This document shows positions 1-64,000 of a stretch of 64,000 bases of DNA, piece after piece. The stretch is from positions 372,001-436,000 of the forward strand of contig NZ_CP045246.1 of assembly GCF_035189165.1 (NCBI RefSeq). The letters are read 5' to 3'. The translations under genes were made by a program, and so were the position numbers. The notes below the pieces were generated by a model. It saw only the letters and a list, made by a program, of their open reading frames with translations, had not been told where the DNA came from and did not search any database. Each line of letters starts with the position of its first letter. Positions within the stretch are counted from its first letter, which is position 1. Source of the stretch: Arthrobacter sp. JZ12. GTDB lineage: Bacteria > Actinomycetota > Actinomycetes > Actinomycetales > Micrococcaceae.

Positions 1-683
1 TCCACCACGCGGTCCGGGTGCACCACGGGGGGAAGCGGATGAACGTTCCGGCCGGTGTAGTTCGCCGCGTGCTGGTAGATAGGGGTATCGATGGTGGCCG
101 GCAGTACCAGGCAGATCCGGATGCCGCGGTCCCGCCGCAGTTCCTGCCGGAGCACACGCACCATCCCGTAAAGGCCGAATTTGCTCGCGACGTACGGCGA
201 TACGTACGGCGAGGTAATCCTGGAGTACACGGATCCTATGAAGATGAGCGTTCCTGACCCCTGGCGCCTCAAATGGGGAAGGGCTTGGCGCGCCGTATTG
301 GCAGCGCCCAGGAGATTCGTCTCGATGATCGACCGGAACACCTCCGAGGGGGTGGCCTCGAAGGTTCCATAGCTGTAGACGGAGGCGTTGATGACGCAGA
401 TGTCGATGTGACCAAATGTCCCGGCCGCCGCTGCCATGAGGGCCGCCACTTGCTGTTCGTCCCGGACATCGGTCGCGCGGGCAATGGCTTGGGCGCCTAA
501 CCGGATGCATTCCTCCAGTACCGGTTGCAGGTTCTCGGCACTTCGTGAGGCCAGGGCGAGCCGCGCCCCTTGGCGGGCGAAAGCCAGCGCAGTGTCCCGC
601 CCGATGCCGCTGCTTGCGCCCGTGATAACGACGACGTCGCCCTCGGTGCCATTCGGTCGCTTGTACTGAATCGGTCGCTTCAC
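1..683 (-). CDS. SDR-family oxidoreductase, 3' end outside window
   Basis: Classical short-chain dehydrogenase/reductase, predicted to be an NAD(P)-dependent cytoplasmic oxidoreductase of unknown substrate. The Rossmann glycine motif TGASSGIG is at residues 21-28 and the catalytic YVASK at about 164-168, with the upstream active-site serine in the segment IGSVYS. The start is a GTG preceded by GGGAGAG at suitable spacing. About 227 residues are visible and the C-terminus runs off the left edge. It follows tadA on the same strand after 75 nt, so the two could be co-transcribed. Family assignment is secure; substrate cannot be inferred. Confidence 0.9.
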   Translation of the reverse strand, partial: MKRPIQYKRPNGTEGDVVVITGASSGIGRDTALAFARQGARLALASRSAENLQPVLEECIRLGAQAIARATDVRDEQQVAALMAAAAGTFGHIDICVINASVYSYGTFEATPSEVFRSIIETNLLGAANTARQALPHLRRQGSGTLIFIGSVYSRITSPYVSPYVASKFGLYGMVRVLRQELRRDRGIRICLVLPATIDTPIYQHAANYTGRNVHPLPPVVHPDRVV

Positions 684-758
684 TGGACTGAGCTCTCCCT
701 GATTGTCGAGCTGGCTGTCGAGCCGGAGTTGATAAGCACGCTTACCATTCACCCTACG

Positions 759-1235
759 TCAGGAGCGGCGGATAGCGAAGAACTCCCTTAGCAGTGCTGC
801 ACTCTCATCTTCCCGCACGCCCGGAAACACCTCGGTCCAGTGATTCAACCTGCGCTCCCGGAGGACGTCGAATACCGACCCGGCGGCTCCGGCCTTTTCA
901 TCCCAGGCGCCGAACACCACGCGAGGGATCCGCGCCAGCACACTGGCGCCGGCGCACATGGCGCAGGGTTCCAGGGTGACCACGAGTGTGCACCCTTCCA
1001 GTCGCCATTGGCCGCGCACGGCTGCCGCCCGGCGGATGGCCAGGATCTCAGCGTGCGCCGTGGGATCGCCCGTAGCCTCGCGTTCGTTCCACCCGGTACC
1101 CAGTACGGTCCCGTCAGCACCGACGACGACGGCGCCGATCGGAACATCGCCCGTCTCAAGTGCGCGCTCGGCCCCCTGCAGGGCTAGCTGCATCCAGGCG
1201 GCGTGGTCGCGCTCTGTGGCGGGGGAGGCGGACAT
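759..1235 (-). CDS. tadA: tRNA-specific adenosine deaminase TadA
   Basis: Zinc-dependent deaminase that converts A34 to inosine in tRNA-Arg(ACG), allowing one tRNA to read CGU, CGC and CGA. The 158-residue protein has the deaminase signatures H61-A-E63 (zinc ligand and proton-shuttling Glu) and P90-C91-A-M-C94 (zinc ligands). I start it at MSASPATE; an open frame extends 30 codons further but would run into the upp start region, so the shorter form fits the family better. It is divergent from upp with 22 nt between starts. Its presumed substrate tRNA lies 4 kb away in this window. Confidence 0.95.
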   Translation of the reverse strand: MSASPATERDHAAWMQLALQGAERALETGDVPIGAVVVGADGTVLGTGWNEREATGDPTAHAEILAIRRAAAVRGQWRLEGCTLVVTLEPCAMCAGASVLARIPRVVFGAWDEKAGAAGSVFDVLRERRLNHWTEVFPGVREDESAALLREFFAIRRS

Positions 1236-1245
1236 GGGCCAATGA

Positions 1246-1251
1246 TACTTT
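1246..1251 (+). promoter_or_regulatory. -10 element of upp (leaderless)
   Basis: TACTTT followed by exactly 6 nt and the ATG of upp. The spacing puts the transcription start at the start codon. No Shine-Dalgarno sequence is seen. Confidence 0.5.
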
Positions 1252-1257
1252 TGAGCA

Positions 1258-1893
1258 ATGCGCGTTCTGGTTGTCGACCATCCCCTGGTTTCCCACAAGC
1301 TCACGGTCCTTCGAGACAGGAACACGCCGTCGCCGGTCTTCCGGCTTCTGACGGAGGAGCTCGTGACGCTGCTGGCCTATGAGGCCACGCGGGAGGTGCG
1401 CGTAGAACCGGTGCAGATTGAAACTCCCGTGACCTCCACTGTGGGGACGGGTCTGGTGAAGCCCACCCCGCTGGTTGTTCCCATCCTGCGGGCAGGTCTG
1501 GGCATGCTGGAGGGCATGACCCGGCTGGTTCCCACTGCTGAGGTCGGCTTCCTTGGCATGGCCCGCAACGAGGAGACTCTCGAGGCCATCACGTACGCGG
1601 AGCGACTGCCGGACGACCTGACCGGACGACAGGTCTTTGTCCTCGACCCGATGCTTGCCACCGGCGGCACGCTGCGTGAAGCGATCAAGTTCCTGTTCCG
1701 CCGTGGCGCAGCAGATGTCACCTGCATCTGTCTGCTTGCCGCGCCGGAAGGTCTTGAGGTCCTGAAGCAGGAGCTGGAGGGAACGAACGTGACCATCGTT
1801 CTGGCTTCGATTGACGAGAAGCTGAATGAGAACGCGTACATCGTGCCTGGCCTGGGCGACGCCGGAGACCGGTTGTACGGGGTTGTCGGCTAG
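1258..1893 (+). CDS. upp: uracil phosphoribosyltransferase
   Basis: Pyrimidine salvage enzyme that converts uracil plus PRPP to UMP. The 211-residue length matches the family. The N-terminus ([15 protein letters not shown]) is characteristic of Upp, and the PRPP-binding loop appears as [10 protein letters not shown] at about residues 128-137. The C-terminal uracil-binding region includes [14 protein letters not shown]. The ATG lies 6 nt after a TACTTT -10 hexamer, consistent with a leaderless transcript. It is divergent from tadA, and its promoter overlaps the tadA 5' end. Confidence 0.97.
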
Positions 1894-2339
1894 GGACGTC
1901 CCTGTCCAATATTTGGTCAGTTAGCCCGGTCTTGATTTTCCAATCGGTCGTGTTACCCGACGAAATGTCCATGAAGCGGCGCAGAACGGGCAGAAAGTCT
2001 CGGAGGTAACGGGTACTGACAGCCGTCGTCGTTCCTTTGTCTTTCGACCGTGATGTCCAGAATGTGGACGCCCTACCATTGTTACTTGTGCGTAGCAGAT
2101 TGTTACGTGTAATTTTTCGAATTGTGAACACCAACTCAGCAGCATCTGCAGCCGCAGCCTATTCGCTGGACTTCGAGTCCATGCCGGGATCCCGCTGCTG
2201 TCGAATGTGCGCGTAACGGCATACCCCTAACCCTTACGCATCTCCTAGCCCAAAGGCGGGCTCCACAAAGCTCATCTCGACCGGGCACACCCCTGCATTC
2301 GAGCCGTGATGACGGCGATTCACCACGAGGTTGTTTACC
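1894..2339 (+). other. 446-nt intergenic region upstream of the winged-helix regulator
   Basis: No convincing gene is found on either strand; short minus-strand frames here lack recognisable protein features. The region holds a short palindrome right after upp (GGACGTCC) and a pair of direct repeats 21 bp apart (annotated separately). GAGG at 2327-2330 is the ribosome-binding site of the next gene. It is the longest gene-free stretch apart from the rRNA leader. Confidence 0.6.
2078..2110 (+). repeat. direct repeat ATTGTTACNTGT with 21-bp period
   Basis: ATTGTTACTTGT at 2078-2089 recurs as ATTGTTACGTGT at 2099-2110. The 21-bp offset equals two helical turns, so both copies face the same side of the DNA. 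This is typical of operators bound by OmpR/PhoB-type winged-helix proteins. The downstream gene encodes such a DNA-binding domain, so autoregulation is possible but unproven. Confidence 0.45.
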
Positions 2340-3176
2340 ATGACCGTTTCTTCCGGATACGTCCACATCTCCCTCCGCAACGCGCAGAACCGTGCCAGTG
2401 TTCAGCGCCAGGCATACGCCCAGCGGCCGGGGATCCCTCCCTACGGCCAGCCTGCTGCCGCCTTCCCGCCCGCATACGGGCAGTTGAAGCCGGTACCCTC
2501 ACCGGAGGCCGCAGCCCCGATCACAGCTCCAGTCCCCGTGGTTGCTGCCAACGATGTACCGGGACCGCAGCCGGTCACCGGCGACACCACAGCCCGCGGG
2601 TTTGTACTCTACGTAGCGCTGGATGAGGACACGGCTGCAAGCCACGGAACCACGCTGTCCCGCCTGGCGCAGGACGTCCGTTCCTATGTGCGCACACTGG
2701 TTCCGGGTGCCCAAAGCCATGCCGCCGTCGCGCTTGCGCCGGCAGATGCAGTCGGAACCGACATTGACGTTGTGCGCCAGGCGCTCGGTGATCCCACGGT
2801 CAACCGCCGCCCCCGTGCCGAGCAGCAGCCAACGCCGCCGCCGGCTCCGCGCCCCACGGGTGTCCTGATCGATCTCTCCCGCCGGGAAGTTCATCTCGAC
2901 GGCGATATCCTCAACCTCACTTTCAAGGAGTTCGAGCTGCTGAACTACCTGGTGGAGAATGCTTCGCGCACGGTCTGCCGCGAGGAGCTGCTGAGCGGCC
3001 TCTGGCGCAATGCGGACGAGGTCCCGAACGAGCGGACCATCGACGTCCACATCCGCAGGCTGCGCTCCAAGCTGGGACGTCTGGCCAACACGGTTCGCAC
3101 CGTCCGCGGCCAGGGTTACCGCTTTTATGAGCACCCCGAGGTTGTTGTCTGGGCTGCGCCTGAGTACTCCATCTAG
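2340..3176 (+). CDS. OmpR/PhoB-type winged-helix regulator without receiver domain
   Basis: The 278-residue protein ends in a PhoB/OmpR-type DNA-binding domain (about residues 175-265): KEFELLNYLVE, then REELLSGLW, the recognition helix RTIDVHIRRLRSKLG, and the wing VRTVRGQGYRF. The first ~165 residues do not resemble a receiver domain and lack the phospho-acceptor aspartate pattern. They begin with a segment rich in Pro, Gln and Ala, followed by a domain (GFVLYVALDEDT... onward) I do not recognise. A TTG lies three codons upstream, but the ATG with GAGG 9 nt before it is the better start. The gene is followed 41 nt later by a SixA-like phosphatase. The regulatory signal is unknown. Confidence 0.85.
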   Translation: MTVSSGYVHISLRNAQNRASVQRQAYAQRPGIPPYGQPAAAFPPAYGQLKPVPSPEAAAPITAPVPVVAANDVPGPQPVTGDTTARGFVLYVALDEDTAASHGTTLSRLAQDVRSYVRTLVPGAQSHAAVALAPADAVGTDIDVVRQALGDPTVNRRPRAEQQPTPPPAPRPTGVLIDLSRREVHLDGDILNLTFKEFELLNYLVENASRTVCREELLSGLWRNADEVPNERTIDVHIRRLRSKLGRLANTVRTVRGQGYRFYEHPEVVVWAAPEYSI

Positions 3177-3205
3177 GGACTCCCGGCGCCCGTCGCAGCA
3201 CGAAG

Positions 3206-3211
3206 TAGGGT
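3206..3211 (+). promoter_or_regulatory. -10 element of the SixA-like phosphatase gene (leaderless)
   Basis: TAGGGT, then 6 nt (AGGACA), then ATG. Spacing fits transcription beginning at the start codon. Confidence 0.45.
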
Positions 3212-3217
3212 AGGACA

Positions 3218-3742
3218 ATGTCCACCCACCATCTGAAGCGACTCATGCTCATGCGGCATGCCAAGTCCGACTGGCATGGCGATGTGCCCGACCACGAGCG
3301 CCCGCTGAGCGCCCGCGGTCACCGGGACGCGCCGCTGATCGGCACTTGGATGGTGGAGCACGACGCCGTTCCCGACCTCATTCTCACGTCAACCGCCCTG
3401 CGCGCGCGGCAGACCTGCACCTGGGTCTGCAAGGAACTGGGGGAGAAGGCGCCTACTCCGCGGCTGGAAGGCAGACTCTACGCCGCCACGGCCACAGAGA
3501 TGCTCACCGTACTCAACCACGTGCCGGAAACGGCACGCAGTGTCCTCGTCATTTCCCACCTGCCGGGGATCCAGAACCTCGCCATGCGCCTGGCATCCGT
3601 CGACTCGGACGAGGACGCCGTCGTGGACCTTGCGACCCACTATCCGACGTCGGGGCTGACGGTATTTGAGCACGCCTCGCCGTGGGCGGAGCTGGACGGG
3701 CGCGACGCTGCCGTGACCCACTTCGTGGTTCGGCGCGCCTAG
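3218..3742 (+). CDS. SixA-like histidine phosphatase
   Basis: Histidine phosphatase superfamily, SixA branch; SixA dephosphorylates phosphohistidine in signalling proteins, but the target here is unknown. The catalytic motif LMRHAKS is near the N-terminus (phospho-acceptor His at about residue 13). The second histidine of the superfamily is in VISHLPGI, and RARQTC supplies the phosphate-pocket arginine. The 174-residue size fits. Its stop overlaps the stop of the convergent oxidoreductase gene within the tetranucleotide CTAG. Proximity to the winged-helix regulator may be only chromosomal. Confidence 0.88.
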   Translation: MSTHHLKRLMLMRHAKSDWHGDVPDHERPLSARGHRDAPLIGTWMVEHDAVPDLILTSTALRARQTCTWVCKELGEKAPTPRLEGRLYAATATEMLTVLNHVPETARSVLVISHLPGIQNLAMRLASVDSDEDAVVDLATHYPTSGLTVFEHASPWAELDGRDAAVTHFVVRRA

Positions 3743-5151
3743 AGCCCGTACTTCTCGAGCAGGCGCAGCCAAACCTCGCTGATCGTCGGGTAGGCCGGTA
3801 CGGCATGCCAAAGGCGTTCCAGCGGAACTTCGCCGGCGATGGCGATGGTCGCTGCGTGCAGCAGTTCGGCTACATCGGGCCCGGCGAAGGTTACGCCGAC
3901 CAGGACCTTCCGATCCTCGTCCACCACCATCTGGGCCCAGCCCTCATAGTTGTCCGCGTGCAGCGAAGATCCGGCTACTGCCAGCTCCAGGGACGTCTCA
4001 CTGACATTGAGCCCGTCCTTGCGCGCCGTTTCGACGGTGCGCCCGGCCATGGCGATCTCCGGATCAGTGAAGACCACCTGCGGCACGGCGTATGTATCAG
4101 CCGTGGAAGCGAAGGCGCTCCACCTGTCCGGATTGCCGTTCAGGGTGCCGTTGGCGCGGGCGACGACCGCGTCGCCGGTCATGCGCGCCTCATACTTGCC
4201 CTGATGGGTCAGCAGAACCTTGCCGGCGGCGTCTCCGACCGCGTAGAGCCATGGATGTCCGCCCACCTGCCCTGACTCGTCCGACTCAAGCCCGCGCGGA
4301 TCCAGGCCCAGGTCCTCAAGTCCCAGGCCTGCCAGGGCCGGATGCCGCCCGGTGGAGACCAGCAGCCGTTCGGATTCCACCACGGAACCGCCGGCAAGAG
4401 AGACCCGGAAGTGGCCGCCGTCGTACTGGACTGCTTCCGTACCGGTGTCCAGGTGCAGGGTGACGCCGTCGCGCTCCAGGCCGCGCTGGACCAGTTGCGC
4501 TGCCTGCTGTGGGTAGTTGCCGAGCAGTCCGCTGCGGGCCACCAGCGTGACTTCTGAACCGAGGCGGGCGTACGCCTGTGCCAGCTCGACGCCTGCCACG
4601 CCGCCGCCGAGGACGGTGAGGCTGCCGGGAACTTCCTTGGCCGAGGTGGCTTCCCGCGTGCCCCAGAAGGGTGTGTCCCGCAGCCCGTCAATGGGCGGCA
4701 CGCTCGGCGTGGAGCCGGTGGCCAGTATGACGGCGTGGCGCGCCGTCAGGGGGGTGGCGCCGTCGTCGTTCCGGACCTCCACCTGACGCTCGCCGGTGAG
4801 GCGGGCACGGCCGCGAAGCAGGGTAATGCCGGTGCTGTCCACCCACTCAACCTGCGACGAGTCATCCCAGTTGGAGGTAAAGCTGTCCCGCCGTGCCAGA
4901 ACCTGCTGCGGATCGAGCCCGCCTGTCACGGCCTCGCGCGCTCCTGCCACCGATCGCGCTCCATTCAGGGCGATTCCCGGTCTGAGCAGGGCCTTGGACG
5001 GCATGCAGGCCCAGTAGGAGCACTCGCCGCCCACCAGTTCCGATTCCACGACGACGGCCGATAGTCCGCCACGTACTACTCGGGCGGCGGCATTCTCTCC
5101 TACCGCTCCTGCACCAATCACAATGACGTCAGGGCTCTGCTCGGGGCTCAT
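3739..5151 (-). CDS. class I pyridine nucleotide-disulfide oxidoreductase (lipoamide dehydrogenase/mercuric reductase-like)
   Basis: 470-residue FAD- and NAD(P)H-binding flavoprotein. The N-terminal dinucleotide fold is VIVIGAGAVGENAA; the redox-active disulfide motif GGECSYWACMPSK (CX4C) follows. The second nucleotide-binding fold is LTVLGGGVAGVELA, and the FAD-contacting segment is LYAVGDAAG. The C-terminal dimerisation domain ends in HAVPAYPTISEVW. In lipoamide dehydrogenases the equivalent catalytic motif is HPTxSE, so the usual His is replaced by Tyr in the YPTISE alignment. It is therefore not safely the E3 component. The start MSPEQSPD has AAAGG 9 nt upstream; a longer frame exists but lacks this support. 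Confidence 0.9.
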   Translation of the reverse strand: MSPEQSPDVIVIGAGAVGENAAARVVRGGLSAVVVESELVGGECSYWACMPSKALLRPGIALNGARSVAGAREAVTGGLDPQQVLARRDSFTSNWDDSSQVEWVDSTGITLLRGRARLTGERQVEVRNDDGATPLTARHAVILATGSTPSVPPIDGLRDTPFWGTREATSAKEVPGSLTVLGGGVAGVELAQAYARLGSEVTLVARSGLLGNYPQQAAQLVQRGLERDGVTLHLDTGTEAVQYDGGHFRVSLAGGSVVESERLLVSTGRHPALAGLGLEDLGLDPRGLESDESGQVGGHPWLYAVGDAAGKVLLTHQGKYEARMTGDAVVARANGTLNGNPDRWSAFASTADTYAVPQVVFTDPEIAMAGRTVETARKDGLNVSETSLELAVAGSSLHADNYEGWAQMVVDEDRKVLVGVTFAGPDVAELLHAATIAIAGEVPLERLWHAVPAYPTISEVWLRLLEKYGL

Positions 5152-5229
5152 GCTGCTGAGCCTTTCATTCTGCCGGGCAGTGGGCAAGCAATGTCCGGCG
5201 GGTGCGCCCTACGTCTGGAACGCATCGGG

Positions 5230-5260
5230 AAAAACAGAAACGCCCCGGTTTCCCGGGGCG
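5230..5260 (-). terminator. intrinsic terminator of tRNA-Arg
   Basis: An 8-bp perfect stem (CGCCCCGG / CCGGGGCG, tetraloop) at 5241-5260 lies just beyond the tRNA 3' end. In the minus direction it is followed by the T-rich tract TTTCTGTTTTT. Confidence 0.85.
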
Positions 5261-5268
5261 TTTCGACG

Positions 5269-5344
5269 TGGTGCGCGCGAAGGGATTCGAACCCCCAACC
5301 TTCTGATCCGTAGTCAGATGCTCTATCCGTTGAGCTACGCACGC
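5269..5344 (-). tRNA. tRNA-Arg(ACG)
   Basis: Full cloverleaf of 76 nt with encoded CCA. Acceptor strands GCGTGCG / CGCGCGC include one G-T pair, and the anticodon loop is CTACGGA, giving anticodon ACG. The A34 is expected to be converted to inosine by TadA, encoded in this window. The T-arm reads GGGGGTTCGAATCCC. Confidence 0.97.
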
Positions 5345-5438
5345 ATTTTCTTTGGCCGTTTGGCCGTAGATAACTGTACAGCCATTCGTAACCGAATGCT
5401 AATCGGGCCTTTTATGCTGATTTCTACTGGAAAGTAGT

Positions 5439-5452
5439 ATAGACCGGTCTAT
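5439..5452 (+). promoter_or_regulatory. 14-bp perfect palindrome upstream of pckG
   Basis: ATAGACCGGTCTAT reads identically on both strands and resembles operators of TetR-family repressors. It abuts and overlaps by one base the CRP-like site, so two regulators could compete or cooperate here. The cognate repressor is not in the window. Confidence 0.5.
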
Positions 5453-5467
5453 GTGACCTTTGTCACA
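5452..5467 (+). promoter_or_regulatory. CRP/GlxR-like site upstream of pckG
   Basis: TGTGACCTTTGTCACA matches the cAMP-receptor-type consensus TGTGA-N6-TCACA with perfect half-sites. It lies about 150 bp before the pckG start. Cyclic-AMP receptor proteins (GlxR in Corynebacterium) bind such sites and often act on central carbon genes. The exact promoter was not located. Confidence 0.7.
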
Positions 5468-5615
5468 CCGAGACATCACATTCGTCCGTAAAAACCGCGG
5501 AAATGCGCGGAATGTGCTGAGCGCGACGTTCAGGTTGCAGCTTACTCTGCCGGGATTGGTCCCGTCATCGCCCCTAGCATCGATACACACCTGCCACCCA
5601 ACGAAGGGACGAGAA

Positions 5616-7484
5616 ATGGGCGATTCCGCGCGACAGCCGCTGCTTGCTGAACGAGCGACTGACAACAGTGCAGGAACTGCTGCACCCACAACCCACCAGG
5701 CACTGCTGGCGTGGGTTGAGGAAACTGCCGCGCTGACGAAGCCGGACCGGGTGTATTGGGTCGATGGGTCGGAAGAGGAGAACGTTCGGCTCAGTGACGA
5801 GCTGGTTCAGGCGGGCACCTTCACGCGGCTCAACCCTGAGCTCTTCCCCAATTCGTTCGCTGCCTTCTCCGATCCGGCCGACGTCGCCCGGGTCGAGGAA
5901 CAGACCTTCATCTGCTCCCGTGACGAACGCGACGCAGGATTCACCAACAACTGGATGGATCCGGACGTGATGAAGGACAAGCTGCGCGGGCTGTTCGACG
6001 GCTCCATGCGTGGCCGCACCATGTACGTCATCCCGTTCGTGATGGGACACCTCGACGCGAAGAGCCCCAAGTTCGGTGTCGAAATCACCGACAGCGCCTA
6101 CGTTGTCACCTCGATGCGCATCATGGCCACTATCGGTACCGCCGTCCTGGACCGCCTCACCGAACTGAACGCCGAGTTCGTGCCGGCGCTGCACTCCGTG
6201 GGAGCGCCCCTGGAGCCCGGACAGCAGGACGTAGCCTGGCCGTGCAACGACCAGAAGTGGATCGTGCACTTCCCCGAGGAGCGTTCCATCTGGTCCTTCG
6301 GTTCCGGCTACGGCGGAAACGCCCTGCTGGGCAAGAAGTGCTACGCGCTGCGAATCGCGTCGGTCATGGCTCGCGACGAGGGCTGGCTGGCTGAACACAT
6401 GCTGATCCTCAAGCTGACCTCCCCTGAGAACCAGACCTACTACGTCTCGGCTGCTTTCCCCTCTGCCTGCGGAAAGACCAACCTGGCGCTGCTGGATCCC
6501 ACCATCGACGGCTGGAAGGTCGAAACTCTCGGTGACGACATCACCTGGATGCGTTTCGGCGAGGAGGGCGAACTGCGCGCGGTGAACCCGGAAGCCGGAC
6601 TCTTCGGGGTCGCCCCGGGCACGGGCTGGCAGACCAACCCGAACGCCATGCGCGCCATCGCAAAGGGCAATTCGATCTTCACCAACGTTGCGCTGACCGA
6701 CGACGGCGGGGTCTGGTGGGAGGGCATGACCGAGGAAACGCCGGCCCACCTGATCGACTGGCAGGGCAAGGACTGGACTCCTGCGTCGGGCACGACGGCC
6801 GCACATCCCAACGCGCGGTTCTGCACCCCGATCGACCAGATTGACATGCTCGCCGACGAGTTCAACGACCCCGAAGGCGTGGAACTCTCCGCGATCCTCT
6901 TCGGCGGACGCCGCAAGACCACGGTTCCGCTCGTTGCCCAGTCCCGTGACTGGACGAACGGCATTTTCATGGGGTCGACGCTCTCGTCGGAGACCACCGC
7001 TGCCGCTGCCGGTGCCGTGGGACGCGTGCGCCGGGATCCGATGGCGATGCTTCCCTTCATCGGCTACGACGCCGGCGACTACCTCCAGCACTGGCTGAAG
7101 CTGAGCGGCAAGGCCAACCAGGCCAGGCTGCCCAAGATCTTCCTGGTCAACTGGTTCCGCCGCACGGCTGACGGCGGCTTCGCCTGGCCCGGCTTCGGTG
7201 ACAACTCGCGCGTCCTGAAGTGGATCATTGAGCGCATCGAGGGCAAGGCTGAGGCGGTGGAAACTCCGATTGGGTATGTGCCGGCTTCGGACTCGCTGGA
7301 CCTGACCGGACTCGACCTCACTCCTGCGGATGTGGAGCAGGCGGTTTGTGTTGACTCCGCAGAATGGGCTGCCGAGCTCGAAGGCATCGAAGAGTGGTAC
7401 AGCCAGTTCGGCGAGTCCCTGCCCAAGGAACTCTCGGATGAGCTGCAGAGCCTGAAGAAGCGGTTTGCTGTGTCTGCCCAGTAA
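5616..7484 (+). CDS. pckG: phosphoenolpyruvate carboxykinase (GTP)
   Basis: Converts oxaloacetate plus GTP to PEP, CO2 and GDP in gluconeogenesis. The 622-residue length and motifs identify the GTP-dependent class: the P-loop FPSACGKTN, the metal-binding GDDITWMRF, and the guanine-site region [17 protein letters not shown]. The start MGDSARQP follows AAGGGACGAG; a 52-codon open extension upstream covers the regulatory region and is rejected. A CRP-like site and a palindrome lie 150-180 bp upstream, suggesting carbon-source control. The gene converges on manB, with a strong hairpin between them. Confidence 0.97.
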
Positions 7485-7506
7485 CACCGAGAGCTAGTAC
7501 AGCACC

Positions 7507-7548
7507 AAGAAGTGTGGCCGGTCTCCTAGGAGGCCGGCCACACTTCTT
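7507..7548. terminator. 15-bp hairpin between convergent pckG and manB
   Basis: Perfect inverted repeat (arms 7507-7521 and 7534-7548, ending AAGAAGTG / CACTTCTT) with a 12-nt loop that itself contains TCCTAGGA. The A/T-rich outer ends suit termination in both directions. Confidence 0.85.
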
Positions 7549-7561
7549 TACTGGGCGATTG

Positions 7562-8968
7562 TTATTGGCGGATCTGCCCAAGCACTGCGGTGGTGAGGTT
7601 TTCCAGGGTGTCCGGGTTCACTGCCTCCGCATTGAGGCGAAGGAATGGTTCGGTGTTGGACGCGCGAAGGTTGAACCACCAGGAACCGTCTTCAGCGGTG
7701 AAGGTGAGGCCGTCGACCTCGTCTACCGTGACGCCGTCGTTCTCGAATTCCTTCCTGACACGAGCGGTGGCCGCCGTGACGTCCTCAAGCCGGGTGTTGA
7801 GCTCGCCGGAAGAGAAGTAGGGCTCATACTCACGGCCGAGTTCCGAGAGCGGCGCGTCCTGCTCGCCGAGCGCGGCGAGGACGTGCATTGCCGCGAGCAT
7901 GCCCGTGTCGGCATTCCAGAATTCCCGGAAGTAGTAGTGGGCAGAGTGCTCGCCGCCGAAGACAGCGCCCTCTTCGGCCATGACGGCCTTAATGAAGGAA
8001 TGGCCCACCCGGGTGCGTACCGGGCGTCCGCCTTCGGCGCGGACCAGTTCGGGCACAGCCCGGGAGGTGATCAGGTTGTGGATGATCACAGGCTCGCTCT
8101 CACCGGCAGCCTTGGCGCGGCGGATCTCACGGCGGGCAACCATCGCGGTGATTGCGCTGGGCGATACCGGCTCGCCCTTCTCATCGATAACGAAGCAGCG
8201 GTCGGCATCCCCGTCGAAGGCCAGGCCGATATCCGCGCCGTTGCTCACGACGGCGCGCTGAAGGTCGCGAAGGTTCTCCGGCTCAAGCGGGTTCGCCGGG
8301 TGGTTGGGGAACGTACCGTCGAGTTCGAAGTAGAGCGGCACGATCTCCAGAGGCAGGGCGGCGAGGTACTGATCGCCCAGAACAGCGGGCGTGGTCAGGC
8401 CCGCCATGCCGTTGCCGGCGTCGACCACTACCTTGAGGGGCCGGATGTCGGAAAGGTCAACGAGCTCCCGGAGGTACGCCGCATAGTCCCTCAGGACGTC
8501 ACGGGACGAGGTGCTGCCCAAAGCGGCGACCGCAGGAATATCGCCTTCCGCAAGGTACTTCTCCGCACGCTCCCGAATCTCGGCGAGCCCCGACTCGGAG
8601 GAAACAGGAACGGCGCCCGGACGGGACATCTTCATGCCGTTGTACTGCGCCGGATTGTGGCTGGCCGTGAAGGTGACGCCGGCGGCATTCAGGTGGCCGC
8701 TCGCGTAGTACAGCTCGTCCGTGGAAATTGACCCGAGGAATACGACGTCCGCGCCCCTGGCAGTAGCTCCCTGCGCGAACGCCTCGCTGAACTCCGGCGA
8801 GGACGGGCGCATGTCGCCGCCAACCAGGACGGTCTGTCCGCCCAGCTCCAGGACATCTACAAATGCGGCACCGACCGCCCGCACAGTCTCAAAGGTGATG
8901 GTTTCTCCGACGATTCCCCTAACGTCATAAGCCTTGAACGATGCAGACAGGTCGATGGTTGAGTTCAC
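7562..8968 (-). CDS. manB: phosphomannomutase/phosphoglucomutase
   Basis: Alpha-D-phosphohexomutase interconverting hexose 6- and 1-phosphates for nucleotide-sugar and cell-envelope synthesis. Within 468 residues are the active-site serine loop TASHNPAQYNG, the Mg-binding DGDADRC, the sugar-recognition loop GEHSAHYYF, and the phosphate-binding RASNTEP. The frame stays open more than 300 codons upstream, through recQ antisense, but homology begins at a GTG (VNSTIDLSASFKAYDVRG). That GTG is 7 nt from a TAGACT -10 hexamer. Whether mannose or glucose phosphate is preferred cannot be decided here. Confidence 0.93.
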   Translation of the reverse strand: MNSTIDLSASFKAYDVRGIVGETITFETVRAVGAAFVDVLELGGQTVLVGGDMRPSSPEFSEAFAQGATARGADVVFLGSISTDELYYASGHLNAAGVTFTASHNPAQYNGMKMSRPGAVPVSSESGLAEIRERAEKYLAEGDIPAVAALGSTSSRDVLRDYAAYLRELVDLSDIRPLKVVVDAGNGMAGLTTPAVLGDQYLAALPLEIVPLYFELDGTFPNHPANPLEPENLRDLQRAVVSNGADIGLAFDGDADRCFVIDEKGEPVSPSAITAMVARREIRRAKAAGESEPVIIHNLITSRAVPELVRAEGGRPVRTRVGHSFIKAVMAEEGAVFGGEHSAHYYFREFWNADTGMLAAMHVLAALGEQDAPLSELGREYEPYFSSGELNTRLEDVTAATARVRKEFENDGVTVDEVDGLTFTAEDGSWWFNLRASNTEPFLRLNAEAVNPDTLENLTTAVLGQIRQ

Positions 8969-8975
8969 GCTCGAA

Positions 8976-8981
8976 AGTCTA
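8976..8981 (-). promoter_or_regulatory. -10 element of manB (leaderless)
   Basis: TAGACT on the minus strand, 7 nt before the GTG start; this also supports choosing that GTG. Confidence 0.5.
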
Positions 8982-9091
8982 TCCGTTTGGATACAGTGCC
9001 CAGCGGAGCGGGGAGTAATGAACGACGGCGGTTGTCCACATAGCGTCAGCACCCGCCGACGCTGTCCGTGCCGACTGCAATACTGGGGCGC

Positions 9092-11206
9092 ATGGCAGAC
9101 ACAACCACCCTCCATGACCAGGCGCTTGCCGTCCTCCGGGCACTGGTGGGACGCGATGACGCAATGTTCCACGAGGGCCAGTTCGAGGCGATCGAGGCGC
9201 TGGTTCAGGGAGGTCGCCGTGCACTGGTGGTGCAGCGAACCGGCTGGGGGAAGTCGGCGGTGTACTTCGTAGCCAGCCTGCTGCTGCGCTCGGCCGGATC
9301 CGGACCCACTCTTATTGTCTCCCCGTTGCTCGCACTCATGCGGGACCAGGTCGCAGCTGCTGAACGGGCCGGCGTCAGTGCGGCCGCCATCAACTCGGCG
9401 AACCAGACCGAGTGGCAGGACATCGTTTCCCGCCTCGATGCCAACCAAGTGGACGTGCTGCTGGTGTCTCCTGAACGTCTCAACAATCCTGCCTTCCGCG
9501 AGAACCAGCTGCCGGACCTCATTGCCCGAACCGGGTTGCTGGTGATTGACGAAGCCCACTGCATCTCCGATTGGGGGCACGACTTCCGGCCTGATTATCG
9601 CCGGCTCCGGGACCTCATCACCACGCTCCCGGCCGGCGTGCCGGTGTTGGCAACTACGGCAACCGCCAACGCCCGCGTGGTCAAGGATGTGGAAGACCAG
9701 CTTGGTTCGGATGGAACCTCCGTCTACACGCTGCGCGGTGAACTCGCCCGCAAGTCCCTCAGGCTCGGCGTCCTGCGTCTTCCCAGCCCCCGCTCGCGCC
9801 TGGCGTGGCTGCTCACGCACCTGAACGAGCTTCCGGGCAGCGGAATCATCTACACCCTCACCGTCTCCGCAGCCGAAGACACAGCGCGGCTCCTGCGCGA
9901 AAACGGCCACACCGTACTTTCCTACACCGGACGCACCGATCCCGCTGACCGCGAGGCGGCGGAGCTAGCTCTCAAGAACAACGAGGTGAAGGCGCTGGTG
10001 GCAACCAGCGCACTGGGCATGGGCTTCGACAAGCCGGACCTCGGGTTTGTTGTGCACTTGGGGGCGCCGTCGTCGCCCGTCGCCTACTACCAGCAGGTGG
10101 GGCGTGCAGGCAGAGGGACTCCCAACGCAGACGTGCTGCTTCTGCCCGGCAGTGAGGACCGCGACATCTGGGAGTACTTCGCCACCGCGTCCATGCCGGC
10201 CGAAGACAAGGCGCAGCGCATCCTGCAGGAGCTGGAGGGAGGATCCGTCCTGTCCACACCGGCCCTGGAAACGCGCGTGGACGTGAGGCGCTCGCCGCTT
10301 GAACTTCTGCTGAAAGTGCTGGACGTGGACGGCGCAGTGCGGAAGGTGACCGGGGGCTGGCAGGCTACCGGCAAGCCCTGGCGGTACGACCATGAGCGTT
10401 ACAGCCGCATCTCCCAGGCGCGGGTGCACGAACAGAACGCGATGCTGGACTATGAGAACACGCGATCCTGCCGGATGGAGTTTCTCGCAGCCGCGCTCGA
10501 CGACCCTGCCGCTGCTCCCTGCGGCCGTTGCGATAACTGCGCCGGTCCCTGGTACTCGGATGACCTCTCCCATGACGCATCGGAAAGTGCAGGCACGGCG
10601 CTGGGACGGGTGGGCGTCGAGGTGGAGCCGCGGGGGCAGTGGCCCTCCGGCATGGACACCCTGGGAGTGCCCGTCAAGGGCCGCATCCCGGCAGACCAAC
10701 AGCTCTCACCCGGCCGTGCCCTTGCACGCATGACTGACCTCGGGTGGGGGAACAAGGTGCGGGAGTTGCTCGCAGAGCAGTCTCCGGACGGTCCGATCGA
10801 CGCCCTGACGGCACAGGCTTGCGTACGGGTACTTGCCGAATGGTCCTGGGAACAGCGGCCGGTTGCTGTGGTCAGTATGCCGTCACGTCGTCGGCCGCAA
10901 CTGATCAGGTCCCTCGCGGAGGGGCTTGCCGGCATCGGGCGTATTCCGTACCTCGGAGCCCTCCAGCTTCCGCACGGGTGGCCCGCTGGAGGTTCGGGCG
11001 GCAACAGCGCCTTCCGGCTCGCCGCGGTCTGGGACAGGTTCGAGGTGCCCGGCGAGGGTAAGTCGTGGTTCCAGGCCAACCCAGGGCCGGTGCTGCTTGT
11101 GGACGATCTGGCAGATAGTCGCTGGAGCCTGACAGTTGCCGGGCGTTCCCTCCGTCAGGCTGGAGCCCAGCAGGTACTTCCGTTCGTCCTGGCGCTCAAG
11201 GCCTGA
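9092..11206 (+). CDS. RecQ-family ATP-dependent helicase with phosphoribosyltransferase-like C-terminus
   Basis: 3'-5' superfamily-2 DNA helicase of 704 residues. Motif I is RTGWGKSAVYF (Trp where RecQ usually has Gly), motif II is DEAHCISDWGHDFRPDYRRL, motif III TATAN, and motifs V-VI run from ALGMGFDKPDL to YYQQVGRAGRG. A four-cysteine zinc region follows (CRMEFL... CGRCDNC). The last ~200 residues lack an HRDC domain. They contain a PRPP-loop-like stretch, VLLVDDLADSRWSL, preceded by VAVVSMPSRRRPQLI, reminiscent of type I phosphoribosyltransferases and ComF. The start MADTTTLHD is preferred over an upstream in-frame start. Helicase identity is firm; the role of the tail is unknown. Confidence 0.92.
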   Translation: MADTTTLHDQALAVLRALVGRDDAMFHEGQFEAIEALVQGGRRALVVQRTGWGKSAVYFVASLLLRSAGSGPTLIVSPLLALMRDQVAAAERAGVSAAAINSANQTEWQDIVSRLDANQVDVLLVSPERLNNPAFRENQLPDLIARTGLLVIDEAHCISDWGHDFRPDYRRLRDLITTLPAGVPVLATTATANARVVKDVEDQLGSDGTSVYTLRGELARKSLRLGVLRLPSPRSRLAWLLTHLNELPGSGIIYTLTVSAAEDTARLLRENGHTVLSYTGRTDPADREAAELALKNNEVKALVATSALGMGFDKPDLGFVVHLGAPSSPVAYYQQVGRAGRGTPNADVLLLPGSEDRDIWEYFATASMPAEDKAQRILQELEGGSVLSTPALETRVDVRRSPLELLLKVLDVDGAVRKVTGGWQATGKPWRYDHERYSRISQARVHEQNAMLDYENTRSCRMEFLAAALDDPAAAPCGRCDNCAGPWYSDDLSHDASESAGTALGRVGVEVEPRGQWPSGMDTLGVPVKGRIPADQQLSPGRALARMTDLGWGNKVRELLAEQSPDGPIDALTAQACVRVLAEWSWEQRPVAVVSMPSRRRPQLIRSLAEGLAGIGRIPYLGALQLPHGWPAGGSGGNSAFRLAAVWDRFEVPGEGKSWFQANPGPVLLVDDLADSRWSLTVAGRSLRQAGAQQVLPFVLALKA

Positions 11207-11249
11207 CCCACTGAAGGCTTGCTGCAGGTGACCCGCTGAACCACCCTGA

Positions 11250-11297
11250 AACAAACAAGGACGCCCCGGCATCGAGTACTCAATCCGGGGCGTCCTT
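11250..11297 (-). terminator. intrinsic terminator of tRNA-Ser(GCU)
   Basis: 13-bp perfect stem (AAGGACGCCCCGG at 11257-11269 with its complement at 11285-11297), followed in the minus direction by GTTTGTTT. Confidence 0.85.
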
Positions 11298-11307
11298 GGC
11301 GTAAACG

Positions 11308-11395
11308 CGGAGACGGGGGGATTTGAACCCCCGGTGGGCTTTAGACCCACACTTCATTAGCAGTGAAGCCCATTCGGCCGCTCTGGCACGTCTCC
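11308..11395 (-). tRNA. tRNA-Ser(GCU)
   Basis: 88-nt class II tRNA with a long variable arm. Acceptor strands GGAGACG / CGTCTCC pair fully, and the anticodon loop CTGCTAA gives GCU, reading AGC and AGU. CCA is not encoded. Confidence 0.96.
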
Positions 11396-11495
11396 ATCAG
11401 CTATTACTAGCCACCCAAGACTACCCAGACCCACGGGCAAGAGCAAAATGCCGATCCGCTCCCGGGCTCCTGTCGGTTAGGAGCAACCGGACGGA

Positions 11496-13583
11496 CTAGA
11501 GCTGCCCGGTGAGAACCTTCCACACGAACTCGTAGGACATTGCGTGCATCCGTGCCGCCTGGCGGTTGTCCGACGCACCGGCGTGCCCGCCCTCCAGGGC
11601 TTCATGAAACCAAACATCGCGAATGCCGAGCGATTTCATCCGGGCTGCCATCTTGCGTGCCTGCACGGGGCCAACCCGGTCGTCGCTCGTAGCCGTCCAG
11701 ATCAGTGTCTTGGGGTACTCGACATCCTCGCGAAGACGGTGGTACGGCGAAAAGGTTTGCACGTACTCCCACTGCTCAGGCTTGTCGGGGTCGCCGTACT
11801 CCGCAATCCAGGAGTAACCCGCCGAAAGCTTTGTGTAGCGCTTCATGTCCAGCAGCGGGACACCGCAGGAGATCGCCCCGAACAAGTGTGGGTAGTGGGT
11901 GAGCATGTTGCCCACGAGCAGGCCCCCATTGCTGCGGCCGGTACAGCCAAGCAGTTCCGGCCGCGTCACGCCCCGGTCAACCAGGTCCTGTGCGATGGCT
12001 GCGAAATCCTCGTAGGCGCGATGCCGGTTGGCATGCAGCGCCGCCTGGTGCCAGGCCGGGCCGTACTCTCCGCCCCCACGGATATTCGCCAGCACGTACA
12101 CGCCATGGCGTCCGTCTTCAGTCCGGCGTTCCAGCCACCCGCGTCCGATCACACCGCTGTAGGCCGGAGTCATCGCGTGCTCAAAGCCGCCATAGCCCGA
12201 GAGCAGGGTGGGATTGCCGCCGTCGAGCACCAGGTCCTTCGACGCCACCTGGAAATAGGGCACGCAGGTGCCGTCCTTGGACTCCACGAAGTGCTGCTCG
12301 ACTGCGAAGGCAGCCTCGTCGAAGTACGACGGCGAGGCCTTCACTTCCCGGTGCTGCCCGCCTATGGTGCCGCGCACCACGGTGGTGGGGGTAAGGAAGC
12401 CGGTGGCAACGAGCCAGTAGTCGTTGCCGGCGTCGTCGTCTTCGTCGTCCACGGCGTAGGCATCCACTGCGTGCAGCGGAGGGCAGGCATCGAGGATTTC
12501 GGAAGACCAGCCTTTAGCCGGGCGGAGGACCCGGATCTCGGAGGACACGTCCCGCAGCAGGTTCAGGAGGAGGAAGTCCCGCGTCCAGCTCCAGGACTGC
12601 AGTGCGCTCTGGGCATCCGGCTCAAAGACGGTGGTCAGCTTGCGGTTGCCGGAGAGGAAGTCCTCGAGAAGGACCGCCTGCAGGGAGCCGGCGCGGTACG
12701 TTTCGCCGTCGAGCTCGTAGTCGGTCCGGGGGCGCAACACCAGCCACTCACGGTGCAGGGACACATTGACGTCATCGGGAACGTCGATGTGGACCCACTT
12801 CCCGTTACGGCGCAGGTACGTCCTGCTCGAGTAGAAGTCGACGATGTGAGCGGCGATGTCGCGTTCAAACCCCGGCGTCTGGTCACGGACCACCACGGCC
12901 ATCATCGAGTTTTCCGGAATCTCGAAGGACAGTTCCGCGGATTCCAACGGCTGTCCGCGCCGGAGCGTGCGGACCGTCCGCGGATAGGAACTGGTGGTCA
13001 TGCTTCCGGGCCCGAAATCCGTTGCGACGTGCAGGGCGTCGGGACCCGCCCAGCTGATGCGGCTCTTGGCGACCGGAATGTCGAATCCGCCCTCAACAAA
13101 GGCGCGGTCAACGACGTCGTACTCACGGTAGCGCTGCGCGTCGCCGCCGTCAGGAGAAAGCGCGATCAGCGCCCGCCGGTACGGTTCACCCTCCGCGGGG
13201 CGAAGGAACTGCGCGCCGCCCCAGACCCAGTCCTGGCCTTCCGCCTCAGCGAGTTCATCGACGTCGAGCAGGATGTCCCAGTCCGGTGAGTCAGTCAGGT
13301 AGCTGTCCCAGGTGGTGCGGCGCCAGAGACCCTTCGGGTGTTCCCCGTCTCGCCAGAAGTTGTAGTAGTACTCGCCGCGCTTGCCCACCATGGGGATGCG
13401 GTCGGTGGCGTCCAGAACCTCCAGCAAGCGCTGCTCCGAGGCGAGGAAAGCGTCGTTGATCAGTGCATCCTCGGTCACTGCATTTTCGCTGCGCACCCAC
13501 TCAAGCGGTTTGTCGCCGTAGATGTCCTCAAGCCAGAGGAATTCGTCGTCGAGCGCTGGATCGGACTGGGAGGTTGAAGTCAT
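11496..13583 (-). CDS. prolyl oligopeptidase family serine peptidase (S9A)
   Basis: 695-residue cytosolic-type peptidase with an N-terminal beta-propeller (about residues 70-420) and a C-terminal alpha/beta-hydrolase domain. The catalytic triad is visible: Ser in GRSNGGLL, Asp in TSDDRVGP and His in EGGHAG. The peptidase region begins at GYGGFEHAMTP and includes ANIRGGGEYGP, typical of the family. No signal peptide is seen. The ATG lies 6 nt after a TAAGAT -10 hexamer. It probably cleaves short proline-containing peptides; true specificity is unknown. Confidence 0.9.
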   Translation of the reverse strand: MTSTSQSDPALDDEFLWLEDIYGDKPLEWVRSENAVTEDALINDAFLASEQRLLEVLDATDRIPMVGKRGEYYYNFWRDGEHPKGLWRRTTWDSYLTDSPDWDILLDVDELAEAEGQDWVWGGAQFLRPAEGEPYRRALIALSPDGGDAQRYREYDVVDRAFVEGGFDIPVAKSRISWAGPDALHVATDFGPGSMTTSSYPRTVRTLRRGQPLESAELSFEIPENSMMAVVVRDQTPGFERDIAAHIVDFYSSRTYLRRNGKWVHIDVPDDVNVSLHREWLVLRPRTDYELDGETYRAGSLQAVLLEDFLSGNRKLTTVFEPDAQSALQSWSWTRDFLLLNLLRDVSSEIRVLRPAKGWSSEILDACPPLHAVDAYAVDDEDDDAGNDYWLVATGFLTPTTVVRGTIGGQHREVKASPSYFDEAAFAVEQHFVESKDGTCVPYFQVASKDLVLDGGNPTLLSGYGGFEHAMTPAYSGVIGRGWLERRTEDGRHGVYVLANIRGGGEYGPAWHQAALHANRHRAYEDFAAIAQDLVDRGVTRPELLGCTGRSNGGLLVGNMLTHYPHLFGAISCGVPLLDMKRYTKLSAGYSWIAEYGDPDKPEQWEYVQTFSPYHRLREDVEYPKTLIWTATSDDRVGPVQARKMAARMKSLGIRDVWFHEALEGGHAGASDNRQAARMHAMSYEFVWKVLTGQL

Positions 13584-13589
13584 GCCGTT

Positions 13590-13595
13590 ATCTTA
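13590..13595 (-). promoter_or_regulatory. -10 element of the S9 peptidase gene (leaderless)
   Basis: TAAGAT on the minus strand followed by 6 nt (AACGGC) and the ATG. Confidence 0.45.
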
Positions 13596-13735
13596 GGCAA
13601 CCGGCCCGGAAAGCTCACGCAATCGCCCCTGCCGAATCATCCTTTTGGGTCTGCCGTCGGTGCGTCCGCAACTGGTTGAATAGTGCCGTCCGCGCCGGCC
13701 CTATCCGGCGATCTCTTCACCCAGCCGGAGGCATC

Positions 13736-16126
13736 ATGAGCACCGCCACGAGGGCAGACCTGGAGTCCGAAGAGGAGCACCGGGCCGACAGCCACGACGT
13801 CATCCGTGTGCAGGGGGCGCGGGAGAACAACCTGAAGGACGTCAGCGTGGAGCTGCCCAAGCGGCGCCTCACGGTCTTCACTGGAGTCTCCGGTTCCGGC
13901 AAAAGCTCCCTGGTGTTCGCGACGATCGCGGCCGAGTCGCAGCGGATGATTAATGAAACCTACAGCGCCTTCGTCCAGGGCTTCATGCCCAGCCTCGCCC
14001 GGCCGGACGTCGACCTACTCGAAGGGCTGACGACGGCGATCATTGTGGACCAGGAGCGGATGGGCGCCAACCCCCGGTCCACCGTCGGGACGGCGACCGA
14101 CGCAAACGCAATGCTGCGCATCCTCTTCAGCCGGCTCGGTTCGCCCTACGTCGGCCCGCCCACGGCGTACTCCTTCAACGTGCCCACCCGAAAAGCCAGC
14201 GGCGTGATGTCTACGGACAAGGGCGGACGGGTCGAGAAAAACGTTGTCAGCCAGGTCACCTATCTCGGTGGAATGTGCCCGCGCTGCGAGGGCATGGGCC
14301 ACGTCAGCGACATCGACCGCACCGCCCTTTACGACGACACCAAGAGCCTTGCCGACGGCGCGCTGACCGTACCCGGCTACTCCATGGACGGCTGGTACGG
14401 CAGGCTTTTCGAGGGGATGGGGCTGCCGATGGACAAGCCCATCGCGAAGTTCACCGCCAAGCAGCTCGACACGATGCTTTTCGCCGAACCGACCAAGATC
14501 AAGGTCGAGGGCGTCAACCTGACCTTCGAGGGAATTATCCCCAAGATCCAGAAGTCCATGCTGTCCAGGGACCCGGACGCGATGCAGCCGCACGTGCGCA
14601 GGTTCGTGGAACGCGCGGTGACCTTCCAGACCTGCCCCGACTGTGACGGAACGCGCCTGACGAAAGAAGCCCTGTCCTCGAAGATCAACGGCAAGAACAT
14701 CGCTGAGCTCTGCCGGATGCAGATCACTGACCTCGCCGAATGGGTGCGGGCACTCGACGAGCCCTCCGTCGCGCCGCTCCTCAAGGGTCTGCAGCACCTG
14801 CTGGACTCCTTCGCCGGCATCGGACTGGGGTACCTGTCGCTCGACCGGCCGGCGGGCACGCTTTCCGGCGGCGAGGCGCAGCGCACCAAGATGATCCGGC
14901 ACCTTGGGTCCTCGCTGACCGACGTCACCTATGTCTTCGATGAGCCAACCATCGGCCTTCATCCGCATGACATCGAACGTATGAACACCCTGCTGCTGAA
15001 GCTTCGGGACAAGGGCAACACCGTCCTGGTTGTCGAGCACAAGCCTGAAACCATCGCGATCGCCGACCACGTTGTCGACCTGGGACCGGGAGCCGGCACC
15101 GCAGGTGGAACTGTTTGTTATGAGGGCACGGTTGAGGGCTTGCGCAACAGCGACACCATCACCGGCCGCCACCTCGACGACCGGGCGAAGCTCAAGGACA
15201 CCCTCCGCTCTTCCGGGGGTGCGCTCGAAGTCCGCGGCGCGTCGACACACAACCTCAGGAACGTGGATGTGGATATCCCGCTCGGCGTGCTCTGCGTGAT
15301 TACCGGCGTAGCGGGATCGGGCAAGAGTTCGCTGACCCATGGTTCGGTTGCCAAGCGTGATGAGGTGGTGGTCATCGACCAGGGTGCCATCCGGGGCTCC
15401 CGCCGCAGCAACCCTGCTACCTATACGGGGCTCCTGGAGCCCATCCGCAAATCCTTCGCCAAGGCCAACAACGTCAAGCCGGCGCTCTTCAGTTCCAACT
15501 CCGAGGGCGCCTGCCCCACCTGCAACGGCGCCGGCGTGATCTATACCGACCTCGGGGTCATGGCCACCATGGAAACGACGTGCGAGGACTGCGAGGGCAA
15601 GCGGTTCCAGGCGTCGGTCCTCGAGTACACGCTGGGTGGGCGCAACATCGCGGAGGTGCTCGCGATGCCGGTCGCTGAAGCGATGGAGTTCTTCGACAGC
15701 GCGGAAGCCCGCACTCCCGCGGCCCACAAAATCCTGGCGAGGATGACCGACGTCGGACTTGGCTACCTCAGCCTGGGGCAGCCGCTCACCACCCTCTCCG
15801 GCGGCGAGCGGCAACGCCTCAAGCTGGCCACCCAGATGGGTGAGAAGGGCGACATCTACGTACTCGACGAGCCGACCACAGGCCTCCACCTCGCTGATGT
15901 GGAGCAGCTACTGGGGCTGCTCGACCGCCTGGTGGACTCCGGCAAGTCTGTCCTTGTGATCGAGCACCACCAGGCCGTCATGGCCCACGCTGACTGGATC
16001 ATCGACCTTGGTCCCGGTGCCGGTCACGACGGCGGCAGGGTGGTGTTCGAGGGAACTCCAGCACAACTCGTGGCCGAGCTGGGCACACTGACCGGCCAGC
16101 ACCTGGCGGCGTACGTGGGCGCCTGA
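13736..16126 (+). CDS. UvrA-like ABC-type excinuclease subunit (UvrA2/DrrC type)
   Basis: 796-residue tandem ABC ATPase of the UvrA family. Walker A motifs are GVSGSGKSSLVF and GVAGSGKSSLTH; signatures are LSGGEAQRTKM and LSGGERQRLKL; Walker B-containing stretches are FDEPTIGLHP and LDEPTTGLHL. Zinc-module cysteines occur as CPRCEG, CPDCDG, CPTCNG and CEDCEG. It is well short of housekeeping UvrA (about 950 residues), matching the class II paralogues linked to DNA-damage or DNA-binding-drug tolerance. The ATG follows GGAGG; the longer open frame upstream overlaps the S9 gene and is rejected. It is not beside uvrB. Confidence 0.9.
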   Translation: MSTATRADLESEEEHRADSHDVIRVQGARENNLKDVSVELPKRRLTVFTGVSGSGKSSLVFATIAAESQRMINETYSAFVQGFMPSLARPDVDLLEGLTTAIIVDQERMGANPRSTVGTATDANAMLRILFSRLGSPYVGPPTAYSFNVPTRKASGVMSTDKGGRVEKNVVSQVTYLGGMCPRCEGMGHVSDIDRTALYDDTKSLADGALTVPGYSMDGWYGRLFEGMGLPMDKPIAKFTAKQLDTMLFAEPTKIKVEGVNLTFEGIIPKIQKSMLSRDPDAMQPHVRRFVERAVTFQTCPDCDGTRLTKEALSSKINGKNIAELCRMQITDLAEWVRALDEPSVAPLLKGLQHLLDSFAGIGLGYLSLDRPAGTLSGGEAQRTKMIRHLGSSLTDVTYVFDEPTIGLHPHDIERMNTLLLKLRDKGNTVLVVEHKPETIAIADHVVDLGPGAGTAGGTVCYEGTVEGLRNSDTITGRHLDDRAKLKDTLRSSGGALEVRGASTHNLRNVDVDIPLGVLCVITGVAGSGKSSLTHGSVAKRDEVVVIDQGAIRGSRRSNPATYTGLLEPIRKSFAKANNVKPALFSSNSEGACPTCNGAGVIYTDLGVMATMETTCEDCEGKRFQASVLEYTLGGRNIAEVLAMPVAEAMEFFDSAEARTPAAHKILARMTDVGLGYLSLGQPLTTLSGGERQRLKLATQMGEKGDIYVLDEPTTGLHLADVEQLLGLLDRLVDSGKSVLVIEHHQAVMAHADWIIDLGPGAGHDGGRVVFEGTPAQLVAELGTLTGQHLAAYVGA

Positions 16127-16156
16127 CGGGCGGACGGGCGGGCACGTCGGGACCGA

Positions 16157-16162
16157 TAACCT
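16157..16162 (+). promoter_or_regulatory. -10 element of the FAD/NAD(P)-binding protein gene (leaderless)
   Basis: TAACCT followed by 6 nt (AGACGG) and ATG. Confidence 0.45.
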
Positions 16163-16168
16163 AGACGG

Positions 16169-18085
16169 ATGAACGTAGAACGGGACGTGCGGGTAGCCAT
16201 CATCGGCGCCGGCCCGCGCGGAACGTCCGTCCTGGAACGGCTGGTCTCCAACTGGCGGTCGCTGCCGGCTTCGGAACGGCCACGGGTTCGGGTCGATCTC
16301 ATTGACCCCTATGAACCCGGCCCGGGGCATGTCTGGCGGACCGATCAGTCCCGTTCCTTCCTCATGAATACGCCGGCGCTGTTCCCCACCGTTGTACCGG
16401 TGGGCGAGGCTTCCGGCGCCCGTGCGCCTTCGATCGTGCCCGTCTCCTTCGAGGACTGGCGCCTCCGAATGCGGAAAGGGCCCGATGCCCGGCTCAGTGG
16501 GCAGGACGCGCGGGAACTCGCGGGTCTGAGCAGGACTGACTTTCCCAGCAGGGCGCTGTACGGCCGTTACCTCCAGTGGATCTTCGGCGTCATCATGGAG
16601 CAACTGGACGACGGTTTCGACGTCGTCGTGCACGCCGCCGAAGCCCAGCACATCGAGGCGCGGTTTCCCGGCTACCGGATTGAGCTCAGCGAGGGGACGC
16701 CGGTGGCCAGTGACGCCGTCGTGCTCGCACTGGGCCATCTTCCCGCCCAGCTCAACCGCGAGCAGGAACTCCTGCGCGACGGCGCCGCGCGCCTCGGGCT
16801 TCAGTACTGGCCGCCGAATGTGCCGGCCGACGTCGACTGGAACAGCCTCCCTGCGCGGAAACCAGTTCTGGTGCGCGGGCTGGGACTGAACTTCTTCGAC
16901 GTCGTCACCCACCTCACCGAAGGCAGAGGCGGCAAATTCCTGCCGAGCGGTGAACATGCCGGCCGTGCTTTGACCTACCGGCCCTCGGGGCAGGAGCCGC
17001 GCATAATCGCCGCCTCACGTCGTGGCACCCCCTACCGGGCGAAGGCGAAGCTCGACACTTACGTTCCGCGCGGCATCCGCCTGCGTTACTGCACTCCCGA
17101 GCGCGCGGGGAGTTTTGCAGCCCGCGGCATCCTGCCGGGGTTCGATCACGACCTGTGGCCCCTGCTGCACCGCGACGCAGTCTGGGCCTACTACAGCACC
17201 CTGGCGCGAACCGACGGCCTTCCGAAGTCCTTCCTCGAGGCACTTCAGCTCGCCCTTGACGCCGAGAACCCGGTCTGGCAGGCCGAGCTTGAGAAACTGC
17301 TCGATCGCACCGTGCCGGCGGACCAGCGCCTTGACCTGGAGGCACTGGCCCGTCCGTTCGGGCGTCACCGGTTTGCCTCTCCGGAGGAGTACAACCAGGC
17401 GGTTCAGGCCTACCTGGAGGACGACGCCGCCGGTTCCGACCGCGGGGAGGATGATCCCCTCAAGATGGCGATCGGAGCTATGAACGCCGGACGGTCCGTG
17501 TTGAAGCAGATCGTGGCTGATGGAGGTCTGACCCAGGAGTCGTGGGCCTCCGAACTTCGTGGGTGGTTTGAGCCGCTGGTCGAGGGGCTTGCCAGCGGTC
17601 CGCCCGCTCTGCGCATCGAACAGCTGGCTGCCTTGGCGCGGGCCGGTGTCGTGCAGTTCGCCGGCCCGGCGCCCCGCTTCGAGCTGGATTTCGAGCAGGG
17701 CCGCTTCACGCTCTCCTCGCCTTGGGTGACAGGCGGAAAGTACGACGCCGGCGTGCTCGTGGAGGCGATGATGCCGGCGAACCGTGTGGCTGAGAACCGC
17801 TCGGTCCTGCTGCGGAGACTCATCGAGGACGGGCTGGTCCGGGCGAAAACCACCATGTCGAAGGATGGCGTCCCCGAGGTGTCTGCCGGGCTGGATGTGA
17901 CCCGCCCACCGTATCGGGCGATCGGCACCAACGGCCTGGTGCAGGATGACATCTACGTCCTGGGGCTGCAGTTGACGTCGGTGCAGTGGGGCACGGCGAT
18001 TGCCGCGGAGGCAGGCGCCTCGCTGGACGCGGGGGGTCGGACCCTTCGTGACGCCGACGATATCGCGCTCGCGATCCTCGCCTGA
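16169..18085 (+). CDS. FAD/NAD(P)-binding domain protein
   Basis: Large 638-residue protein with an N-terminal dinucleotide-binding fold, VAIIGAGPRGTSVLERL (about residues 9-25), typical of the FAD-NAD(P)-binding family (PF13454). Other visible family-like features are YEPGPGHVW and the second fold-like segment VLVRGLGLNFFDVV. No partner enzyme, signal peptide or membrane helix is evident. Homologues are uncharacterised, so no reaction is proposed. Its stop codon is immediately followed by a pentanucleotide tandem repeat and then a strong terminator. Confidence 0.8.
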   Translation: MNVERDVRVAIIGAGPRGTSVLERLVSNWRSLPASERPRVRVDLIDPYEPGPGHVWRTDQSRSFLMNTPALFPTVVPVGEASGARAPSIVPVSFEDWRLRMRKGPDARLSGQDARELAGLSRTDFPSRALYGRYLQWIFGVIMEQLDDGFDVVVHAAEAQHIEARFPGYRIELSEGTPVASDAVVLALGHLPAQLNREQELLRDGAARLGLQYWPPNVPADVDWNSLPARKPVLVRGLGLNFFDVVTHLTEGRGGKFLPSGEHAGRALTYRPSGQEPRIIAASRRGTPYRAKAKLDTYVPRGIRLRYCTPERAGSFAARGILPGFDHDLWPLLHRDAVWAYYSTLARTDGLPKSFLEALQLALDAENPVWQAELEKLLDRTVPADQRLDLEALARPFGRHRFASPEEYNQAVQAYLEDDAAGSDRGEDDPLKMAIGAMNAGRSVLKQIVADGGLTQESWASELRGWFEPLVEGLASGPPALRIEQLAALARAGVVQFAGPAPRFELDFEQGRFTLSSPWVTGGKYDAGVLVEAMMPANRVAENRSVLLRRLIEDGLVRAKTTMSKDGVPEVSAGLDVTRPPYRAIGTNGLVQDDIYVLGLQLTSVQWGTAIAAEAGASLDAGGRTLRDADDIALAILA

Positions 18086-18115
18086 GACGAGACGAGACGA
18101 GACGAGACGAGACGA
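18086..18115 (+). repeat. six tandem copies of GACGA
   Basis: Six perfect 5-bp units start at the base after the TGA stop codon, with a partial unit (GA) inside the stop itself. Copy-number change would alter the 3' untranslated spacing but not the protein. Confidence 0.95.
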
Positions 18116-18134
18116 CGCAAGCGACCCCCAACGG

Positions 18135-18180
18135 GAGAAGCGCTCCTCCGCCGGATGGTGAAGGAGCGCTTCTCTGTGTG
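18135..18180 (+). terminator. intrinsic terminator of the FAD/NAD(P)-binding protein gene
   Basis: 13-bp perfect stem (18135-18147 with 18162-18174, 14-nt loop) followed by TGTGTG and then TTTCT. Confidence 0.8.
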
Positions 18181-18213
18181 TTTCTACTGGGCGGTAGCCC
18201 TGGTTAGCACTGG

Positions 18214-20874
18214 TTAGCCCTGGCCTGCCTCGGCGAGGCACTTGCGGTACTCGGACATCTGCTGCCCGTAGCTGTTCGGATGATCCTGTCCGGGGCCGCG
18301 CTTCGGCTTGGTGGGCGCAACGCAGTCGGCACCCTCAGCTGCCGGGGTGAGGTTCAGGCCGACGATGACCGGGTCATGGTCGCTGGCACGGAACTGGTCG
18401 GGTGAGTACAGGTTGGTTGCGTTGTAGTTGTAACGGCTGTACTCAAGCGCCACGGACTCCACGGCGTTGATGTTCCAGATGTCGACGCCGGAGACGGTGG
18501 CGTCGGCGGCCGGGGAAGCGAGGATGTGATCGAGTGACCCGACCAGGCCGGAGAAGACGTAGGAGTAACCGTCGGTCTTGGTGCCCTGGTTGATGTAGCC
18601 GGCTTCGTAGAAGACCTGCATGGGATCTTCAGCCGAGTACGAGTTGAAGTCGCCGGCGAGGAAGACCTTATCGGTGCCTTCTTCGACCTTCAGCCGGTCT
18701 GCAAATGCGACCAACGCGGTGGCCTGCTCCACACGATCGGGGTTGGAAGCACCCTGGCCGTCGCCCTGATCTGCATTTTCACCCGATCCTGAGCCTTTGG
18801 ACTTGAAGTGGTTGGCGATCACGAGGAATTTGGTGGTGTCGTCTCCGCCGAGAACGTTGAAGGTCTGGGCGAGCGGCTTCCGGGCATTGGAGAAAGCGAT
18901 GTTGTCATCGAGGATGACAGACTCGCCTACCGTTTCCACGACGGCCCTCTTGTAGATGAAGGCGGTGCGGATGACGTCCTCGTTCTCGAGTGCCGGAAGC
19001 ACGGCAGGGGAGCGGACGTAGTCCCAGACGCCGGGGGCAGTCTCGTTCAGGGCCGCGGTCAGCGTTGCAAGGGCCTCGTCGCGATCCTTGCCGAACTTGG
19101 CCGAGTTCTCGATTTCCTCCAGCGACACAACGTCCGCGTCCAGTCCGTTGATCGCCTCGACGATCTTGGCTTCCTGGCGTTCCAGGTTCTCGGCGTTGGC
19201 AGCACCACGTGCATCACAGCCGCTACGCACGGTGATCGGGTTGCCGTCGCGGTCGGTGTAGTAGGTGCAACCGGTGAGCTGGTCGCCGGTGGTGATGAAG
19301 TAGTTGAGCACGTTGAAGGACGCGATCTTGACGTTGCCGCCCACTTCCTCCGGTGACTCCGGACGGTTGCCCTCGAAGGCAACCGGCTGCACTTCACCGG
19401 CGTTGGCGGCGGTGAGCGCCGTCAGCGGCTGGAACTTCCAGGAGCTGTTGCGGAAGTCGAGGATCACCGGGTCAAGGAACGTGGCCGAGGAGGTCACGCG
19501 TACCGGCTGCTCCGGGGTGATGTAGGGCAGTGGCTGGTCCTTGTTGGCGTCAGTCATGAAGTTGGTGGTGGCGCCGTCGTCGAGCTTGACAGCGCGGGCC
19601 GCGTTCTCGGCAGCCACGGCAGCGTTCTTGGGGGTTCCGGGAGGCGCGATCTCCGTGGGTTGGACCAGCGGCTTGTCGCCAACAGCCAGCGCGATCTCGC
19701 CGTACTGGTTGAGCTGGTAGTTGTCGGTGACAGTGAACTCACCGGTGGGATGCAGCAGCATGCCCTCCAGTGCTTCGCGGCCGGCGTTGTCCGCCGGGTA
19801 AGCGGTGGTCGCAGCCTTGACGGCCTCTGCCGGCTCGGACAGCTTGGTCATGCCGCCGGCTTCCACGGTGATCTGGGAAAGCCCGTAGTACTCTCCGGCG
19901 GTTCCGGTTACCTCGACGAAATCGCCTACTGCGACCTCGGCAACAGTAGCTCGGGAGTAGATGAAGATTCCGTCCGATGCCACGTGGTCGGCTGCGAGGT
20001 CGCCGCCGGTTCCCGGAGTCTGGATGTAGTAGCCGTTAAAGCCGCCGGTGGGGTAGGCAGCGGTGACTACGCCGCGGGTGGTGACGGTCTGTCCGTTGTA
20101 GGGGGTGGCCTCGCCGGTTCCCTGGATCTGGTCGATCGGAAGGACGGTACCCGGAGCGGGGGCTTCGGGTACCGGCTCCGGCTCGGGCTCCGGGTCGCCG
20201 GCACCCTGCTCGCCCGCGGAGTTGGTGGGCGTTACTGTTGCGGGCAGTGAGAAGTCATTCCGGTTGTTGTCCGTGTCCGCGCCGTCGGCGCGGTTCATGG
20301 ACCGCTGGTTGGCCGTTCCTCCAGGGCCTTCCTCGGTGATGGTCTCAAAGGTGTTGGACGAGCCGTACCCGAGGAGATCGACAACTCCCGGAGCGCCAAT
20401 TACTGAGCCGGTCGCGAGCGGGTCAAGCGCCGTTGCCTGATTGGACAGGACGATGGTTCCCGCGGAGCCGCTGAAGTTCAGCCCGCTGCGCACGTCCGGT
20501 GTGGGCAGCGCGGCGCCAACGGCGCCGGCGCCACCGTTGCCGGAACCCTCGATGAGGAAGTAGCCGTCGGCCGGAATAGTGCCGCTGAGCGTGGCAATAC
20601 CGGTGGGCTTGGTTGTTGTACCCGCGGCCCGGTACTGCACGGACCAGCCGTCCAAACTGATCGGTGCATCCGTGGTGTTGTGCAGTTCCACGAACTTGCG
20701 GTTGAAGGGAGCGCTGGCACTGCCCCCGTTGACATAGGCCTCATTGATTATGACGCCGGTACCCGCCGCTGTTTCGACTGTTTCCTCTGCGCCGGCGGGC
20801 AGCGACGCGATCGGCGAGGCAAGCAGCCCCACCGACAGCGCTGAGCACAGCGCACCCCTCCACGAATTCCTCAT
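18214..20874 (-). CDS. secreted ExeM/NucH-family endonuclease
   Basis: 886-residue extracellular nuclease, probably degrading DNA outside the cell for phosphate or nucleotides. A signal peptide is clear (MRNSWRGALCSALSVGLLAS, cleavage near PAGA). Next come a lamin-tail-like domain (about 38-160, VIINEAYVNGG), a Glu/Pro linker (EPEPEPVPEAPAP), an OB-like segment (about 245-350), and an endonuclease/exonuclease/phosphatase domain starting at IASFNVLNYF. Catalytic features include VSLEEIEN, the metal/base region LAGDFNSY and the terminal SDHDPV. AGGA precedes the ATG. No C-terminal sorting signal is seen; the tail is basic with two Cys. Confidence 0.92.
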   Translation of the reverse strand: MRNSWRGALCSALSVGLLASPIASLPAGAEETVETAAGTGVIINEAYVNGGSASAPFNRKFVELHNTTDAPISLDGWSVQYRAAGTTTKPTGIATLSGTIPADGYFLIEGSGNGGAGAVGAALPTPDVRSGLNFSGSAGTIVLSNQATALDPLATGSVIGAPGVVDLLGYGSSNTFETITEEGPGGTANQRSMNRADGADTDNNRNDFSLPATVTPTNSAGEQGAGDPEPEPEPVPEAPAPGTVLPIDQIQGTGEATPYNGQTVTTRGVVTAAYPTGGFNGYYIQTPGTGGDLAADHVASDGIFIYSRATVAEVAVGDFVEVTGTAGEYYGLSQITVEAGGMTKLSEPAEAVKAATTAYPADNAGREALEGMLLHPTGEFTVTDNYQLNQYGEIALAVGDKPLVQPTEIAPPGTPKNAAVAAENAARAVKLDDGATTNFMTDANKDQPLPYITPEQPVRVTSSATFLDPVILDFRNSSWKFQPLTALTAANAGEVQPVAFEGNRPESPEEVGGNVKIASFNVLNYFITTGDQLTGCTYYTDRDGNPITVRSGCDARGAANAENLERQEAKIVEAINGLDADVVSLEEIENSAKFGKDRDEALATLTAALNETAPGVWDYVRSPAVLPALENEDVIRTAFIYKRAVVETVGESVILDDNIAFSNARKPLAQTFNVLGGDDTTKFLVIANHFKSKGSGSGENADQGDGQGASNPDRVEQATALVAFADRLKVEEGTDKVFLAGDFNSYSAEDPMQVFYEAGYINQGTKTDGYSYVFSGLVGSLDHILASPAADATVSGVDIWNINAVESVALEYSRYNYNATNLYSPDQFRASDHDPVIVGLNLTPAAEGADCVAPTKPKRGPGQDHPNSYGQQMSEYRKCLAEAGQG

Positions 20875-21066
20875 TCGTCCTGTATCTCCTTGGCTTTGGC
20901 CGGATTGCGGCCGCGAGTGATGTTAGCTCTGGCATCGAGCTTCGGCGGAACAGGTCACGGGAGTGACGCTAGCTACTGCCGGTGACAAATTGGTCGGAGA
21001 CAGCCAAACAGGTCCGGATGAACAGGCGGTGACGTCGTGGAAAACGGAGGAATGGAGGCTGTCGGG

Positions 21067-21576
21067 TTAGCGTTCTGAGCCGCGCAGGGTTCCGGTGGAC
21101 AGCTCCCCTCCCGCAAGTCCTGCAAGGCAGGCGACGGAGCGGCCGCCGTCGTTGTTCCAGTTCTTCTCGACGGGGTAGAAGTACTGCAGGTCCAGTTCGG
21201 ACTGGTCGTAATCCACCCCTACGAAGGCAGTGAATTCCTCGCGGCAGAACTCCTGTGCCTGGGCGTCTGCTTCGCCCGTCCCCGGATACTCTCCGGCAGG
21301 AAGTTCCGTGGTGGCGAAGACTTCGAAACCATGTGCCTCCGCGCAGGGGAGAACCTCGACGGCGGGGTCGGCAGCCGTGCCGGAATCGGTGATGCAGGTA
21401 CCCGTCTCCAGGTCGCCGGCCGACAACCCTTCCGTTGCGCTTCCGGCCGAAGCGCTTTCGGAGGCTGAGGCAGGGCGGGGTGTGTCGTCGTCGTTCCCCG
21501 TACTGCAGCCGCTCACCATGGCGGCCAGGGCCACCGCTGCAGCAGACAGGAACAGCCTTGTTCTTGTTGAGGGCAT
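21067..21576 (-). CDS. lipoprotein with septum-formation-type domain
   Basis: 169-residue exported lipoprotein: a basic start, a hydrophobic core, then lipobox VSGC (Cys at about 24), followed by a Ser/Ala/Glu-rich linker. The C-terminal ~110 residues (GTCITDSG, VLPCAEAHGFEVFA, FCREEFTAFVG, CLAG) have the regularly spaced cysteines and the CxxxHxxEV motif of the actinobacterial septum formation family (PF13845). Function in division is inferred from family naming only. A TAGGCT hexamer 6 nt upstream supports this start. Confidence 0.8.
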   Translation of the reverse strand: MPSTRTRLFLSAAAVALAAMVSGCSTGNDDDTPRPASASESASAGSATEGLSAGDLETGTCITDSGTAADPAVEVLPCAEAHGFEVFATTELPAGEYPGTGEADAQAQEFCREEFTAFVGVDYDQSELDLQYFYPVEKNWNNDGGRSVACLAGLAGGELSTGTLRGSER

Positions 21577-21582
21577 TTTCGG

Positions 21583-21588
21583 AGCCTA
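21583..21588 (-). promoter_or_regulatory. -10 element of the septum-type lipoprotein gene (leaderless)
   Basis: TAGGCT on the minus strand followed by 6 nt (CCGAAA) and ATG. Confidence 0.5.
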
Positions 21589-21619
21589 TCGGATGCGCTC
21601 TCCCTCCGGTGCCGACTTA

Positions 21620-21657
21620 ACGACAAGGCACCCCGCCCTGACGGAACGGGGTGCCTT
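21620..21657 (-). terminator. terminator of tRNA-Ser(UGA)
   Basis: 11-bp stem (AAGGCACCCCG / CGGGGTGCCTT, arms 21625-21635 and 21647-21657) just beyond the tRNA 3' end. The T-tract is weak (GTCGTTAAG). Confidence 0.7.
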
Positions 21658-21676
21658 CGTGAGCTCTGCTCAGGTG

Positions 21677-21764
21677 CGGAAGGTAAGGGATTCGAACCCT
21701 TGAGACGGGGTTACCGTCCACTGGTTTTCAAGACCAGCTCCTTCGGCCGCTCGGACAACCTTCC
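21677..21764 (-). tRNA. tRNA-Ser(UGA)
   Basis: 88-nt class II tRNA with a long variable arm. Acceptor strands GGAAGGT / ACCTTCC pair, and the anticodon loop CTTGAAA gives UGA. CCA is not encoded. Confidence 0.96.
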
Positions 21765-21851
21765 TCAAGGGAATAGTGTTTCATGCGGAGCAGGCTGCAC
21801 AAAACTCCCTGTGGAACCCTCCAATCCCGATTCATCCGCGGAAAGGACGCC

Positions 21852-22829
21852 ATGAAAGCCGTAGTGCTGAAAGAGCCCGGCGGACCGGACGTGCTTCAGG
21901 TCGCCGATGTCGAACCGCCCCGTCCCGGCGAGGGGGAGGTCCTGATCGACGTGGTCGCTGCCGGGCTCAACCGGGCCGACGTGCAACAGCGACGTGGTGT
22001 GTACCCGCCGCCTCCCGGAGCCCCCGAATATCCGGGACTTGAAGTGTCCGGCCGTGTCGCCGACGCAGGCGAATCGGCATTCAAGGTGGGAGACGCCGTC
22101 GACGCACTGCTTGCGGGTGGCGGCTACGCCGAGCAGGTGGCTGTCCCGGCGGGGCAGGTGCTGCCCGCTCCCGACGGCGTGGACCTCCTTGCGGCAGCGG
22201 CGTTACCGGAGGTGGCGGCCACCGTTTATTCGAACCTGGCCATGACCGCCGGTCTCCGCAGCGGGGAGACCGTGCTGATCCACGGCGCTTCCGGTGGCAT
22301 CGGGACAATGGCAATACAGTTCGCGCGCGCCCTCGGCGCGCGGACGGTTGTCACAGCGGGATCGGACGCGAAACTCGACTACGCGCGTTCCCTCGGAGCC
22401 GAGGCGGGCATCAATTACCGGGAGCAGGACTTCGTCCGCGAGGTCCGTGAAGCGACCGGGGGGCGCGGCGCGGACGTGATTCTCGACGTCGTCGGCGCCA
22501 AGTACCTTGGACAGAACGTTGATGCGTTGGCCGTCGGTGGCCGCCTTGTGGTCATCGGGCTGCAGGGCGGGGCGAAAGCGGAACTGGATCTCGGCAAGCT
22601 CCTTACCAAGCGCGCCTCCGTCACAGGAACCACCCTGCGCTCGCGGCCTGTGGAAGAGAAGTCGGCCATCATGGCCGCAGTACGGGAACACGTCTGGCCG
22701 CTCGTCGCGGACGGTTCGCTTTCGATGCCGGTGGACCGGGTTTTCCCGCTGGATGAGGTGGCGCAGGCGCACGAGTACTTCGATTCCGGGCAGCACAAAG
22801 GGAAGGTGCTTCTGCGAATGGGAAGCTGA
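21852..22829 (+). CDS. NAD(P)H:quinone oxidoreductase (zinc-free MDR family)
   Basis: 325-residue medium-chain reductase of the quinone oxidoreductase/PIG3 type. The N-terminal catalytic domain begins MKAVVLKEPGGPDVL. The NADPH-binding fold is LIHGASGGIGTMAIQFA, with a further family segment GRGADVILDVVG. Zinc-ligand residues of alcohol dehydrogenases are missing. The ATG is preceded by GAAAGG; an earlier in-frame ATG overlaps the region next to tRNA-Ser and is less likely. It probably reduces quinones or enones for detoxification. Confidence 0.92.
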   Translation: MKAVVLKEPGGPDVLQVADVEPPRPGEGEVLIDVVAAGLNRADVQQRRGVYPPPPGAPEYPGLEVSGRVADAGESAFKVGDAVDALLAGGGYAEQVAVPAGQVLPAPDGVDLLAAAALPEVAATVYSNLAMTAGLRSGETVLIHGASGGIGTMAIQFARALGARTVVTAGSDAKLDYARSLGAEAGINYREQDFVREVREATGGRGADVILDVVGAKYLGQNVDALAVGGRLVVIGLQGGAKAELDLGKLLTKRASVTGTTLRSRPVEEKSAIMAAVREHVWPLVADGSLSMPVDRVFPLDEVAQAHEYFDSGQHKGKVLLRMGS

Positions 22830-22921
22830 GGCCGCTTCCTTTGTAACGGGACAATAAGGCTGCTTTGTATATCCCTGCAGGTGTGTCAAGCTGAATTCCA
22901 CTGCAAGTGCAAGGAGGAATC

Positions 22922-23161
22922 ATGGCAAAGCACAGGGCTGAAGGCGAACCTGACGCAAAGTCCCAGCAAGGAGACGACAAGTCCGGGCTGGAGCGCGCGG
23001 CTGAAAGCTGGGCTGAGAACGTCGCTGACCAGGTGAACGACGGCGTCCGCAGCAGCGACCGGGACACTGCCGATGAGGGTGCGGACCCGCGAACCGAGTC
23101 GCACTCCAGTGTCAGCGAAGGGTCCAATTCCCGCGACGGCCGGGACGATCCGACCCACTGA
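22922..23161 (+). CDS. small hydrophilic protein of unknown function
   Basis: 79-residue protein rich in Asp, Glu, Ser, Arg and Lys with almost no hydrophobic core, so probably disordered. A short amphipathic stretch, LERAAESWAENVADQVNDGV, sits at about residues 22-41. Translation is supported by a very strong ribosome-binding site (AAGGAGG, 7 nt before ATG). I do not recognise the family. It stands alone between the quinone reductase and cstA. Its composition resembles small stress-related proteins, but no function can be claimed. Confidence 0.65.
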   Translation: MAKHRAEGEPDAKSQQGDDKSGLERAAESWAENVADQVNDGVRSSDRDTADEGADPRTESHSSVSEGSNSRDGRDDPTH

Positions 23162-23312
23162 CGCGGCGGCACCGTACCCCGCACGGCGCCACTCATCTCA
23201 GGGGAGGAGCCGCTGGGCGCTTCCCGACTTCGAGGGCCGCGATTTCGTGTGACCTGGCACTCATTTGATTGCTACCTTCGATGAGTTAATCCACTCAATT
23301 CCAAGGAGCATC

Positions 23313-25610
23313 ATGAGTGAGAAATACGAGGGGCGGGGGCGTGCGGACGCCGGTCGTGCCCGAGGTGATGGGGACGCCGACGTCCTCGTCCAGGATCCAA
23401 ACCTGCCGCCCACCGCGGTTGACCCCGAGCAGGAAAGCCGCGGCTGGACGCCGTTGAAGATTGCCGTCTGGGTAGGCATTGCGCTGCTCGGAGGCGTCAG
23501 CTGGACAATGCTCGCCATTGTGCGCGGCGAGACCGTGAACGCGATGTGGTTCGTCTTCGCAGCTGTCTGCACGTACTTCATCGCCTACCGCTTCTACTCC
23601 AAGTACATCGAGCGCAAGCTCCTTCAGCCGAATGACCGGCGGGCAACCCCTGCCGAGTACAAGGCCGACGGCAAGGACTACGCGGCAACCGACCGCAGGG
23701 TCCTCTACGGCCACCATTTTGCTGCCATCGCCGGCGCCGGGCCTCTGGTCGGGCCCGTCCTCGCCGCGCAGATGGGCTACCTGCCCGGAACCATCTGGAT
23801 CATCATCGGCGTCATCCTGGCCGGGGCCGTGCAGGATTACCTCGTCATGTTCTTCTCCATGCGCCGTGGCGGCCGCTCCCTCGGCCAGATGGCGCGCGAG
23901 GAACTGGGTGTCATCGGTGGAACCGCAGCGCTCATCGCCACCCTGACGATCATGATCATCATCGTGGCCATCCTCGCTCTCGTGGTGGTCAACGCCCTCG
24001 GAGAAAGCCCATGGGGCGTCTTCTCCGTCTCGATGACCATTCCCATCGCGCTCTTCATGGGCGTGTACCTGCGCTTTCTCCGCCCCGGCAAGGTCACCGA
24101 GGTGTCCCTGATCGGGTTCGCACTCCTCATGCTCGCCATCATTGCCGGCGGCTGGATCGCGGAGACCGAGTGGGGCGTCGCACTCTTCACCCTCGATCGC
24201 GTGACCATCGCCTGGGGCATCATCGTCTACGGCTTCATCGCCGCGGTTCTGCCCGTGTGGCTGCTCCTTGCCCCTCGTGACTACCTCTCGACCTTCATGA
24301 AGATCGGCACCATCGTCATGCTGGCGGTCGCGATCATCATCGTCCGCCCTGAGATCAACGTGCCCGCCTTCAGCGAGTTCGCTGGACGTGCCGACGGTCC
24401 GGTGGTTCCGGGAACACTCTTCCCGTTCCTGTTCGTCACCATCGCCTGCGGTGCGCTCTCCGGTTTCCACGCCCTGATCTCCTCGGGAACTACCCCGAAG
24501 ATGATCGAGAAGGAACGCCAGACCCGTTTCATCGGTTACGGCGGAATGCTGATGGAGTCATTCGTGGCCATCATGGCGCTGGTCGCCGCCCTTTCGATTG
24601 ACCGGGGCATCTACTTCGCGATGAACTCATCGGCGGCTGCCACCGGCGGGTCCATCGAGGGCGCAGTCGCGTTCGTCAACGGTCTTGGACTCACGGGCGT
24701 GAACCTCACACCCGAGGCCCTCAGCACCCTCGCCGAGAACGTCGGCGAGGAGTCCATCGTCTCCCGTACCGGCGGTGCCCCGACCCTCGCCGTCGGCATC
24801 GCACAAATCATGCAGGGACTCGTCGGCGGCGCAGGCATGATGGCGTTCTGGTACCACTTCGCGATCATGTTCGAAGCCCTGTTCATCCTGACCGCGGTCG
24901 ACGCCGGAACGCGCGTTGCGCGCTTCATGCTGCAGGACAGCATCGGCAATTTCGTCCCCCGCTTCAAGGACACTTCATGGCGGGTGGGCGCCTGGCTCTG
25001 TACAGCCATCATGGTGGCGGGCTGGGGAGCGATCCTGATCATGGGCGTCACTGATCCGCTCGGCGGCATCAATACCCTGTTCCCGCTGTTCGGCATCGCG
25101 AACCAGCTGCTTGCCGCAATCGCGCTGGCCGTCTGCATGGCGATCTGTGCGAAGAAGGGTGCGTTCAAGTATCTGTGGATCCCGGCACTGCCCTTGGCGT
25201 TCGCCGCAGTGGTGACCATCACGGCGTCGTTCCTCAAGATCTTTTCGCCGGTACCGGCGGTGGGTTACTGGGCCAACCACTTCGCGTTCCGGAACGCGCT
25301 CGCGGCCGGGGAGCAGAGCTTCGGCAACGCCCCAACGGTCCAGGCAATGGAAGCGGTGATCCGAAATACGTTCATCCAGGGAACGTTGTCCATCGTGTTC
25401 GTGGTGCTGTCCATCATCGTGATTACCACGGCGATTCTGGCCACCATCAAGGCCTACCGGACGGGTGGAGGACGCAGCATGGAGGACCCGGCGGTGCCTT
25501 CGCGCACCTACGCGCCTTCCGGCCTCATTCCGACGCCGGCCGAAAAGGAGCTCGAAGCGCGGTGGGCTGAACTGCCGCACGACAAGAAGCCGGCACGGGC
25601 AGGTCACTGA
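23313..25610 (+). CDS. cstA: carbon starvation protein A, pyruvate/peptide transporter
   Basis: 765-residue polytopic membrane protein of the CstA/BtsT family, whose E. coli members import pyruvate or peptides. A soluble N-terminal extension (about 45 residues, charged) precedes many hydrophobic helices. Family-typical stretches are GHHFAAIAGAGPLVGPVLAAQMGYLP, split here as GHHFAAIAGAGPL and VGPVLAAQMGYLP, plus FHALISSGTTPKM. AAGGAG precedes the ATG. The stop codon overlaps the start of ybdD (ATGA), so the two are translationally coupled. Expression on carbon limitation is expected from the family, but no CRP site was found just upstream. Confidence 0.95.
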   Translation: MSEKYEGRGRADAGRARGDGDADVLVQDPNLPPTAVDPEQESRGWTPLKIAVWVGIALLGGVSWTMLAIVRGETVNAMWFVFAAVCTYFIAYRFYSKYIERKLLQPNDRRATPAEYKADGKDYAATDRRVLYGHHFAAIAGAGPLVGPVLAAQMGYLPGTIWIIIGVILAGAVQDYLVMFFSMRRGGRSLGQMAREELGVIGGTAALIATLTIMIIIVAILALVVVNALGESPWGVFSVSMTIPIALFMGVYLRFLRPGKVTEVSLIGFALLMLAIIAGGWIAETEWGVALFTLDRVTIAWGIIVYGFIAAVLPVWLLLAPRDYLSTFMKIGTIVMLAVAIIIVRPEINVPAFSEFAGRADGPVVPGTLFPFLFVTIACGALSGFHALISSGTTPKMIEKERQTRFIGYGGMLMESFVAIMALVAALSIDRGIYFAMNSSAAATGGSIEGAVAFVNGLGLTGVNLTPEALSTLAENVGEESIVSRTGGAPTLAVGIAQIMQGLVGGAGMMAFWYHFAIMFEALFILTAVDAGTRVARFMLQDSIGNFVPRFKDTSWRVGAWLCTAIMVAGWGAILIMGVTDPLGGINTLFPLFGIANQLLAAIALAVCMAICAKKGAFKYLWIPALPLAFAAVVTITASFLKIFSPVPAVGYWANHFAFRNALAAGEQSFGNAPTVQAMEAVIRNTFIQGTLSIVFVVLSIIVITTAILATIKAYRTGGGRSMEDPAVPSRTYAPSGLIPTPAEKELEARWAELPHDKKPARAGH

Positions 25611-25786
25611 TGAGCGTCAAGGAGCTGATCTGGCTCTTCAAGGGAGTGATGGGCGAGAACGCCTACCAGCAGTATCTTGACCATCACGCAACCACGCACA
25701 GTGGAGAGCCACCCATGACCGAGCGGCAGTTCTGGCGGGACAAGACGGACCGCCAGGACTCCAATCCCGAGGGCCGCTGCTGCTAG
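25610..25786 (+). CDS. ybdD: YbdD/YjiX family small protein
   Basis: 58-residue protein starting in the ATGA overlap with cstA. It begins MSVKELIWLFKGVMGENAYQ, contains the conserved block YLDHHATTH, PMTERQFWRDK, and ends EGRCC. This matches the YbdD/YjiX (DUF466) family, whose E. coli genes follow cstA and btsT. The E. coli partner is needed for full CstA-dependent pyruvate uptake, so the same role is likely here. The conserved Cys pair at the extreme C-terminus is intact. Confidence 0.92.
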   Translation: MSVKELIWLFKGVMGENAYQQYLDHHATTHSGEPPMTERQFWRDKTDRQDSNPEGRCC

Positions 25787-25807
25787 TCCAGGCTCCGGCA
25801 CTTCCAT

Positions 25808-25850
25808 GCGGATCAGGCGGGTTCGACACGTTCGAAGCCGCCTGATCCGC
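25808..25850 (+). terminator. hairpin after cstA-ybdD
   Basis: 13-bp perfect stem (GCGGATCAGGCGG and its complement) with a 17-nt loop lies 22 nt after the ybdD stop. No U-tract follows, so it may act as a terminator only weakly or protect the mRNA 3' end. Confidence 0.5.
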
Positions 25851-25897
25851 ACCCAACCTCCTAGCGGCCACCGATCATCCCGTGGTTTGCTAAGTGG

Positions 25898-26146
25898 ATG
25901 ACCGAGAACCTCCCAGAACACCTTCGCGAAGACATCGGCGAACCCACGCCGGAGGCAGTGTCCGAGGACCAGCACCTCCAGCAGGACGTCAACATCCCCC
26001 AGGAACAGAACGACGGCGGCCCTGAATTCAGCAACGACCGCTACACTTCCGGGCAGCTAAACGCCGGCCAGCAGGTACCCGGGGTAAGCCCGGCGGGTGA
26101 GTACCACAAGGGCAGGCAGGAAGAACTGGAAGACGGAGGCAGCTGA
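25898..26146 (+). CDS. small acidic hydrophilic protein of unknown function
   Basis: 82-residue protein rich in Glu, Gln, Pro and Asn, with no hydrophobic segment and probably disordered (MTENLPEHLREDIGEPTPEA...). No ribosome-binding site is visible; translation could be leaderless. It ends 37 nt before bpa and shares its orientation. I do not recognise a family. Coding status rests on the open frame and actinobacterial codon use only. Confidence 0.5.
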   Translation: MTENLPEHLREDIGEPTPEAVSEDQHLQQDVNIPQEQNDGGPEFSNDRYTSGQLNAGQQVPGVSPAGEYHKGRQEELEDGGS

Positions 26147-26182
26147 CCCTGCGCCCGCAATCCACCGTGAGAGCATAAACGT

Positions 26183-26830
26183 ATGACCGAACAGCAGCCT
26201 GAGCATCCAACCCTCACGCCTGAGCAGGCGGCAAAACATAATCAGGAGAGCCCTGTTCTCCTCGGCAAGCTCGACGCCGGTCGCGGCCTCCCCGAAAGGG
26301 ACGACGACGGCGGAAGCCCCCGTGGCCAAAAGGGCCCGGCGAAGCTCACCGAACTTGTGGACGAGCCCGCCAAGGTCATGCGCATCGGCACCATGCTCAA
26401 GCAGCTGCTGGAGGAGGTACGGAGCGCTCCACTCGACGACGCCGGGCGGACGCGCCTCGCCGAAATCCACGAGCGGTCCGTGCACGAGCTCGAGGACGGA
26501 CTGGCGCCGGAGCTGGTTGAGGAACTTCACCGAATCAATCTGCCCTTCACCGATGATTCCGTCCCCACCGATGCTGAGCTGAGGGTGGCGCAGGCACAGC
26601 TGGTCGGCTGGCTCGAGGGACTCTTCCACGGAATCCAGACCGCGCTTGCCGCACAGCAGATGGTCAACCAGCAGCTCGCGGCACAGCTCCAGCTGAAGCA
26701 GCTGCCTCCCGGAACCGTGATCGCTCCCGGTGTTGTGGTGGGAGAGGACGGCGAGCCGCGGCGCTCTGCCGGTCCCCGCCCCGGTCCTGAGAAGAGGCCG
26801 GATACGCACGGCCCCGGCCAGTACCTCTAG
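26183..26830 (+). CDS. bpa: bacterial proteasome activator Bpa/PafE
   Basis: ATP-independent ring-forming activator that opens the 20S proteasome gate for unfolded proteins. The 215-residue protein has the family's helical core (about 50-170): VDEPAKVMRIGTMLKQLLEEV, split as VDEPAKVMRIG and TMLKQLLEEV, then LDDAGRTRLAEIHE, WLEGLFHGIQTALAAQQM. It ends in GQYL, the C-terminal docking motif described for Mycobacterium Bpa (Rv3780). Flanking N- and C-terminal tails are low-complexity, as in homologues. It is followed after 6 nt by an uncharacterised helical protein, suggesting an operon. Proteasome genes themselves are not in the window. Confidence 0.93.
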   Translation: MTEQQPEHPTLTPEQAAKHNQESPVLLGKLDAGRGLPERDDDGGSPRGQKGPAKLTELVDEPAKVMRIGTMLKQLLEEVRSAPLDDAGRTRLAEIHERSVHELEDGLAPELVEELHRINLPFTDDSVPTDAELRVAQAQLVGWLEGLFHGIQTALAAQQMVNQQLAAQLQLKQLPPGTVIAPGVVVGEDGEPRRSAGPRPGPEKRPDTHGPGQYL

Positions 26831-26836
26831 GATCCG

Positions 26837-27292
26837 GTGGCTTTCTTCGCCGCGGCCCGTCAGGGCCGCAGGGATGACGCTGAGTTGGGCACCGGCGTAT
26901 GGCGCCGCGCGCACGACCGGTTCCGGCGCGGCCTTGACCGCTACCACCAGATCCTGGAGGGCGTGGACGACGACGACGTGTACAACGAGCTCGCGTCCCT
27001 CGCCAACGAACTGGCCCAGCTCCTGCCCCGCGTTCGGGCAGTGTGTGTGGCCGCACAGGCGCAGTCACCCAGCGACGGGCTCGACATTCCGGGGGCGCTG
27101 CTCCAGGTCCACCGCTCGCTGTCCCGGGCAGGCAATGCTGTGGCAACAACTGCGGAGGCTGCGGCCATGGCGCGCCTGGACGGCGAACGCTGGGGCATCG
27201 CGTCAGCCGGACTCGAAAACGTGCGCCGACGGGCTGAAGTGGTTGCTGAAGACGTGGTCGAGGCCGAACGTTTGCTCTCCGGGGCCAGCTAG
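26837..27292 (+). CDS. helical protein of unknown function, downstream of bpa
   Basis: 151-residue Ala/Arg-rich protein predicted to be almost all alpha-helix, with a central conserved-looking stretch DVYNELASLANELAQLLPRVRAVC (shown in parts: DVYNELASLANEL, AQLLPRVRAVC). The GTG start is 6 nt after the bpa stop, so it is probably translated from the same mRNA. No signal peptide or membrane helix is seen. I do not recognise a named family. Operon position makes a link with proteasome activation worth testing, nothing more. Confidence 0.75.
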   Translation: MAFFAAARQGRRDDAELGTGVWRRAHDRFRRGLDRYHQILEGVDDDDVYNELASLANELAQLLPRVRAVCVAAQAQSPSDGLDIPGALLQVHRSLSRAGNAVATTAEAAAMARLDGERWGIASAGLENVRRRAEVVAEDVVEAERLLSGAS

Positions 27293-27358
27293 CGGAATAC
27301 ATCGGTGCAACGCCCAGTTGCCACCAACGGACAACAATCCGGCATGTGAAAGGGATAC

Positions 27359-28198
27359 ATGAGTACCTCACCAAACCTGACGTTCAACGACGGCCGCACC
27401 ATCCCGCAACTGGGCTACGGCGTGTGGCAGGTTGACGACGCAACGGCGGAAGACGTCGTCGGGCGCGCCTTCAAGGCGGGCTACCGCCACATCGACACCG
27501 CCAAGATCTACGGCAATGAGGCAGGTGTGGGCCGTGCGATCGCCGCTTCCGGGCTGACGGACGACGAGCTGTTCATCACCACCAAGCTGTGGAACGCCGA
27601 TCAGGGCTACGAGAGCACGCTGGAAGCCTTCGAGGGCTCGATGGAACGGCTCGGCCTCGAGACCCTGGATCTCTACCTGATCCACTGGCTTCAGCCCAAG
27701 CGCGGCAAGTACGTGGACACCTGGAAGGCCCTCATCGAACTGCAGAAGCGCGGACGGGTCCGTTCCATCGGCGTCTCGAACTTCACCGTCGAGGCTCTGC
27801 AGGAAATCATCGACGAGACCGGGGTTGTGCCCGCGATCAACCAGGTGGAAACCCACCCGTACCTGAACCAGGCAGAACTCCGCGCCTTCGAAGCCGAGAA
27901 GGGAATCCTCCACGAGTCCTGGTCACCTCTCGGCTCCGGCAAGGGCCTCCTCGACGACCCTGTGCTGGCTGACATCGCCGAGAAGCGCAACGCCACCCCG
28001 GCACAGGTTGTCCTGGCCTGGCACCTTGCCCTCGGCAGCGTGGTCATTCCCAAGTCCGTGACCGAGTCCCGAATCATCGAGAACTGGGGCGCGCTCGACG
28101 TAACCCTTACCGATGAGGACATCCAGGCCATCAACGCGCTGGACAAGGGCGAGGCAGGCCGTATCGGTGCGAACCCCGCTACCGCGGACTTCGCATAA
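27359..28198 (+). CDS. aldo/keto reductase (AKR5-like)
   Basis: 279-residue NADPH-dependent TIM-barrel reductase resembling 2,5-diketo-D-gluconate reductases. The catalytic tetrad is visible: Asp in GYRHIDTAKIYGNE together with its Tyr, Lys in TTKLW, and His in LIHW. The nucleotide-binding C-terminal segment is VVIPKSVTESRI. AAAGG lies before the ATG. It is followed by a strong terminator, so it ends its own transcription unit. The physiological substrate is unknown. Confidence 0.93.
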   Translation: MSTSPNLTFNDGRTIPQLGYGVWQVDDATAEDVVGRAFKAGYRHIDTAKIYGNEAGVGRAIAASGLTDDELFITTKLWNADQGYESTLEAFEGSMERLGLETLDLYLIHWLQPKRGKYVDTWKALIELQKRGRVRSIGVSNFTVEALQEIIDETGVVPAINQVETHPYLNQAELRAFEAEKGILHESWSPLGSGKGLLDDPVLADIAEKRNATPAQVVLAWHLALGSVVIPKSVTESRIIENWGALDVTLTDEDIQAINALDKGEAGRIGANPATADFA

Positions 28199-28222
28199 GC
28201 CGGAAGCCCCATCCGGAAGTAC

Positions 28223-28267
28223 ATGCACCGCATGCGTTGGATTCAGCGCATGCGGTGCGTTGCTTTT
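28223..28267 (+). terminator. terminator of the aldo/keto reductase gene
   Basis: 12-bp perfect stem (GCACCGCATGCG / CGCATGCGGTGC, arms 28225-28236 and 28247-28258) followed by GTTGCTTTTT. Confidence 0.9.
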
Positions 28268-28302
28268 TCCGGGCACAGCCTTATATGGGCACAATGTTCT
28301 GC

Positions 28303-29367
28303 ATGAGCGGAGACAGCGGGGACCTGAAGGATTCAGTCGACTTCTGGATCGGCGGTTATCAGGCAGAGGGCAGCGAGCCGGGCTCGGGCGAGGGAATCTG
28401 GCGGGTGACGCTCGATGTTCGGAGCGAGCAACTCACCGGCAAGCGGCAGGTCATTACGACGCCGGTTCCCTCCTTCGTTGCACGGCACCCTTCGAAGCCG
28501 GTGCTTTACGCCGTGGCCGAGAGCGACGAGGGCAGCGTGTCGGCCTTCAACATCGCGAACGGCGCCCTGGAACACCTGCTCACGGCGCCGACCGGCGGGT
28601 CCTTCCCCTGTCACCTGCGTGCAACGGCTGATGCGCTGTGGGTGGCCAACTACGGTGACGGCGTTGTCACCCGCTTCAAACTGGACGACGACGGCGTCCC
28701 GACCGGTGATCCCGACGTGCACCGTCACGCAGGTTCGGGCCCCAATAGCGAGCGCCAGGAAGGCCCGCACGCCCACTATGTGCACGACGTCGGTGGCGGC
28801 TCGGTCTGGGTGAGTGACTTGGGCACCGATCAGCTGCGCCGGATCACCTCCGCCGGTGCCGACGGGATTGCTGCAGTGTTGCCGGCGGGCACAGGACCAC
28901 GCCACATGGCCACCCTGCCGGGTGGCGCCGTCGTCGTTGTCGGCGAACTAGACGCACGGCTGCATGTGCTCTCGGCGGACGGAAGGGAAGTTTTACATGC
29001 GGGCCGGCGGGCGCTGGCACAGGATGTGCCGCAGGGAGAGCCCTGCCAGCCATCGCACCTGGCGATGGGAGTTTCCGAAGGTACCCGCAGCCTCCTGTAT
29101 GTGGCGTCCCGTGGTCCGGACGTGCTGTCGGTGTTCGCGGTCGAAGAGGATCAGTCGCTGTCCCATCTGTCTGACACCCACGTTGGCGGTTCCTGGCCGC
29201 GTCACTTCGCGGTGGTGCCGGACAACCGTGGATCAGGGGATCTCGTGCTGGTCGCGAACCAGTACTCGTCCACGCTGGACCTGCTAAGGATGACGCCGGC
29301 AGGGTCTGCCGAGCACGTAACATCCCTGGACTTCGTGGCGCCTTCCTGCGTGCTGCCGGTCACGTAG
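28303..29367 (+). CDS. lactonase-family beta-propeller protein
   Basis: 354-residue protein of the lactonase family (PF10282), which includes cycloisomerase 2/6-phosphogluconolactonase-type seven-bladed propellers. Repeated blade motifs are seen: FWIGGYQAEG, HPSKPVLYAVAESDEGSVSAF, LWVANYGDGVV, GPHAHYVHDV, LYVASRGPDVLSVF and SWPRHFAVVPD. In-frame ATGs occur at 28285, 28294 and 28303; I take the last because the family homology starts just after it and a TATATG element lies about 16 nt upstream. An earlier ATG lies inside the preceding terminator. It may hydrolyse 6-phosphogluconolactone, but paralogues with other roles exist. Confidence 0.85.
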   Translation: MSGDSGDLKDSVDFWIGGYQAEGSEPGSGEGIWRVTLDVRSEQLTGKRQVITTPVPSFVARHPSKPVLYAVAESDEGSVSAFNIANGALEHLLTAPTGGSFPCHLRATADALWVANYGDGVVTRFKLDDDGVPTGDPDVHRHAGSGPNSERQEGPHAHYVHDVGGGSVWVSDLGTDQLRRITSAGADGIAAVLPAGTGPRHMATLPGGAVVVVGELDARLHVLSADGREVLHAGRRALAQDVPQGEPCQPSHLAMGVSEGTRSLLYVASRGPDVLSVFAVEEDQSLSHLSDTHVGGSWPRHFAVVPDNRGSGDLVLVANQYSSTLDLLRMTPAGSAEHVTSLDFVAPSCVLPVT

Positions 29368-29416
29368 CCATTCCCGTCTGGCAGGATGGGGTCGAAACCT
29401 GGCGGCTGGAGGACCC

Positions 29417-31321
29417 ATGACTGATCTGCACAACCTGGACGGCGCTAGCAGCAGTATCCGGGAGGCAGTGCGGAGCGGTAGCGGATCCGAGGGAATCGAC
29501 TGGTCCGACTTCAACCGGCGGTTCGACGAGCATTTCCCCACACTGCACCGGTTGTTTGAGGAGCTGTACGGCGACCGCGCCGATTGCCTGGACGAACTCA
29601 CGCAGCTGGTGCTGCTTGCCGCGCGGTCATGGGCTGCACGCTCGGCCGAGTTGAAGGAACTCGACGCCGAAAGGGAACGCCAGGGCGCGTGGTTCCTCGG
29701 CAATGACATGCTCGGCGGCGTCTGCTACGTGGACAGGTACGCCGGGAACCTCGACGGGGTACGGGAACGCATCCCGTACTTCAAGGAGCTGGGGCTCACC
29801 TACCTCCACCTGATGCCGCTGTTCCTGGCGCCGGAACCGCTGTCCGACGGCGGTTATGCGGTCTCGAGCTACCGCGAGGTCAATCCGAAGCTGGGCACCA
29901 TGGAGCAGCTCCGGGAATTGGCCGCGGAGCTGCGAAGCGAGGGCATCAGCCTCGTGGTGGACTTCATCTTCAACCACACCTCCAATGAACACGAGTGGGC
30001 TGTCAAGGCAGCTCAGGGGGACCAGCGCCACAGCGGCTACTACTGGATCTTCCCTGACCGCACCATGCCCGATGCGTTCGAAGCCAACGTGCGTGAGATT
30101 TTCCCGGAGGACCATCCCGGTTCGTTCGTCCAGCTCGACGACGGACGCTGGGTCTGGGCCACCTTCCACACCTTCCAGTGGGACCTGAACTACTCCAACC
30201 CGGAAGTCTTCCGCGCCATGGCGGAGGAGATGCTGTTCCTGGCCAACCAGGGCATCAGCATCCTCCGCATGGATGCCGTCGCGTTCATCTGGAAGCAGCT
30301 CGGAACCGCCTGCGAGAATCTGCCGCAGGCCCACCTGCTGCTGAAGGCATTTAACGCCGTCTGCAGGCTCGCAGCACCCTCCCTGCTCTTCAAATCCGAG
30401 GCTATCGTGCACCCCGACCAGGTTGCCGAGTACATCGACCCGGGGGAGTGCCAGCTGTCCTACAACCCCCTCCAGATGGCGCTGATCTGGGAGTCCATGG
30501 CCACCCGGGACGTATCCCTCCTGTCACAGGCGCTACGACGACGGCACAACCTCCCGGGAGGCACCTCCTGGGTCAACTACGTGCGCAGCCACGATGACAT
30601 CGGCTGGACCTTCGCCGACGAAGACGCCGCAGAGCTCGGCATCAACGGCTTCGGACACAGGCGCTTCCTGAACTCCTTCTACGTGAATCGCTTCCCGGGC
30701 AGCTTTGCCCACGGAGTGCCGTTCCAGGACAACCCGAAGACCGGTGACTGCAGGATCTCCGGAACGACGGCGTCACTCCTTGGGCTGGAACAGGAGCCTT
30801 CCGCGGCGGTGGAGCGCATCCTCCTTGCCCACTCCATCATCCTCAGTACGGGCGGGGTCCCCTTGATCTACCTGGGTGACGAGGTCGCACAGAGCAACGA
30901 CTACACGTATGCCGACGAACCCGGCCACGAGTTCGACAGCCGGTGGGTGCACCGGCCGAACTATCCGGTCGAGTCGTACGCCCAACGCTCCGATCCGCGG
31001 ACGCCGCAGGGCAGGGTCTTTGCCGGCCTGAAGCGCATGATCGAGGTGCGGTCGGCCACGCCCGAGTTCGCCGGCACCCACCTCGTGGGCTTCGAAACGC
31101 ACAACCGCCATGTGCTGGGCTACCAGCGGCCCTCGCATGATTCCGTGGTGCTGGTCCTCGCCAACTTCGCCGATACGCAGCAGGTGATTTCCGCAGAAAC
31201 GCTGTCGGGTTTCGATGGTGCCGCGGAGAATTTGCTGACCGGAGCCCCCGAGCGGATTGGGGGAGGGGTGCAACTGGATCCGCGCAGCTTCCGCTGGCTG
31301 CGGGTCAGACCGGTCCGCTGA
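29417..31321 (+). CDS. amylosucrase (GH13_4)
   Basis: Glucansucrase that makes alpha-1,4-glucan and fructose from sucrose; EC 2.4.1.4. The 634 residues match the length of Neisseria amylosucrase. Catalytic GH13 motifs: VDFIFNHTSNEHEW, nucleophile Asp in ILRMDAVAFIWKQ, acid/base Glu in LLFKSEAIVHPDQ, and VRSHDDIGW. The stretch RMDAVAFIWKQLG...CENLPQAH distinguishes amylosucrases from trehalose synthases. The start has GGAGG upstream. No signal peptide is seen, so it acts inside the cell, where it could feed the alpha-glucan pathway encoded 20 kb away. Amylosucrases are known from Arthrobacter. Confidence 0.92.
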   Translation: MTDLHNLDGASSSIREAVRSGSGSEGIDWSDFNRRFDEHFPTLHRLFEELYGDRADCLDELTQLVLLAARSWAARSAELKELDAERERQGAWFLGNDMLGGVCYVDRYAGNLDGVRERIPYFKELGLTYLHLMPLFLAPEPLSDGGYAVSSYREVNPKLGTMEQLRELAAELRSEGISLVVDFIFNHTSNEHEWAVKAAQGDQRHSGYYWIFPDRTMPDAFEANVREIFPEDHPGSFVQLDDGRWVWATFHTFQWDLNYSNPEVFRAMAEEMLFLANQGISILRMDAVAFIWKQLGTACENLPQAHLLLKAFNAVCRLAAPSLLFKSEAIVHPDQVAEYIDPGECQLSYNPLQMALIWESMATRDVSLLSQALRRRHNLPGGTSWVNYVRSHDDIGWTFADEDAAELGINGFGHRRFLNSFYVNRFPGSFAHGVPFQDNPKTGDCRISGTTASLLGLEQEPSAAVERILLAHSIILSTGGVPLIYLGDEVAQSNDYTYADEPGHEFDSRWVHRPNYPVESYAQRSDPRTPQGRVFAGLKRMIEVRSATPEFAGTHLVGFETHNRHVLGYQRPSHDSVVLVLANFADTQQVISAETLSGFDGAAENLLTGAPERIGGGVQLDPRSFRWLRVRPVR

Positions 31322-31405
31322 TGATCCAAAACGGTTCCGCTATCCACCGGGGCTGTTCGACAGTATGCTTACTATTTCGGACAGGTAGCCCACAGTGAGG
31401 CAGCG

Positions 31406-32554
31406 ATGCGAGCAATGGTGTACCGGGGACCGTACAAGGTCCGCGTCGAGGAAAAGGACATTCCCAGGATCGAGCACCCGAACGATGCCATCGTTCGGGT
31501 AACCAGGGCGGCCATCTGCGGCTCCGACCTGCACCTCTACCACGGCATGATTCCGGACACCCGCGTAGGAACCACTTTCGGGCACGAATTCATCGGCGTT
31601 GTGGAAGAAGTCGGCAGTTCCGTCCGCAGCCTGAACCCGGGGGATCGGGTGATGGTGCCGTTCAACGTCTACTGCGGATCCTGCTACTTCTGTGCGCGCG
31701 GGCTCTACTCGAACTGTCACAACGTCAACCCGAACGCGACGGCAGTGGGCGGGATCTATGGCTACTCGCACACCACCGGAGGGTACGACGGCGGTCAGGC
31801 TGAGTTCGTGCGTGTGCCTTTCGCGGACGTGGGGCCCTCTCTCATTCCGGACTGGCTCGATGAGGAAGATGCCCTCCTTATGACGGACGCACTGGCCACC
31901 GGCTACTTCGGCGCGCAGTTGGGTGACATTGTCGAGGGGGACACCGTCGTCGTCTTCGGTGCCGGGCCGGTTGGCCTCTACGCGGCGAAGTCGGCGTGGC
32001 TGATGGGGGCGGGCAGGGTTCTGGTTGTGGACCAACTGGAGTACCGGTTGGAGAAGGCGCGGACCTTCGCACACGCGGAGACATACAACTTCAACGAGTA
32101 CAACGACATCGTGGTGGAGATGAAGAAGGCCACTGACTACCTCGGGGCCGACGTCGTGATCGATGCGGTCGGAGCCGAGGCCGACGGCAATTTCCTGCAG
32201 CACGTCACCGGAACAAAGCTTAAGCTCCAGGGAGGTTCGCCCATCGCGCTGAACTGGGCGATTGATTCGGTCCGGAAGGGCGGGACCGTCTCAGTGGTGG
32301 GCGCCTACGGCCCGATCTTCAGCGCGGTCAAGTTCGGAGACGCGGTGAATAAGGGGCTGACGCTTCGGATGAACCAGTGTCCGGTGAAGCGTCAGTGGCC
32401 GCGGTTGCTGGAGCACATCCGGAACGGGTATCTGAAGCCCAATGAGATTGTCACCCATCGAATACCGCTGGAGCATATCGCCGAGGGGTATCACATCTTC
32501 TCGGCCAAGCTGGATAACTGCATCAAGCCGCTGATCGTGCCGAGCGGGACCTAG
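31406..32554 (+). CDS. zinc-dependent alcohol/formaldehyde dehydrogenase
   Basis: 382-residue medium-chain dehydrogenase resembling glutathione-independent formaldehyde dehydrogenases. Catalytic zinc ligands lie in AAICGSDLHLYHG and TFGHEF. Structural-zinc cysteines are CGSCYFCARGLYSNC. The nucleotide-binding fold is VVVFGAGPVGLYAAKSA. Residues GADVVIDAVGAEADG and the late QCPVKRQWPRLLEHI are typical of this subgroup. GTGAGG precedes the ATG. It is followed 8 nt later by a small membrane protein, suggesting one operon. The true substrate, short alcohol or aldehyde, is not certain. Confidence 0.9.
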   Translation: MRAMVYRGPYKVRVEEKDIPRIEHPNDAIVRVTRAAICGSDLHLYHGMIPDTRVGTTFGHEFIGVVEEVGSSVRSLNPGDRVMVPFNVYCGSCYFCARGLYSNCHNVNPNATAVGGIYGYSHTTGGYDGGQAEFVRVPFADVGPSLIPDWLDEEDALLMTDALATGYFGAQLGDIVEGDTVVVFGAGPVGLYAAKSAWLMGAGRVLVVDQLEYRLEKARTFAHAETYNFNEYNDIVVEMKKATDYLGADVVIDAVGAEADGNFLQHVTGTKLKLQGGSPIALNWAIDSVRKGGTVSVVGAYGPIFSAVKFGDAVNKGLTLRMNQCPVKRQWPRLLEHIRNGYLKPNEIVTHRIPLEHIAEGYHIFSAKLDNCIKPLIVPSGT

Positions 32555-32562
32555 GAGGAGCC

Positions 32563-33144
32563 GTGCATTCAACGCCCTACGTCGCGAACAAGCAGAAGAA
32601 CGGTGAAACGCGGGAAGAATTGAAGGCCCGCATTCCCGGATGGGGGGCAGATCTTGACCCCGCCGACCGGCCGTCGTTCCCGCGGGAGCGGTTCGATCCG
32701 GCGGCTACCGGCGCCCACTGGGACGTGCCGGAACCGCAGCCCGGACGTGAGAACCGGGAACGGTCGATTGAGCACGAAGCTGTTCCGCCGGTGTTCGGTA
32801 CCTCGGTGCCGCTCAAGGGCGCGTCAGGGATGATCCGGCGATATGCCTACTCATCATTCAGCGAGGGACGCGCCGCGCACTGGCTCCTGCTCATCCTCGG
32901 GGACCGGGTCGATGCGTGGGAGAGCCACCTCCGATCCTTCGCGTCAACGAAACCGGACAACCCGATCACAGAGACAGGCATCCTGTCGGAGCCGCGGCGG
33001 CGCGGGCTTGCGTCCCGGTTCGGGGTCGGGAGGTCCGACATCAACCACCAGTGGATTGATCCCCTGATCGTCGGCGGACCATGGGTAGCAGCAGCCGGGG
33101 TGGCCGTGCTCGTGGGCAAGAGGATCGCGAGAAGACGCGCCTAG
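32563..33144 (+). CDS. hypothetical protein with C-terminal membrane helix
   Basis: 193-residue protein: a hydrophilic, proline-rich N-terminal half (MHSTPYVANKQKNGETREELKARIPGWGADLDP shown in part), a central segment YSSFSEGRAAHWLLLILGDRVDAWE, and one C-terminal hydrophobic helix (IVGGPWVAAAGVAVLVG) ending in a basic RIARRRA tail. GGAGGAG lies before the GTG start, inside the end of the dehydrogenase gene, so the pair is likely co-translated. It may anchor or assist the dehydrogenase at the membrane, but that is speculation. It ends 42 nt before the element boundary. Confidence 0.75.
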   Translation: MHSTPYVANKQKNGETREELKARIPGWGADLDPADRPSFPRERFDPAATGAHWDVPEPQPGRENRERSIEHEAVPPVFGTSVPLKGASGMIRRYAYSSFSEGRAAHWLLLILGDRVDAWESHLRSFASTKPDNPITETGILSEPRRRGLASRFGVGRSDINHQWIDPLIVGGPWVAAAGVAVLVGKRIARRRA

Positions 33145-33186
33145 AGTGGACCGGCCAGTGCGGGCACCAGATCCCGGGCACAAAAA

Positions 33187-33233
33187 GAGCCTCCTGCCAG
33201 AATCGAACTGGCGACCTTCTCATTACGAGTGAG
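33187..33233 (+). repeat. left attachment repeat (partial tRNA-Thr copy)
   Basis: 47 nt identical to 35643-35689. It covers the 3' end of tRNA-Thr through the anticodon arm but lacks the 5' half, so it is not a functional tRNA. Identity ends sharply on both sides, as expected for a site-specific recombination core. Confidence 0.95.
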
Positions 33234-33273
33234 GTTGTTTCCCTCGGTGAGCTCTGGGGATTTCCCCGCAGAA

Positions 33274-33289
33274 GTGACGAAAAAGTGAC
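33274..33289 (+). repeat. left arm-type repeat GTGACGAAAAAGTGAC
   Basis: 16-bp sequence, itself GTGAC-N6-GTGAC, found identically and in the same orientation at 35521-35536. It is 40 nt inside the left core. Paired internal repeats near both ends are typical arm-binding sites of tyrosine recombinases. Confidence 0.6.
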
Positions 33290-33455
33290 ATAGCACCTTT
33301 GGAACTGACTCCTATGACAGGGAATGTCACAGCTCGAGCCTTGGTTCTGGACGAGCTCAGCAGGAGCCGTTCCCGCCGTTAGACTGGCTTTCTCGGCAGC
33401 GAATCAATTGCGCGGGCGTGGGGACAAGTACCGAAGAGTAGTAACGGGGGATTCA

Positions 33456-34106
33456 GTGGCTACGAATAAGTGCGGATGGTGTGGCACTTTCACGCATATG
33501 ACACCGTACGGGACGGCTCAGATTACGGCTACCCCGGAAAGTTATATCGTCGAGGGCGTGTTCCGATGCGATGAATGCCGACGGTTGAGCATCGGTTCAG
33601 GTTCCTACCTTCAGCGCCCAGGTGGTCAAGACGCCGTGAACATGAGCGATTTCTGGATTACGCAGAAGCCCGATGTATGGGCACCCCAGTACGTTGAGGG
33701 ACAAGCCCCTGCAGATGTTCCGCAAGCCATTGCCAAAGCGGCTGGTGAAGCTCACCGTGGACACAGCATCGGGAACTACATGTCGGCCATCCTGATGGCT
33801 CGCACAGTTATTGAGGCCACAGCCAAGGACAAGGGGATCGGTGTGCGCGGCCTCCAGCCGAAGATTGAGGAACTTCGCGCGCGGGAGTTCATCCGTGAGC
33901 ATGTCAAAGAGGAAGCGCATGAGATTCGCCACTTCGGCAACGACATGGCGCACGGCGACTTGGACATACCGGTTGTAGAGGAGGACTCGGCGGAAGTGCT
34001 GACTCTTATGGACGAGATACTCAACGAGGTCTACCAAAGTCCTGCCAGGCTGGCTGCCGCTCGCGAACGTCGCTTAGCCCGTCGCGACATCGGCTCTCAC
34101 GCATGA
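33456..34106 (+). CDS. DUF4145-type protein with N-terminal zinc-binding cysteines
   Basis: 216-residue cargo protein of the element. Near the N-terminus are two CxxC pairs, CGWC and CDEC, that could hold zinc. The C-terminal half has the DUF4145 pattern: MARTVIEATAKDKGIG, LQPKIEELRAREFI, then HEIRHFGNDMAHGDLD. DUF4145 modules occur in restriction enzymes and other defence-associated proteins, but their activity is not established. I choose the GTG at 33456 (GGGGG 7 nt before); the frame is open another 44 codons upstream into the element end, without support. It overlaps the next gene by ATGA. Base composition is less G/C-rich than neighbours, consistent with transfer. Confidence 0.8.
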   Translation: MATNKCGWCGTFTHMTPYGTAQITATPESYIVEGVFRCDECRRLSIGSGSYLQRPGGQDAVNMSDFWITQKPDVWAPQYVEGQAPADVPQAIAKAAGEAHRGHSIGNYMSAILMARTVIEATAKDKGIGVRGLQPKIEELRAREFIREHVKEEAHEIRHFGNDMAHGDLDIPVVEEDSAEVLTLMDEILNEVYQSPARLAAARERRLARRDIGSHA

Positions 34107-34459
34107 ACGTCGAGGTAGCGTCTCTACTTGCTCAGGTCATACCTGTATTTGTGGTTCTCATCAATGTGGAAGCCGCCTTCGTCGATCTCTCGTCGATGAG
34201 GTTATGGTTGCGACGGGTCATCGTCCTCGTCAGATGGGTTCTAACGGGATTTGGGCTCACGGCTGTGGTTGTTTGTGTTCACCGCGTGTATCGGGGCGAT
34301 CGTAATCATGTCTCGGGACTTATTGAGTTCAACGAAGTCGCAGCCATGTACGCCTTCCTTGGACTTGTGATTTTCTCCTTTCTGATGTTGTTCGCCGTTC
34401 ATTCCCGCGAAGCCAAGAAGCTTAGCCGTGGCGCTGAAAAATTTGGGTCATTGGAGTAA
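34103..34459 (+). CDS. three-helix membrane protein of the element
   Basis: 118-residue protein with three predicted membrane helices: about 5-27 (VASLLAQVIPVFVVLINVEA), 38-60 (VIVLVRWVLTGFGLTAVVVCV in part) and 81-100 (AAMYAFLGLVIFSFLMLFA). A short charged loop (HRVYRGDRNH) separates helices 2 and 3, and the C-terminus is basic (EAKKLSRGAEKF). The start overlaps the stop of the DUF4145 gene, so translation is coupled and the two products likely act together. I recognise no family. Membrane proteins paired with a soluble sensor are common in abortive-infection systems, but no such role is shown here. Confidence 0.78.
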   Translation: MNVEVASLLAQVIPVFVVLINVEAAFVDLSSMRLWLRRVIVLVRWVLTGFGLTAVVVCVHRVYRGDRNHVSGLIEFNEVAAMYAFLGLVIFSFLMLFAVHSREAKKLSRGAEKFGSLE

Positions 34460-34515
34460 GGCGACTTGCTTAAGGGCTAGCGCCCCCGACTGGTGCAAAC
34501 GCGTGGGTAAGTCGT

Positions 34516-34540
34516 AGAAGGTGGCTCAAGCTCACCTTCT
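34516..34540. terminator. possible hairpin between convergent element genes
   Basis: 8-bp stem AGAAGGTG / CACCTTCT with a 9-nt loop between the membrane protein gene and the integrase gene. It lacks a U-tract on either strand, so function is doubtful. Confidence 0.3.
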
Positions 34541-34570
34541 CGCCTCAACTGTGGATCTTGCTCGGGTCTC

Positions 34571-35545
34571 TCAAGCCCACCCGTTAAGTGTGATGGTGTC
34601 ATTCAGGCGGCTCGCGCTATCGTGCAGGTCGTCATCAAAAAGCCCAGCGTAGGTGTCGAGCGTCATGGTTGCGGAGGCATGGCCAGCTATTCGTTGAACG
34701 ACCTTCACGTTGGCACCAGCACTGATGGCTAGACTCACCGCAGTGTGGCGCAGGTCGTGGAAAGTTGGACGGGGGAAGGTGGGATCAGCTTCGGTTACGG
34801 TAGCGATGGCACGGGCGTAGTGCCGTCGAGTCCAAGTGTTATTCCGCATCACCGAGCCTTGCGGACTGCTGAACAGTCGCTGGCCGGGGGAGCGGGTGGA
34901 AACCAGTTCTGCAACTCGATCGGCGAGTATCCGAGGAACGGGAACCACTCGCTTCTCCCCACCTTTCGTGGGTCCAAGAAGTAGCTTTCCTCCAACCTCT
35001 ACATATGCCTTCGTGATAGCGATGGAAGGACGATCTCCTATTCGCACGTCTTCGGCAACGAGCGCAGTGATCTCACCCCATCGAAGCCCGCATGTTCCAG
35101 CGAGCATTATGAACAAGGAATGCTTACCGGATGCGAGGGCGAGCGATACCAACTGCGGCATGGTTAGGTAGACATGCTCTCGCAATTTTTGCTTTCCCGG
35201 TACGTAATCGGTACTGCCAGTCGGATCCTTGGTGGGATTGGTTGGCAGCAGTCTGCGCTTCACGGCGAAACCCATTAGTCGCCCGAATAACAGTGCGACC
35301 TCGCGGCGCGTCGTGACGCCGGCTGCTCGACCGTCTCGCCCTTTAAGCTGAGAGATCCAGGACGCGGTGTCGTCATAGGACACGTTGGTGAGAACCGTCG
35401 CTCCCCAGCGGGGACGCACATAATTGCGGTAGAAGCGCGCGTAGTTGTCCACCGTCTTGGGGCTTGCGGCCTTGCGACCGGTAGCACCGCTGGTGCGCGA
35501 TCGTGGTGGCGTTGCTTGAGGTGACGAAAAAGTGACGGCCTTCAA
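34571..35545 (-). CDS. tyrosine recombinase/integrase, N-terminally short
   Basis: 324 residues from the only plausible start between the attachment core and the core-binding domain (a TTG); the next in-frame candidate is the GTG at 35452. The core-binding domain begins SPKTVDNYARFYRNYVRP. The catalytic domain holds all key residues: Arg in GLRWGEI, Lys in TKGGEKRVV, HDLRH, His in AGHAS and the Tyr nucleophile in LDTYAG. The N-terminal arm-binding domain usual in such integrases is not recognisable. The frame is open to 35761 through the tRNA, which is an artefact of reading tRNA sequence. It is transcribed in the same direction as the tRNA. Confidence 0.85.
   Translation of the reverse strand: MKAVTFSSPQATPPRSRTSGATGRKAASPKTVDNYARFYRNYVRPRWGATVLTNVSYDDTASWISQLKGRDGRAAGVTTRREVALLFGRLMGFAVKRRLLPTNPTKDPTGSTDYVPGKQKLREHVYLTMPQLVSLALASGKHSLFIMLAGTCGLRWGEITALVAEDVRIGDRPSIAITKAYVEVGGKLLLGPTKGGEKRVVPVPRILADRVAELVSTRSPGQRLFSSPQGSVMRNNTWTRRHYARAIATVTEADPTFPRPTFHDLRHTAVSLAISAGANVKVVQRIAGHASATMTLDTYAGLFDDDLHDSASRLNDTITLNGWA
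35521..35536 (+). repeat. right arm-type repeat GTGACGAAAAAGTGAC
   Basis: Identical to 33274-33289 in the same orientation, 106 nt inside the right core. It lies at the 5' edge of the integrase reading frame. Confidence 0.6.
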
Positions 35546-35642
35546 GGGAAAGAGGGGGAGTATGAGATACCCGAACGGCGGGCCTGCATGATGGGCGATA
35601 TGAAAAACCCCCGGTAACTCAACGGTTCCGAGGGGCTTCGCG

Positions 35643-35689
35643 GAGCCTCCTGCCAGAATCGAACTGGCGACCTTCTCATTACGAGTGAG
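35643..35689 (+). repeat. right attachment repeat within tRNA-Thr
   Basis: 47 nt identical to 33187-33233, here forming the 3' part of the intact tRNA-Thr. Integration therefore regenerated a complete tRNA on this side. Confidence 0.95.
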
Positions 35690-35716
35690 ACGCTCTACCG
35701 ACTGAGCTAAGGAGGC
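35644..35716 (-). tRNA. tRNA-Thr(CGU)
   Basis: 73-nt cloverleaf. Acceptor strands GCCTCCT / AGGAGGC pair fully, the anticodon loop CTCGTAA gives CGU, and the T-arm is GCCAGTTCGATTCTGGC. CCA is not encoded. It is the integration target of the 2.5-kb element; its original 3' flank is now at about 33186. Confidence 0.97.
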
Positions 35717-35794
35717 TGGTTGCGGGTGATTCCCGTGATCGGGCCTCATTCCACAAGGCACAACTGTATAAGAGCCTGAGCTCAGCGGTCAAAA

Positions 35795-37336
35795 TCAGCA
35801 GCGCGCGCCGTCGTCGGGCATTGTGCCCTCCACCAGGAAGCCATCCACGATGTTGTCGATGCAGGAGCCGGCGCGGCCATAGGCCGTGTGGCCTTCTCCC
35901 TCCCAGGTGACGTGGACGGCCGATTCGAGCTGCTCAGCCAGGGCCACCGACCATTCGTAAGGAGTAGCCGGGTCGCCGGTTGTTCCGATCACGAGGATGG
36001 GCGGCGCGCCCGGAGCGCTCACGGGTGCAGGCTCATGGACCGGCTTATGCGGCCAGTTCTCGCAGGACACTGCTCCGTAGCTCAGGTACTCGCCGAACAC
36101 CGGGGACAGCTTCTCCAGCTCTGCCGCCTGTTGGTCCATCTCCGCGGGTTCCGCGGACATCGGGTAGTCCAGGCAGTTGATGGCGGTGAAGGCTGCCGAT
36201 GAGTTGTTGGAGTAGGTTCCGTCCTGCTCGCGTCCGGCGCTGAGATCAGCGATCCGGAGAATGTCGCTTGGATCGCCCTGCAGCACCCGGGTAAGTGCGC
36301 CGGTGAGCGCAGGCCAGCTCTTGCTCTCGTACAGCGGATACACGAATCCCTGGAATAGCGTGCCTACCGTCACGAGCCGGCCGTCATTGGCGGTCATGGG
36401 GCTCTCTTCCACCGACTCGAACAGTTCGTCGACGACGGCGACGCCCTCCTCCACGTCTCCCGGCAGGGGACACTCGCTGCTTGTCTGGCAGTCGGCGACG
36501 TAGCTGCGCAGCGCCGCATCGAAGCCGCGCACCTGGCCTTCCGTGATCTCCGCGGCGCTGAGGGACGGATCCATTGCGCCGTCGAGCACGAAGCGTCCCA
36601 CCTTCTCGGGGAAGAGGCCGGCATACGTTGCTCCCAGCATGGTTCCGTAGGAGAAGCCCATGTAGTTCAGCTTCTCGTCACCCACCAGTGCGCGGAGGAT
36701 ATCGAGGTCTTTCGTTGCGCTGACGGTGTCCACGTAGGCGAGCACTTCGCCGGTCCGCTCAGCGCACAGCTGGGCGAACTCCGCGGAATCCGCCTCGAGG
36801 ATTTCGAGCGCTTCAGCGTCCGTGGCGTCCGGCGGGAACGTTTCTTCGCGCGCCTTGTCGCGCTCCTCATCCGTCAGGCACTCCACGGGCGCCGATCGCT
36901 GCACCCCCCGGGGATCGAAGCCGACCAGATCGTAGGACTGACGGAGCAGGCCGCTGAACTTCTGGGATCCCAACTGGACCAGGTCGTAGCCCGACACGCC
37001 GGGGCCGCCGGGATTCACCAGCAGGGAACCCTGAGCGTCACCCGAGGACTCCAACCGGACGGCGGCAATCTCGATCGACTCCCGGCCCGGGTCGTTGTAA
37101 TCCAGCGGCACCTCAACGTTGGCGCAGGTGAAGCCGTCCTCGCATTCCTCCCAGGTGACTTCCTGCTCGTAGAACTCGCGGAGGTTCTGAGGCACTTCAC
37201 CGATAGCCTCAGGTGGAGCGGTAGCCGTGCCGGTGTCCGCTCCGCCCGGCACGCAGCCGGACAGCAGCAAACCGACGACGGCGGCGGCGACCACCCCGCG
37301 CGGGGCGCGGAGGCGTCCGGGGGAAGATGCAGTCAC
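35795..37336 (-). CDS. secreted alpha/beta-hydrolase lipoprotein, tripeptidyl aminopeptidase-like
   Basis: 513-residue exported hydrolase of the TAP-like family, likely releasing N-terminal peptides outside the membrane. The N-terminus carries a lipoprotein signal with lipobox LLSGC. The nucleophile Ser is in YMGFSYGTMLGA, the oxyanion region in NPGGPGVSGYD, and the C-terminal TAP-like domain supplies Asp (GTTGDPATP) and His (EGEGHTAYG). Its start overlaps the holB stop by 4 nt, so it is the third gene of tmk-holB-TAP. The pairing with replication genes is conserved in related actinobacteria to my knowledge but functionally unexplained. Confidence 0.9.
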   Translation of the reverse strand: MTASSPGRLRAPRGVVAAAVVGLLLSGCVPGGADTGTATAPPEAIGEVPQNLREFYEQEVTWEECEDGFTCANVEVPLDYNDPGRESIEIAAVRLESSGDAQGSLLVNPGGPGVSGYDLVQLGSQKFSGLLRQSYDLVGFDPRGVQRSAPVECLTDEERDKAREETFPPDATDAEALEILEADSAEFAQLCAERTGEVLAYVDTVSATKDLDILRALVGDEKLNYMGFSYGTMLGATYAGLFPEKVGRFVLDGAMDPSLSAAEITEGQVRGFDAALRSYVADCQTSSECPLPGDVEEGVAVVDELFESVEESPMTANDGRLVTVGTLFQGFVYPLYESKSWPALTGALTRVLQGDPSDILRIADLSAGREQDGTYSNNSSAAFTAINCLDYPMSAEPAEMDQQAAELEKLSPVFGEYLSYGAVSCENWPHKPVHEPAPVSAPGAPPILVIGTTGDPATPYEWSVALAEQLESAVHVTWEGEGHTAYGRAGSCIDNIVDGFLVEGTMPDDGARC

Positions 37337-38496
37337 GAAGAGTAGTCCTTTTCGGGCAGCAGGCTCACGGCCATCGCTTCAATGGCCAGCAAAGGGGCAA
37401 CATTGGATCCAACGATCCGCGTGCGCACTTTGTTGATGGCTTCAATACGGTCCAGTGTCTGCTCGGGAGTGCCGTGCTCTGCGTACCGCTCGAGTTCAGG
37501 CCGCAGCGGTTCATTGACCAGATGCCCCGAGGCGCCGAGCTGCAGCATGAGCACGTCCCGGTAGAACGAAGTGAGATCGGTGAGCGCACGATCGAAGTAG
37601 TCGTTCTTCGACCTCTTGGCCCGACGGCTCTGCTCTTCTTCGAGTCTTTTCACCTGGGCGCGGATGGCCGGCGGGAGGGTGCCGGACTCGGGCGCGCCGA
37701 GGGAGACCAGCAGGGCGGCCTTCTCTTCGGCGTCGCGCTGTTCGAAGGAACTCTGCGCTTCCGCTTCTGCGAGCTTCACAAGGTCTGCTGCAGCGCGCAT
37801 CGCTCCGGCAACGTTGCGAAGATTGAGAGGCAGTCGAACAATCTGGTTCCTGCGCTCCCTGGCCTCCTGATCGGTGGCAAGGCGCTTCGCCACGCCGATG
37901 TGGCTCTGGGCAGCGCGCGCGGCGGCCTCGGCGACAATCGGATCGATTCCGTCGCGTTGCACGAGCAGGTCCGTGACGGCCTCGACCGGGGGAAGGCGAA
38001 GGCTGACGGAGCGGCACCGCGAGCGGATAGTCACCAACACGTCCCCAGGGCTTGGCGCACAGAGCAGCCAGACGGTGCGCGGCGGCGGCTCCTCGATCGC
38101 CTTGAGCAGCACGTTGGTGCTGCGCTCCTGCATCCGGTCGGCGTCCTCGACGATGATGACGCGCCAGCGGCCGGTCGCAGGTTTGTCCTGTGCCTTCCGC
38201 ACCAGCTCCCGAGCCTCGTCAATGCTGATCGTGACTTTCTCGGTTGTCACATTGGTGATGTCCGCATGCGACCCGGCCAGCGCCGTCGTACAGGACTTGC
38301 ACGTCCCGCAGCCGCGTTCGGCTCGGTCCTCGCGGTCGCACAGCAGAGCGGCGGCGAAGGCGCGCGCCGCGTTGGAGCGCCCGGACCCCGGCGGTCCGGT
38401 GAAGAGCCAGGCGTGGCTCGGCTGTTCGGCTGTGGCGGCGCGGCGCAGCTGTTCAACCGCCGCCGCCTGGCCGGTAAGGAAAGTCCAGACGCTCAT
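37333..38496 (-). CDS. holB: DNA polymerase III subunit delta'
   Basis: Clamp-loader subunit of 387 residues. The AAA+ Walker A region is FTGPPGSGRSNAARA (Arg in place of the catalytic Lys, as usual for delta'). Zinc-module cysteines are CGTCKSC with an earlier Cys. VIIVEDADRM marks Walker B, and RSRCRS is the SRC-type sensor. Its stop overlaps the lipoprotein start, and its start overlaps the tmk stop (both 4 nt), indicating translational coupling. A C-terminal region of about 170 residues is specific to actinobacterial homologues. Confidence 0.95.
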   Translation of the reverse strand: MSVWTFLTGQAAAVEQLRRAATAEQPSHAWLFTGPPGSGRSNAARAFAAALLCDREDRAERGCGTCKSCTTALAGSHADITNVTTEKVTISIDEARELVRKAQDKPATGRWRVIIVEDADRMQERSTNVLLKAIEEPPPRTVWLLCAPSPGDVLVTIRSRCRSVSLRLPPVEAVTDLLVQRDGIDPIVAEAAARAAQSHIGVAKRLATDQEARERRNQIVRLPLNLRNVAGAMRAAADLVKLAEAEAQSSFEQRDAEEKAALLVSLGAPESGTLPPAIRAQVKRLEEEQSRRAKRSKNDYFDRALTDLTSFYRDVLMLQLGASGHLVNEPLRPELERYAEHGTPEQTLDRIEAINKVRTRIVGSNVAPLLAIEAMAVSLLPEKDYSS

Positions 38497-39137
38497 GCCA
38501 GGCGTTCCTTCACCGCACCCGCGATCGCTGCAGCCAGAAGGTCCACGGGTTCGGATGCATCGAGCACCAGGTACTGGGAAGGATCCGACGCCGCGCGCTC
38601 CCGGAACGCCGCGCGGATTTGCTCATGGAAGGAGTCGGGCTCGGATTCCATCCGGTCCTCCGCCTCGGCTGTGGAGGTCCTGCGGCCGCGGCCCTCGAAG
38701 GGATCCACGTCCAGCAGCACGGTCAGATCCGGCCGGAGCCCCTCGACTGCCCAAAGATTGATGTCCAGAACACTGGCCGCACCGAGGCCACGCCCTACGC
38801 CCTGGTAGGCCACAGAGGAATCGATGTAGCGGTCGCAGATGACGACGTCGCCACGCTCCAGCGCGGGCAGGATCACCTGATGGACGTGGGCAGCGCGCGA
38901 GGCCGCGAAGATCAGGGCCTCAGTTCGCGCATCGATGTGTCCGTGTCCGTGCTCCAGCACCAGCGAGCGCAGCTTCTCGCCGATCTCGGTGCCGCCGGGC
39001 TCACGGGTGCGTACCACCGTGTGGCCCTGGGACTCAAGCTCCCTTGCCAGCCGCCCCGCCTGCGTTGACTTGCCGGCGCTGTCTCCACCCTCAAAGGCAA
39101 TGAAGAACCCTGGGGACTGGCGGGGAGTGTTGGTCAC
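38493..39137 (-). CDS. tmk: thymidylate kinase
   Basis: Phosphorylates dTMP to dTDP; 214 residues. P-loop FEGGDSAGKSTQ, the DR(Y/H) motif CDRYIDSSVAYQG, and the substrate segment TREPGGTEIGEKLR are all present. The lid region, RGRRTSTAEAEDRME, has few arginines compared with E. coli-type enzymes. The GTG start is 6 nt after a TAGGCT hexamer. It is the first gene of the operon with holB, a common bacterial arrangement. Confidence 0.96.
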   Translation of the reverse strand: MTNTPRQSPGFFIAFEGGDSAGKSTQAGRLARELESQGHTVVRTREPGGTEIGEKLRSLVLEHGHGHIDARTEALIFAASRAAHVHQVILPALERGDVVICDRYIDSSVAYQGVGRGLGAASVLDINLWAVEGLRPDLTVLLDVDPFEGRGRRTSTAEAEDRMESEPDSFHEQIRAAFRERAASDPSQYLVLDASEPVDLLAAAIAGAVKERLA

Positions 39138-39143
39138 TGGATC

Positions 39144-39149
39144 AGCCTA
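39144..39149 (-). promoter_or_regulatory. -10 element of the tmk operon (leaderless)
   Basis: TAGGCT on the minus strand followed by 6 nt (GATCCA) and GTG. Confidence 0.5.
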
Positions 39150-39266
39150 CCGACTCCCGCTGACACTCCGCTCCGGGGCTTACCCGATGTGGACGGCTCA
39201 GTGGACAGTGCGGCGGACGGCAGGGGACAGTGCAGTCACGGTTCTGATTCCGGGATGCACGCGCCG

Positions 39267-39272
39267 TACCCT
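39267..39272 (+). promoter_or_regulatory. -10 element of the trans-sulfuration enzyme gene (leaderless)
   Basis: TACCCT followed by 6 nt (AATTCC) and ATG. Confidence 0.45.
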
Positions 39273-39278
39273 AATTCC

Positions 39279-40433
39279 ATGACCGACCTGAGCGGACACT
39301 CCGCCCACCTTGCCCCCGACACGCTGACCGTGGCCGCCGGCCGCCCGCCTCGGGAGCACGATTCTCCGGTCAATGCACCGATCGTCCTCTCCTCCACCTT
39401 CCATGAGACGGTGGCCCCCACGAGTGCCGACCGCATCTACGCCCGGATGTCCAACCCCACCTGGGACCCCTTCGAGGAGGCGCTCGGCCAGCTCGAGGGC
39501 GCATCCCTGCCGGCGCTGGCTTTCGCCTCCGGACTGGGGGCAGCAGCGGCCGCACTGTCGCTCGTGCCCACGGGCGGCGTCGTCGTTATCCCACGCCACG
39601 CCTACGGTGGGTCCGTCTCGCTCGCGCTCGCAGAGGAAGCCCGCGGACGGTTCTCGGTTCGGCAAGTGGACATCGCGGACACCGCTCAGGTGCTTGCGCA
39701 GCTCAATGGCGCCAGCATGCTCTGGCTCGAAAGCCCCACCAATCCCATGCTCGAGGTGGCCGAGACGGCCGTCCTCGCCGACGCGGCGCACGCCGCCGGA
39801 GCCGTCGTCGTCGTCGACAACACCTTCAACACCCCGCTGGTGTGCCGGCCGCTAGACTACGGTGCCGACGTCGTACTCCACTCGGTGACCAAATACCTGG
39901 CCGGCCATTCCGACGTCGTTCTTGGCGCGCTGGTAACCTCCGACGCCGAGCTGCGCACAAAGCTCACCACCCACCGCACCCTGCATGGAGCGATCGCCGG
40001 GCCGTTCGAGGTCTGGCTGGCGCTGCGCGGCCTGCGCACCCTAGCCCTGCGGATGGAGCGCAGCCAGTCCAACGCCCTGGAGCTCGCACGCCGCCTGCAG
40101 GCACACCCTGCAGTGGAGCTCGTGCGCTATCCGGGCCTCCCCGAGGATCCCGGACATGAGCGGGCCACAGCCCAGCTCAAGGGATATGGCGGAATTATCA
40201 GCATCGAGACCGCCGGTGGGCGGGAAGCTGCCGACGCGCTCGTTGCGGCCGTCCGGATCTGGCTGCCGGCCACCTCGCTGGGAGGGGTTGAGTCACTCAT
40301 TGAACGACGACGGCGCCAGCCCGGCGAGCCGCTCACAGTCCCGGAGGCGCTCGTCCGCCTTTCTGTCGGAATCGAGAATGTCGAGGATCTGTGGGCAGAC
40401 CTCGACCAGGCACTCACGTCAGTGGGCCGCTAG
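39279..40433 (+). CDS. PLP-dependent trans-sulfuration enzyme
   Basis: 384-residue Cys/Met metabolism enzyme resembling cystathionine gamma-synthase or gamma-lyase. The PLP lysine is in HSVTKYLAGHSDVV, the phosphate-binding region in ASGLGAAAAALS, and the aspartate facing the ring in VVDNTFNTPL. The C-terminus SLGGVESLIERR and VRLSVGIENVEDL is typical. The ATG is preferred over an upstream in-frame ATG because it follows a -10 hexamer by 6 nt. Synthase versus lyase cannot be resolved from these motifs. Confidence 0.9.
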   Translation: MTDLSGHSAHLAPDTLTVAAGRPPREHDSPVNAPIVLSSTFHETVAPTSADRIYARMSNPTWDPFEEALGQLEGASLPALAFASGLGAAAAALSLVPTGGVVVIPRHAYGGSVSLALAEEARGRFSVRQVDIADTAQVLAQLNGASMLWLESPTNPMLEVAETAVLADAAHAAGAVVVVDNTFNTPLVCRPLDYGADVVLHSVTKYLAGHSDVVLGALVTSDAELRTKLTTHRTLHGAIAGPFEVWLALRGLRTLALRMERSQSNALELARRLQAHPAVELVRYPGLPEDPGHERATAQLKGYGGIISIETAGGREAADALVAAVRIWLPATSLGGVESLIERRRRQPGEPLTVPEALVRLSVGIENVEDLWADLDQALTSVGR

Positions 40434-40437
40434 CCGT

Positions 40438-40443
40438 TAGGCT
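40438..40443 (+). promoter_or_regulatory. -10 element of the DUF2516 gene (leaderless)
   Basis: TAGGCT followed by 6 nt (TGAGCA) and GTG. It overlaps the last bases after the upstream gene's stop. Confidence 0.5.
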
Positions 40444-40449
40444 TGAGCA

Positions 40450-40773
40450 GTGGAGATTGTGCTGTTCACCGAGTTCTGGCTGTACAAGGGTCTTGCCCTG
40501 CTCGCGCTGGGCATTGAACTGTGGGCGCTTTCAGACTGCGCCCGGCGCAATCCTGCGTCCTTCGAAGCAACGTTTAAGCGCACCAAGGGTTTCTGGCTGG
40601 GCATGACCGGCGGTGCGGCTGCCGTCGGTGCGCTGACTGCCTGGGCTGGCGGCGTGGGCCTGTTCGGCCTCCTACAGCTCGCAGCCATCATCGCGGCCTC
40701 GGTGTATCTCGCCGACGTCAAGCCTGCCGTCAGTGAAGTTCAGGGGAGCGGCGGCCCCTACGGCCCCTGGTGA
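40450..40773 (+). CDS. DUF2516 family membrane protein
   Basis: 107-residue small membrane protein with a first helix at about 8-28 (EFWLYKGLALLALGIELWAL) and two more around 50-85. The segment ELWALSDCARRNPASF and the FKRTKGFWLG block match the actinobacterial DUF2516 family. No function is known. The GTG start has a TAGGCT hexamer 6 nt before it. Genes on either side are not obviously related. Confidence 0.85.
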   Translation: MEIVLFTEFWLYKGLALLALGIELWALSDCARRNPASFEATFKRTKGFWLGMTGGAAAVGALTAWAGGVGLFGLLQLAAIIAASVYLADVKPAVSEVQGSGGPYGPW

Positions 40774-40797
40774 TTCCCTGGCCCGGCGCGGTGATCG

Positions 40798-41595
40798 CTA
40801 GCCCGGCGCTACGGCCGGCCAGGCGACGGTAATCTCGCCCAGGCGCCACCGCGACGGTCCGTCAAGGATTGGCCAGCCCGCCGCAACCATCGCCGCACAC
40901 ATCCCCAGCCAGCGCTGGCGGTTCCCGAAGGATCCCAACGGCGCGGCGTCGAGCCAGCACCGGTCGAGGCTCTGCAGGTAGTCGAACACACGCTCACCCG
41001 GCACGTTGCGGTGGATCAGCGCTTTCGGCAGGCGCTCAGCCACATCCGAGGGAAGGTCGAACGCCCCGAATCGCAGCGAGATACTCAAAGACAGCGGGCC
41101 GTCGGCATCGATCGCTGCCCAGGTTGCCCGCCGGCCTATCTCGTCGCAGGTGCCGTCGATGAAAAGTCCGTCCGGAGCCAGACGACTGCGCACCCGGTCC
41201 CAGTGGGCCTGGTACTCGTCCTCGCCGTACTGGCGCAGGACATTGAACGCACGCACGACGACGGGGCGCCGCCCCTCAAGCGGCAACTCGAACCCGCCCT
41301 GGACAAACCGCAGCCTCGGGCGCTCGAGCGGGCGAGCGGCGCTGACGCGGGCGGGGTCGATCTCGACGCCCACCACCTCGACGTCGCCGCGAACCTTCCG
41401 CAGGCGGGTGAACAGCTCGACGGCGGTCACCGGCATCGCGCCGTAACCCAGGTCCACCACGAGAGGGTCGGAAGCGGATCGGATGCGCCACCGTTGCGGC
41501 CCAACTAGCCAACGGTCCATCCGCCGGAGCCTGTTGGGGTTGGTGGTACCGCGGGTGATTGCTCCCACCGGCTTCGCGGTTCTTCCTCCAGGCAC
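40798..41595 (-). CDS. class I SAM-dependent methyltransferase
   Basis: 265-residue predicted methyltransferase. The SAM-binding motif is [17 protein letters not shown], followed by the acidic [12 protein letters not shown] later [15 protein letters not shown] segment is typical of this uncharacterised actinobacterial group. The frame is open to 41694, but that ATG overlaps the gpmA ATG head-on. The GTG at 41595 lies 6 nt after CAGACT, exactly mirroring the gpmA promoter, so I use it. Substrate unknown. Confidence 0.8.
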
Positions 41596-41601
41596 TGTTT
41601 C

Positions 41602-41686
41602 AGTCTGCCGTATGCCGCCTGCCGCGGGTAACGAAGCGTCCCAATCTCCAACACGTGTGCCCCGGGACGTTCGGATACGGCAGACT
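41602..41686. promoter_or_regulatory. divergent leaderless promoter pair with 12-bp inverted repeat
   Basis: ATACGGCAGACT occurs before gpmA (41675-41686) and, inverted, before the methyltransferase (41602-41613). In both cases CAGACT is followed by 6 nt and the start codon, so it can serve as the -10 element of each gene. The two arms could also be bound by one regulator. Confidence 0.55.
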
Positions 41687-41692
41687 AAAGCC

Positions 41693-42457
41693 ATGACTTC
41701 TCACAAACTGATCCTGCTTCGCCATGGCCAAAGCGAGTGGAACGAAAAGAACCTGTTCACGGGCTGGGTTGACGTGGCGCTGACCGAACTCGGCCGCAAG
41801 GAAGCCGTGCGGGGCGGTGAGCTCCTGGTTGAGCACGATGTCCTCCCCGACATCGTGTACACCTCACGCCAGAAGCGGGCCATCGTCACCGCGAACCTGG
41901 CGCTTGAGGCAGCCGACCGGAGCTGGATCGACGTGAAGCGCAACTGGCGCCTGAACGAACGCCACTACGGCGCCCTGCAGGGCAAGGACAAGGCGCAGAC
42001 CCTCGCAGAGTTCGGCGAAGAGCAGTTCATGGAGTGGCGCCGTTCCTACGACACCCCGCCGCCGCCGCTCGACGACTCAAGCGAGTACTCACAGGCCAAC
42101 GATCCCCGCTACGCAGACCTGGGCGAAAACATCCCTCGCACCGAATGCCTCAAGGATGTCCTCGAGCGCTTCCTGCCGTACTGGGAATCGGACATCAGCG
42201 CAGATATCCGGGCAGGCAAGACTGTCCTGATCGCCGCGCACGGTAACTCCCTGCGCGCGCTGGTCAAGCACCTGGACGGCATCAGCGATGCCGACATCGC
42301 CTCCCTCAACATCCCCACCGGCATCCCGCTGGTGTACGAACTGGACGAGGACCTCAAGCCCGTCAAGGCCGGTGGCACTTATCTCGATGCCGAGGCCGCC
42401 GCTGCGGCCATCCAGGCAGTGGCAAACCAAGGCAAGGCAAGCACTGCCAAGCACTGA
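41693..42457 (+). CDS. gpmA: 2,3-bisphosphoglycerate-dependent phosphoglycerate mutase
   Basis: Glycolytic enzyme interconverting 3- and 2-phosphoglycerate; 254 residues. The phosphohistidine motif is [10 protein letters not shown] at about residues 8-17, followed by [21 protein letters not shown] holds the catalytic Glu and substrate contacts, and [14 protein letters not shown] the second catalytic His. The C-terminal tail (about 20 residues, Ala-rich) is longer than in E. coli. A hairpin terminator follows the gene. Confidence 0.97.
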
Positions 42458-42483
42458 CAAGCAGGAGCTAGCACTCAAGAACG

Positions 42484-42532
42484 ACGACGGCGGCCGGCGT
42501 CCCGGGAAGGGGAGCCGGCCGCCGTCGTTATT
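42484..42532 (+). terminator. terminator of gpmA
   Basis: 15-bp perfect stem (ACGACGGCGGCCGGC at 42484-42498 with its complement at 42514-42528) followed by TATTT. The opposite side has no T-run, so it serves gpmA mainly. Confidence 0.8.
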
Positions 42533-42567
42533 TGCGGGGAACCCGCGGATCAGTTGCCTGCCCGGTG

Positions 42568-43227
42568 TCAGTTGAGGGGCGCGCTGGGCTGCCACTCACC
42601 GGTCACGAGGTAGGTGACCTTGCGTGCCACCGATACTCCATGGTCAGCGAAGCGCTCGAAGTAGCGGCTCGCAAGGGTGACATCGACGGTGGTAGGGGCT
42701 GAGGCGTTCCAGTCCGCAGCTGCCACCGACTTGAACACTCCCGCGTGCAGTTCATTGATCCGCGCGTTATGAGCGTAGATCTCGTTGCTCAGCTGGAGGT
42801 TCCGGGTTTCGAGGAGCTCCGTCACCTTGTTGGCGATTGCAATGTCCAGTTGAGCCATCTCCTGGAACGTAGGGCGGATCCCCTCGGGAACCACGTTGTC
42901 CGGGAAACGGAGGCGGGCAAGCTGGGCGATGTGGCGGGCGAGGTCTCCCATGCGCTCGAGCGACGCGCTCATGCGAAGGGCTCCCACGATCATGCGGAGG
43001 TCGCTGGCTACCGGACCCTGCAGGGCGAGTACGTCGATGGCGCGCTCATCCAAGTCGTTCTGCAGGAAGTCGATGCGGGCGTCGGCGGCGATGACCTCCT
43101 GGGCAAGCTCGGTGTCTGCAGCTTCGAAAGCGTTGGACGCCTTCTGCATAGCCTCCGAGACCAGCTTGGAAATCTCGATGAGCTCTTCACCGATGTGGTG
43201 AAGCTCCGCCTGAAAAACCTTACGCAC
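42568..43227 (-). CDS. phoU: phosphate signalling protein PhoU
   Basis: 219-residue all-helical regulator that links the Pst phosphate transporter to the SenX3-RegX3 two-component system, repressing it when phosphate is plentiful. It begins MRKVFQAELHHIGEELIEI and has the two PhoU helical repeats, each with its metal-site signature: DLRMIVGALRMSASLERMGDLARHI (in parts) and YFERFADHGVSVARKV. It is divergent from senX3, sharing a 173-nt region with a PHO-box-like array. GGAAAGGAC precedes the GTG. Confidence 0.95.
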   Translation of the reverse strand: MRKVFQAELHHIGEELIEISKLVSEAMQKASNAFEAADTELAQEVIAADARIDFLQNDLDERAIDVLALQGPVASDLRMIVGALRMSASLERMGDLARHIAQLARLRFPDNVVPEGIRPTFQEMAQLDIAIANKVTELLETRNLQLSNEIYAHNARINELHAGVFKSVAAADWNASAPTTVDVTLASRYFERFADHGVSVARKVTYLVTGEWQPSAPLN

Positions 43228-43296
43228 GTGGGCGTCCTTTCCCTATGAGGTGCTGAGCGGGCGCAGATGCGCAGTCCTGCTCAGCACGTTTTCAGT

Positions 43297-43340
43297 TGGC
43301 CCTTAACTGTTACGCATCTTTAGGTGAACGTTAGTTGAAC
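43297..43340 (-). promoter_or_regulatory. PHO-box-like array between phoU and senX3
   Basis: Read on the minus strand there are contiguous 11-nt units: GTTCAACTAAC, GTTCACCTAAA, GATGCGTAACA and GTTAAGGGCCA. The first two closely fit the GTTCACC-type direct repeats bound by PhoP/RegX3-type regulators; the last two are degenerate. Position suits autoregulation of phoU and senX3-regX3. Confidence 0.65.
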
Positions 43341-43388
43341 CACTGGTCCATTGCCACCGGATCAACGGGGGGCGCCGAAACCACGGCC

Positions 43389-43394
43389 TAAGCT
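43389..43394 (+). promoter_or_regulatory. -10 element of senX3 (leaderless)
   Basis: TAAGCT followed by 6 nt (AGATTC) and GTG. Confidence 0.5.
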
Positions 43395-43400
43395 AGATTC

Positions 43401-44609
43401 GTGGATCCTGTACTGCTGACCCTCATCGCGGGCCTGATCGGCCTCGCAATCGGCGTCGCCGGGATGCTGGCGTTTCGCGCCAGCGAGGCTCAGCACCGCG
43501 CGCGGCTGGATGCAGATGAGCCCATTCTGCCGAAGGGGGCCGCTGACGTGCTGTCCGTCGTCGGACGCGCCTACGTCATTGTGGACGGGATCGACGGCGT
43601 TGTCCGCGCCAGCCCTGCCGCCTACGCTTTCGGCCTTGTTCGGGGCCACACCGTTGTGCACCGCGAACTCCTCGAACTGACTGCACGTGTCCGCAGGGAC
43701 GGTGTCATTGAGGAACACCAGTTGGAGTTGCCGCGCGGTCCGCTAGGGCAGGGAACCATCATTGTGCAGGCCCGGGTGGCCGCCCTCGGCGAAGAGTACA
43801 TCCTGATCCTCGCGGACGACCGCACCGAGATCACCCGCACCGAGGAGATCCGCAACGACTTCGTCGCCAACGTCTCACACGAACTGAAAACCCCGGTCGG
43901 CGCCATCTCGCTGCTCGCCGAAGCGCTCGACGACGCTGCTTCCGACGAAGTGGCTGTCCGCCGGTTCGCGCAACGCATGCATAAGGAGTCAGCACGCCTC
44001 TCCGCCCTGGTCCAGGACATCATCGAGCTTTCGCGGCTGCAGGGAACCGACGTCGTACAGCGCGGGAAGCCGGTCGACATCAACGCCGTCATCGCCGAGG
44101 CGGTGGACCGCAACAAGTTGCCGGCTGAAAGCAAGCGCATCGAGATCGTGGTCGGGGGCAAGATCGAGACGCCGGTCTACGGCGACGCCGACCTCCTGAT
44201 GACCGCGTTCCGGAACCTGATCGACAACGCCATCCGCTACTCGCCGGAGGGCACGCGGGTGGGCGTGGGGTTGCGCTCACGGGACGGACTCGCGCAGATT
44301 TCGGTGACCGACCAGGGCCTGGGAATCACGCCGGAGGAACAGGAGCGCATTTTCGAGCGTTTCTATCGCATCGACGCCGCCCGTTCCCGGCAGACCGGCG
44401 GCACCGGGCTCGGCTTGAGCATTGTGAAGCACGTGGTCTCCAACCACGGCGGTGAGGTGACGGTGTGGTCGCAGCACGGCCAGGGCAGCACGTTCACGGT
44501 CCGGCTTCCCGAAATGGAAGCCGCTGAAGAGGACGTGCCCGTTGAGCCCGCCGGAAATGTCGAGAAGTCGGCCCACGGGGCCAGGAGGCACGAGAGTGCT
44601 CGAAGTTAA
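43401..44609 (+). CDS. senX3: sensor histidine kinase SenX3 (PhoR)
   Basis: Phosphate-starvation sensor kinase of 402 residues. One N-terminal membrane helix (about 5-25, LLTLIAGLIGLAIGVAGML) anchors it; a PAS-like region follows (about 45-145). The phosphoacceptor H-box is FVANVSHELKTP. ATP-binding motifs are NLIDNAIRYSPEG (N-box), TDQGLGI (G1), IFERFYRID (F-box) and GGTGLGLSIV (G2). The short C-terminal tail is acidic. It starts 37 nt before regX3's gene on the same strand and diverges from phoU. Confidence 0.95.
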   Translation: MDPVLLTLIAGLIGLAIGVAGMLAFRASEAQHRARLDADEPILPKGAADVLSVVGRAYVIVDGIDGVVRASPAAYAFGLVRGHTVVHRELLELTARVRRDGVIEEHQLELPRGPLGQGTIIVQARVAALGEEYILILADDRTEITRTEEIRNDFVANVSHELKTPVGAISLLAEALDDAASDEVAVRRFAQRMHKESARLSALVQDIIELSRLQGTDVVQRGKPVDINAVIAEAVDRNKLPAESKRIEIVVGGKIETPVYGDADLLMTAFRNLIDNAIRYSPEGTRVGVGLRSRDGLAQISVTDQGLGITPEEQERIFERFYRIDAARSRQTGGTGLGLSIVKHVVSNHGGEVTVWSQHGQGSTFTVRLPEMEAAEEDVPVEPAGNVEKSAHGARRHESARS

Positions 44610-44646
44610 TGAGGGGCTGCAGGTCCCAGGAGCAAGGAGTGAAAGC

Positions 44647-45327
44647 GTGAGTCGAATCCTTATCGTTGAGGACGAGGAGTCTTTCAGCGACCCCCTGTCC
44701 TACTTGCTGGGCAAGGAGGGGTTTGACGCCGTCGTCGTCGATAACGGTCTTGATGCGCTCACGGAGTTCGACCGCGCGGGCGCCGACCTGGTGCTGCTCG
44801 ATCTACAGTTGCCCGGTCTTTCGGGAACCGAGGTGTGCCGGCAGTTGCGTCAGCGTTCCGCGGTGCCGGTGATCATGCTGACGGCGAAGGATTCGGAGAT
44901 CGACAAGGTGGTGGGCCTCGAGCTCGGCGCCGATGACTACGTGACCAAACCGTACTCCTCAAGGGAGCTCGTGGCCCGCGTACGCGCTGTCCTCCGCAGG
45001 CAGGGCGAACCGGAAGAACTGGTCTCAAGCACGGTAGCGGCTGGTCCGGTCCGTATGGACGTCGAACGCCATGTGGTGAGTGTCAACGGTGAGCAGGTTT
45101 CGCTTCCGCTCAAGGAGTTCGAACTGCTGGAGATGCTGCTGCGCAACTCGGGCCGAGTCCTCACCCGCGGGCAGCTCATCGACAGGGTTTGGGGATCGGA
45201 CTATGTCGGCGACACCAAGACGCTTGATGTTCACGTGAAGCGCCTGCGCGGAAAGATCGAGCCGGACCCCTCGGCGCCGCGGCACCTCGTGACCGTGCGC
45301 GGGCTTGGGTACAAGTACGAGCCCTGA
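44647..45327 (+). CDS. regX3: response regulator RegX3 (PhoP)
   Basis: 226-residue OmpR-family regulator activating phosphate-starvation genes. Receiver: acidic pocket VEDEES, phospho-acceptor Asp in LVLLDLQLPG, switch Thr/Lys in MLTAKDS and YVTKPYS. The DNA-binding domain has KEFELLEMLLRN, LDVHVKRLRGKIE and VRGLGYKYEP. The GTG start (VSRILIVEDEES) has AAGGAG 8 nt upstream; an upstream ATG inside senX3 is rejected. The downstream pair of hairpins ends the operon. Confidence 0.96.
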   Translation: MSRILIVEDEESFSDPLSYLLGKEGFDAVVVDNGLDALTEFDRAGADLVLLDLQLPGLSGTEVCRQLRQRSAVPVIMLTAKDSEIDKVVGLELGADDYVTKPYSSRELVARVRAVLRRQGEPEELVSSTVAAGPVRMDVERHVVSVNGEQVSLPLKEFELLEMLLRNSGRVLTRGQLIDRVWGSDYVGDTKTLDVHVKRLRGKIEPDPSAPRHLVTVRGLGYKYEP

Positions 45328-45329
45328 CA

Positions 45330-45363
45330 GGCGGCCCCTGATAGGGGTAAGCGAGGGGCCGCC
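45330..45363 (+). terminator. first hairpin after regX3
   Basis: 10-bp stem GGCGGCCCCT / AGGGGCCGCC with a 14-nt loop, 2 nt past the stop; no T-tract. Confidence 0.5.
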
Positions 45364-45373
45364 GGGGTAAGCA

Positions 45374-45416
45374 AAAGGCCGCCGCACTGGTTTTGGAACC
45401 TGCGCGGCGGCCTTTC
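45374..45416. terminator. intrinsic terminator between regX3 and the LpqE-like gene
   Basis: 12-bp stem AAAGGCCGCCGC with its complement, T-rich on both outer sides (AAAA before, TTTCT after), so it can stop both convergent transcripts. Confidence 0.8.
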
Positions 45417-45432
45417 TCATGCGTTGGTCTTG

Positions 45433-45975
45433 TTAGTGCCCAGCTTCTTCCGCGCCTGCCCCTTCCGAGGGCGAGGGCGAAGGTGAAGGCTCGGGGGTGA
45501 AGCCGCCGGGAACGTACTCGCGGTACTCCTCGAGGGTTCCGTCCAGCACAGGCACTCGGAAGGTGGCGTTCTCTGAGTTCACGCTGAACTCGAGGTCCAC
45601 GAGTGAGCCGGGGATCTCGCTGATTCCAGCCAGCGTGCTGTCGTCGCCCGTCTCCTCTTCGAAGACGTACTTGTCATTCGCGTCGATGGTGATCTGCGCG
45701 TCCTCGTTCTCCCCGCTGATGGTCACCTGAACAGGGGAGTCGGATTCGTTGAAGAGCGTGCCTAGGAGTGCGCCCGGCTCGCCCTCGTCGGAGGTGACGA
45801 TAAGGATGTTGCGCAGCAGTACCGGCCCGACCTGCTCCACGATCCCGTCGGAGGCGGAGTACTCAAGGGTGGTGGCCTGCAGGCTTGTCGCTGAGCAGCC
45901 GGTTGCTCCAAGGAGGGCCAGCACAGCAGTTCCGGCTACTGCCAGCTGTACTCGGTTCTTCGGGGCACTCTTCAC
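45433..45975 (-). CDS. LpqE-like lipoprotein
   Basis: 180-residue exported lipoprotein. The signal has a basic start, hydrophobic core and lipobox GATGC. The body is a predicted beta-rich domain (LLRNILIVTSDEGEPGALLGTLFN in parts, PVQVTISGENEDAQI, VDLEFSVNSENATFRVPVL), and the C-terminus is a Pro/Ser/Glu tail (EPSPSPSPSEG). In mycobacteria lpqE sits beside carD-ispD-ispF-cysS in the same divergent arrangement as here, which supports the name. Function is unknown. AGGAG precedes the GTG. Confidence 0.75.
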   Translation of the reverse strand: MKSAPKNRVQLAVAGTAVLALLGATGCSATSLQATTLEYSASDGIVEQVGPVLLRNILIVTSDEGEPGALLGTLFNESDSPVQVTISGENEDAQITIDANDKYVFEEETGDDSTLAGISEIPGSLVDLEFSVNSENATFRVPVLDGTLEEYREYVPGGFTPEPSPSPSPSEGAGAEEAGH

Positions 45976-46198
45976 GGCAATGACTCCTGGGGTAGCTGGT
46001 CTGGTGATAGCTGGTCTTCGGTAGCGGAGCCGGGCACCTAGTCATGGGACCCAAGCACATCGCCGAGCACAAGCCTATCGGCATCCAGGCCGTTTAACGG
46101 ACTTCGTAACGCGCCCCACACCCGCGCGAAGCATCAAATTCACCCTGCGTCAAGAGCGGAATGATAGCCAATTGATCGGCGTTCGGCCCGCTGACCTG

Positions 46199-46237
46199 CG
46201 AAAACGCGTAATGGGCGTGTCGTTTTCGTGATAAACT
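46199..46237 (+). promoter_or_regulatory. carD promoter with CGAAAACG inverted repeat
   Basis: CGAAAACG (46199-46206) and CGTTTTCG (46221-46228) form a perfect 8-bp inverted repeat with a 14-nt spacer. It surrounds the expected -35 position of a TAAACT -10 hexamer at 46232-46237. A leader of about 20 nt with GAAAGGGG then leads to the carD ATG. Confidence 0.5.
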
Positions 46238-46263
46238 CGTCTGCGGGAAAGGGGAATATCCAC

Positions 46264-46746
46264 ATGGTTTTTGAGGTCGGCGAAACAGTTGTTTACCCTC
46301 ACCACGGCGCAGCCAAGATCGAAGAGATCAAGATGCGCGTTATCAAGGGCGAAGAGAAGATGTATCTCAAGCTCAAGGTGGCTCAGGGTGATCTGACCAT
46401 TGAAGTGCCAGCAGAGAACGTTGACCTCGTTGGGGTACGCGATGTTGTGGGCAAGGAGGGCCTTGAGCACGTATTCGACGTTCTCCGGGCCGAATTCACC
46501 GAAGAGCCCACCAACTGGTCGCGCCGCTACAAGGCCAACCTGGAAAAGCTTGCTTCCGGTGACGTCATCAAGGTAGCCGAAGTGGTTCGGGACCTGTGGC
46601 GCAGGGATCACGACCGCGGGTTGTCCGCCGGAGAGAAGCGCATGCTTGCCAAGGCGCGTCAGATCCTTATCTCGGAACTCGCTCTCGCTGAGAAGACAGA
46701 CGAGGAAAAGGCAGCCACCGTACTCGACGAGGTACTCGCCTCGTAG
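46264..46746 (+). CDS. carD: RNA polymerase-binding regulator CarD
   Basis: 160-residue essential-type transcription factor that binds the RNA polymerase beta subunit and stabilises open complexes, notably at rRNA promoters. The N-terminal Tudor-like domain begins [19 protein letters not shown]. The C-terminal helical DNA-binding domain includes [17 protein letters not shown] and [18 protein letters not shown] with the wedge Trp. The family is about 160 residues. A 12-codon upstream open extension is rejected because of the GAAAGGGG before ATG. Gene order with ispD-ispF-cysS matches mycobacteria. Confidence 0.97.
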
Positions 46747-46751
46747 GAAGC

Positions 46752-46785
46752 AAAAGGACCGCAAACAGCGGTCCTTTTCCTTTTT
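46752..46785 (+). terminator. intrinsic terminator of carD
   Basis: 11-bp stem AAAAGGACCGC / GCGGTCCTTTT, 5-nt loop, then CCTTTTT. Separates carD from ispD transcription. Confidence 0.9.
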
Positions 46786-46848
46786 CGGGCCAGGAAGTGC
46801 TCGGCTTCCGGAAGTGGTCGCGTGAGTTTGGCGGCAGGCAGCTTCACG

Positions 46849-46854
46849 TAGGGT
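46849..46854 (+). promoter_or_regulatory. -10 element of ispD (leaderless)
   Basis: TAGGGT followed by 6 nt (GATGCT) and GTG, downstream of the carD terminator. Confidence 0.5.
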
Positions 46855-46860
46855 GATGCT

Positions 46861-47625
46861 GTGTCTGTAGATCCTTCACGCGTTGGTGTCATCGTTGTTG
46901 CCGCGGGAGCCGGTGAGCGCCTTGGCCGCGGCATTCCGAAGGCGCTCGTCCGCTGTGCGGGTCGTACTCTGCTGGAACATGCCCTCGATGGTCTGCTCGC
47001 CTCTGGGGCAGCCGAGCATGTTCGCGTTGTAGTACCTCGTGGTGATACTGAGCTGCGCGCCATCCTGGCGGCCGGGCCTGCGCGGTATCAGCGGGTCGAA
47101 GCGGTCGACGGCGGCGCAAGCCGGCCGGAATCCGTGCACGCCGGTCTAGACGCACTGCCGGACCACGTGGACATCGCGCTTGTTCACGACGCCGCCCGGG
47201 CGCTTACTCCGCCGTCCGTGTTCCAGGCGGTGGCGCGAACCGTGGCAGAGGGGGCAGCCGCCGTCGTACCCGCAATTCCGGTCTCCGACACCATCAAGGT
47301 CGTGGAGGGAAACAGGGTGACGGCAACACCGGACCGTGCGTCGTTGCGAGCTATCCAGACTCCACAGGGTTTTGATGCGCAGACGCTGCGCCGCGCCCAC
47401 GCCGAGCAGGACAGGTATGGCGTGATTACCGACGACGCAATGCTGGTCGAGTCAATGGGCATTCCGGTAACGGTCACCGAGGGTGATCCGCTCGCATTCA
47501 AGGTGACCATGCCTCACGACCTGATGCTCGCCGAGGCCCTCGTCCGGCAGGCACAGGAAGTGCAGGCTGAGGCAGTGCAAGCAGGCAATCCAGCACAGGA
47601 ACCAGCAGAGGATGCAGCCAAATGA
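46861..47625 (+). CDS. ispD: 2-C-methyl-D-erythritol 4-phosphate cytidylyltransferase
   Basis: Third step of the non-mevalonate isoprenoid pathway (MEP plus CTP to CDP-ME). The nucleotide-binding motif is [18 protein letters not shown]; later motifs are [17 protein letters not shown] and TDDAMLVE. Its 254 residues include an extra C-terminal tail of about 25 residues (Glu/Ala/Gln-rich) not needed by the fold. The stop overlaps the ispF start (ATGA), so the consecutive-pathway enzymes are co-translated. Confidence 0.95.
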
Positions 47626-48137
47626 CCAGCTCGTTTTTGCGCAACTTCCCACGCACGGGCATCGGCGTGGACGTGCATGCCTTCGCCGCTGATGATCAGG
47701 CGCGTGTGCTGTGGCTCGCCGGGCTGGAATGGCCGGGAGAGCGAGGACTGGCGGGGCACTCCGACGGCGATGCGGTGGCGCATGCGGCGGCCGATGCCCT
47801 CTTTTCCGCGTCGGGCACCGGCGACCTCGGCAGCAACTTTGGTACGGACCGCCCCGAGTATGCCGGCGCCTCGGGCATCACGCTGCTGACTGAAGCAGCG
47901 CGCATTGTCCGCGAGGCGGGGTACGAGATCGGGAATGTGGCGGTGCAGCTTGTGGGCAACCGGCCGCGGTTCTCCTCGCGCCGGGCAGAGGCGGAGGCAG
48001 TATTGACCGAAGCGGTAGAGGCTCCCGTAACGGTATCGGCGACCACCAGCGACGGTCTGGGCTTCACGGGCAGGGGGGAAGGAATCGCGGCGATCGCAAC
48101 CGCCGTCGTCGTACCTGTGGAGAACCGAACGCACTGA
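47622..48137 (+). CDS. ispF: 2-C-methyl-D-erythritol 2,4-cyclodiphosphate synthase
   Basis: Cyclises CDP-ME 2-phosphate, releasing CMP; trimeric. Metal ligands are in GIGVDVHAF (Asp and His) and [18 protein letters not shown] and the C-terminal [19 protein letters not shown] are family signatures (family form usually TTxxGLGFTGRxEGI). At 171 residues it is a little longer than E. coli IspF at the N-terminus. Coupled to ispD by overlap. Confidence 0.95.
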
Positions 48138-48183
48138 TTCCCCCTCCCCACGCATAGAGACGTGGCGCCCAGCATGCATTGGG

Positions 48184-48189
48184 TACGCT
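48184..48189 (+). promoter_or_regulatory. -10 element of cysS (leaderless)
   Basis: TACGCT followed by 6 nt (GGATCG) and GTG. Confidence 0.5.
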
Positions 48190-48195
48190 GGATCG

Positions 48196-49644
48196 GTGAG
48201 CCTGAGATTCTATGACACCGCCACGGCCGAAGTCCGTGAGTTCACTCCCGTGCAGGCTGGACACGCGCGGGTCTACTACTGCGGCGCCACGGTGCAGGGG
48301 ATGCCGCACGTGGGGCATGTCCGCTCGGCCATCGCATTCGACCAGCTCACACGCTGGCTCAGGGTCCGCGGCTTCGACGTCACCGTAGTCCGCAACGTGA
48401 CCGACATCGATGACAAGATCCTCGCCAAGTCCCAGGCATCCTTCGAGGGGCAGTTGGATGACGCCGACGCGGTGCCTAATGAACCCTGGTGGGCGCTGGC
48501 CTACCGCTACGAGCAGGAGTTCCTTAAGGCCTACGACACCCTGGGTGTGCAGCGGCCCACCTATGAACCGCGGGCTACCGGGCACATCCCCGAGATGCAC
48601 CAACTCATCCAGCAACTCATCGACCGCGGCCACGCCTACGCAGCCCCTGACGGCTCGGGAGACGTGTACTTCGATGTACGCTCCTGGCCCGCCTACGGCA
48701 GCCTCACCCGCCAAAGCATCGACGACATGCAGGCAGCCCCCGACGTCGAAGCCCAGTTCGTCAGCCGGAAGCGGGATCCGCGCGACTTCGCCCTTTGGAA
48801 GGGCTGGAAAGAGGGCGAGCCCGCTACCGCCGCCTGGCCGAGTCCGTGGGGGCCCGGACGTCCGGGCTGGCACCTCGAGTGTTCGGCGATGGTCACCAAG
48901 TACCTCGGGACCGAATTCGACATCCACGGCGGCGGCCTCGACCTCCGCTTCCCCCACCACGAAAACGAGATGGCCCAGTCGCAGGCGGCCGGCCACCCGT
49001 TCGCCCGGTTCTGGATGCATAACGGCATGGTTACCTACGAGGGCGAGAAGATGTCCAAGTCGGTGGGCAACACCATCAGCCCGGCCGAGATGCTGCAGCT
49101 CGCCAGCCCCCGGGTGGTGCGGTACTACCTCGGCCAGGCGCATTACCGCTCCGTGCTCGACTACCGGCCCACCTCCCTGCAGGAGGCTGCTGCCGCCGTC
49201 GAACGCATCGACGGTTTCCTTGAGAAGGCTGAGCCTGCCGGCGCGAAGGTGAGCTGGGAAAACCTTCCGGAGGCTTTCGCCACTGCGATGGATGACGACC
49301 TCAATGTCCCAAGGGCGCTGGCTTCCCTTCACGAGACGGTGCGGGCGGGCAATTCTGCCCTGGCGGCGAACGACGACGACGGCGCCGCCCGCGCCGCTGC
49401 AGCAGTCCGTGCCATGACGGCTGCCCTGGGCCTGGACGACACCGCTGACAGGGGGACCGGCATTGACGGGCCGGAGCACGCGGCCCTGGATTTCCTGATC
49501 CGCTCGCAGCTCAACGAGCGCGCAGAAGCCCGTGCCGCAAAGGACTGGGCAAGGGCCGACGCAATCCGGGACGTGCTGGCCGGGGCCGGCGTCGTCGTCG
49601 AGGATTCAGCGGAAGGCGCACGCTGGACGCTGGCACGGGACTGA
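48196..49644 (+). CDS. cysS: cysteinyl-tRNA synthetase
   Basis: Class I synthetase of 482 residues. The zinc-binding Cys is in YYCGATVQG and a second near LECSAMV; the HIGH-like signature is MPHVGHVRS. The other metal ligand region is [13 protein letters not shown], and the KMSKS loop is [10 protein letters not shown]. The C-terminal anticodon-binding helices contain [10 protein letters not shown]. The GTG lies 6 nt after a TACGCT hexamer. Gene order ispF-cysS-rlmB follows that of mycobacteria. Confidence 0.97.
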
Positions 49645-49733
49645 AGCCGGTGCCGGGACCGGCACGGAAATCGAGGGCACCACGCCCGCGTAAACTGGAC
49701 TCACGCAAGTCCTCTAGCTGAAGGTGTTTCCCC

Positions 49734-50723
49734 ATGGCCAACCACGGACGTCCTGGTGCTATCCGCAAGAGCAAGAAGGGACCCACCACCGGCACAGGCG
49801 GACACGGGCGCAAAGCCCTTGAGGGCAAGGGCCCCACACCCAAGGCGGAGGACCGTCCGTACCACAAGGCCTACAAGAGCAAGCAGCTTGCGGAACGTTC
49901 AGCCGCAAAGCGGCTGGCCGGACGAGCCGGCGCTGCGCGGTCCAAGGCAAAGCCGGGCGAGGAATACGTAACGGGGCGCAACGCCGTCGTCGAGGCCCTT
50001 CGCGCCGGAATTCCCGCAAAAGCACTTCACGTGGCCATCCGTATCGATGTCGATGACCGCGTTCGCGAATCGCTCCGAATTGCCAATGAGCGGGGCATTC
50101 CGCTGATGGAGACGGGTAAGCCCGAGCTGGACCGTATGGCGGACGGGTCCGTCCACCAGGGACTGATGTTGCAGATCCCGCCGTACGAGTACGCCGACGG
50201 ACTGGACCTCGCCAGCGACGCCGTCGACAAGTGGAGGAAGGGCCACATCAGCCAGGCCCCGTTGTTTGTCGCTCTGGACGGCATCACCGACCCGCGGAAT
50301 TTGGGCGCCATAATCCGGTCGGTCTCGGCTTTCAGCGGTCACGGCGTGATCGTCCCCGAACGCCGCTCTGTCGGAGTCACGGCGTCGGCGTGGAAGACCA
50401 GTGCTGGTGCTGCAGTGCGCGTCCCCGTCGCGCGCGTCGGCAACCTCAACAGCACGCTCAAGGCCTTCAAGGAGATGGGGATCTTCGTCCTCGGGCTTGA
50501 CGGCGACGGCGACACCTCGCTTCCGGAACTCACGCTGGGCACGGAGCCCGTATGCCTGGTTGTCGGATCCGAAGGGAAGGGACTGTCGCGGCTGGTGGGG
50601 GAGAACTGCGATCAGATCGTTTCCATCCCGATCGATTCCGCCATGGAATCGCTGAACGCATCGATGGCCGTGGGCATCAGTCTCTACGAGATCTCGCGCC
50701 AGCGGGCAACCGAAGTCCGCTGA
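49734..50723 (+). CDS. rlmB: 23S rRNA (guanosine-2'-O)-methyltransferase RlmB
   Basis: SPOUT-family enzyme that methylates G2251 of 23S rRNA; 329 residues. A long basic N-terminal tail (about 75 residues, Lys/Arg/Gly-rich) probably binds rRNA and is common in actinobacteria. The substrate-binding domain starts at EYVTGRNAVVEALRAG. Knot motifs are LDGITDPRNLGAIIRS, VVGSEGKGLSRL and IPIDSAMESLNASMA (in part). AAGG lies before the ATG, and a TAAACT hexamer at about 49691 is a likely -10. Confidence 0.95.
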   Translation: MANHGRPGAIRKSKKGPTTGTGGHGRKALEGKGPTPKAEDRPYHKAYKSKQLAERSAAKRLAGRAGAARSKAKPGEEYVTGRNAVVEALRAGIPAKALHVAIRIDVDDRVRESLRIANERGIPLMETGKPELDRMADGSVHQGLMLQIPPYEYADGLDLASDAVDKWRKGHISQAPLFVALDGITDPRNLGAIIRSVSAFSGHGVIVPERRSVGVTASAWKTSAGAAVRVPVARVGNLNSTLKAFKEMGIFVLGLDGDGDTSLPELTLGTEPVCLVVGSEGKGLSRLVGENCDQIVSIPIDSAMESLNASMAVGISLYEISRQRATEVR

Positions 50724-50739
50724 GAATCGAATAAGTCTC

Positions 50740-52818
50740 ATGACCCTGTCCACCGGTCTCCCTCAACTATCGCAAGCCTTCCCACTGGGGGTGCGTCCGC
50801 TTGAGGGGGGCGCAGAAGGTCAGTACAACGTAGCGGTGTACGCGCCAGACCTCGACGCAGTGGCACTGCACTACCAGGACCGTCGAAGAAAGTGGCGCTC
50901 CATCGTCCTTCCGGAGCTTACGGACGGCGTCCACCACGGCCTGGTGGACGGGCTTGCGGAATCCGCCAAGTACGGATTCTGGCCCGCCGAGGTTGCAGCG
51001 CCGGGTAAGCCGGGTACTGCTCAGCTCCTGTTGGATCCTTATGGCCGGTCAATCAGCACGGTGCACGTCGAAGGCAACCCGGTGTACTTTTCGGTGCTCG
51101 TCGCTGCCGACTTCGACTGGGGATCATCCCGGCGCCCTTCCACGCGCTGGCGGGACACGGTCATCTACGAAACCCATGTGAAGGGGCTGACCCAGCTTCA
51201 CCCGGATGTTCCGGAGGAGTTGCGTGGAACGTACGCCGGGCTCGCCCATCCCGCCATGATCGGGCACTTCACGGACCTCGGGATCACAGCAGTCGAACTG
51301 CTACCCATCCACTTCCATATTGACGAGCCACACCTCGGTCCCCTGGGCCTGACAAACTACTGGGGCTACAACACGCTCGGCTTCTTCGCACCCCACCCCG
51401 AGTACGCCACCGCTGCAGCGCGGAAGGCCGGGCCCAAAGCTGTGCAGGACGAAGTCAAGAACACGGTGAAAGCCCTGCATGAGGCCGGTATCGAAGTACT
51501 GCTGGACGTGGTCTACAACCACACCGCGGAGGGCCCGCAGGGCGGTCCCGCTCTTTGCTGGCGTGGACTGAGCGAGATGAAGTACTACCGCCATCACGAC
51601 GACGGCAGGTACCTCGACACCACCGGTTGCGGGAATACGGTCAATTTCGCCGAGCCCCGCGTGATCCAGTTCGCGCTCGATTCTCTCCGCTACTGGGTGG
51701 ACGAGTTCGGAATCGACGGTTTTCGGTTCGACCTCGCCGTGGCTCTGTGCCGTGACGAGAACCATCAGTTCACGCCGCGTCATCCGCTCTTGGTAGCCAT
51801 CGGCGCAGATACCGTTCTTCGCGGAGTGAAGCTCATTGCCGAGCCGTGGGACGTGGGGCACAACGGATGGCAGACCGGCAACTTCCCGCAGGGCTGGGCA
51901 GACTGGAACGACCGCTTCCGAGACACCGCCCGTGATTTCTGGCTCGCAGACCAGGCCGCGCTGGCTGACGGACGGCGGGCGGGAACGATCGCGCGCCTTG
52001 CGAGCAGCCTTGCCGGCTCGGCTGAGGTCTTCGCCCGCTCGGGACGAAGCGCCATTTCCTCAATCAACTACGTGACTTCACACGATGGTTTCACGCTGGC
52101 GGACCTGACCGCCTACAACCGGAAGCACAACGAAGCGAACGGCGAAGCCAACCGCGACGGTCACAATGACAACCGCAGCTACAACCACGGTGTCGAAGGG
52201 CCTACGGAGAAGGAATCCATTCTCGCCGCCCGCTCCCAAACGGCCCGCAACCTGATGGCGACCCAGTTGCTGGCGCTGGGTGTCCCGATGATCACGGCCG
52301 GCGACGAATTCGGCCGGACACAGCTGGGCAACAATAACGCGTACTGCCAGGACAATGAGCTGGCTTGGGTGCACTGGAATCACGACGACGCCGCGACTAC
52401 CATGCTGGACACCACGCGGGCCCTGCTGCGCATCCGCCGGGAATTCCTCACAGAGCAGCCGCCCGGCTATCCGGCGCGCGAGGAGCTGTCCTACCTCCTG
52501 TGGTTCAATGCCGACGGCGAGCCGATGTCCCGCGACCAGTGGTCCAATCCGGACTGCCGGCTTGTGCAGCTGTTGCTCGGTTCACCTGAAGGCGGGTTGA
52601 ACGGGCTGGTGGTCATCAACGGACACCTTGAGAACCGTCCAATCACGTTGCCCAGGCCTGAGGCGCTTCGGCAGTTTGATGTGCTCGCCGGCCCGGATCA
52701 GACATTCGATCTCCGATTCACCACGGCGGAGGACAATGCCGAACGCCGCGGTACCCGCCTCCGTGCTGGAGAAGCGGACACCGCGGCGTCGAATTCCGTG
52801 ACGGTCTACCGCGCCTAG
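50740..52818 (+). CDS. glgX: glycogen debranching enzyme GlgX
   Basis: GH13_11 isoamylase-type enzyme of 692 residues that cleaves alpha-1,6 branches, working with phosphorylase. An N-terminal CBM48-like beta-domain (about 15-130) precedes the barrel. Catalytic motifs: VVYNHTAEGPQGG, nucleophile Asp in GFRFDLAVAL, acid Glu in KLIAEPWDVG, and TSHDGFTLADL. It follows rlmB by 17 nt, perhaps by read-through. Its stop shares CTAG with the stop of glgP on the other strand, so the degradation pair is convergent. Confidence 0.93.
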   Translation: MTLSTGLPQLSQAFPLGVRPLEGGAEGQYNVAVYAPDLDAVALHYQDRRRKWRSIVLPELTDGVHHGLVDGLAESAKYGFWPAEVAAPGKPGTAQLLLDPYGRSISTVHVEGNPVYFSVLVAADFDWGSSRRPSTRWRDTVIYETHVKGLTQLHPDVPEELRGTYAGLAHPAMIGHFTDLGITAVELLPIHFHIDEPHLGPLGLTNYWGYNTLGFFAPHPEYATAAARKAGPKAVQDEVKNTVKALHEAGIEVLLDVVYNHTAEGPQGGPALCWRGLSEMKYYRHHDDGRYLDTTGCGNTVNFAEPRVIQFALDSLRYWVDEFGIDGFRFDLAVALCRDENHQFTPRHPLLVAIGADTVLRGVKLIAEPWDVGHNGWQTGNFPQGWADWNDRFRDTARDFWLADQAALADGRRAGTIARLASSLAGSAEVFARSGRSAISSINYVTSHDGFTLADLTAYNRKHNEANGEANRDGHNDNRSYNHGVEGPTEKESILAARSQTARNLMATQLLALGVPMITAGDEFGRTQLGNNNAYCQDNELAWVHWNHDDAATTMLDTTRALLRIRREFLTEQPPGYPAREELSYLLWFNADGEPMSRDQWSNPDCRLVQLLLGSPEGGLNGLVVINGHLENRPITLPRPEALRQFDVLAGPDQTFDLRFTTAEDNAERRGTRLRAGEADTAASNSVTVYRA

Positions 52819-55427
52819 GCGTTGACCACCAGGCCTAGTTCCGCCTTGGTGGCCAGGCTTTCGTGCCTTGGCAGCACTCGAACGGTGTAGCCGAAGGATC
52901 CGGAGTGGTCGATGACGATCCCGCCGCTGAACAGGTAACGCCCGCGGCCCAGGTCCTCCGAGACCTTGAGATCTGCGACAGCGACCTCATTCAGGTCATC
53001 ATTCTCCAGGGCGCGGCCGTAGACCACTTCGACGTGAACGTCCTCGGGGCTGAGGCTCCCCAGTGAGACGTAGGCGTTCACAGTCAGAGAATCACCGATC
53101 TGCGGGTCCTCAGAGACGCCGAGGGAGTCGACGTGCTCCACCTGTACAGCCGACCAGCCGTCCTTGATCCGTGAACGCCACGAGGCGGTCTGCCTCGCGG
53201 AGGTGTAGCCCTCCCGAGCGGCTGCACGCCCGGAACGGCAGGCAGGCTGGTACAGCTGGCCGACGTAATCCTGCAGCATGCGCTCGGCGGAAACGGCCGG
53301 CCCCAGGTTCGCCATCGTGTGCTTGATCATGGCGACCCACTGGTGGGGGACCCCGTCGGAGGATGGCTGGGACGGGCCTGCCGCGCCCACCGATGCCGGT
53401 CGGACAGTGCTGTAAAACAGCGGCGCAACCTGCTCTTCGATCAGGTCGTAAAGTGCGGCAGCTTCGATGTCGTCGCGCTCGTCAGCTGACGCGCCGTTGT
53501 TGGCCGTGGGAATCGCCCAGCCGTTGTCGCCGTCGTACATTTCATCCCACCAGCCGTCCAGCACAGACAGGTTCAGGCCCCCGTTGATTGCCGACTTCAT
53601 GCCGGAAGTTCCACAGGCCTCGAGGGGACGCAGGGGGTTGTTGAGCCATACATCGCAGCCGGGGAAGAGCGTCCGGGCCATAGCGATGTCGTAGTTGGGC
53701 AGGAAGACAATACGGTGGCGAACCTCCGGATCGTCCGTGAAGCGCACCAGATCCTGGATCATCCGCTTCCCCTGCTCATCGGCGGGGTGCGACTTGCCGG
53801 CGATCACGAGCTGGATCGGGTTCGTGGGGTGCAGGAGCAGCGCCTTCAGACGCTCGGCATCGCGCAGCATAAGCGTGAGGCGTTTGTAGGTGGGAACGCG
53901 ACGTGCGAAGCCGATGGTCAGTACATCGGGATCGAGCACGTTGTCCGTCCACGCCAGTTCGGCATCGGCCGCGCCGCGCATCTTCCAGGAGGCCCGTAGC
54001 CGGGCCCGGACGTCGTCGATCAGGTTGGACCGCATGACGCGGCGGAGGCGCCAGATATCGGCGTCCTCGACGTCGTACACCCTCGCCCACTGCGGATCGA
54101 GCACGGACTCGGCGCCGAAGCTCTCCTTGGCGAAATCCGCGATCAGCGGGTCCACCCAGGTGGGGACGTGCACACCGTTCGTGACCGACATGATGGGCAC
54201 CTCGCGTGCGTCGAAGCCCGGCCACAGGCCGGAGAACATCTCGCGGGACACCTCTCCGTGCAGCTTCGCCACGCCGTTGGCACGCTGTGCCAGTCGGAGC
54301 CCCATCACCGCCATGTTGAACTTGCTGTGGTCGCCGCCGTCGTAGTTCTCGGCACCGAGGTCAAGGACCCGCTCTGTGGGAACGGACGGCGCCAGACCGG
54401 CATCGAAGAAGTGCTGGATCTGGGCGCGCTCGAATCGGTCGATTCCTGCGGGAACCGGCGTGTGGGTGGTGAAGACCGTTGAGGAGCGGCCGGCGGTGAG
54501 GGCTTCCTCCCAGGACATCGGCTGTTCGTTCGAAGGGTCCATCAGTTCCCGGATGCGTTCAATGCCGAGGAAGCCCGCGTGACCCTCGTTGGTGTGGAAC
54601 ACCTCAGGAGCGGGATGGCCTGTCAGGCGCTCGAAGATGCGTAGTGCCTTGACACCGCCCATTCCCAGCAGCAGTTCCTGCTGCAGGCGCTGGTCACCGC
54701 CGCCGCCGTACAGGCGGTCCGTCACATTACGCGCGGCCTCGTCGTTGCCGGGCACGTTTGAATCGAGCAGCAGAAGCGGTACGCGTCCGACGTCGGCGCG
54801 CCAGATATGCGCGCGCAATTCCCGTCCGTTGGGGAGAGGAAGAACGACAGTTGCCGCGGTTCCGTCTTCCTCACGCAACTGGGTGAGCGGGAGGCCGTCG
54901 GGATCGAGGACCGGGTAGGTTTCCTGCTGCCAAGCATCACGTGAAAGGGACTGCTTGAAATAACCGGCCTGGTACAGCAGGCCGACGCCGACCAGCGGAA
55001 CGCCAAGGTCCGAAGCGGCCTTCAGATGGTCGCCGGCAAGAATGCCGAGACCGCCGGAGTACTGGGGTAGCACAGCGCTGATGCCGTACTCGGGCGAGAA
55101 GTAGGCGATCGATCGCGGAGCATCTTCGCCGAGCGACTGGTACCAGCGCGGCTCCGAGAGGTATCGCTCGAGGTCCTCGCCGAGCTCATTGATCCGGGCA
55201 ACCAGATCCTGGTTCTCCGCAATGCGGTGCAACTGCTCACGCGTCACTGAGCCTAGGAACTGGACAGGGTCATGGCCGCTGGCCTTCCACGCCTCCGGAT
55301 TGATGTCATGGAAGAGACGCGCGGTGGGTAGATGCCAGGACCAGCGCAGGTTGCCTGCCAGCTTGCCTAAGGGAGCGATGCTCGGTGGAAGAACGGTACG
55401 GACAGTAAACCTACGGATTGCCTTCAC
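52815..55427 (-). CDS. glgP: alpha-glucan phosphorylase
   Basis: GT35 phosphorylase releasing glucose 1-phosphate from alpha-1,4-glucan. The 870 residues include the short-form N-terminal domain (PF11897-like, NLRWSWHLPTARLF). The PLP-binding lysine is in CGTSGMKSAINGGLNLSVL (in part), and further motifs are HTNEGHAGF and TTHTPVPAG. An open frame extends to 55541, but a GTG (VKAIRRFTV) 7 nt from a TAACCT hexamer begins the homologous region. It is divergent from the glgE operon. Confidence 0.92.
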   Translation of the reverse strand: MKAIRRFTVRTVLPPSIAPLGKLAGNLRWSWHLPTARLFHDINPEAWKASGHDPVQFLGSVTREQLHRIAENQDLVARINELGEDLERYLSEPRWYQSLGEDAPRSIAYFSPEYGISAVLPQYSGGLGILAGDHLKAASDLGVPLVGVGLLYQAGYFKQSLSRDAWQQETYPVLDPDGLPLTQLREEDGTAATVVLPLPNGRELRAHIWRADVGRVPLLLLDSNVPGNDEAARNVTDRLYGGGGDQRLQQELLLGMGGVKALRIFERLTGHPAPEVFHTNEGHAGFLGIERIRELMDPSNEQPMSWEEALTAGRSSTVFTTHTPVPAGIDRFERAQIQHFFDAGLAPSVPTERVLDLGAENYDGGDHSKFNMAVMGLRLAQRANGVAKLHGEVSREMFSGLWPGFDAREVPIMSVTNGVHVPTWVDPLIADFAKESFGAESVLDPQWARVYDVEDADIWRLRRVMRSNLIDDVRARLRASWKMRGAADAELAWTDNVLDPDVLTIGFARRVPTYKRLTLMLRDAERLKALLLHPTNPIQLVIAGKSHPADEQGKRMIQDLVRFTDDPEVRHRIVFLPNYDIAMARTLFPGCDVWLNNPLRPLEACGTSGMKSAINGGLNLSVLDGWWDEMYDGDNGWAIPTANNGASADERDDIEAAALYDLIEEQVAPLFYSTVRPASVGAAGPSQPSSDGVPHQWVAMIKHTMANLGPAVSAERMLQDYVGQLYQPACRSGRAAAREGYTSARQTASWRSRIKDGWSAVQVEHVDSLGVSEDPQIGDSLTVNAYVSLGSLSPEDVHVEVVYGRALENDDLNEVAVADLKVSEDLGRGRYLFSGGIVIDHSGSFGYTVRVLPRHESLATKAELGLVVNA

Positions 55428-55434
55428 GATGGGT

Positions 55435-55440
55435 AGGTTA
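55435..55440 (-). promoter_or_regulatory. -10 element of glgP (leaderless)
   Basis: TAACCT on the minus strand, 7 nt before the GTG. Confidence 0.5.
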
Positions 55441-55558
55441 GCGCACATTCGGGAGCTGAGGCAGGGAAAGCGGCGTCCTGTTTGTAAACGCTTGCAGCGT
55501 GACGCGCAACACTTCAGCCGTTTAGGAAGTCGCCTTAGCAATTCAGCCGAATAATGGA

Positions 55559-55564
55559 TAACGT
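55559..55564 (+). promoter_or_regulatory. -10 element of the glgE operon (leaderless)
   Basis: TAACGT followed by 7 nt (CTAGTCT) and GTG. The region between this and the glgP element, about 120 bp, is shared by the two divergent units. Confidence 0.45.
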
Positions 55565-55571
55565 CTAGTCT

Positions 55572-57632
55572 GTGACCACTTCGAGCGAGGCGACACGTAC
55601 AAGGGCAGGCGTATCCATGGGCGAAGAATTGCGGTTCGGGCGAATACCCATCACCAAGGTGTCACCGGTGATCGAGGGCGGATTGTTCCCCTCCAAAGCC
55701 ATACCGGGATCGGACATCACCGTTGGGGCCACTGTGTTCAGGGAGGGACACGACCAGCTGGGCGTCTCAGCAGTGCTGTTCGACCCCTCGGGAACCGAGG
55801 TGCAGCGCGTACGGCTGGTGCCGGTAGGGCTTGGAACCGACCGCTATGAGGGCAGGCTCCGTCCCGCAGAGGTAGGACTCCACTCCTTCACTATTGAAGG
55901 CTGGGGCGACCTCTATGAAACCTGGCACCACAATGCCACCGTCAAGATTGCGGCCGGTGTCGACGTCGAACTGATGCTCGACGAGGGTGCCGCGTTGTTC
56001 TCCCGCCACGCGGACGCGCGTCCCGACCACGAACGGGACCTGTTCATGGCAACCGCAGGCCGCTTGAAAAACACCGAGCTGTCGATCGACGAACGGCTTG
56101 CTGCCGGACACTCGCATGAGATCCGCGCGGCGATCGAGCGGGAACCCTTGCGGGCCCTGGTTACGGCCTCGCGCGAGTACCCCATTCTTGTAGAGCGCGA
56201 GGCCGCGGGAAGAGGGTCCTGGTACGAATTCTTCCCCCGCTCGGAGGGCGCGTCCTACGATCATTCCACCGCGCAATGGACCTCGGGCAATTTCCGAACC
56301 GCAGCCGAGCGGCTGCCGGCCGTCGCACGGATGGGGTTCGACGTCGTATACCTTCCTCCTATCCATCCCATCGGACGTACGCACCGCAAGGGACCCAACA
56401 ACACGCTGACCGCTGGTCCGGGAGATCCGGGATCCCCGTGGGCGATCGGTGCACCGGAGGGCGGACACGACGCCATCCATCCAGACCTCGGAACCTTCGA
56501 TGACTTCGACGCATTCGTACAGCGGGCAAACGAGCTCAACCTCGAGGTGGCACTGGACCTGGCGCTGCAGGCGTCCCCGGACCATCCCTGGGTTACCGAG
56601 CACCCCGAATGGTTCACCACGCGCGTAGACGGATCGATCGCGTACGCCGAGAACCCGCCGAAGAAGTACCAGGACATCTACCCGATCAACTTTGATAACG
56701 ATCCCGACGGCATCTACAACGAAGTTCTGCGGATCGTCCTCCTGTGGGTCAGCCACGGAGTTCGGATCTTCCGCGTGGACAACCCGCACACCAAGCCGGT
56801 GCAGTTCTGGGAGTGGCTCATCGCCCAGGTGAACAAGGACCACCCCGACGTCGTTTTCCTCGCCGAGGCCTTCACCCGGCCGGCCATGATGCATGCGCTC
56901 GGTCGGGCAGGCTTCCAGCAGTCCTACACCTACTTCACCTGGCGAAACACCAAGGAAGAGCTGGAGCAGTACTTTACGGAGGTCAGCCATGAGACGGCCG
57001 CGTTCTTCCGTCCCAACTTCTTCGTGAACACACCTGACATCCTCACGGAGTACCTGCAGTACGGCGGACCCGCAGCGTTCAAGATCCGCGCCGTACTCGC
57101 CGCTATGGCGAGTCCGCTCTGGGGCGTCTATTCGGGTTATGAACTGTACGAGCACGTCGCGCGCCCGGGCGCCGAGGAGTACATCGACAACGAGAAGTTC
57201 GAGTACCGGCCGCGGGACTACGAGGCCGCGGAAGCGCAGGGCCGCAGCCTTGCTCCGTTCCTTACCCGGCTCAACGAGATCCGTCGCTCCCATCCCGCCC
57301 TGGGCGACCTGGAGAACCTCACGATCCATCGGTGTACCGACCCGGCCACCATCGTCTTCTCCAAGCACAAGGAGGGCCTCGGCGAGGATGGCCAGGGCAA
57401 GGACACGCTGATCGTCGTCGTAAACGTCGATCCGCACAGTGCCCGTGAGGGAACGGTCTCACTGGACCTTGAGGCTCTAGGGCTCGGGGAGGGCGACTGG
57501 AATGAGGACGGCACCTACTGGGTCGATGACCTCATCTCCGGCCAGAGCTGGCAATGGGGGGAACACAACTATGTAAGGCTGGATGCCCACGTGGAACCGG
57601 CACACATCCTTTCCATCAGGAGGACGCGTTAG
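55572..57632 (+). CDS. glgE: alpha-1,4-glucan:maltose-1-phosphate maltosyltransferase
   Basis: Polymerises maltose from maltose-1-phosphate onto alpha-1,4-glucan (GH13_3); 686 residues. After an N-terminal beta-domain (about 20-130) and helical region comes the barrel, with VYLPPIHPIGRTHRKGPNN, nucleophile Asp in IFRVDNPHTKP, acid Glu in VVFLAEAFTRP, and the phosphate-site segment KKYQDIYPINFDND. It is the first gene of the operon; its TAG overlaps the treS GTG by one base. Substrate supply comes from the downstream TreS and maltokinase. Confidence 0.95.
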   Translation: MTTSSEATRTRAGVSMGEELRFGRIPITKVSPVIEGGLFPSKAIPGSDITVGATVFREGHDQLGVSAVLFDPSGTEVQRVRLVPVGLGTDRYEGRLRPAEVGLHSFTIEGWGDLYETWHHNATVKIAAGVDVELMLDEGAALFSRHADARPDHERDLFMATAGRLKNTELSIDERLAAGHSHEIRAAIEREPLRALVTASREYPILVEREAAGRGSWYEFFPRSEGASYDHSTAQWTSGNFRTAAERLPAVARMGFDVVYLPPIHPIGRTHRKGPNNTLTAGPGDPGSPWAIGAPEGGHDAIHPDLGTFDDFDAFVQRANELNLEVALDLALQASPDHPWVTEHPEWFTTRVDGSIAYAENPPKKYQDIYPINFDNDPDGIYNEVLRIVLLWVSHGVRIFRVDNPHTKPVQFWEWLIAQVNKDHPDVVFLAEAFTRPAMMHALGRAGFQQSYTYFTWRNTKEELEQYFTEVSHETAAFFRPNFFVNTPDILTEYLQYGGPAAFKIRAVLAAMASPLWGVYSGYELYEHVARPGAEEYIDNEKFEYRPRDYEAAEAQGRSLAPFLTRLNEIRRSHPALGDLENLTIHRCTDPATIVFSKHKEGLGEDGQGKDTLIVVVNVDPHSAREGTVSLDLEALGLGEGDWNEDGTYWVDDLISGQSWQWGEHNYVRLDAHVEPAHILSIRRTR

Positions 57633-59398
57633 TGGCAAACCCGTTTCAGCTGCATGCTCCAGGCCTTGCACACGACCCTCACTGGTACCGCAAGGCGGTG
57701 TTCTATGAGGTGTTGGTGCGAGGTTTCGCGGACGCAAACGGTGACGGCTCCGGCGACTTCACCGGGCTCATCGACAAGCTCGACTACCTGCAGTGGCTTG
57801 GTGTGGACTGCCTCTGGCTTCCTCCGTTCTTCAAGTCCCCGCTGCGCGATGGCGGGTACGACATCTCGGACTATTACGACGTCCTGGACGAGTTCGGCAG
57901 CCTAAGCGACTTCAAGCGGCTGGTCGCGGAAGCCCACGCCCGTGGCGTACGGGTCATCATCGACCTTCCGCTGAACCACACCTCCGACAAGCATCAGTGG
58001 TTCGAGGAGTCACGGACCGACCCGGAAGGGCCGTACGGCGACTTCTACGTCTGGAGCGACACTGACGAGAAGTACCAGGACGCCCGAATCATCTTCGTGG
58101 ACACGGAAGAGTCCAACTGGACATTCGATCCTGTGCGCCGGCAGTTCTTCTGGCACCGCTTCTTCAGCCATCAGCCGGACCTGAACTTCGAAAATCCGAA
58201 GGTGATCGAGGCGCTCTTCGACGTGGTTCGGTTCTGGCTTGATCAGGGCATTGACGGCTTCCGCGCCGACGCCATCCCGTACCTCTTCGAGGAGGAAGGG
58301 ACCAACTGCGAGAACCTGCCCGCTACCCACCATTTCCTGAAGGACCTGCGTGCCATGGTGGACGAGAATTACCCCGGCAGGGTCATCATCGCCGAGGCAA
58401 ACCAGATGCCGAACGACGTCGTCGAGTACTTCGGTGACGAAGACGGCGCGGAATGCCACATGTGCTTCCACTTCCCGATCATGCCCCGGCTCTTCTATGC
58501 CCTGCGCGACCAGAAGGCCGCACCTATCATCGAGACGATGGCCGAAACTCCGGATATTCCGGCCGGCGCCCAGTGGGGCACGTTCCTTCGGAACCATGAC
58601 GAACTCACCCTGGAAATGGTCACCAACGAGGAGCGCGAAGCGATGCTCGGCTGGTACGCGCCGGACTCGAGGATGCGGGCGAATATCGGTATTCGCCGTC
58701 GCCTGTCGCCCCTCCTGGATAACTCGCGGGCGGAGGTCGAGCTCATTCATGCGCTGCTGTTGTCCCTGCCGGGAAGCCCGTTCCTGTATTACGGCGACGA
58801 GATCGGCATGGGCGACAACATCTGGCTTGAGGACCGTGACGCGTCGCGAACCCCCATGCAGTGGAACCCTGACAGGAACGCCGGTTTTTCAACAGCAGAC
58901 CCCGGAAAGCTGTACCTGCCCGTGGTCCAGTCGCTGGTCTACCACTACAACCACGTGAACGTTGAGGCGCAGCTCGCCAGTTCCAGTTCGCTGCTCCACT
59001 GGATGCGGCAGATGCTGGCCGTCCGTCGTTCCCACCCTGCCTTCGGGCTTGGTTCCTACCGCAACGTTCCCACCGAGGCCGAGCCGGTACTCGCATTCAT
59101 CCGGGAAGTAGCGGAGGGCAACGCCGAGGGTGAACAGCCCGAAGTGATTCTGTGCGTGTTCAACCTGTCCCAGCATCCCGTCGCGGCACGGCTGCACCTG
59201 CCCGAGTATTCGGGCCGGGGTCTGCGGGATCTCTTCGGCGGAACTCCGTTCCCGGCCTTCGGCGAGGAAGGCGACCTGACGCTGACCCTGGGCAGCCATG
59301 ACTTCTACTGGTTGAGGCTGCGGTCCGCCAGTTCGAACGTTGCGTCCCCGCACACCGAAGCCCTTCCCGTAATACAGATTTCGGAGGCAGTACAGTAA
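57632..59398 (+). CDS. treS: trehalose synthase
   Basis: GH13_16 enzyme interconverting trehalose and maltose; 588 residues. Motifs: [30 protein letters not shown], nucleophile Asp in [13 protein letters not shown], Glu in [12 protein letters not shown], and [11 protein letters not shown]. An AGGAGG sits 8 nt before the GTG, inside glgE's end, and the start shares a base with the glgE stop. Its stop overlaps the next ATG (TAATG). No maltokinase domain is fused to this protein; it is on the next gene. Confidence 0.95.
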
Positions 59399-62300
59399 TG
59401 GGCACATTGACGCCATCCCTTTCTGAACTCCTGACAGGCTGGATGTCCACTCAGCGCTGGTTCCCCGCCAAGGGCAGAGACCTCACAATCAGCCAGGTCG
59501 GCGGATTCAGCCTGGAAGACCCCGCGGGCGAGGTTGGTCTGGAGGTTTACCTCGTCGCCGTTGAATCGGGGCGGCGAACGGATGTCGTCAACGTGCCGCT
59601 GACCTTCCGGACTGTGCCGCTGGCGGGAGCAGAGGCAGGGCTCGTGGGGGAGGCGAACCATCCGGACCTCGGAACCTGCTACGTCTACGACGGCACCCAT
59701 GATCCCGTGTTCATCGCTGCATGGACCGAGCTCATCCGCACTGGGGGCAAAACGGCCGACGGCGGCGCTGAGGGCACTGCCCTCGGCGATTTCGGCTCAA
59801 CTGCGCCGGTGCAGCCCGCGGCCGACATCTCGGTGCTGGGCGGCGAACAGTCGAACACTTCGGTGGTGATCGATGCCGGCGGCACCCCGATGATCCTGAA
59901 GTTCTTCCGGGTGTTGGCAGCGGGAGAGAGCCCGGATGTCCAGGTCAGTGCCAAGCTGACGGCAGCGGGCTCCAAGGACGTGCCGAACACTTTTGGATGG
60001 GTAATGGGCTCTTGGCGTGACGCGCAGTCGCAGAGCGAACGAACCACCGGGCACCTTAGTGTCCTCCGCGAGTTCATTCCGGGAAGCAGGGACGCGTGGC
60101 GAAATGCAGTCAGCGCCCTGGAAGCCGGTCGTAGCTTCACAGGCGAGGCGTCGGAACTTGGCCGCGTTATCGCGCGGATCCACCTCCAGTTGGCCAAGGC
60201 CTTCGGCAGCCGCAGTGCAACTGCCTCTGAAACCGATGAATTCCGGGATTCCCTGGCGGGTCGTATCGAATGGGCCTGGCGGGAAGCAGGATCCGTCGTC
60301 GGGCCTTACGACGGACAGATCGACGCAATCCTCACCGAGGTGAAAGGGCTGGATAACCTCCCTGAACTGCAGCGGATCCACGCTGACCTGCATCTCGGAC
60401 AGATTCTTGCAACGCGCGACGGCGGCTGGCTGGTCCTCGATTTCGAGGGCGAACCGCTGCGGCCGGCCGCCGAACGGAGCGTCCCGGACGTTCCCATCCG
60501 GGACGTAGTGGGGCTTGTGCGTTCGCTGGAGTACGCGGCCGGGATCGGAGTGCATGAGTCCACTGTTTCCGCAGAAGCCGCGCAGACATGGTCCGTCGAA
60601 GCGGTCGATGCGTTCCTCAAGGGGTACTCCAACGAGGCCGCAACAGCGGTGGACCGGGACGGTGCACTCTTCCGCGCTCTCTGGCTCGATAAGGCGCTCT
60701 ACGAGGTTGTGTACGAGCTCAGAAACCGCCCGGATTGGGTGGACGTGCCGGTTGCGGCAGTCCGCCGGATGCTGAAGGGTGGAGGATCAGAGCCGGGGCA
60801 CACGTCAGCCCAATCCATCGGGACGAAAGGAACAACCGTGGATTCTGCACAGCAGCAAGAGACACGAGAGTCGCTGGACAACCCGATTCCTGTCGACCAT
60901 GACATCCTGCACCAGGTATCCGAGGGCAGGTACTACCAGCCACACGCCGTCCTAGGTGCGCATCTGGATCAGCATGGCCACGTCACCATCCGTACTCTCC
61001 GCAAGCTCGCCGATAGCGTGACGGTCGTAACGGGCAACGGTCGCGTGCGGTTGAATCATGAACACAACGGTGTCTGGGTGGGAGTCCTCGAGGCTGAGCG
61101 GGCTGGTCACGTACCCGACTACCGTCTTGAGGTTACGTACGGGGGCGAGCCGCAGACAGCGGACGACCCGTATCGATTCCTGCCAACGCTCGGCGAAATC
61201 GACATGCACCTTATCGCCGAAGGCCGGCACGAGACGCTGTGGACTGCTCTCGGGGCGCACGTGCGGCGTTATGCCTCCGCCCTTGGCGAGGTGTCGGGCG
61301 TCAGTTTCGCAGTATGGGCACCCAATGCCCAGGCGGTGCGTGTGAAGGCCGATTTCAACGGCTGGGATGGCTCCGTCCATGCCATGCGCTCGCTGGGTAG
61401 CTCCGGTATTTGGGAGCTGTTCGTGCCCGGCGCCGAAGCAGGAGCCTGCTACAAGTTTGAAATCCTTGGCAGGGATGGGCAATGGCGGGAGAAAGCCGAC
61501 CCCATGGCTCGGGGAACAGAGGTTCCGCCGCTCACAGGGTCGCGCGTGGTTGAGTCGCGCTACTCCTTCGGTGACGACACCTGGATGCAGGAGCGCAAGA
61601 CAAAGGACCCGCACAACGGGCCGATGAGTGTCTACGAGGTCCACCTCGGCTCCTGGCGGCTAGGGCTGAATTACAGGCAGCTCGCCGAGCAACTGGTGGA
61701 GTACGTGACCTGGCAGGGCTTTACCCACGTCGAACTCATGCCCGTTGCGGAGCACCCTTTCGGCGGCTCCTGGGGTTATCAGGTGACGTCCTACTTCGCA
61801 CCAACGTCACGCTTCGGCCATCCGGACGATTTCAAGTATCTGGTGGACAAGCTGCACCAGGCCGGCATCGGCGTCATCATGGACTGGGTCCCCGCGCACT
61901 TCCCGAAGGACGAGTGGGCGCTGGCCCGTTTCGACGGCGAAACCCTGTACGAGCACGGTAATCCCCAGCTCGGCGAGCACCCGGACTGGGGCACGCTGAT
62001 CTTTGATTTCGGTCGACGCGAGGTACGGAACTTCCTAGTTGCCAACGCCCTCTACTGGTTGGAGGAGTTCCACATCGACGGCCTGCGTGTCGACGCAGTG
62101 GCATCGATGCTGTACCTCGACTACTCACGTCAGGACGGCCAGTGGCAGCCGAACCGCTACGGCGGACGGGAGAACCTTGAAGCCATCTCATTTCTCCAGG
62201 AAGTCAACGCGACGGCTTACAAGCGCGTGCCTGGGATTGTGATGATCGCTGAGGAGTCAACAGCGTTCGACGGCGTCACGCGCCCCACGTCGCACGGTGG

Positions 62301-63060
62301 CCTGGGTTTCGGGATCAAGTGGAATATGGGCTGGATGCATGACTCGCTTCAGTACATCTCCGAAGACCCGATCAACCGGATGTACCACCACGGCAAAGCC
62401 ACGTTCTCGATGGTGTACGCGTATACCGAGAACTTCATGTTGCCGATCAGTCATGACGAGGTTGTTCACGGCAAGGGCTCCCTGCTTCGCAAGATGCCAG
62501 GGGACCGTTGGCAACAGCTTGCGAACGTCCGCGCTTACCTGGCATTCCAGTGGGCGCACCCCGGCAAGCAGCTGATTTTCATGGGCTCAGAGTTCGCCCA
62601 GGAATCAGAATGGTCCGAACAACGCGGCCTGGACTGGTGGGTTGCCGAGACCATCCCTCACAAGGGAGTGCAGGAACTCGTTCGGAAGCTCAACACGGTT
62701 TATCGCAATACGCCGGCGCTGTACGTCCGCGACAACGATCCCTCAGGTTTCCAATGGATCAACGAAAACGACGGCGCCCGCAACACGCTGTCCTTCATTC
62801 GTTGGGACACCCAGGGCAACCCCGTTGTTTGTATCGCTAACTTCTCGGGGGCGCCTCATGAGGGGTACCGGGTTGGGATGCCCTGGGCCGGTCAGTGGAC
62901 GGAACTGCTCAACACCGACGCCGAGGAGTATGGCGGTTCAGGGGTAGCGAACGTGGGCACCATTGAGGCTATCGAGGGGGCGCAAAACGGTCTGCCGGCC
63001 TATGCCGACCTGCGGGTGCCGCCGCTTGGTGTCCTGTACCTGACACCAGCCCAGGGGTGA
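59398..63060 (+). CDS. glgB: maltokinase-GlgB fusion (maltokinase plus 1,4-alpha-glucan branching enzyme)
   Basis: A single 1220-codon frame. Residues 1 to about 465 are a maltokinase making maltose-1-phosphate: QRWFPAKGR start, ILKFFRVL, kinase loop [11 protein letters not shown], and metal site VLDFEGEP. From about 500 on it is GlgB, which adds alpha-1,6 branches (GH13_9): CBM48-like [13 protein letters not shown], nucleophile Asp in [11 protein letters not shown], Glu in [22 protein letters not shown]. At the junction a GTG at 60838 (VDSAQQQE) with GAAAGG upstream could start an independent 740-residue GlgB, the normal length. So either a fusion, two products, or both are made. It is the last gene of glgE-treS-mak/glgB. 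Confidence 0.93.
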
Positions 63061-63095
63061 GTGTTCCGGCTCGCGCCGGACGGTAGCAAAGCTGT

Positions 63096-63129
63096 CCCCG
63101 GCGGTGGATTTACAAATCCGCCGTCGGGG
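63096..63129 (+). terminator. 15-bp hairpin after glgB, overlapping rRNA promoter P1
   Basis: Arms 63096-63110 and 63115-63129 pair over 15 bp with two G-T wobbles and a 4-nt loop (TACA). It may end the glg operon, though no T-tract follows. It includes the -35 hexamer of the first rRNA promoter. Confidence 0.5.
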
Positions 63130-63138
63130 TGCTAGAGT
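63109..63138 (+). promoter_or_regulatory. rRNA promoter P1
   Basis: TTTACA (63109-63114), 18-nt spacer, TAGAGT (63133-63138). The -35 hexamer lies in the loop and 3' arm edge of the hairpin. Confidence 0.6.
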
Positions 63139-63238
63139 TTATTCCCGCGCCAACGAAGACCTTGTGTCCGGCCGACATTCACAACACGCGAAGCCAGAGT
63201 GATTCTGAGCGCCGCGATCTGTGTGAAGAAGGGCGGAT

Positions 63239-63267
63239 TTGACGGGGTGGGGTTTGGTGGGTAAGTT
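63239..63267 (+). promoter_or_regulatory. rRNA promoter P2
   Basis: TTGACG (63239-63244), 17-nt spacer, TAAGTT (63262-63267); close to the sigma-A consensus. About 225 nt before the mature 16S end. Confidence 0.7.
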
Positions 63268-63492
63268 AGAGAAGTTGCTCCGGAGCGATGATGCGGCCTT
63301 GAGGGTTGTGTTTGGTGCCGGGTGCTTCTGTTGTTTGAGAACTCAATAGTGTGCCATGTTTGTTGATACCGATTTTTTGATTGGTTGATTGCTGGTCATC
63401 CTGCCCCTGTGGGGTGGCTGGTTTTTAGCTGGTTTCGAATTTTGTGCAGCATGGGCCTTCTTTTTCCGGGGGTTTGTGTTGTGTCTGTATTT

Positions 63493-64000
<508 letters not shown>

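Follow-up and report, generated by a model that had tools for sequence, protein, structure and literature searches.

A 2.5-kb integrative element in a tRNA-Thr gene of Arthrobacter sp. JZ12 as a probable non-autonomous member of a Micrococcaceae element family

A tRNA-Thr gene of the soil actinobacterium Arthrobacter sp. JZ12 forms one end of a 2.46 kb stretch that holds only three genes between two copies of the tRNA 3' part, which raises the question of whether so small an element can move by itself. The locus lies in a window of 64,000 nucleotides (positions 372,001 to 436,000 of contig NZ_CP045246.1), and all positions given here are those of the window. An earlier note on this DNA likened the stretch, as a minimal element, to satellite or defence cassettes carried by recombinase alone. 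Comparison with related genomes argues for a different answer: with a probability of about two in three, the element belongs, as a remnant or passenger that is not autonomous, to a Micrococcaceae family of integrative elements that target tRNA genes.

Results

Self-comparison of the window located a direct repeat at 33187-33233 and 35643-35689 that is identical at 47 of 47 positions, with a spacing of 2456 bp. The repeat is the 3' part of tRNA-Thr(CGU). Its second copy (attR) lies inside an intact tRNA-Thr(CGT) gene on the minus strand (35642-35716; ARAGORN; Rfam tRNA, 72.6 bits), and the copy at 33187-33233 (attL, minus strand) marks the distal end of the element. Between the repeats lie a DUF4145 gene, a 118-aa gene, and a minus-strand Phage_integrase gene. 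The perfect repeats and the recombinase with two overlapping genes described earlier were confirmed. Just downstream of the tRNA, the element supplies a terminator-like hairpin with a T run (35602-35635, minus strand), as read by eye; it was not recovered by a terminator scan of the sequence, and both the promoter and the terminator scans performed at chance level.

An empty site is present in another genome of the same genus (G024), where one 47-bp copy (46/47 identical) has both flanks contiguous. Additionally, the letters of the left flank of the window, GGGCACAAAAAG, adjoin an intact tRNA of their own in three other genomes (G022, G034, and G017). Because of the single-copy site and of these left-flank letters beside intact tRNA genes, the insertion is not a chance arrangement, and the analysis supports a 2.5-kb site-specific integrative element in tRNA-Thr, as had been proposed. 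In G022, approximately 0.95 kb of other sequence lies further left of this flank. The element is bounded by a repeat of the tRNA 3' end, has the intact tRNA at one side, and retains both attL and attR. Among plasmid records and 196 genomes, the whole element was found in one genome only; the plasmid DNA search returned just two matching records, covering 2% of the query at the tRNA end of the element.

The suggested comparison of tRNA-Thr(CGU) loci yielded, besides the empty site, other cargo between repeats of the same kind. Eight complete relatives of 7.2-12.1 kb occur in Micrococcaceae, six in tRNA-Thr(CGU) and two in tRNA-Arg(CCU); examples are those of Arthrobacter sp. zg-Y844 (L105, 7.6 kb) and Arthrobacter sp. 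H5 (L055, 11.9 kb). All eight have an integrase of the same family (47-76% identity) and a 16-bp arm-like site, with 0-3 mismatches, near each end. The usual order over these 7-12 kb is tRNA, right arm, cargo and accessory genes, integrase, left arm, and att copy; in 8/8 the integrase reading frame stops at the left arm site or within it, with no gene between the two. A recognisable defence gene is present in seven of the eight (six by direct scan, L159 by clustering with those). Seven also have an HNH-cluster gene (absent from H5) and six a gene of an excisionase-like HTH_17 cluster (absent from zg-Y844 and H5), of which one member was scanned and fell at the Pfam cut-off (26.9 versus 27 bits). 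Neither cluster is represented in the window element; for the excisionase-like cluster this says little, because zg-Y844, the closest relative, is also without it. No conjugation families were detected among 20 relative proteins scanned with Pfam.

Several similar loci were left outside this count: L160 and L162, which have the same integrase family but no tRNA end in the sequence covered; L166-L168 (41-44% identity; tRNA-Arg(TCT)), of which L167 shows a repeat of 43 bp without an arm site to match; and L109, where the gene is split in two. A search of open-access papers returned no title or abstract start on these tRNA-Thr/Arg elements. The comparison exposes a family of 7-12 kb elements in Micrococcaceae that combine one integrase with a changing set of defence systems. 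The likeness to satellite or defence cassettes drawn in the earlier note thus holds in part: relatives carry other cargo, with defence genes in seven of eight, between the same kind of repeats. However, a phage satellite (PICI/P4-like) was rejected, as no capsid-hijacking, packaging, or helper-dependent replication genes were recognised in the element, just an integrase fragment, the DUF4145 protein, and a membrane-type protein.

With up to one mismatch allowed, the 3.3-Mb genome contains exactly two copies of the 16-bp arm-like site, GTGACGAAAAAGTGAC (reversed-pattern control, 0), one near each end of the element. By pattern search, the left site (33274-33289, plus strand) is 87 bp from the attL outer edge, and the right site (35521-35536, plus strand) is 122 bp inside the tRNA-side repeat, where it abuts, and is read into, the integrase fragment. 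The left-arm spacing, defined by a 73-bp composite match, is identical in 4/395 genomes (own included), which are all the genomes matching the composite pattern. The integrase stop is 1.28 kb from the left arm, whereas the integrases of the relatives end at or inside it. A search for a left-arm relic beside this stop gave only a site with five mismatches at 34531, which lies in a hairpin and was not counted; apart from the arm sites themselves, no 8-nt repeats were found at the rearrangement junctions. The candidate cis parts are a tRNA core of 43-47 bp and, at a fixed spacing, the 16-bp arm site.

The tyrosine integrase gene (34571-35545, minus strand) is truncated at its 5' end. It encodes the catalytic domain (PF00589, E 1e-16; conserved R, K, HxxR, and Tyr present) and most of the core-binding region, with TTG as the nearest in-frame start. 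In an alignment with 10 homologues, the fragment begins at residue 77 of the zg-Y844 integrase; the N-terminal region that it lacks (residues 1-76) is present in all ten, and no trace of it was found within 33001-36000. This corrects the earlier description of the recombinase, in which the truncation could not be seen without relatives. Pfam weakly recognises the N-terminal region of the relatives as arm-binding (E 0.12 in zg-Y844, none in L158). By alignment, the missing residues seem to take in the start of the core-binding domain, the limits of which are inferred, and no convincing ribosome-binding site was seen by eye ahead of the TTG at 35545. In its own genome, no second integrase of the same family was found at E 1e-40 (5/7 candidates scored; five PF00589 matches listed). 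Distant integrase matches came from 1050 phage and 91 plasmid records, nearly all below 60% identity.

The fragment groups with the zg-Y844 integrase (76% identity; support 93/93, slightly short of the star that the tool awards). It is open, with no stop or frameshift, and 1/94 otherwise invariant columns is altered. The pN/pS ratio is 0.22 against zg-Y844 and 0.22-0.40 across seven window pairs, versus 0.08-0.38 across other pairs, with synonymous sites mostly saturated. Likeness to all nine outgroups is slightly lower for the window integrase (0.465-0.690) than for that of zg-Y844 (0.502-0.703). The fragment is thus not plainly decaying, which counts against a non-autonomous remnant; it implies either a recent truncation or a shortened protein that is still functional.

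The first cargo gene (33456-34106, plus strand; GTG start with GGGGGA ahead; longest open reading frame from 33324) encodes a zinc-ribbon DUF4145 protein of 216 aa. The longer frame matches PF13643 with E 5.9e-14 and 52.3 bits (curated cut-off 23.1). HEPN structures topped the fold comparison of its model (pLDDT 92.7); the best rows were HEPN proteins (2hsb; Z 13.9, rmsd 2.8, 113 aligned), on a scale where unrelated helical bundles can reach Z of approximately 13. Foldseek assigned 2hsb a probability of 1.00 but an E of 0.016, and returned nothing at E 0.001. The model thus points to a predicted HEPN fold, a shared fold that in itself shows no function. R158 and H166 are invariant in the 31 aligned sequences and are separated by seven residues, one above the published Rx4-6H range. 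A PDB sequence search with the DUF4145 profile gave no convincing match (best E 0.01, a designed protein; E 0.2 to 9y9c, a chain named DUF4145), and PADLOC assigned the cargo to no defence family (best E 0.026).

The DUF4145 protein belongs to a family that is recurrent in actinobacterial prophages. Matches were found in 34 IMG/VR contigs and 7 plasmid records, and none in the phage record collection. The IMG/VR genes encode this two-domain protein as well (28-54% identity across the 31 aligned rows); they lie in viral contigs, in several cases close to genes that by eye look HNH- or terminase-like, whereas here the gene is cargo of a small tRNA element. DUF4145 has been assigned to HEPN, and it is reported in operons with restriction systems, with a zinc ribbon among DUF4145 fusions (PMC3710099). 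PF13643, the predicted fold, and the conserved R and H are shared with that branch; a difference is that the membrane-type partner here is a separate gene. BxaP, a DUF4145-containing protein, is reported as an anti-T4 defence protein (PMC10799925), but is BREX-associated and has another C-terminal part.

The second cargo gene (34103-34459, plus strand) overlaps the first by 4 nt on the same strand and encodes a 118-aa protein with three hydrophobic stretches. It was matched in 3/395 family genomes (own included), with no family found, no plasmid match, and no blastp match to five proteins near other DUF4145 genes. An overlapping same-strand membrane-type gene was found at 0/29 viral DUF4145 loci with a gene picked (at L190 such a gene follows 51 nt downstream); of 14 listed bacterial loci, L120 alone has an overlapping pair.

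Discussion

The full-length Micrococcaceae elements provide the closest comparison. They share with the window element the target gene (tRNA-Thr in most), att repeat, type of arm site, left-arm spacing, and integrase family; they differ in keeping the integrase N-terminal region, in ending the integrase at the left arm, in their HNH- and HTH_17-cluster genes, and in carrying larger cargo between integrase and right arm. In the window copy, nothing is left between the right arm and integrase codon 77, and the DUF4145/membrane-protein pair is placed between the integrase stop and the left arm. That position is not accounted for by one deletion, and counts against a remnant.

The missing N-terminal region, together with the failure to find a second integrase of this family elsewhere in the genome, makes a stripped derivative of the 7-12 kb elements likelier than an autonomous minimal one, and the earlier view of a cassette carried by recombinase alone is not supported. 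The arm-binding domain is called essential for the mobility of integrases of this type (PMC8138268). The truncated integrase would probably be incapable of moving the element, which is probably immobile on its own. However, the att repeats and arm sites at its two ends are intact, and a full-length integrase, with any excision factor needed, could thus in principle excise or insert it in trans; the ends might still be recognised by the integrase of a full-length relative. The element is best read as a cis-mobilizable-type derivative. A CIME likewise has att sites at both ends and no transfer genes, and its integration function is lost or crippled, as may be the case here (PMC5704250); it differs in that a catalytic integrase fragment remains here, and the relatives may not be ICEs or IMEs. 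Should the stripped copy still be movable in trans, it would allow a clean test of how tyrosine integrases carry non-autonomous passengers. We are doubtful of a further step, in which the 2.46-kb assembly of paired att copies, paired arm sites, and a single HEPN-type gene pair would be a naturally minimal defence cassette that is not autonomous but still travels from strain to strain, using the integrase of full-length relatives at the same tRNA, and would thus be for tyrosine recombinases what a MITE is for transposases.

The cargo most likely guards the host against phage, and an RNase-type antiphage role is likely: the zinc-ribbon protein is predicted to act on RNA once triggered, and the small membrane protein may serve as partner, sensor, or brake. 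The element shows how little may survive of a defence-carrying tRNA element, and it offers a compact DUF4145/HEPN candidate for phage-defence assays. Alternatively, a HEPN toxin and membrane antitoxin could form an addiction pair that stabilises the element. The closest folds include HEPN toxins of HEPN/MNT pairs, and the gene overlap suggests coupled translation, but DUF4145 genes of the family are mostly without such a partner, and we regard an addiction pair as rather unlikely.

The element could also be a frozen, decaying scar, neither autonomous nor mobilisable, with the cargo selected (or not) purely as a chromosomal pair. Such a scar would fit a host in which no other integrase of the family was found and an element found whole in one genome only; the repeats and arm sites are perfect and the integrase fragment is still open, however, which suggests that decay has had little time and makes a scar improbable. 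It is still less probable that the short integrase is a simple recombinase, without an arm-binding domain, of a truly autonomous minimal element. Mobile elements with simple recombinases exist (27 phages and 12 ICEs in PMC8138268), and here the frame is open, the catalytic residues are intact, constraint is little lost, and arm sites and att repeats are perfect. Against this, all ten aligned homologues have the N-terminal region, the missing part seems to extend into the core-binding domain, the TTG lacks a convincing ribosome-binding site, and arm sites would be pointless for an enzyme without an arm-binding domain. Finally, a tandem duplication of the tRNA with no link to the recombinase, for which Arthrobacter sp. 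Bi26 offers a short copy of the tRNA end approximately 1 kb from tRNA-Thr without a recombinase, was rejected as having a negligible probability in view of the G024 empty site and of the eight relatives in which the same integrase family is flanked by copies of a tRNA 3' end and by arm sites whose distances match; nor were relatives found with the same genes but no repeats, the other outcome that the earlier note had named as contrary to its proposal.

The element and its insertion site

The element occupies a tRNA-Thr(CGT) gene (35642-35716, minus strand) and is bounded by two 47-bp copies of the 3' part of that tRNA (35643-35689 and 33187-33233), with zero mismatches between them. It carries a DUF4145 gene (33456-34106, plus strand; GTG start after GGGGGA, longest ORF from 33324) and a gene for a 118-aa protein (34103-34459) that overlaps the former by 4 nt; the minus strand encodes a tyrosine recombinase, whose gene ends at 34571. 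G+C content is approximately 0.54-0.61 in the element and 0.60-0.70 in the flanks (500-base windows). The entire element is present as one copy in the 3.3-Mb genome, the remaining two matches being short and to the tRNA part.

The earlier note had proposed looking for an empty tRNA-Thr site in close relatives, and one was found in a genome of the same genus (G024). There, both window flanks adjoin (C12:26297-27603 and 27557-28773) around a single 47-bp copy, which is identical to the window repeat at 46 of 47 letters (flanks joined by script). The letters preceding the left repeat in the window, GGGCACAAAAAG, adjoin the intact tRNA in three genomes (G022, G034, and G017), and the left flank of the window is therefore what originally lay downstream of the tRNA. 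One of the three, G022, has approximately 0.95 kb of other sequence separating this point from the shared left-flank genes. The site was compared in 36 of the 37 same-genus genomes (G023 left out); 35 of these showed no second tRNA copy within the stretch compared, which in a few, such as L053 and L057, is short, and Arthrobacter sp. H5 is the sole genome with one. Separately, in Arthrobacter sp. Bi26 the 3' end of tRNA-Thr is copied over 34 bp (97% identity) approximately 1 kb from the intact tRNA-Thr (L106:3768-4863). The enclosed coding sequence is leucine-rich-repeat-like by eye, neither an integrase match nor an arm site was found there, and this is perhaps another stripped element.

A family of larger elements with defence cargo

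When 395 Micrococcaceae genomes were searched for the integrase, 43 of them, counting its own, matched at E 1e-40 or better. Relatives were sought in stretches taken from the closest of these, and eight complete elements of 7.2-12.1 kb were found, six in tRNA-Thr(CGT) (loci L105 of Arthrobacter sp. zg-Y844, L055 of H5, L158, L159, L161, and L163) and two in tRNA-Arg(CCT) (L164 and L165). All eight share one plan, which in window orientation reads att copy, left arm, integrase pointing at the left arm, other genes, right arm, and intact tRNA. The integrase stop lies 3-9 bp past the arm site in six of the eight; in L163 and L164 the frame extends through or into it. In the eight relatives the arm site is GTGACGAAAAAGTGAC or differs from it by up to 3 mismatches, and in the window's own genome it has exactly two matches, both within the element (33274-33289 and 35521-35536), compared with none for a reversed-pattern control (1 mismatch allowed). 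Joined into one pattern, the att core and left arm match 4 of the 395 genomes, own included, at a constant total length of 73 bp.

Clustering of heuristically picked ORFs placed an HNH-type gene in seven relatives (all but H5), an excisionase-like HTH_17 gene in six (all but zg-Y844 and H5), and a serine resolvase in five. Among the one or two members scanned per cluster, HNH_3 was matched twice, the resolvase was clear, and HTH_17 scored 26.9 bits, just under the cut-off of 27; the HTH_17 protein also matched a PHROGs excisionase family (E 0.0007).

Other cargo between such repeats in related genomes, which had also been proposed as a check, is borne out by these eight larger elements, seven of which have recognised defence genes. 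Direct scanning accounts for six. L055, L158, and L161 encode Type ISP restriction enzymes, L158 with a NACHT protein besides; L163 has a NotI-like enzyme and a C5 methylase, L165 a GmrSD_N/SLFN protein, and L105 a PDC-M02 pair. The seventh is L159, whose protein falls in the Type ISP cluster. The single candidate scanned in L164 had no match.

Several integrase variants were observed in passing. The zg-Y844 element encodes a further tyrosine recombinase, whose N-terminal domain is SAM-like (L105:4659-5570), and an ORF of the same cluster is present in L159 and L161. In Bi26, an integrase relative is in pieces approximately 2.6 kb apart (L107:1951-5428), as if interrupted by an insertion. A relative in Arthrobacter mobilis (L109:8266-9375) matches as two pieces, with 32% and 75% identity, which suggests a mosaic or frame-shifted gene.

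A truncated integrase and an altered gene order

In an alignment with 10 homologues, the window integrase is alignable only from GATGRK, residue 77 of the 381-aa zg-Y844 form, and tblastn of 33001-36000 did not recover the missing N-terminal part (best E 2.1). Upstream, the frame stays open across the right arm site; a TTG at 35545 is the closest start codon, and by eye no convincing Shine-Dalgarno sequence precedes it. The catalytic residues are complete. The protein clusters with that of zg-Y844 (support 93/93, just below the tool's star), differs at 1 of 94 columns invariant among the other ten, and is slightly less similar than zg-Y844 to each of nine outgroups (end branch 0.22 versus 0.17). 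Its pN/pS is 0.22 against zg-Y844 and 0.22-0.40 across seven window pairs, compared with 0.08-0.38 for others, synonymous sites being mostly saturated. Either the truncation is recent, then, or the shortened protein retains a use; the data fit both.

Gene order is also altered. The window copy has 1.28 kb, with both cargo genes, separating the stop of the integrase from the left arm; all eight relatives have nothing at this place. The window order cannot be derived from the ancestral one by a single deletion, and at least two events seem needed; apart from the arm sites, no shared 8-mers were found at the rearrangement junctions. The window element has neither an HNH-cluster nor an HTH_17-cluster gene, and its closest relative likewise has no HTH_17-cluster gene.

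In normal elements, judging by the integrase family, the N-terminal domain would bind the arm sites, with strand exchange in the tRNA core. One survey describes the arm-binding domain as essential to mobility in integrases of this type (PMC8138268); Pfam sees it only weakly in the relatives (E 0.12 in zg-Y844, none in L158). The window copy has kept its cis sites, and this region is missing from it. Of five PF00589 matches in its genome, the window integrase is the sole one passing E 1e-40 with a family integrase query (5 of 7 candidates scored). Since no other such integrase passed this threshold and the N-terminal region is missing, the element is most likely integrated and quiet, and could be mobilised only if a full-length relative entered the cell. 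The same behaviour is described for cis-mobilizable elements (PMC5704250), a class to which the element may belong. Outside the window, a 128-aa open frame with a short Phage_integrase match (C1:679989-680234) is probably another truncated integrase.

Known kinds already include integrative elements in tRNA genes, att-bounded derivatives that have decayed, and defence genes of the HEPN type. What seems new is that they combine, in a defined element family whose defence cargo is swapped and in a natural derivative of 2.46 kb that keeps both att and arm sites and has lost the integrase region that would read the arms; no description of such elements was found among the open-access papers searched.

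The DUF4145 protein and its partner

The predicted structure of the DUF4145 protein is confident (mean pLDDT 92.7, pTM 0.73), and residues 86-200 match HEPN proteins best (2hsb, Z 13.9, rmsd 2.8, 113 aligned), with further matches to MntA-HepT (Z 12.5), Csm6 (9.8), and AbiV (8.6); the comparison tool warns that helical bundles can score highly by chance, and the Foldseek E for the best match is 0.016. Invariant in 31 aligned sequences are four cysteines (C6, C9, C38, and C41) and R158, G161, N162, and H166. The R158-H166 gap is 7 residues, one above the published Rx4-6H spacing, so that catalytic competence is at most likely. One paper lists DUF4145 as a member of the HEPN superfamily that has zinc-ribbon and TM fusions and also occurs in operons alongside restriction systems (PMC3710099), and another reports BxaP, a protein containing DUF4145, as a T4 defence protein (PMC10799925).

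The 118-aa protein has three hydrophobic stretches, was assigned to no family, and has two weak matches in other Micrococcaceae genomes and no more. An overlapping partner of this kind adjoins DUF4145 at none of 29 viral loci and one of 14 bacterial loci (L120); the membrane-type partner is an irregular companion of DUF4145 genes. PADLOC did not recognise the cargo; its putative defence role is supported by family, company, and element type.

DUF4145 homologues were found in 15 of the 395 Micrococcaceae genomes, own included (E 0.001 or better; the weakest partial), in 7 of 72,556 plasmid records, and in none of 50,697 phage records. They are also present in 34 IMG/VR contigs (L169-L202), viral contigs across which the zinc-ribbon gene recurs and several of which have adjoining HNH- or terminase-like genes by eye. 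In G465, a 40-bp tRNA-Arg(TCT) repeat, 95% identical, encloses a stretch of 3.8 kb with another homologue (L115:8665-12519). The ORFs there include no obvious integrase; an HNH-like gene (by eye) and further genes are present, and the stretch is perhaps a prophage remnant.
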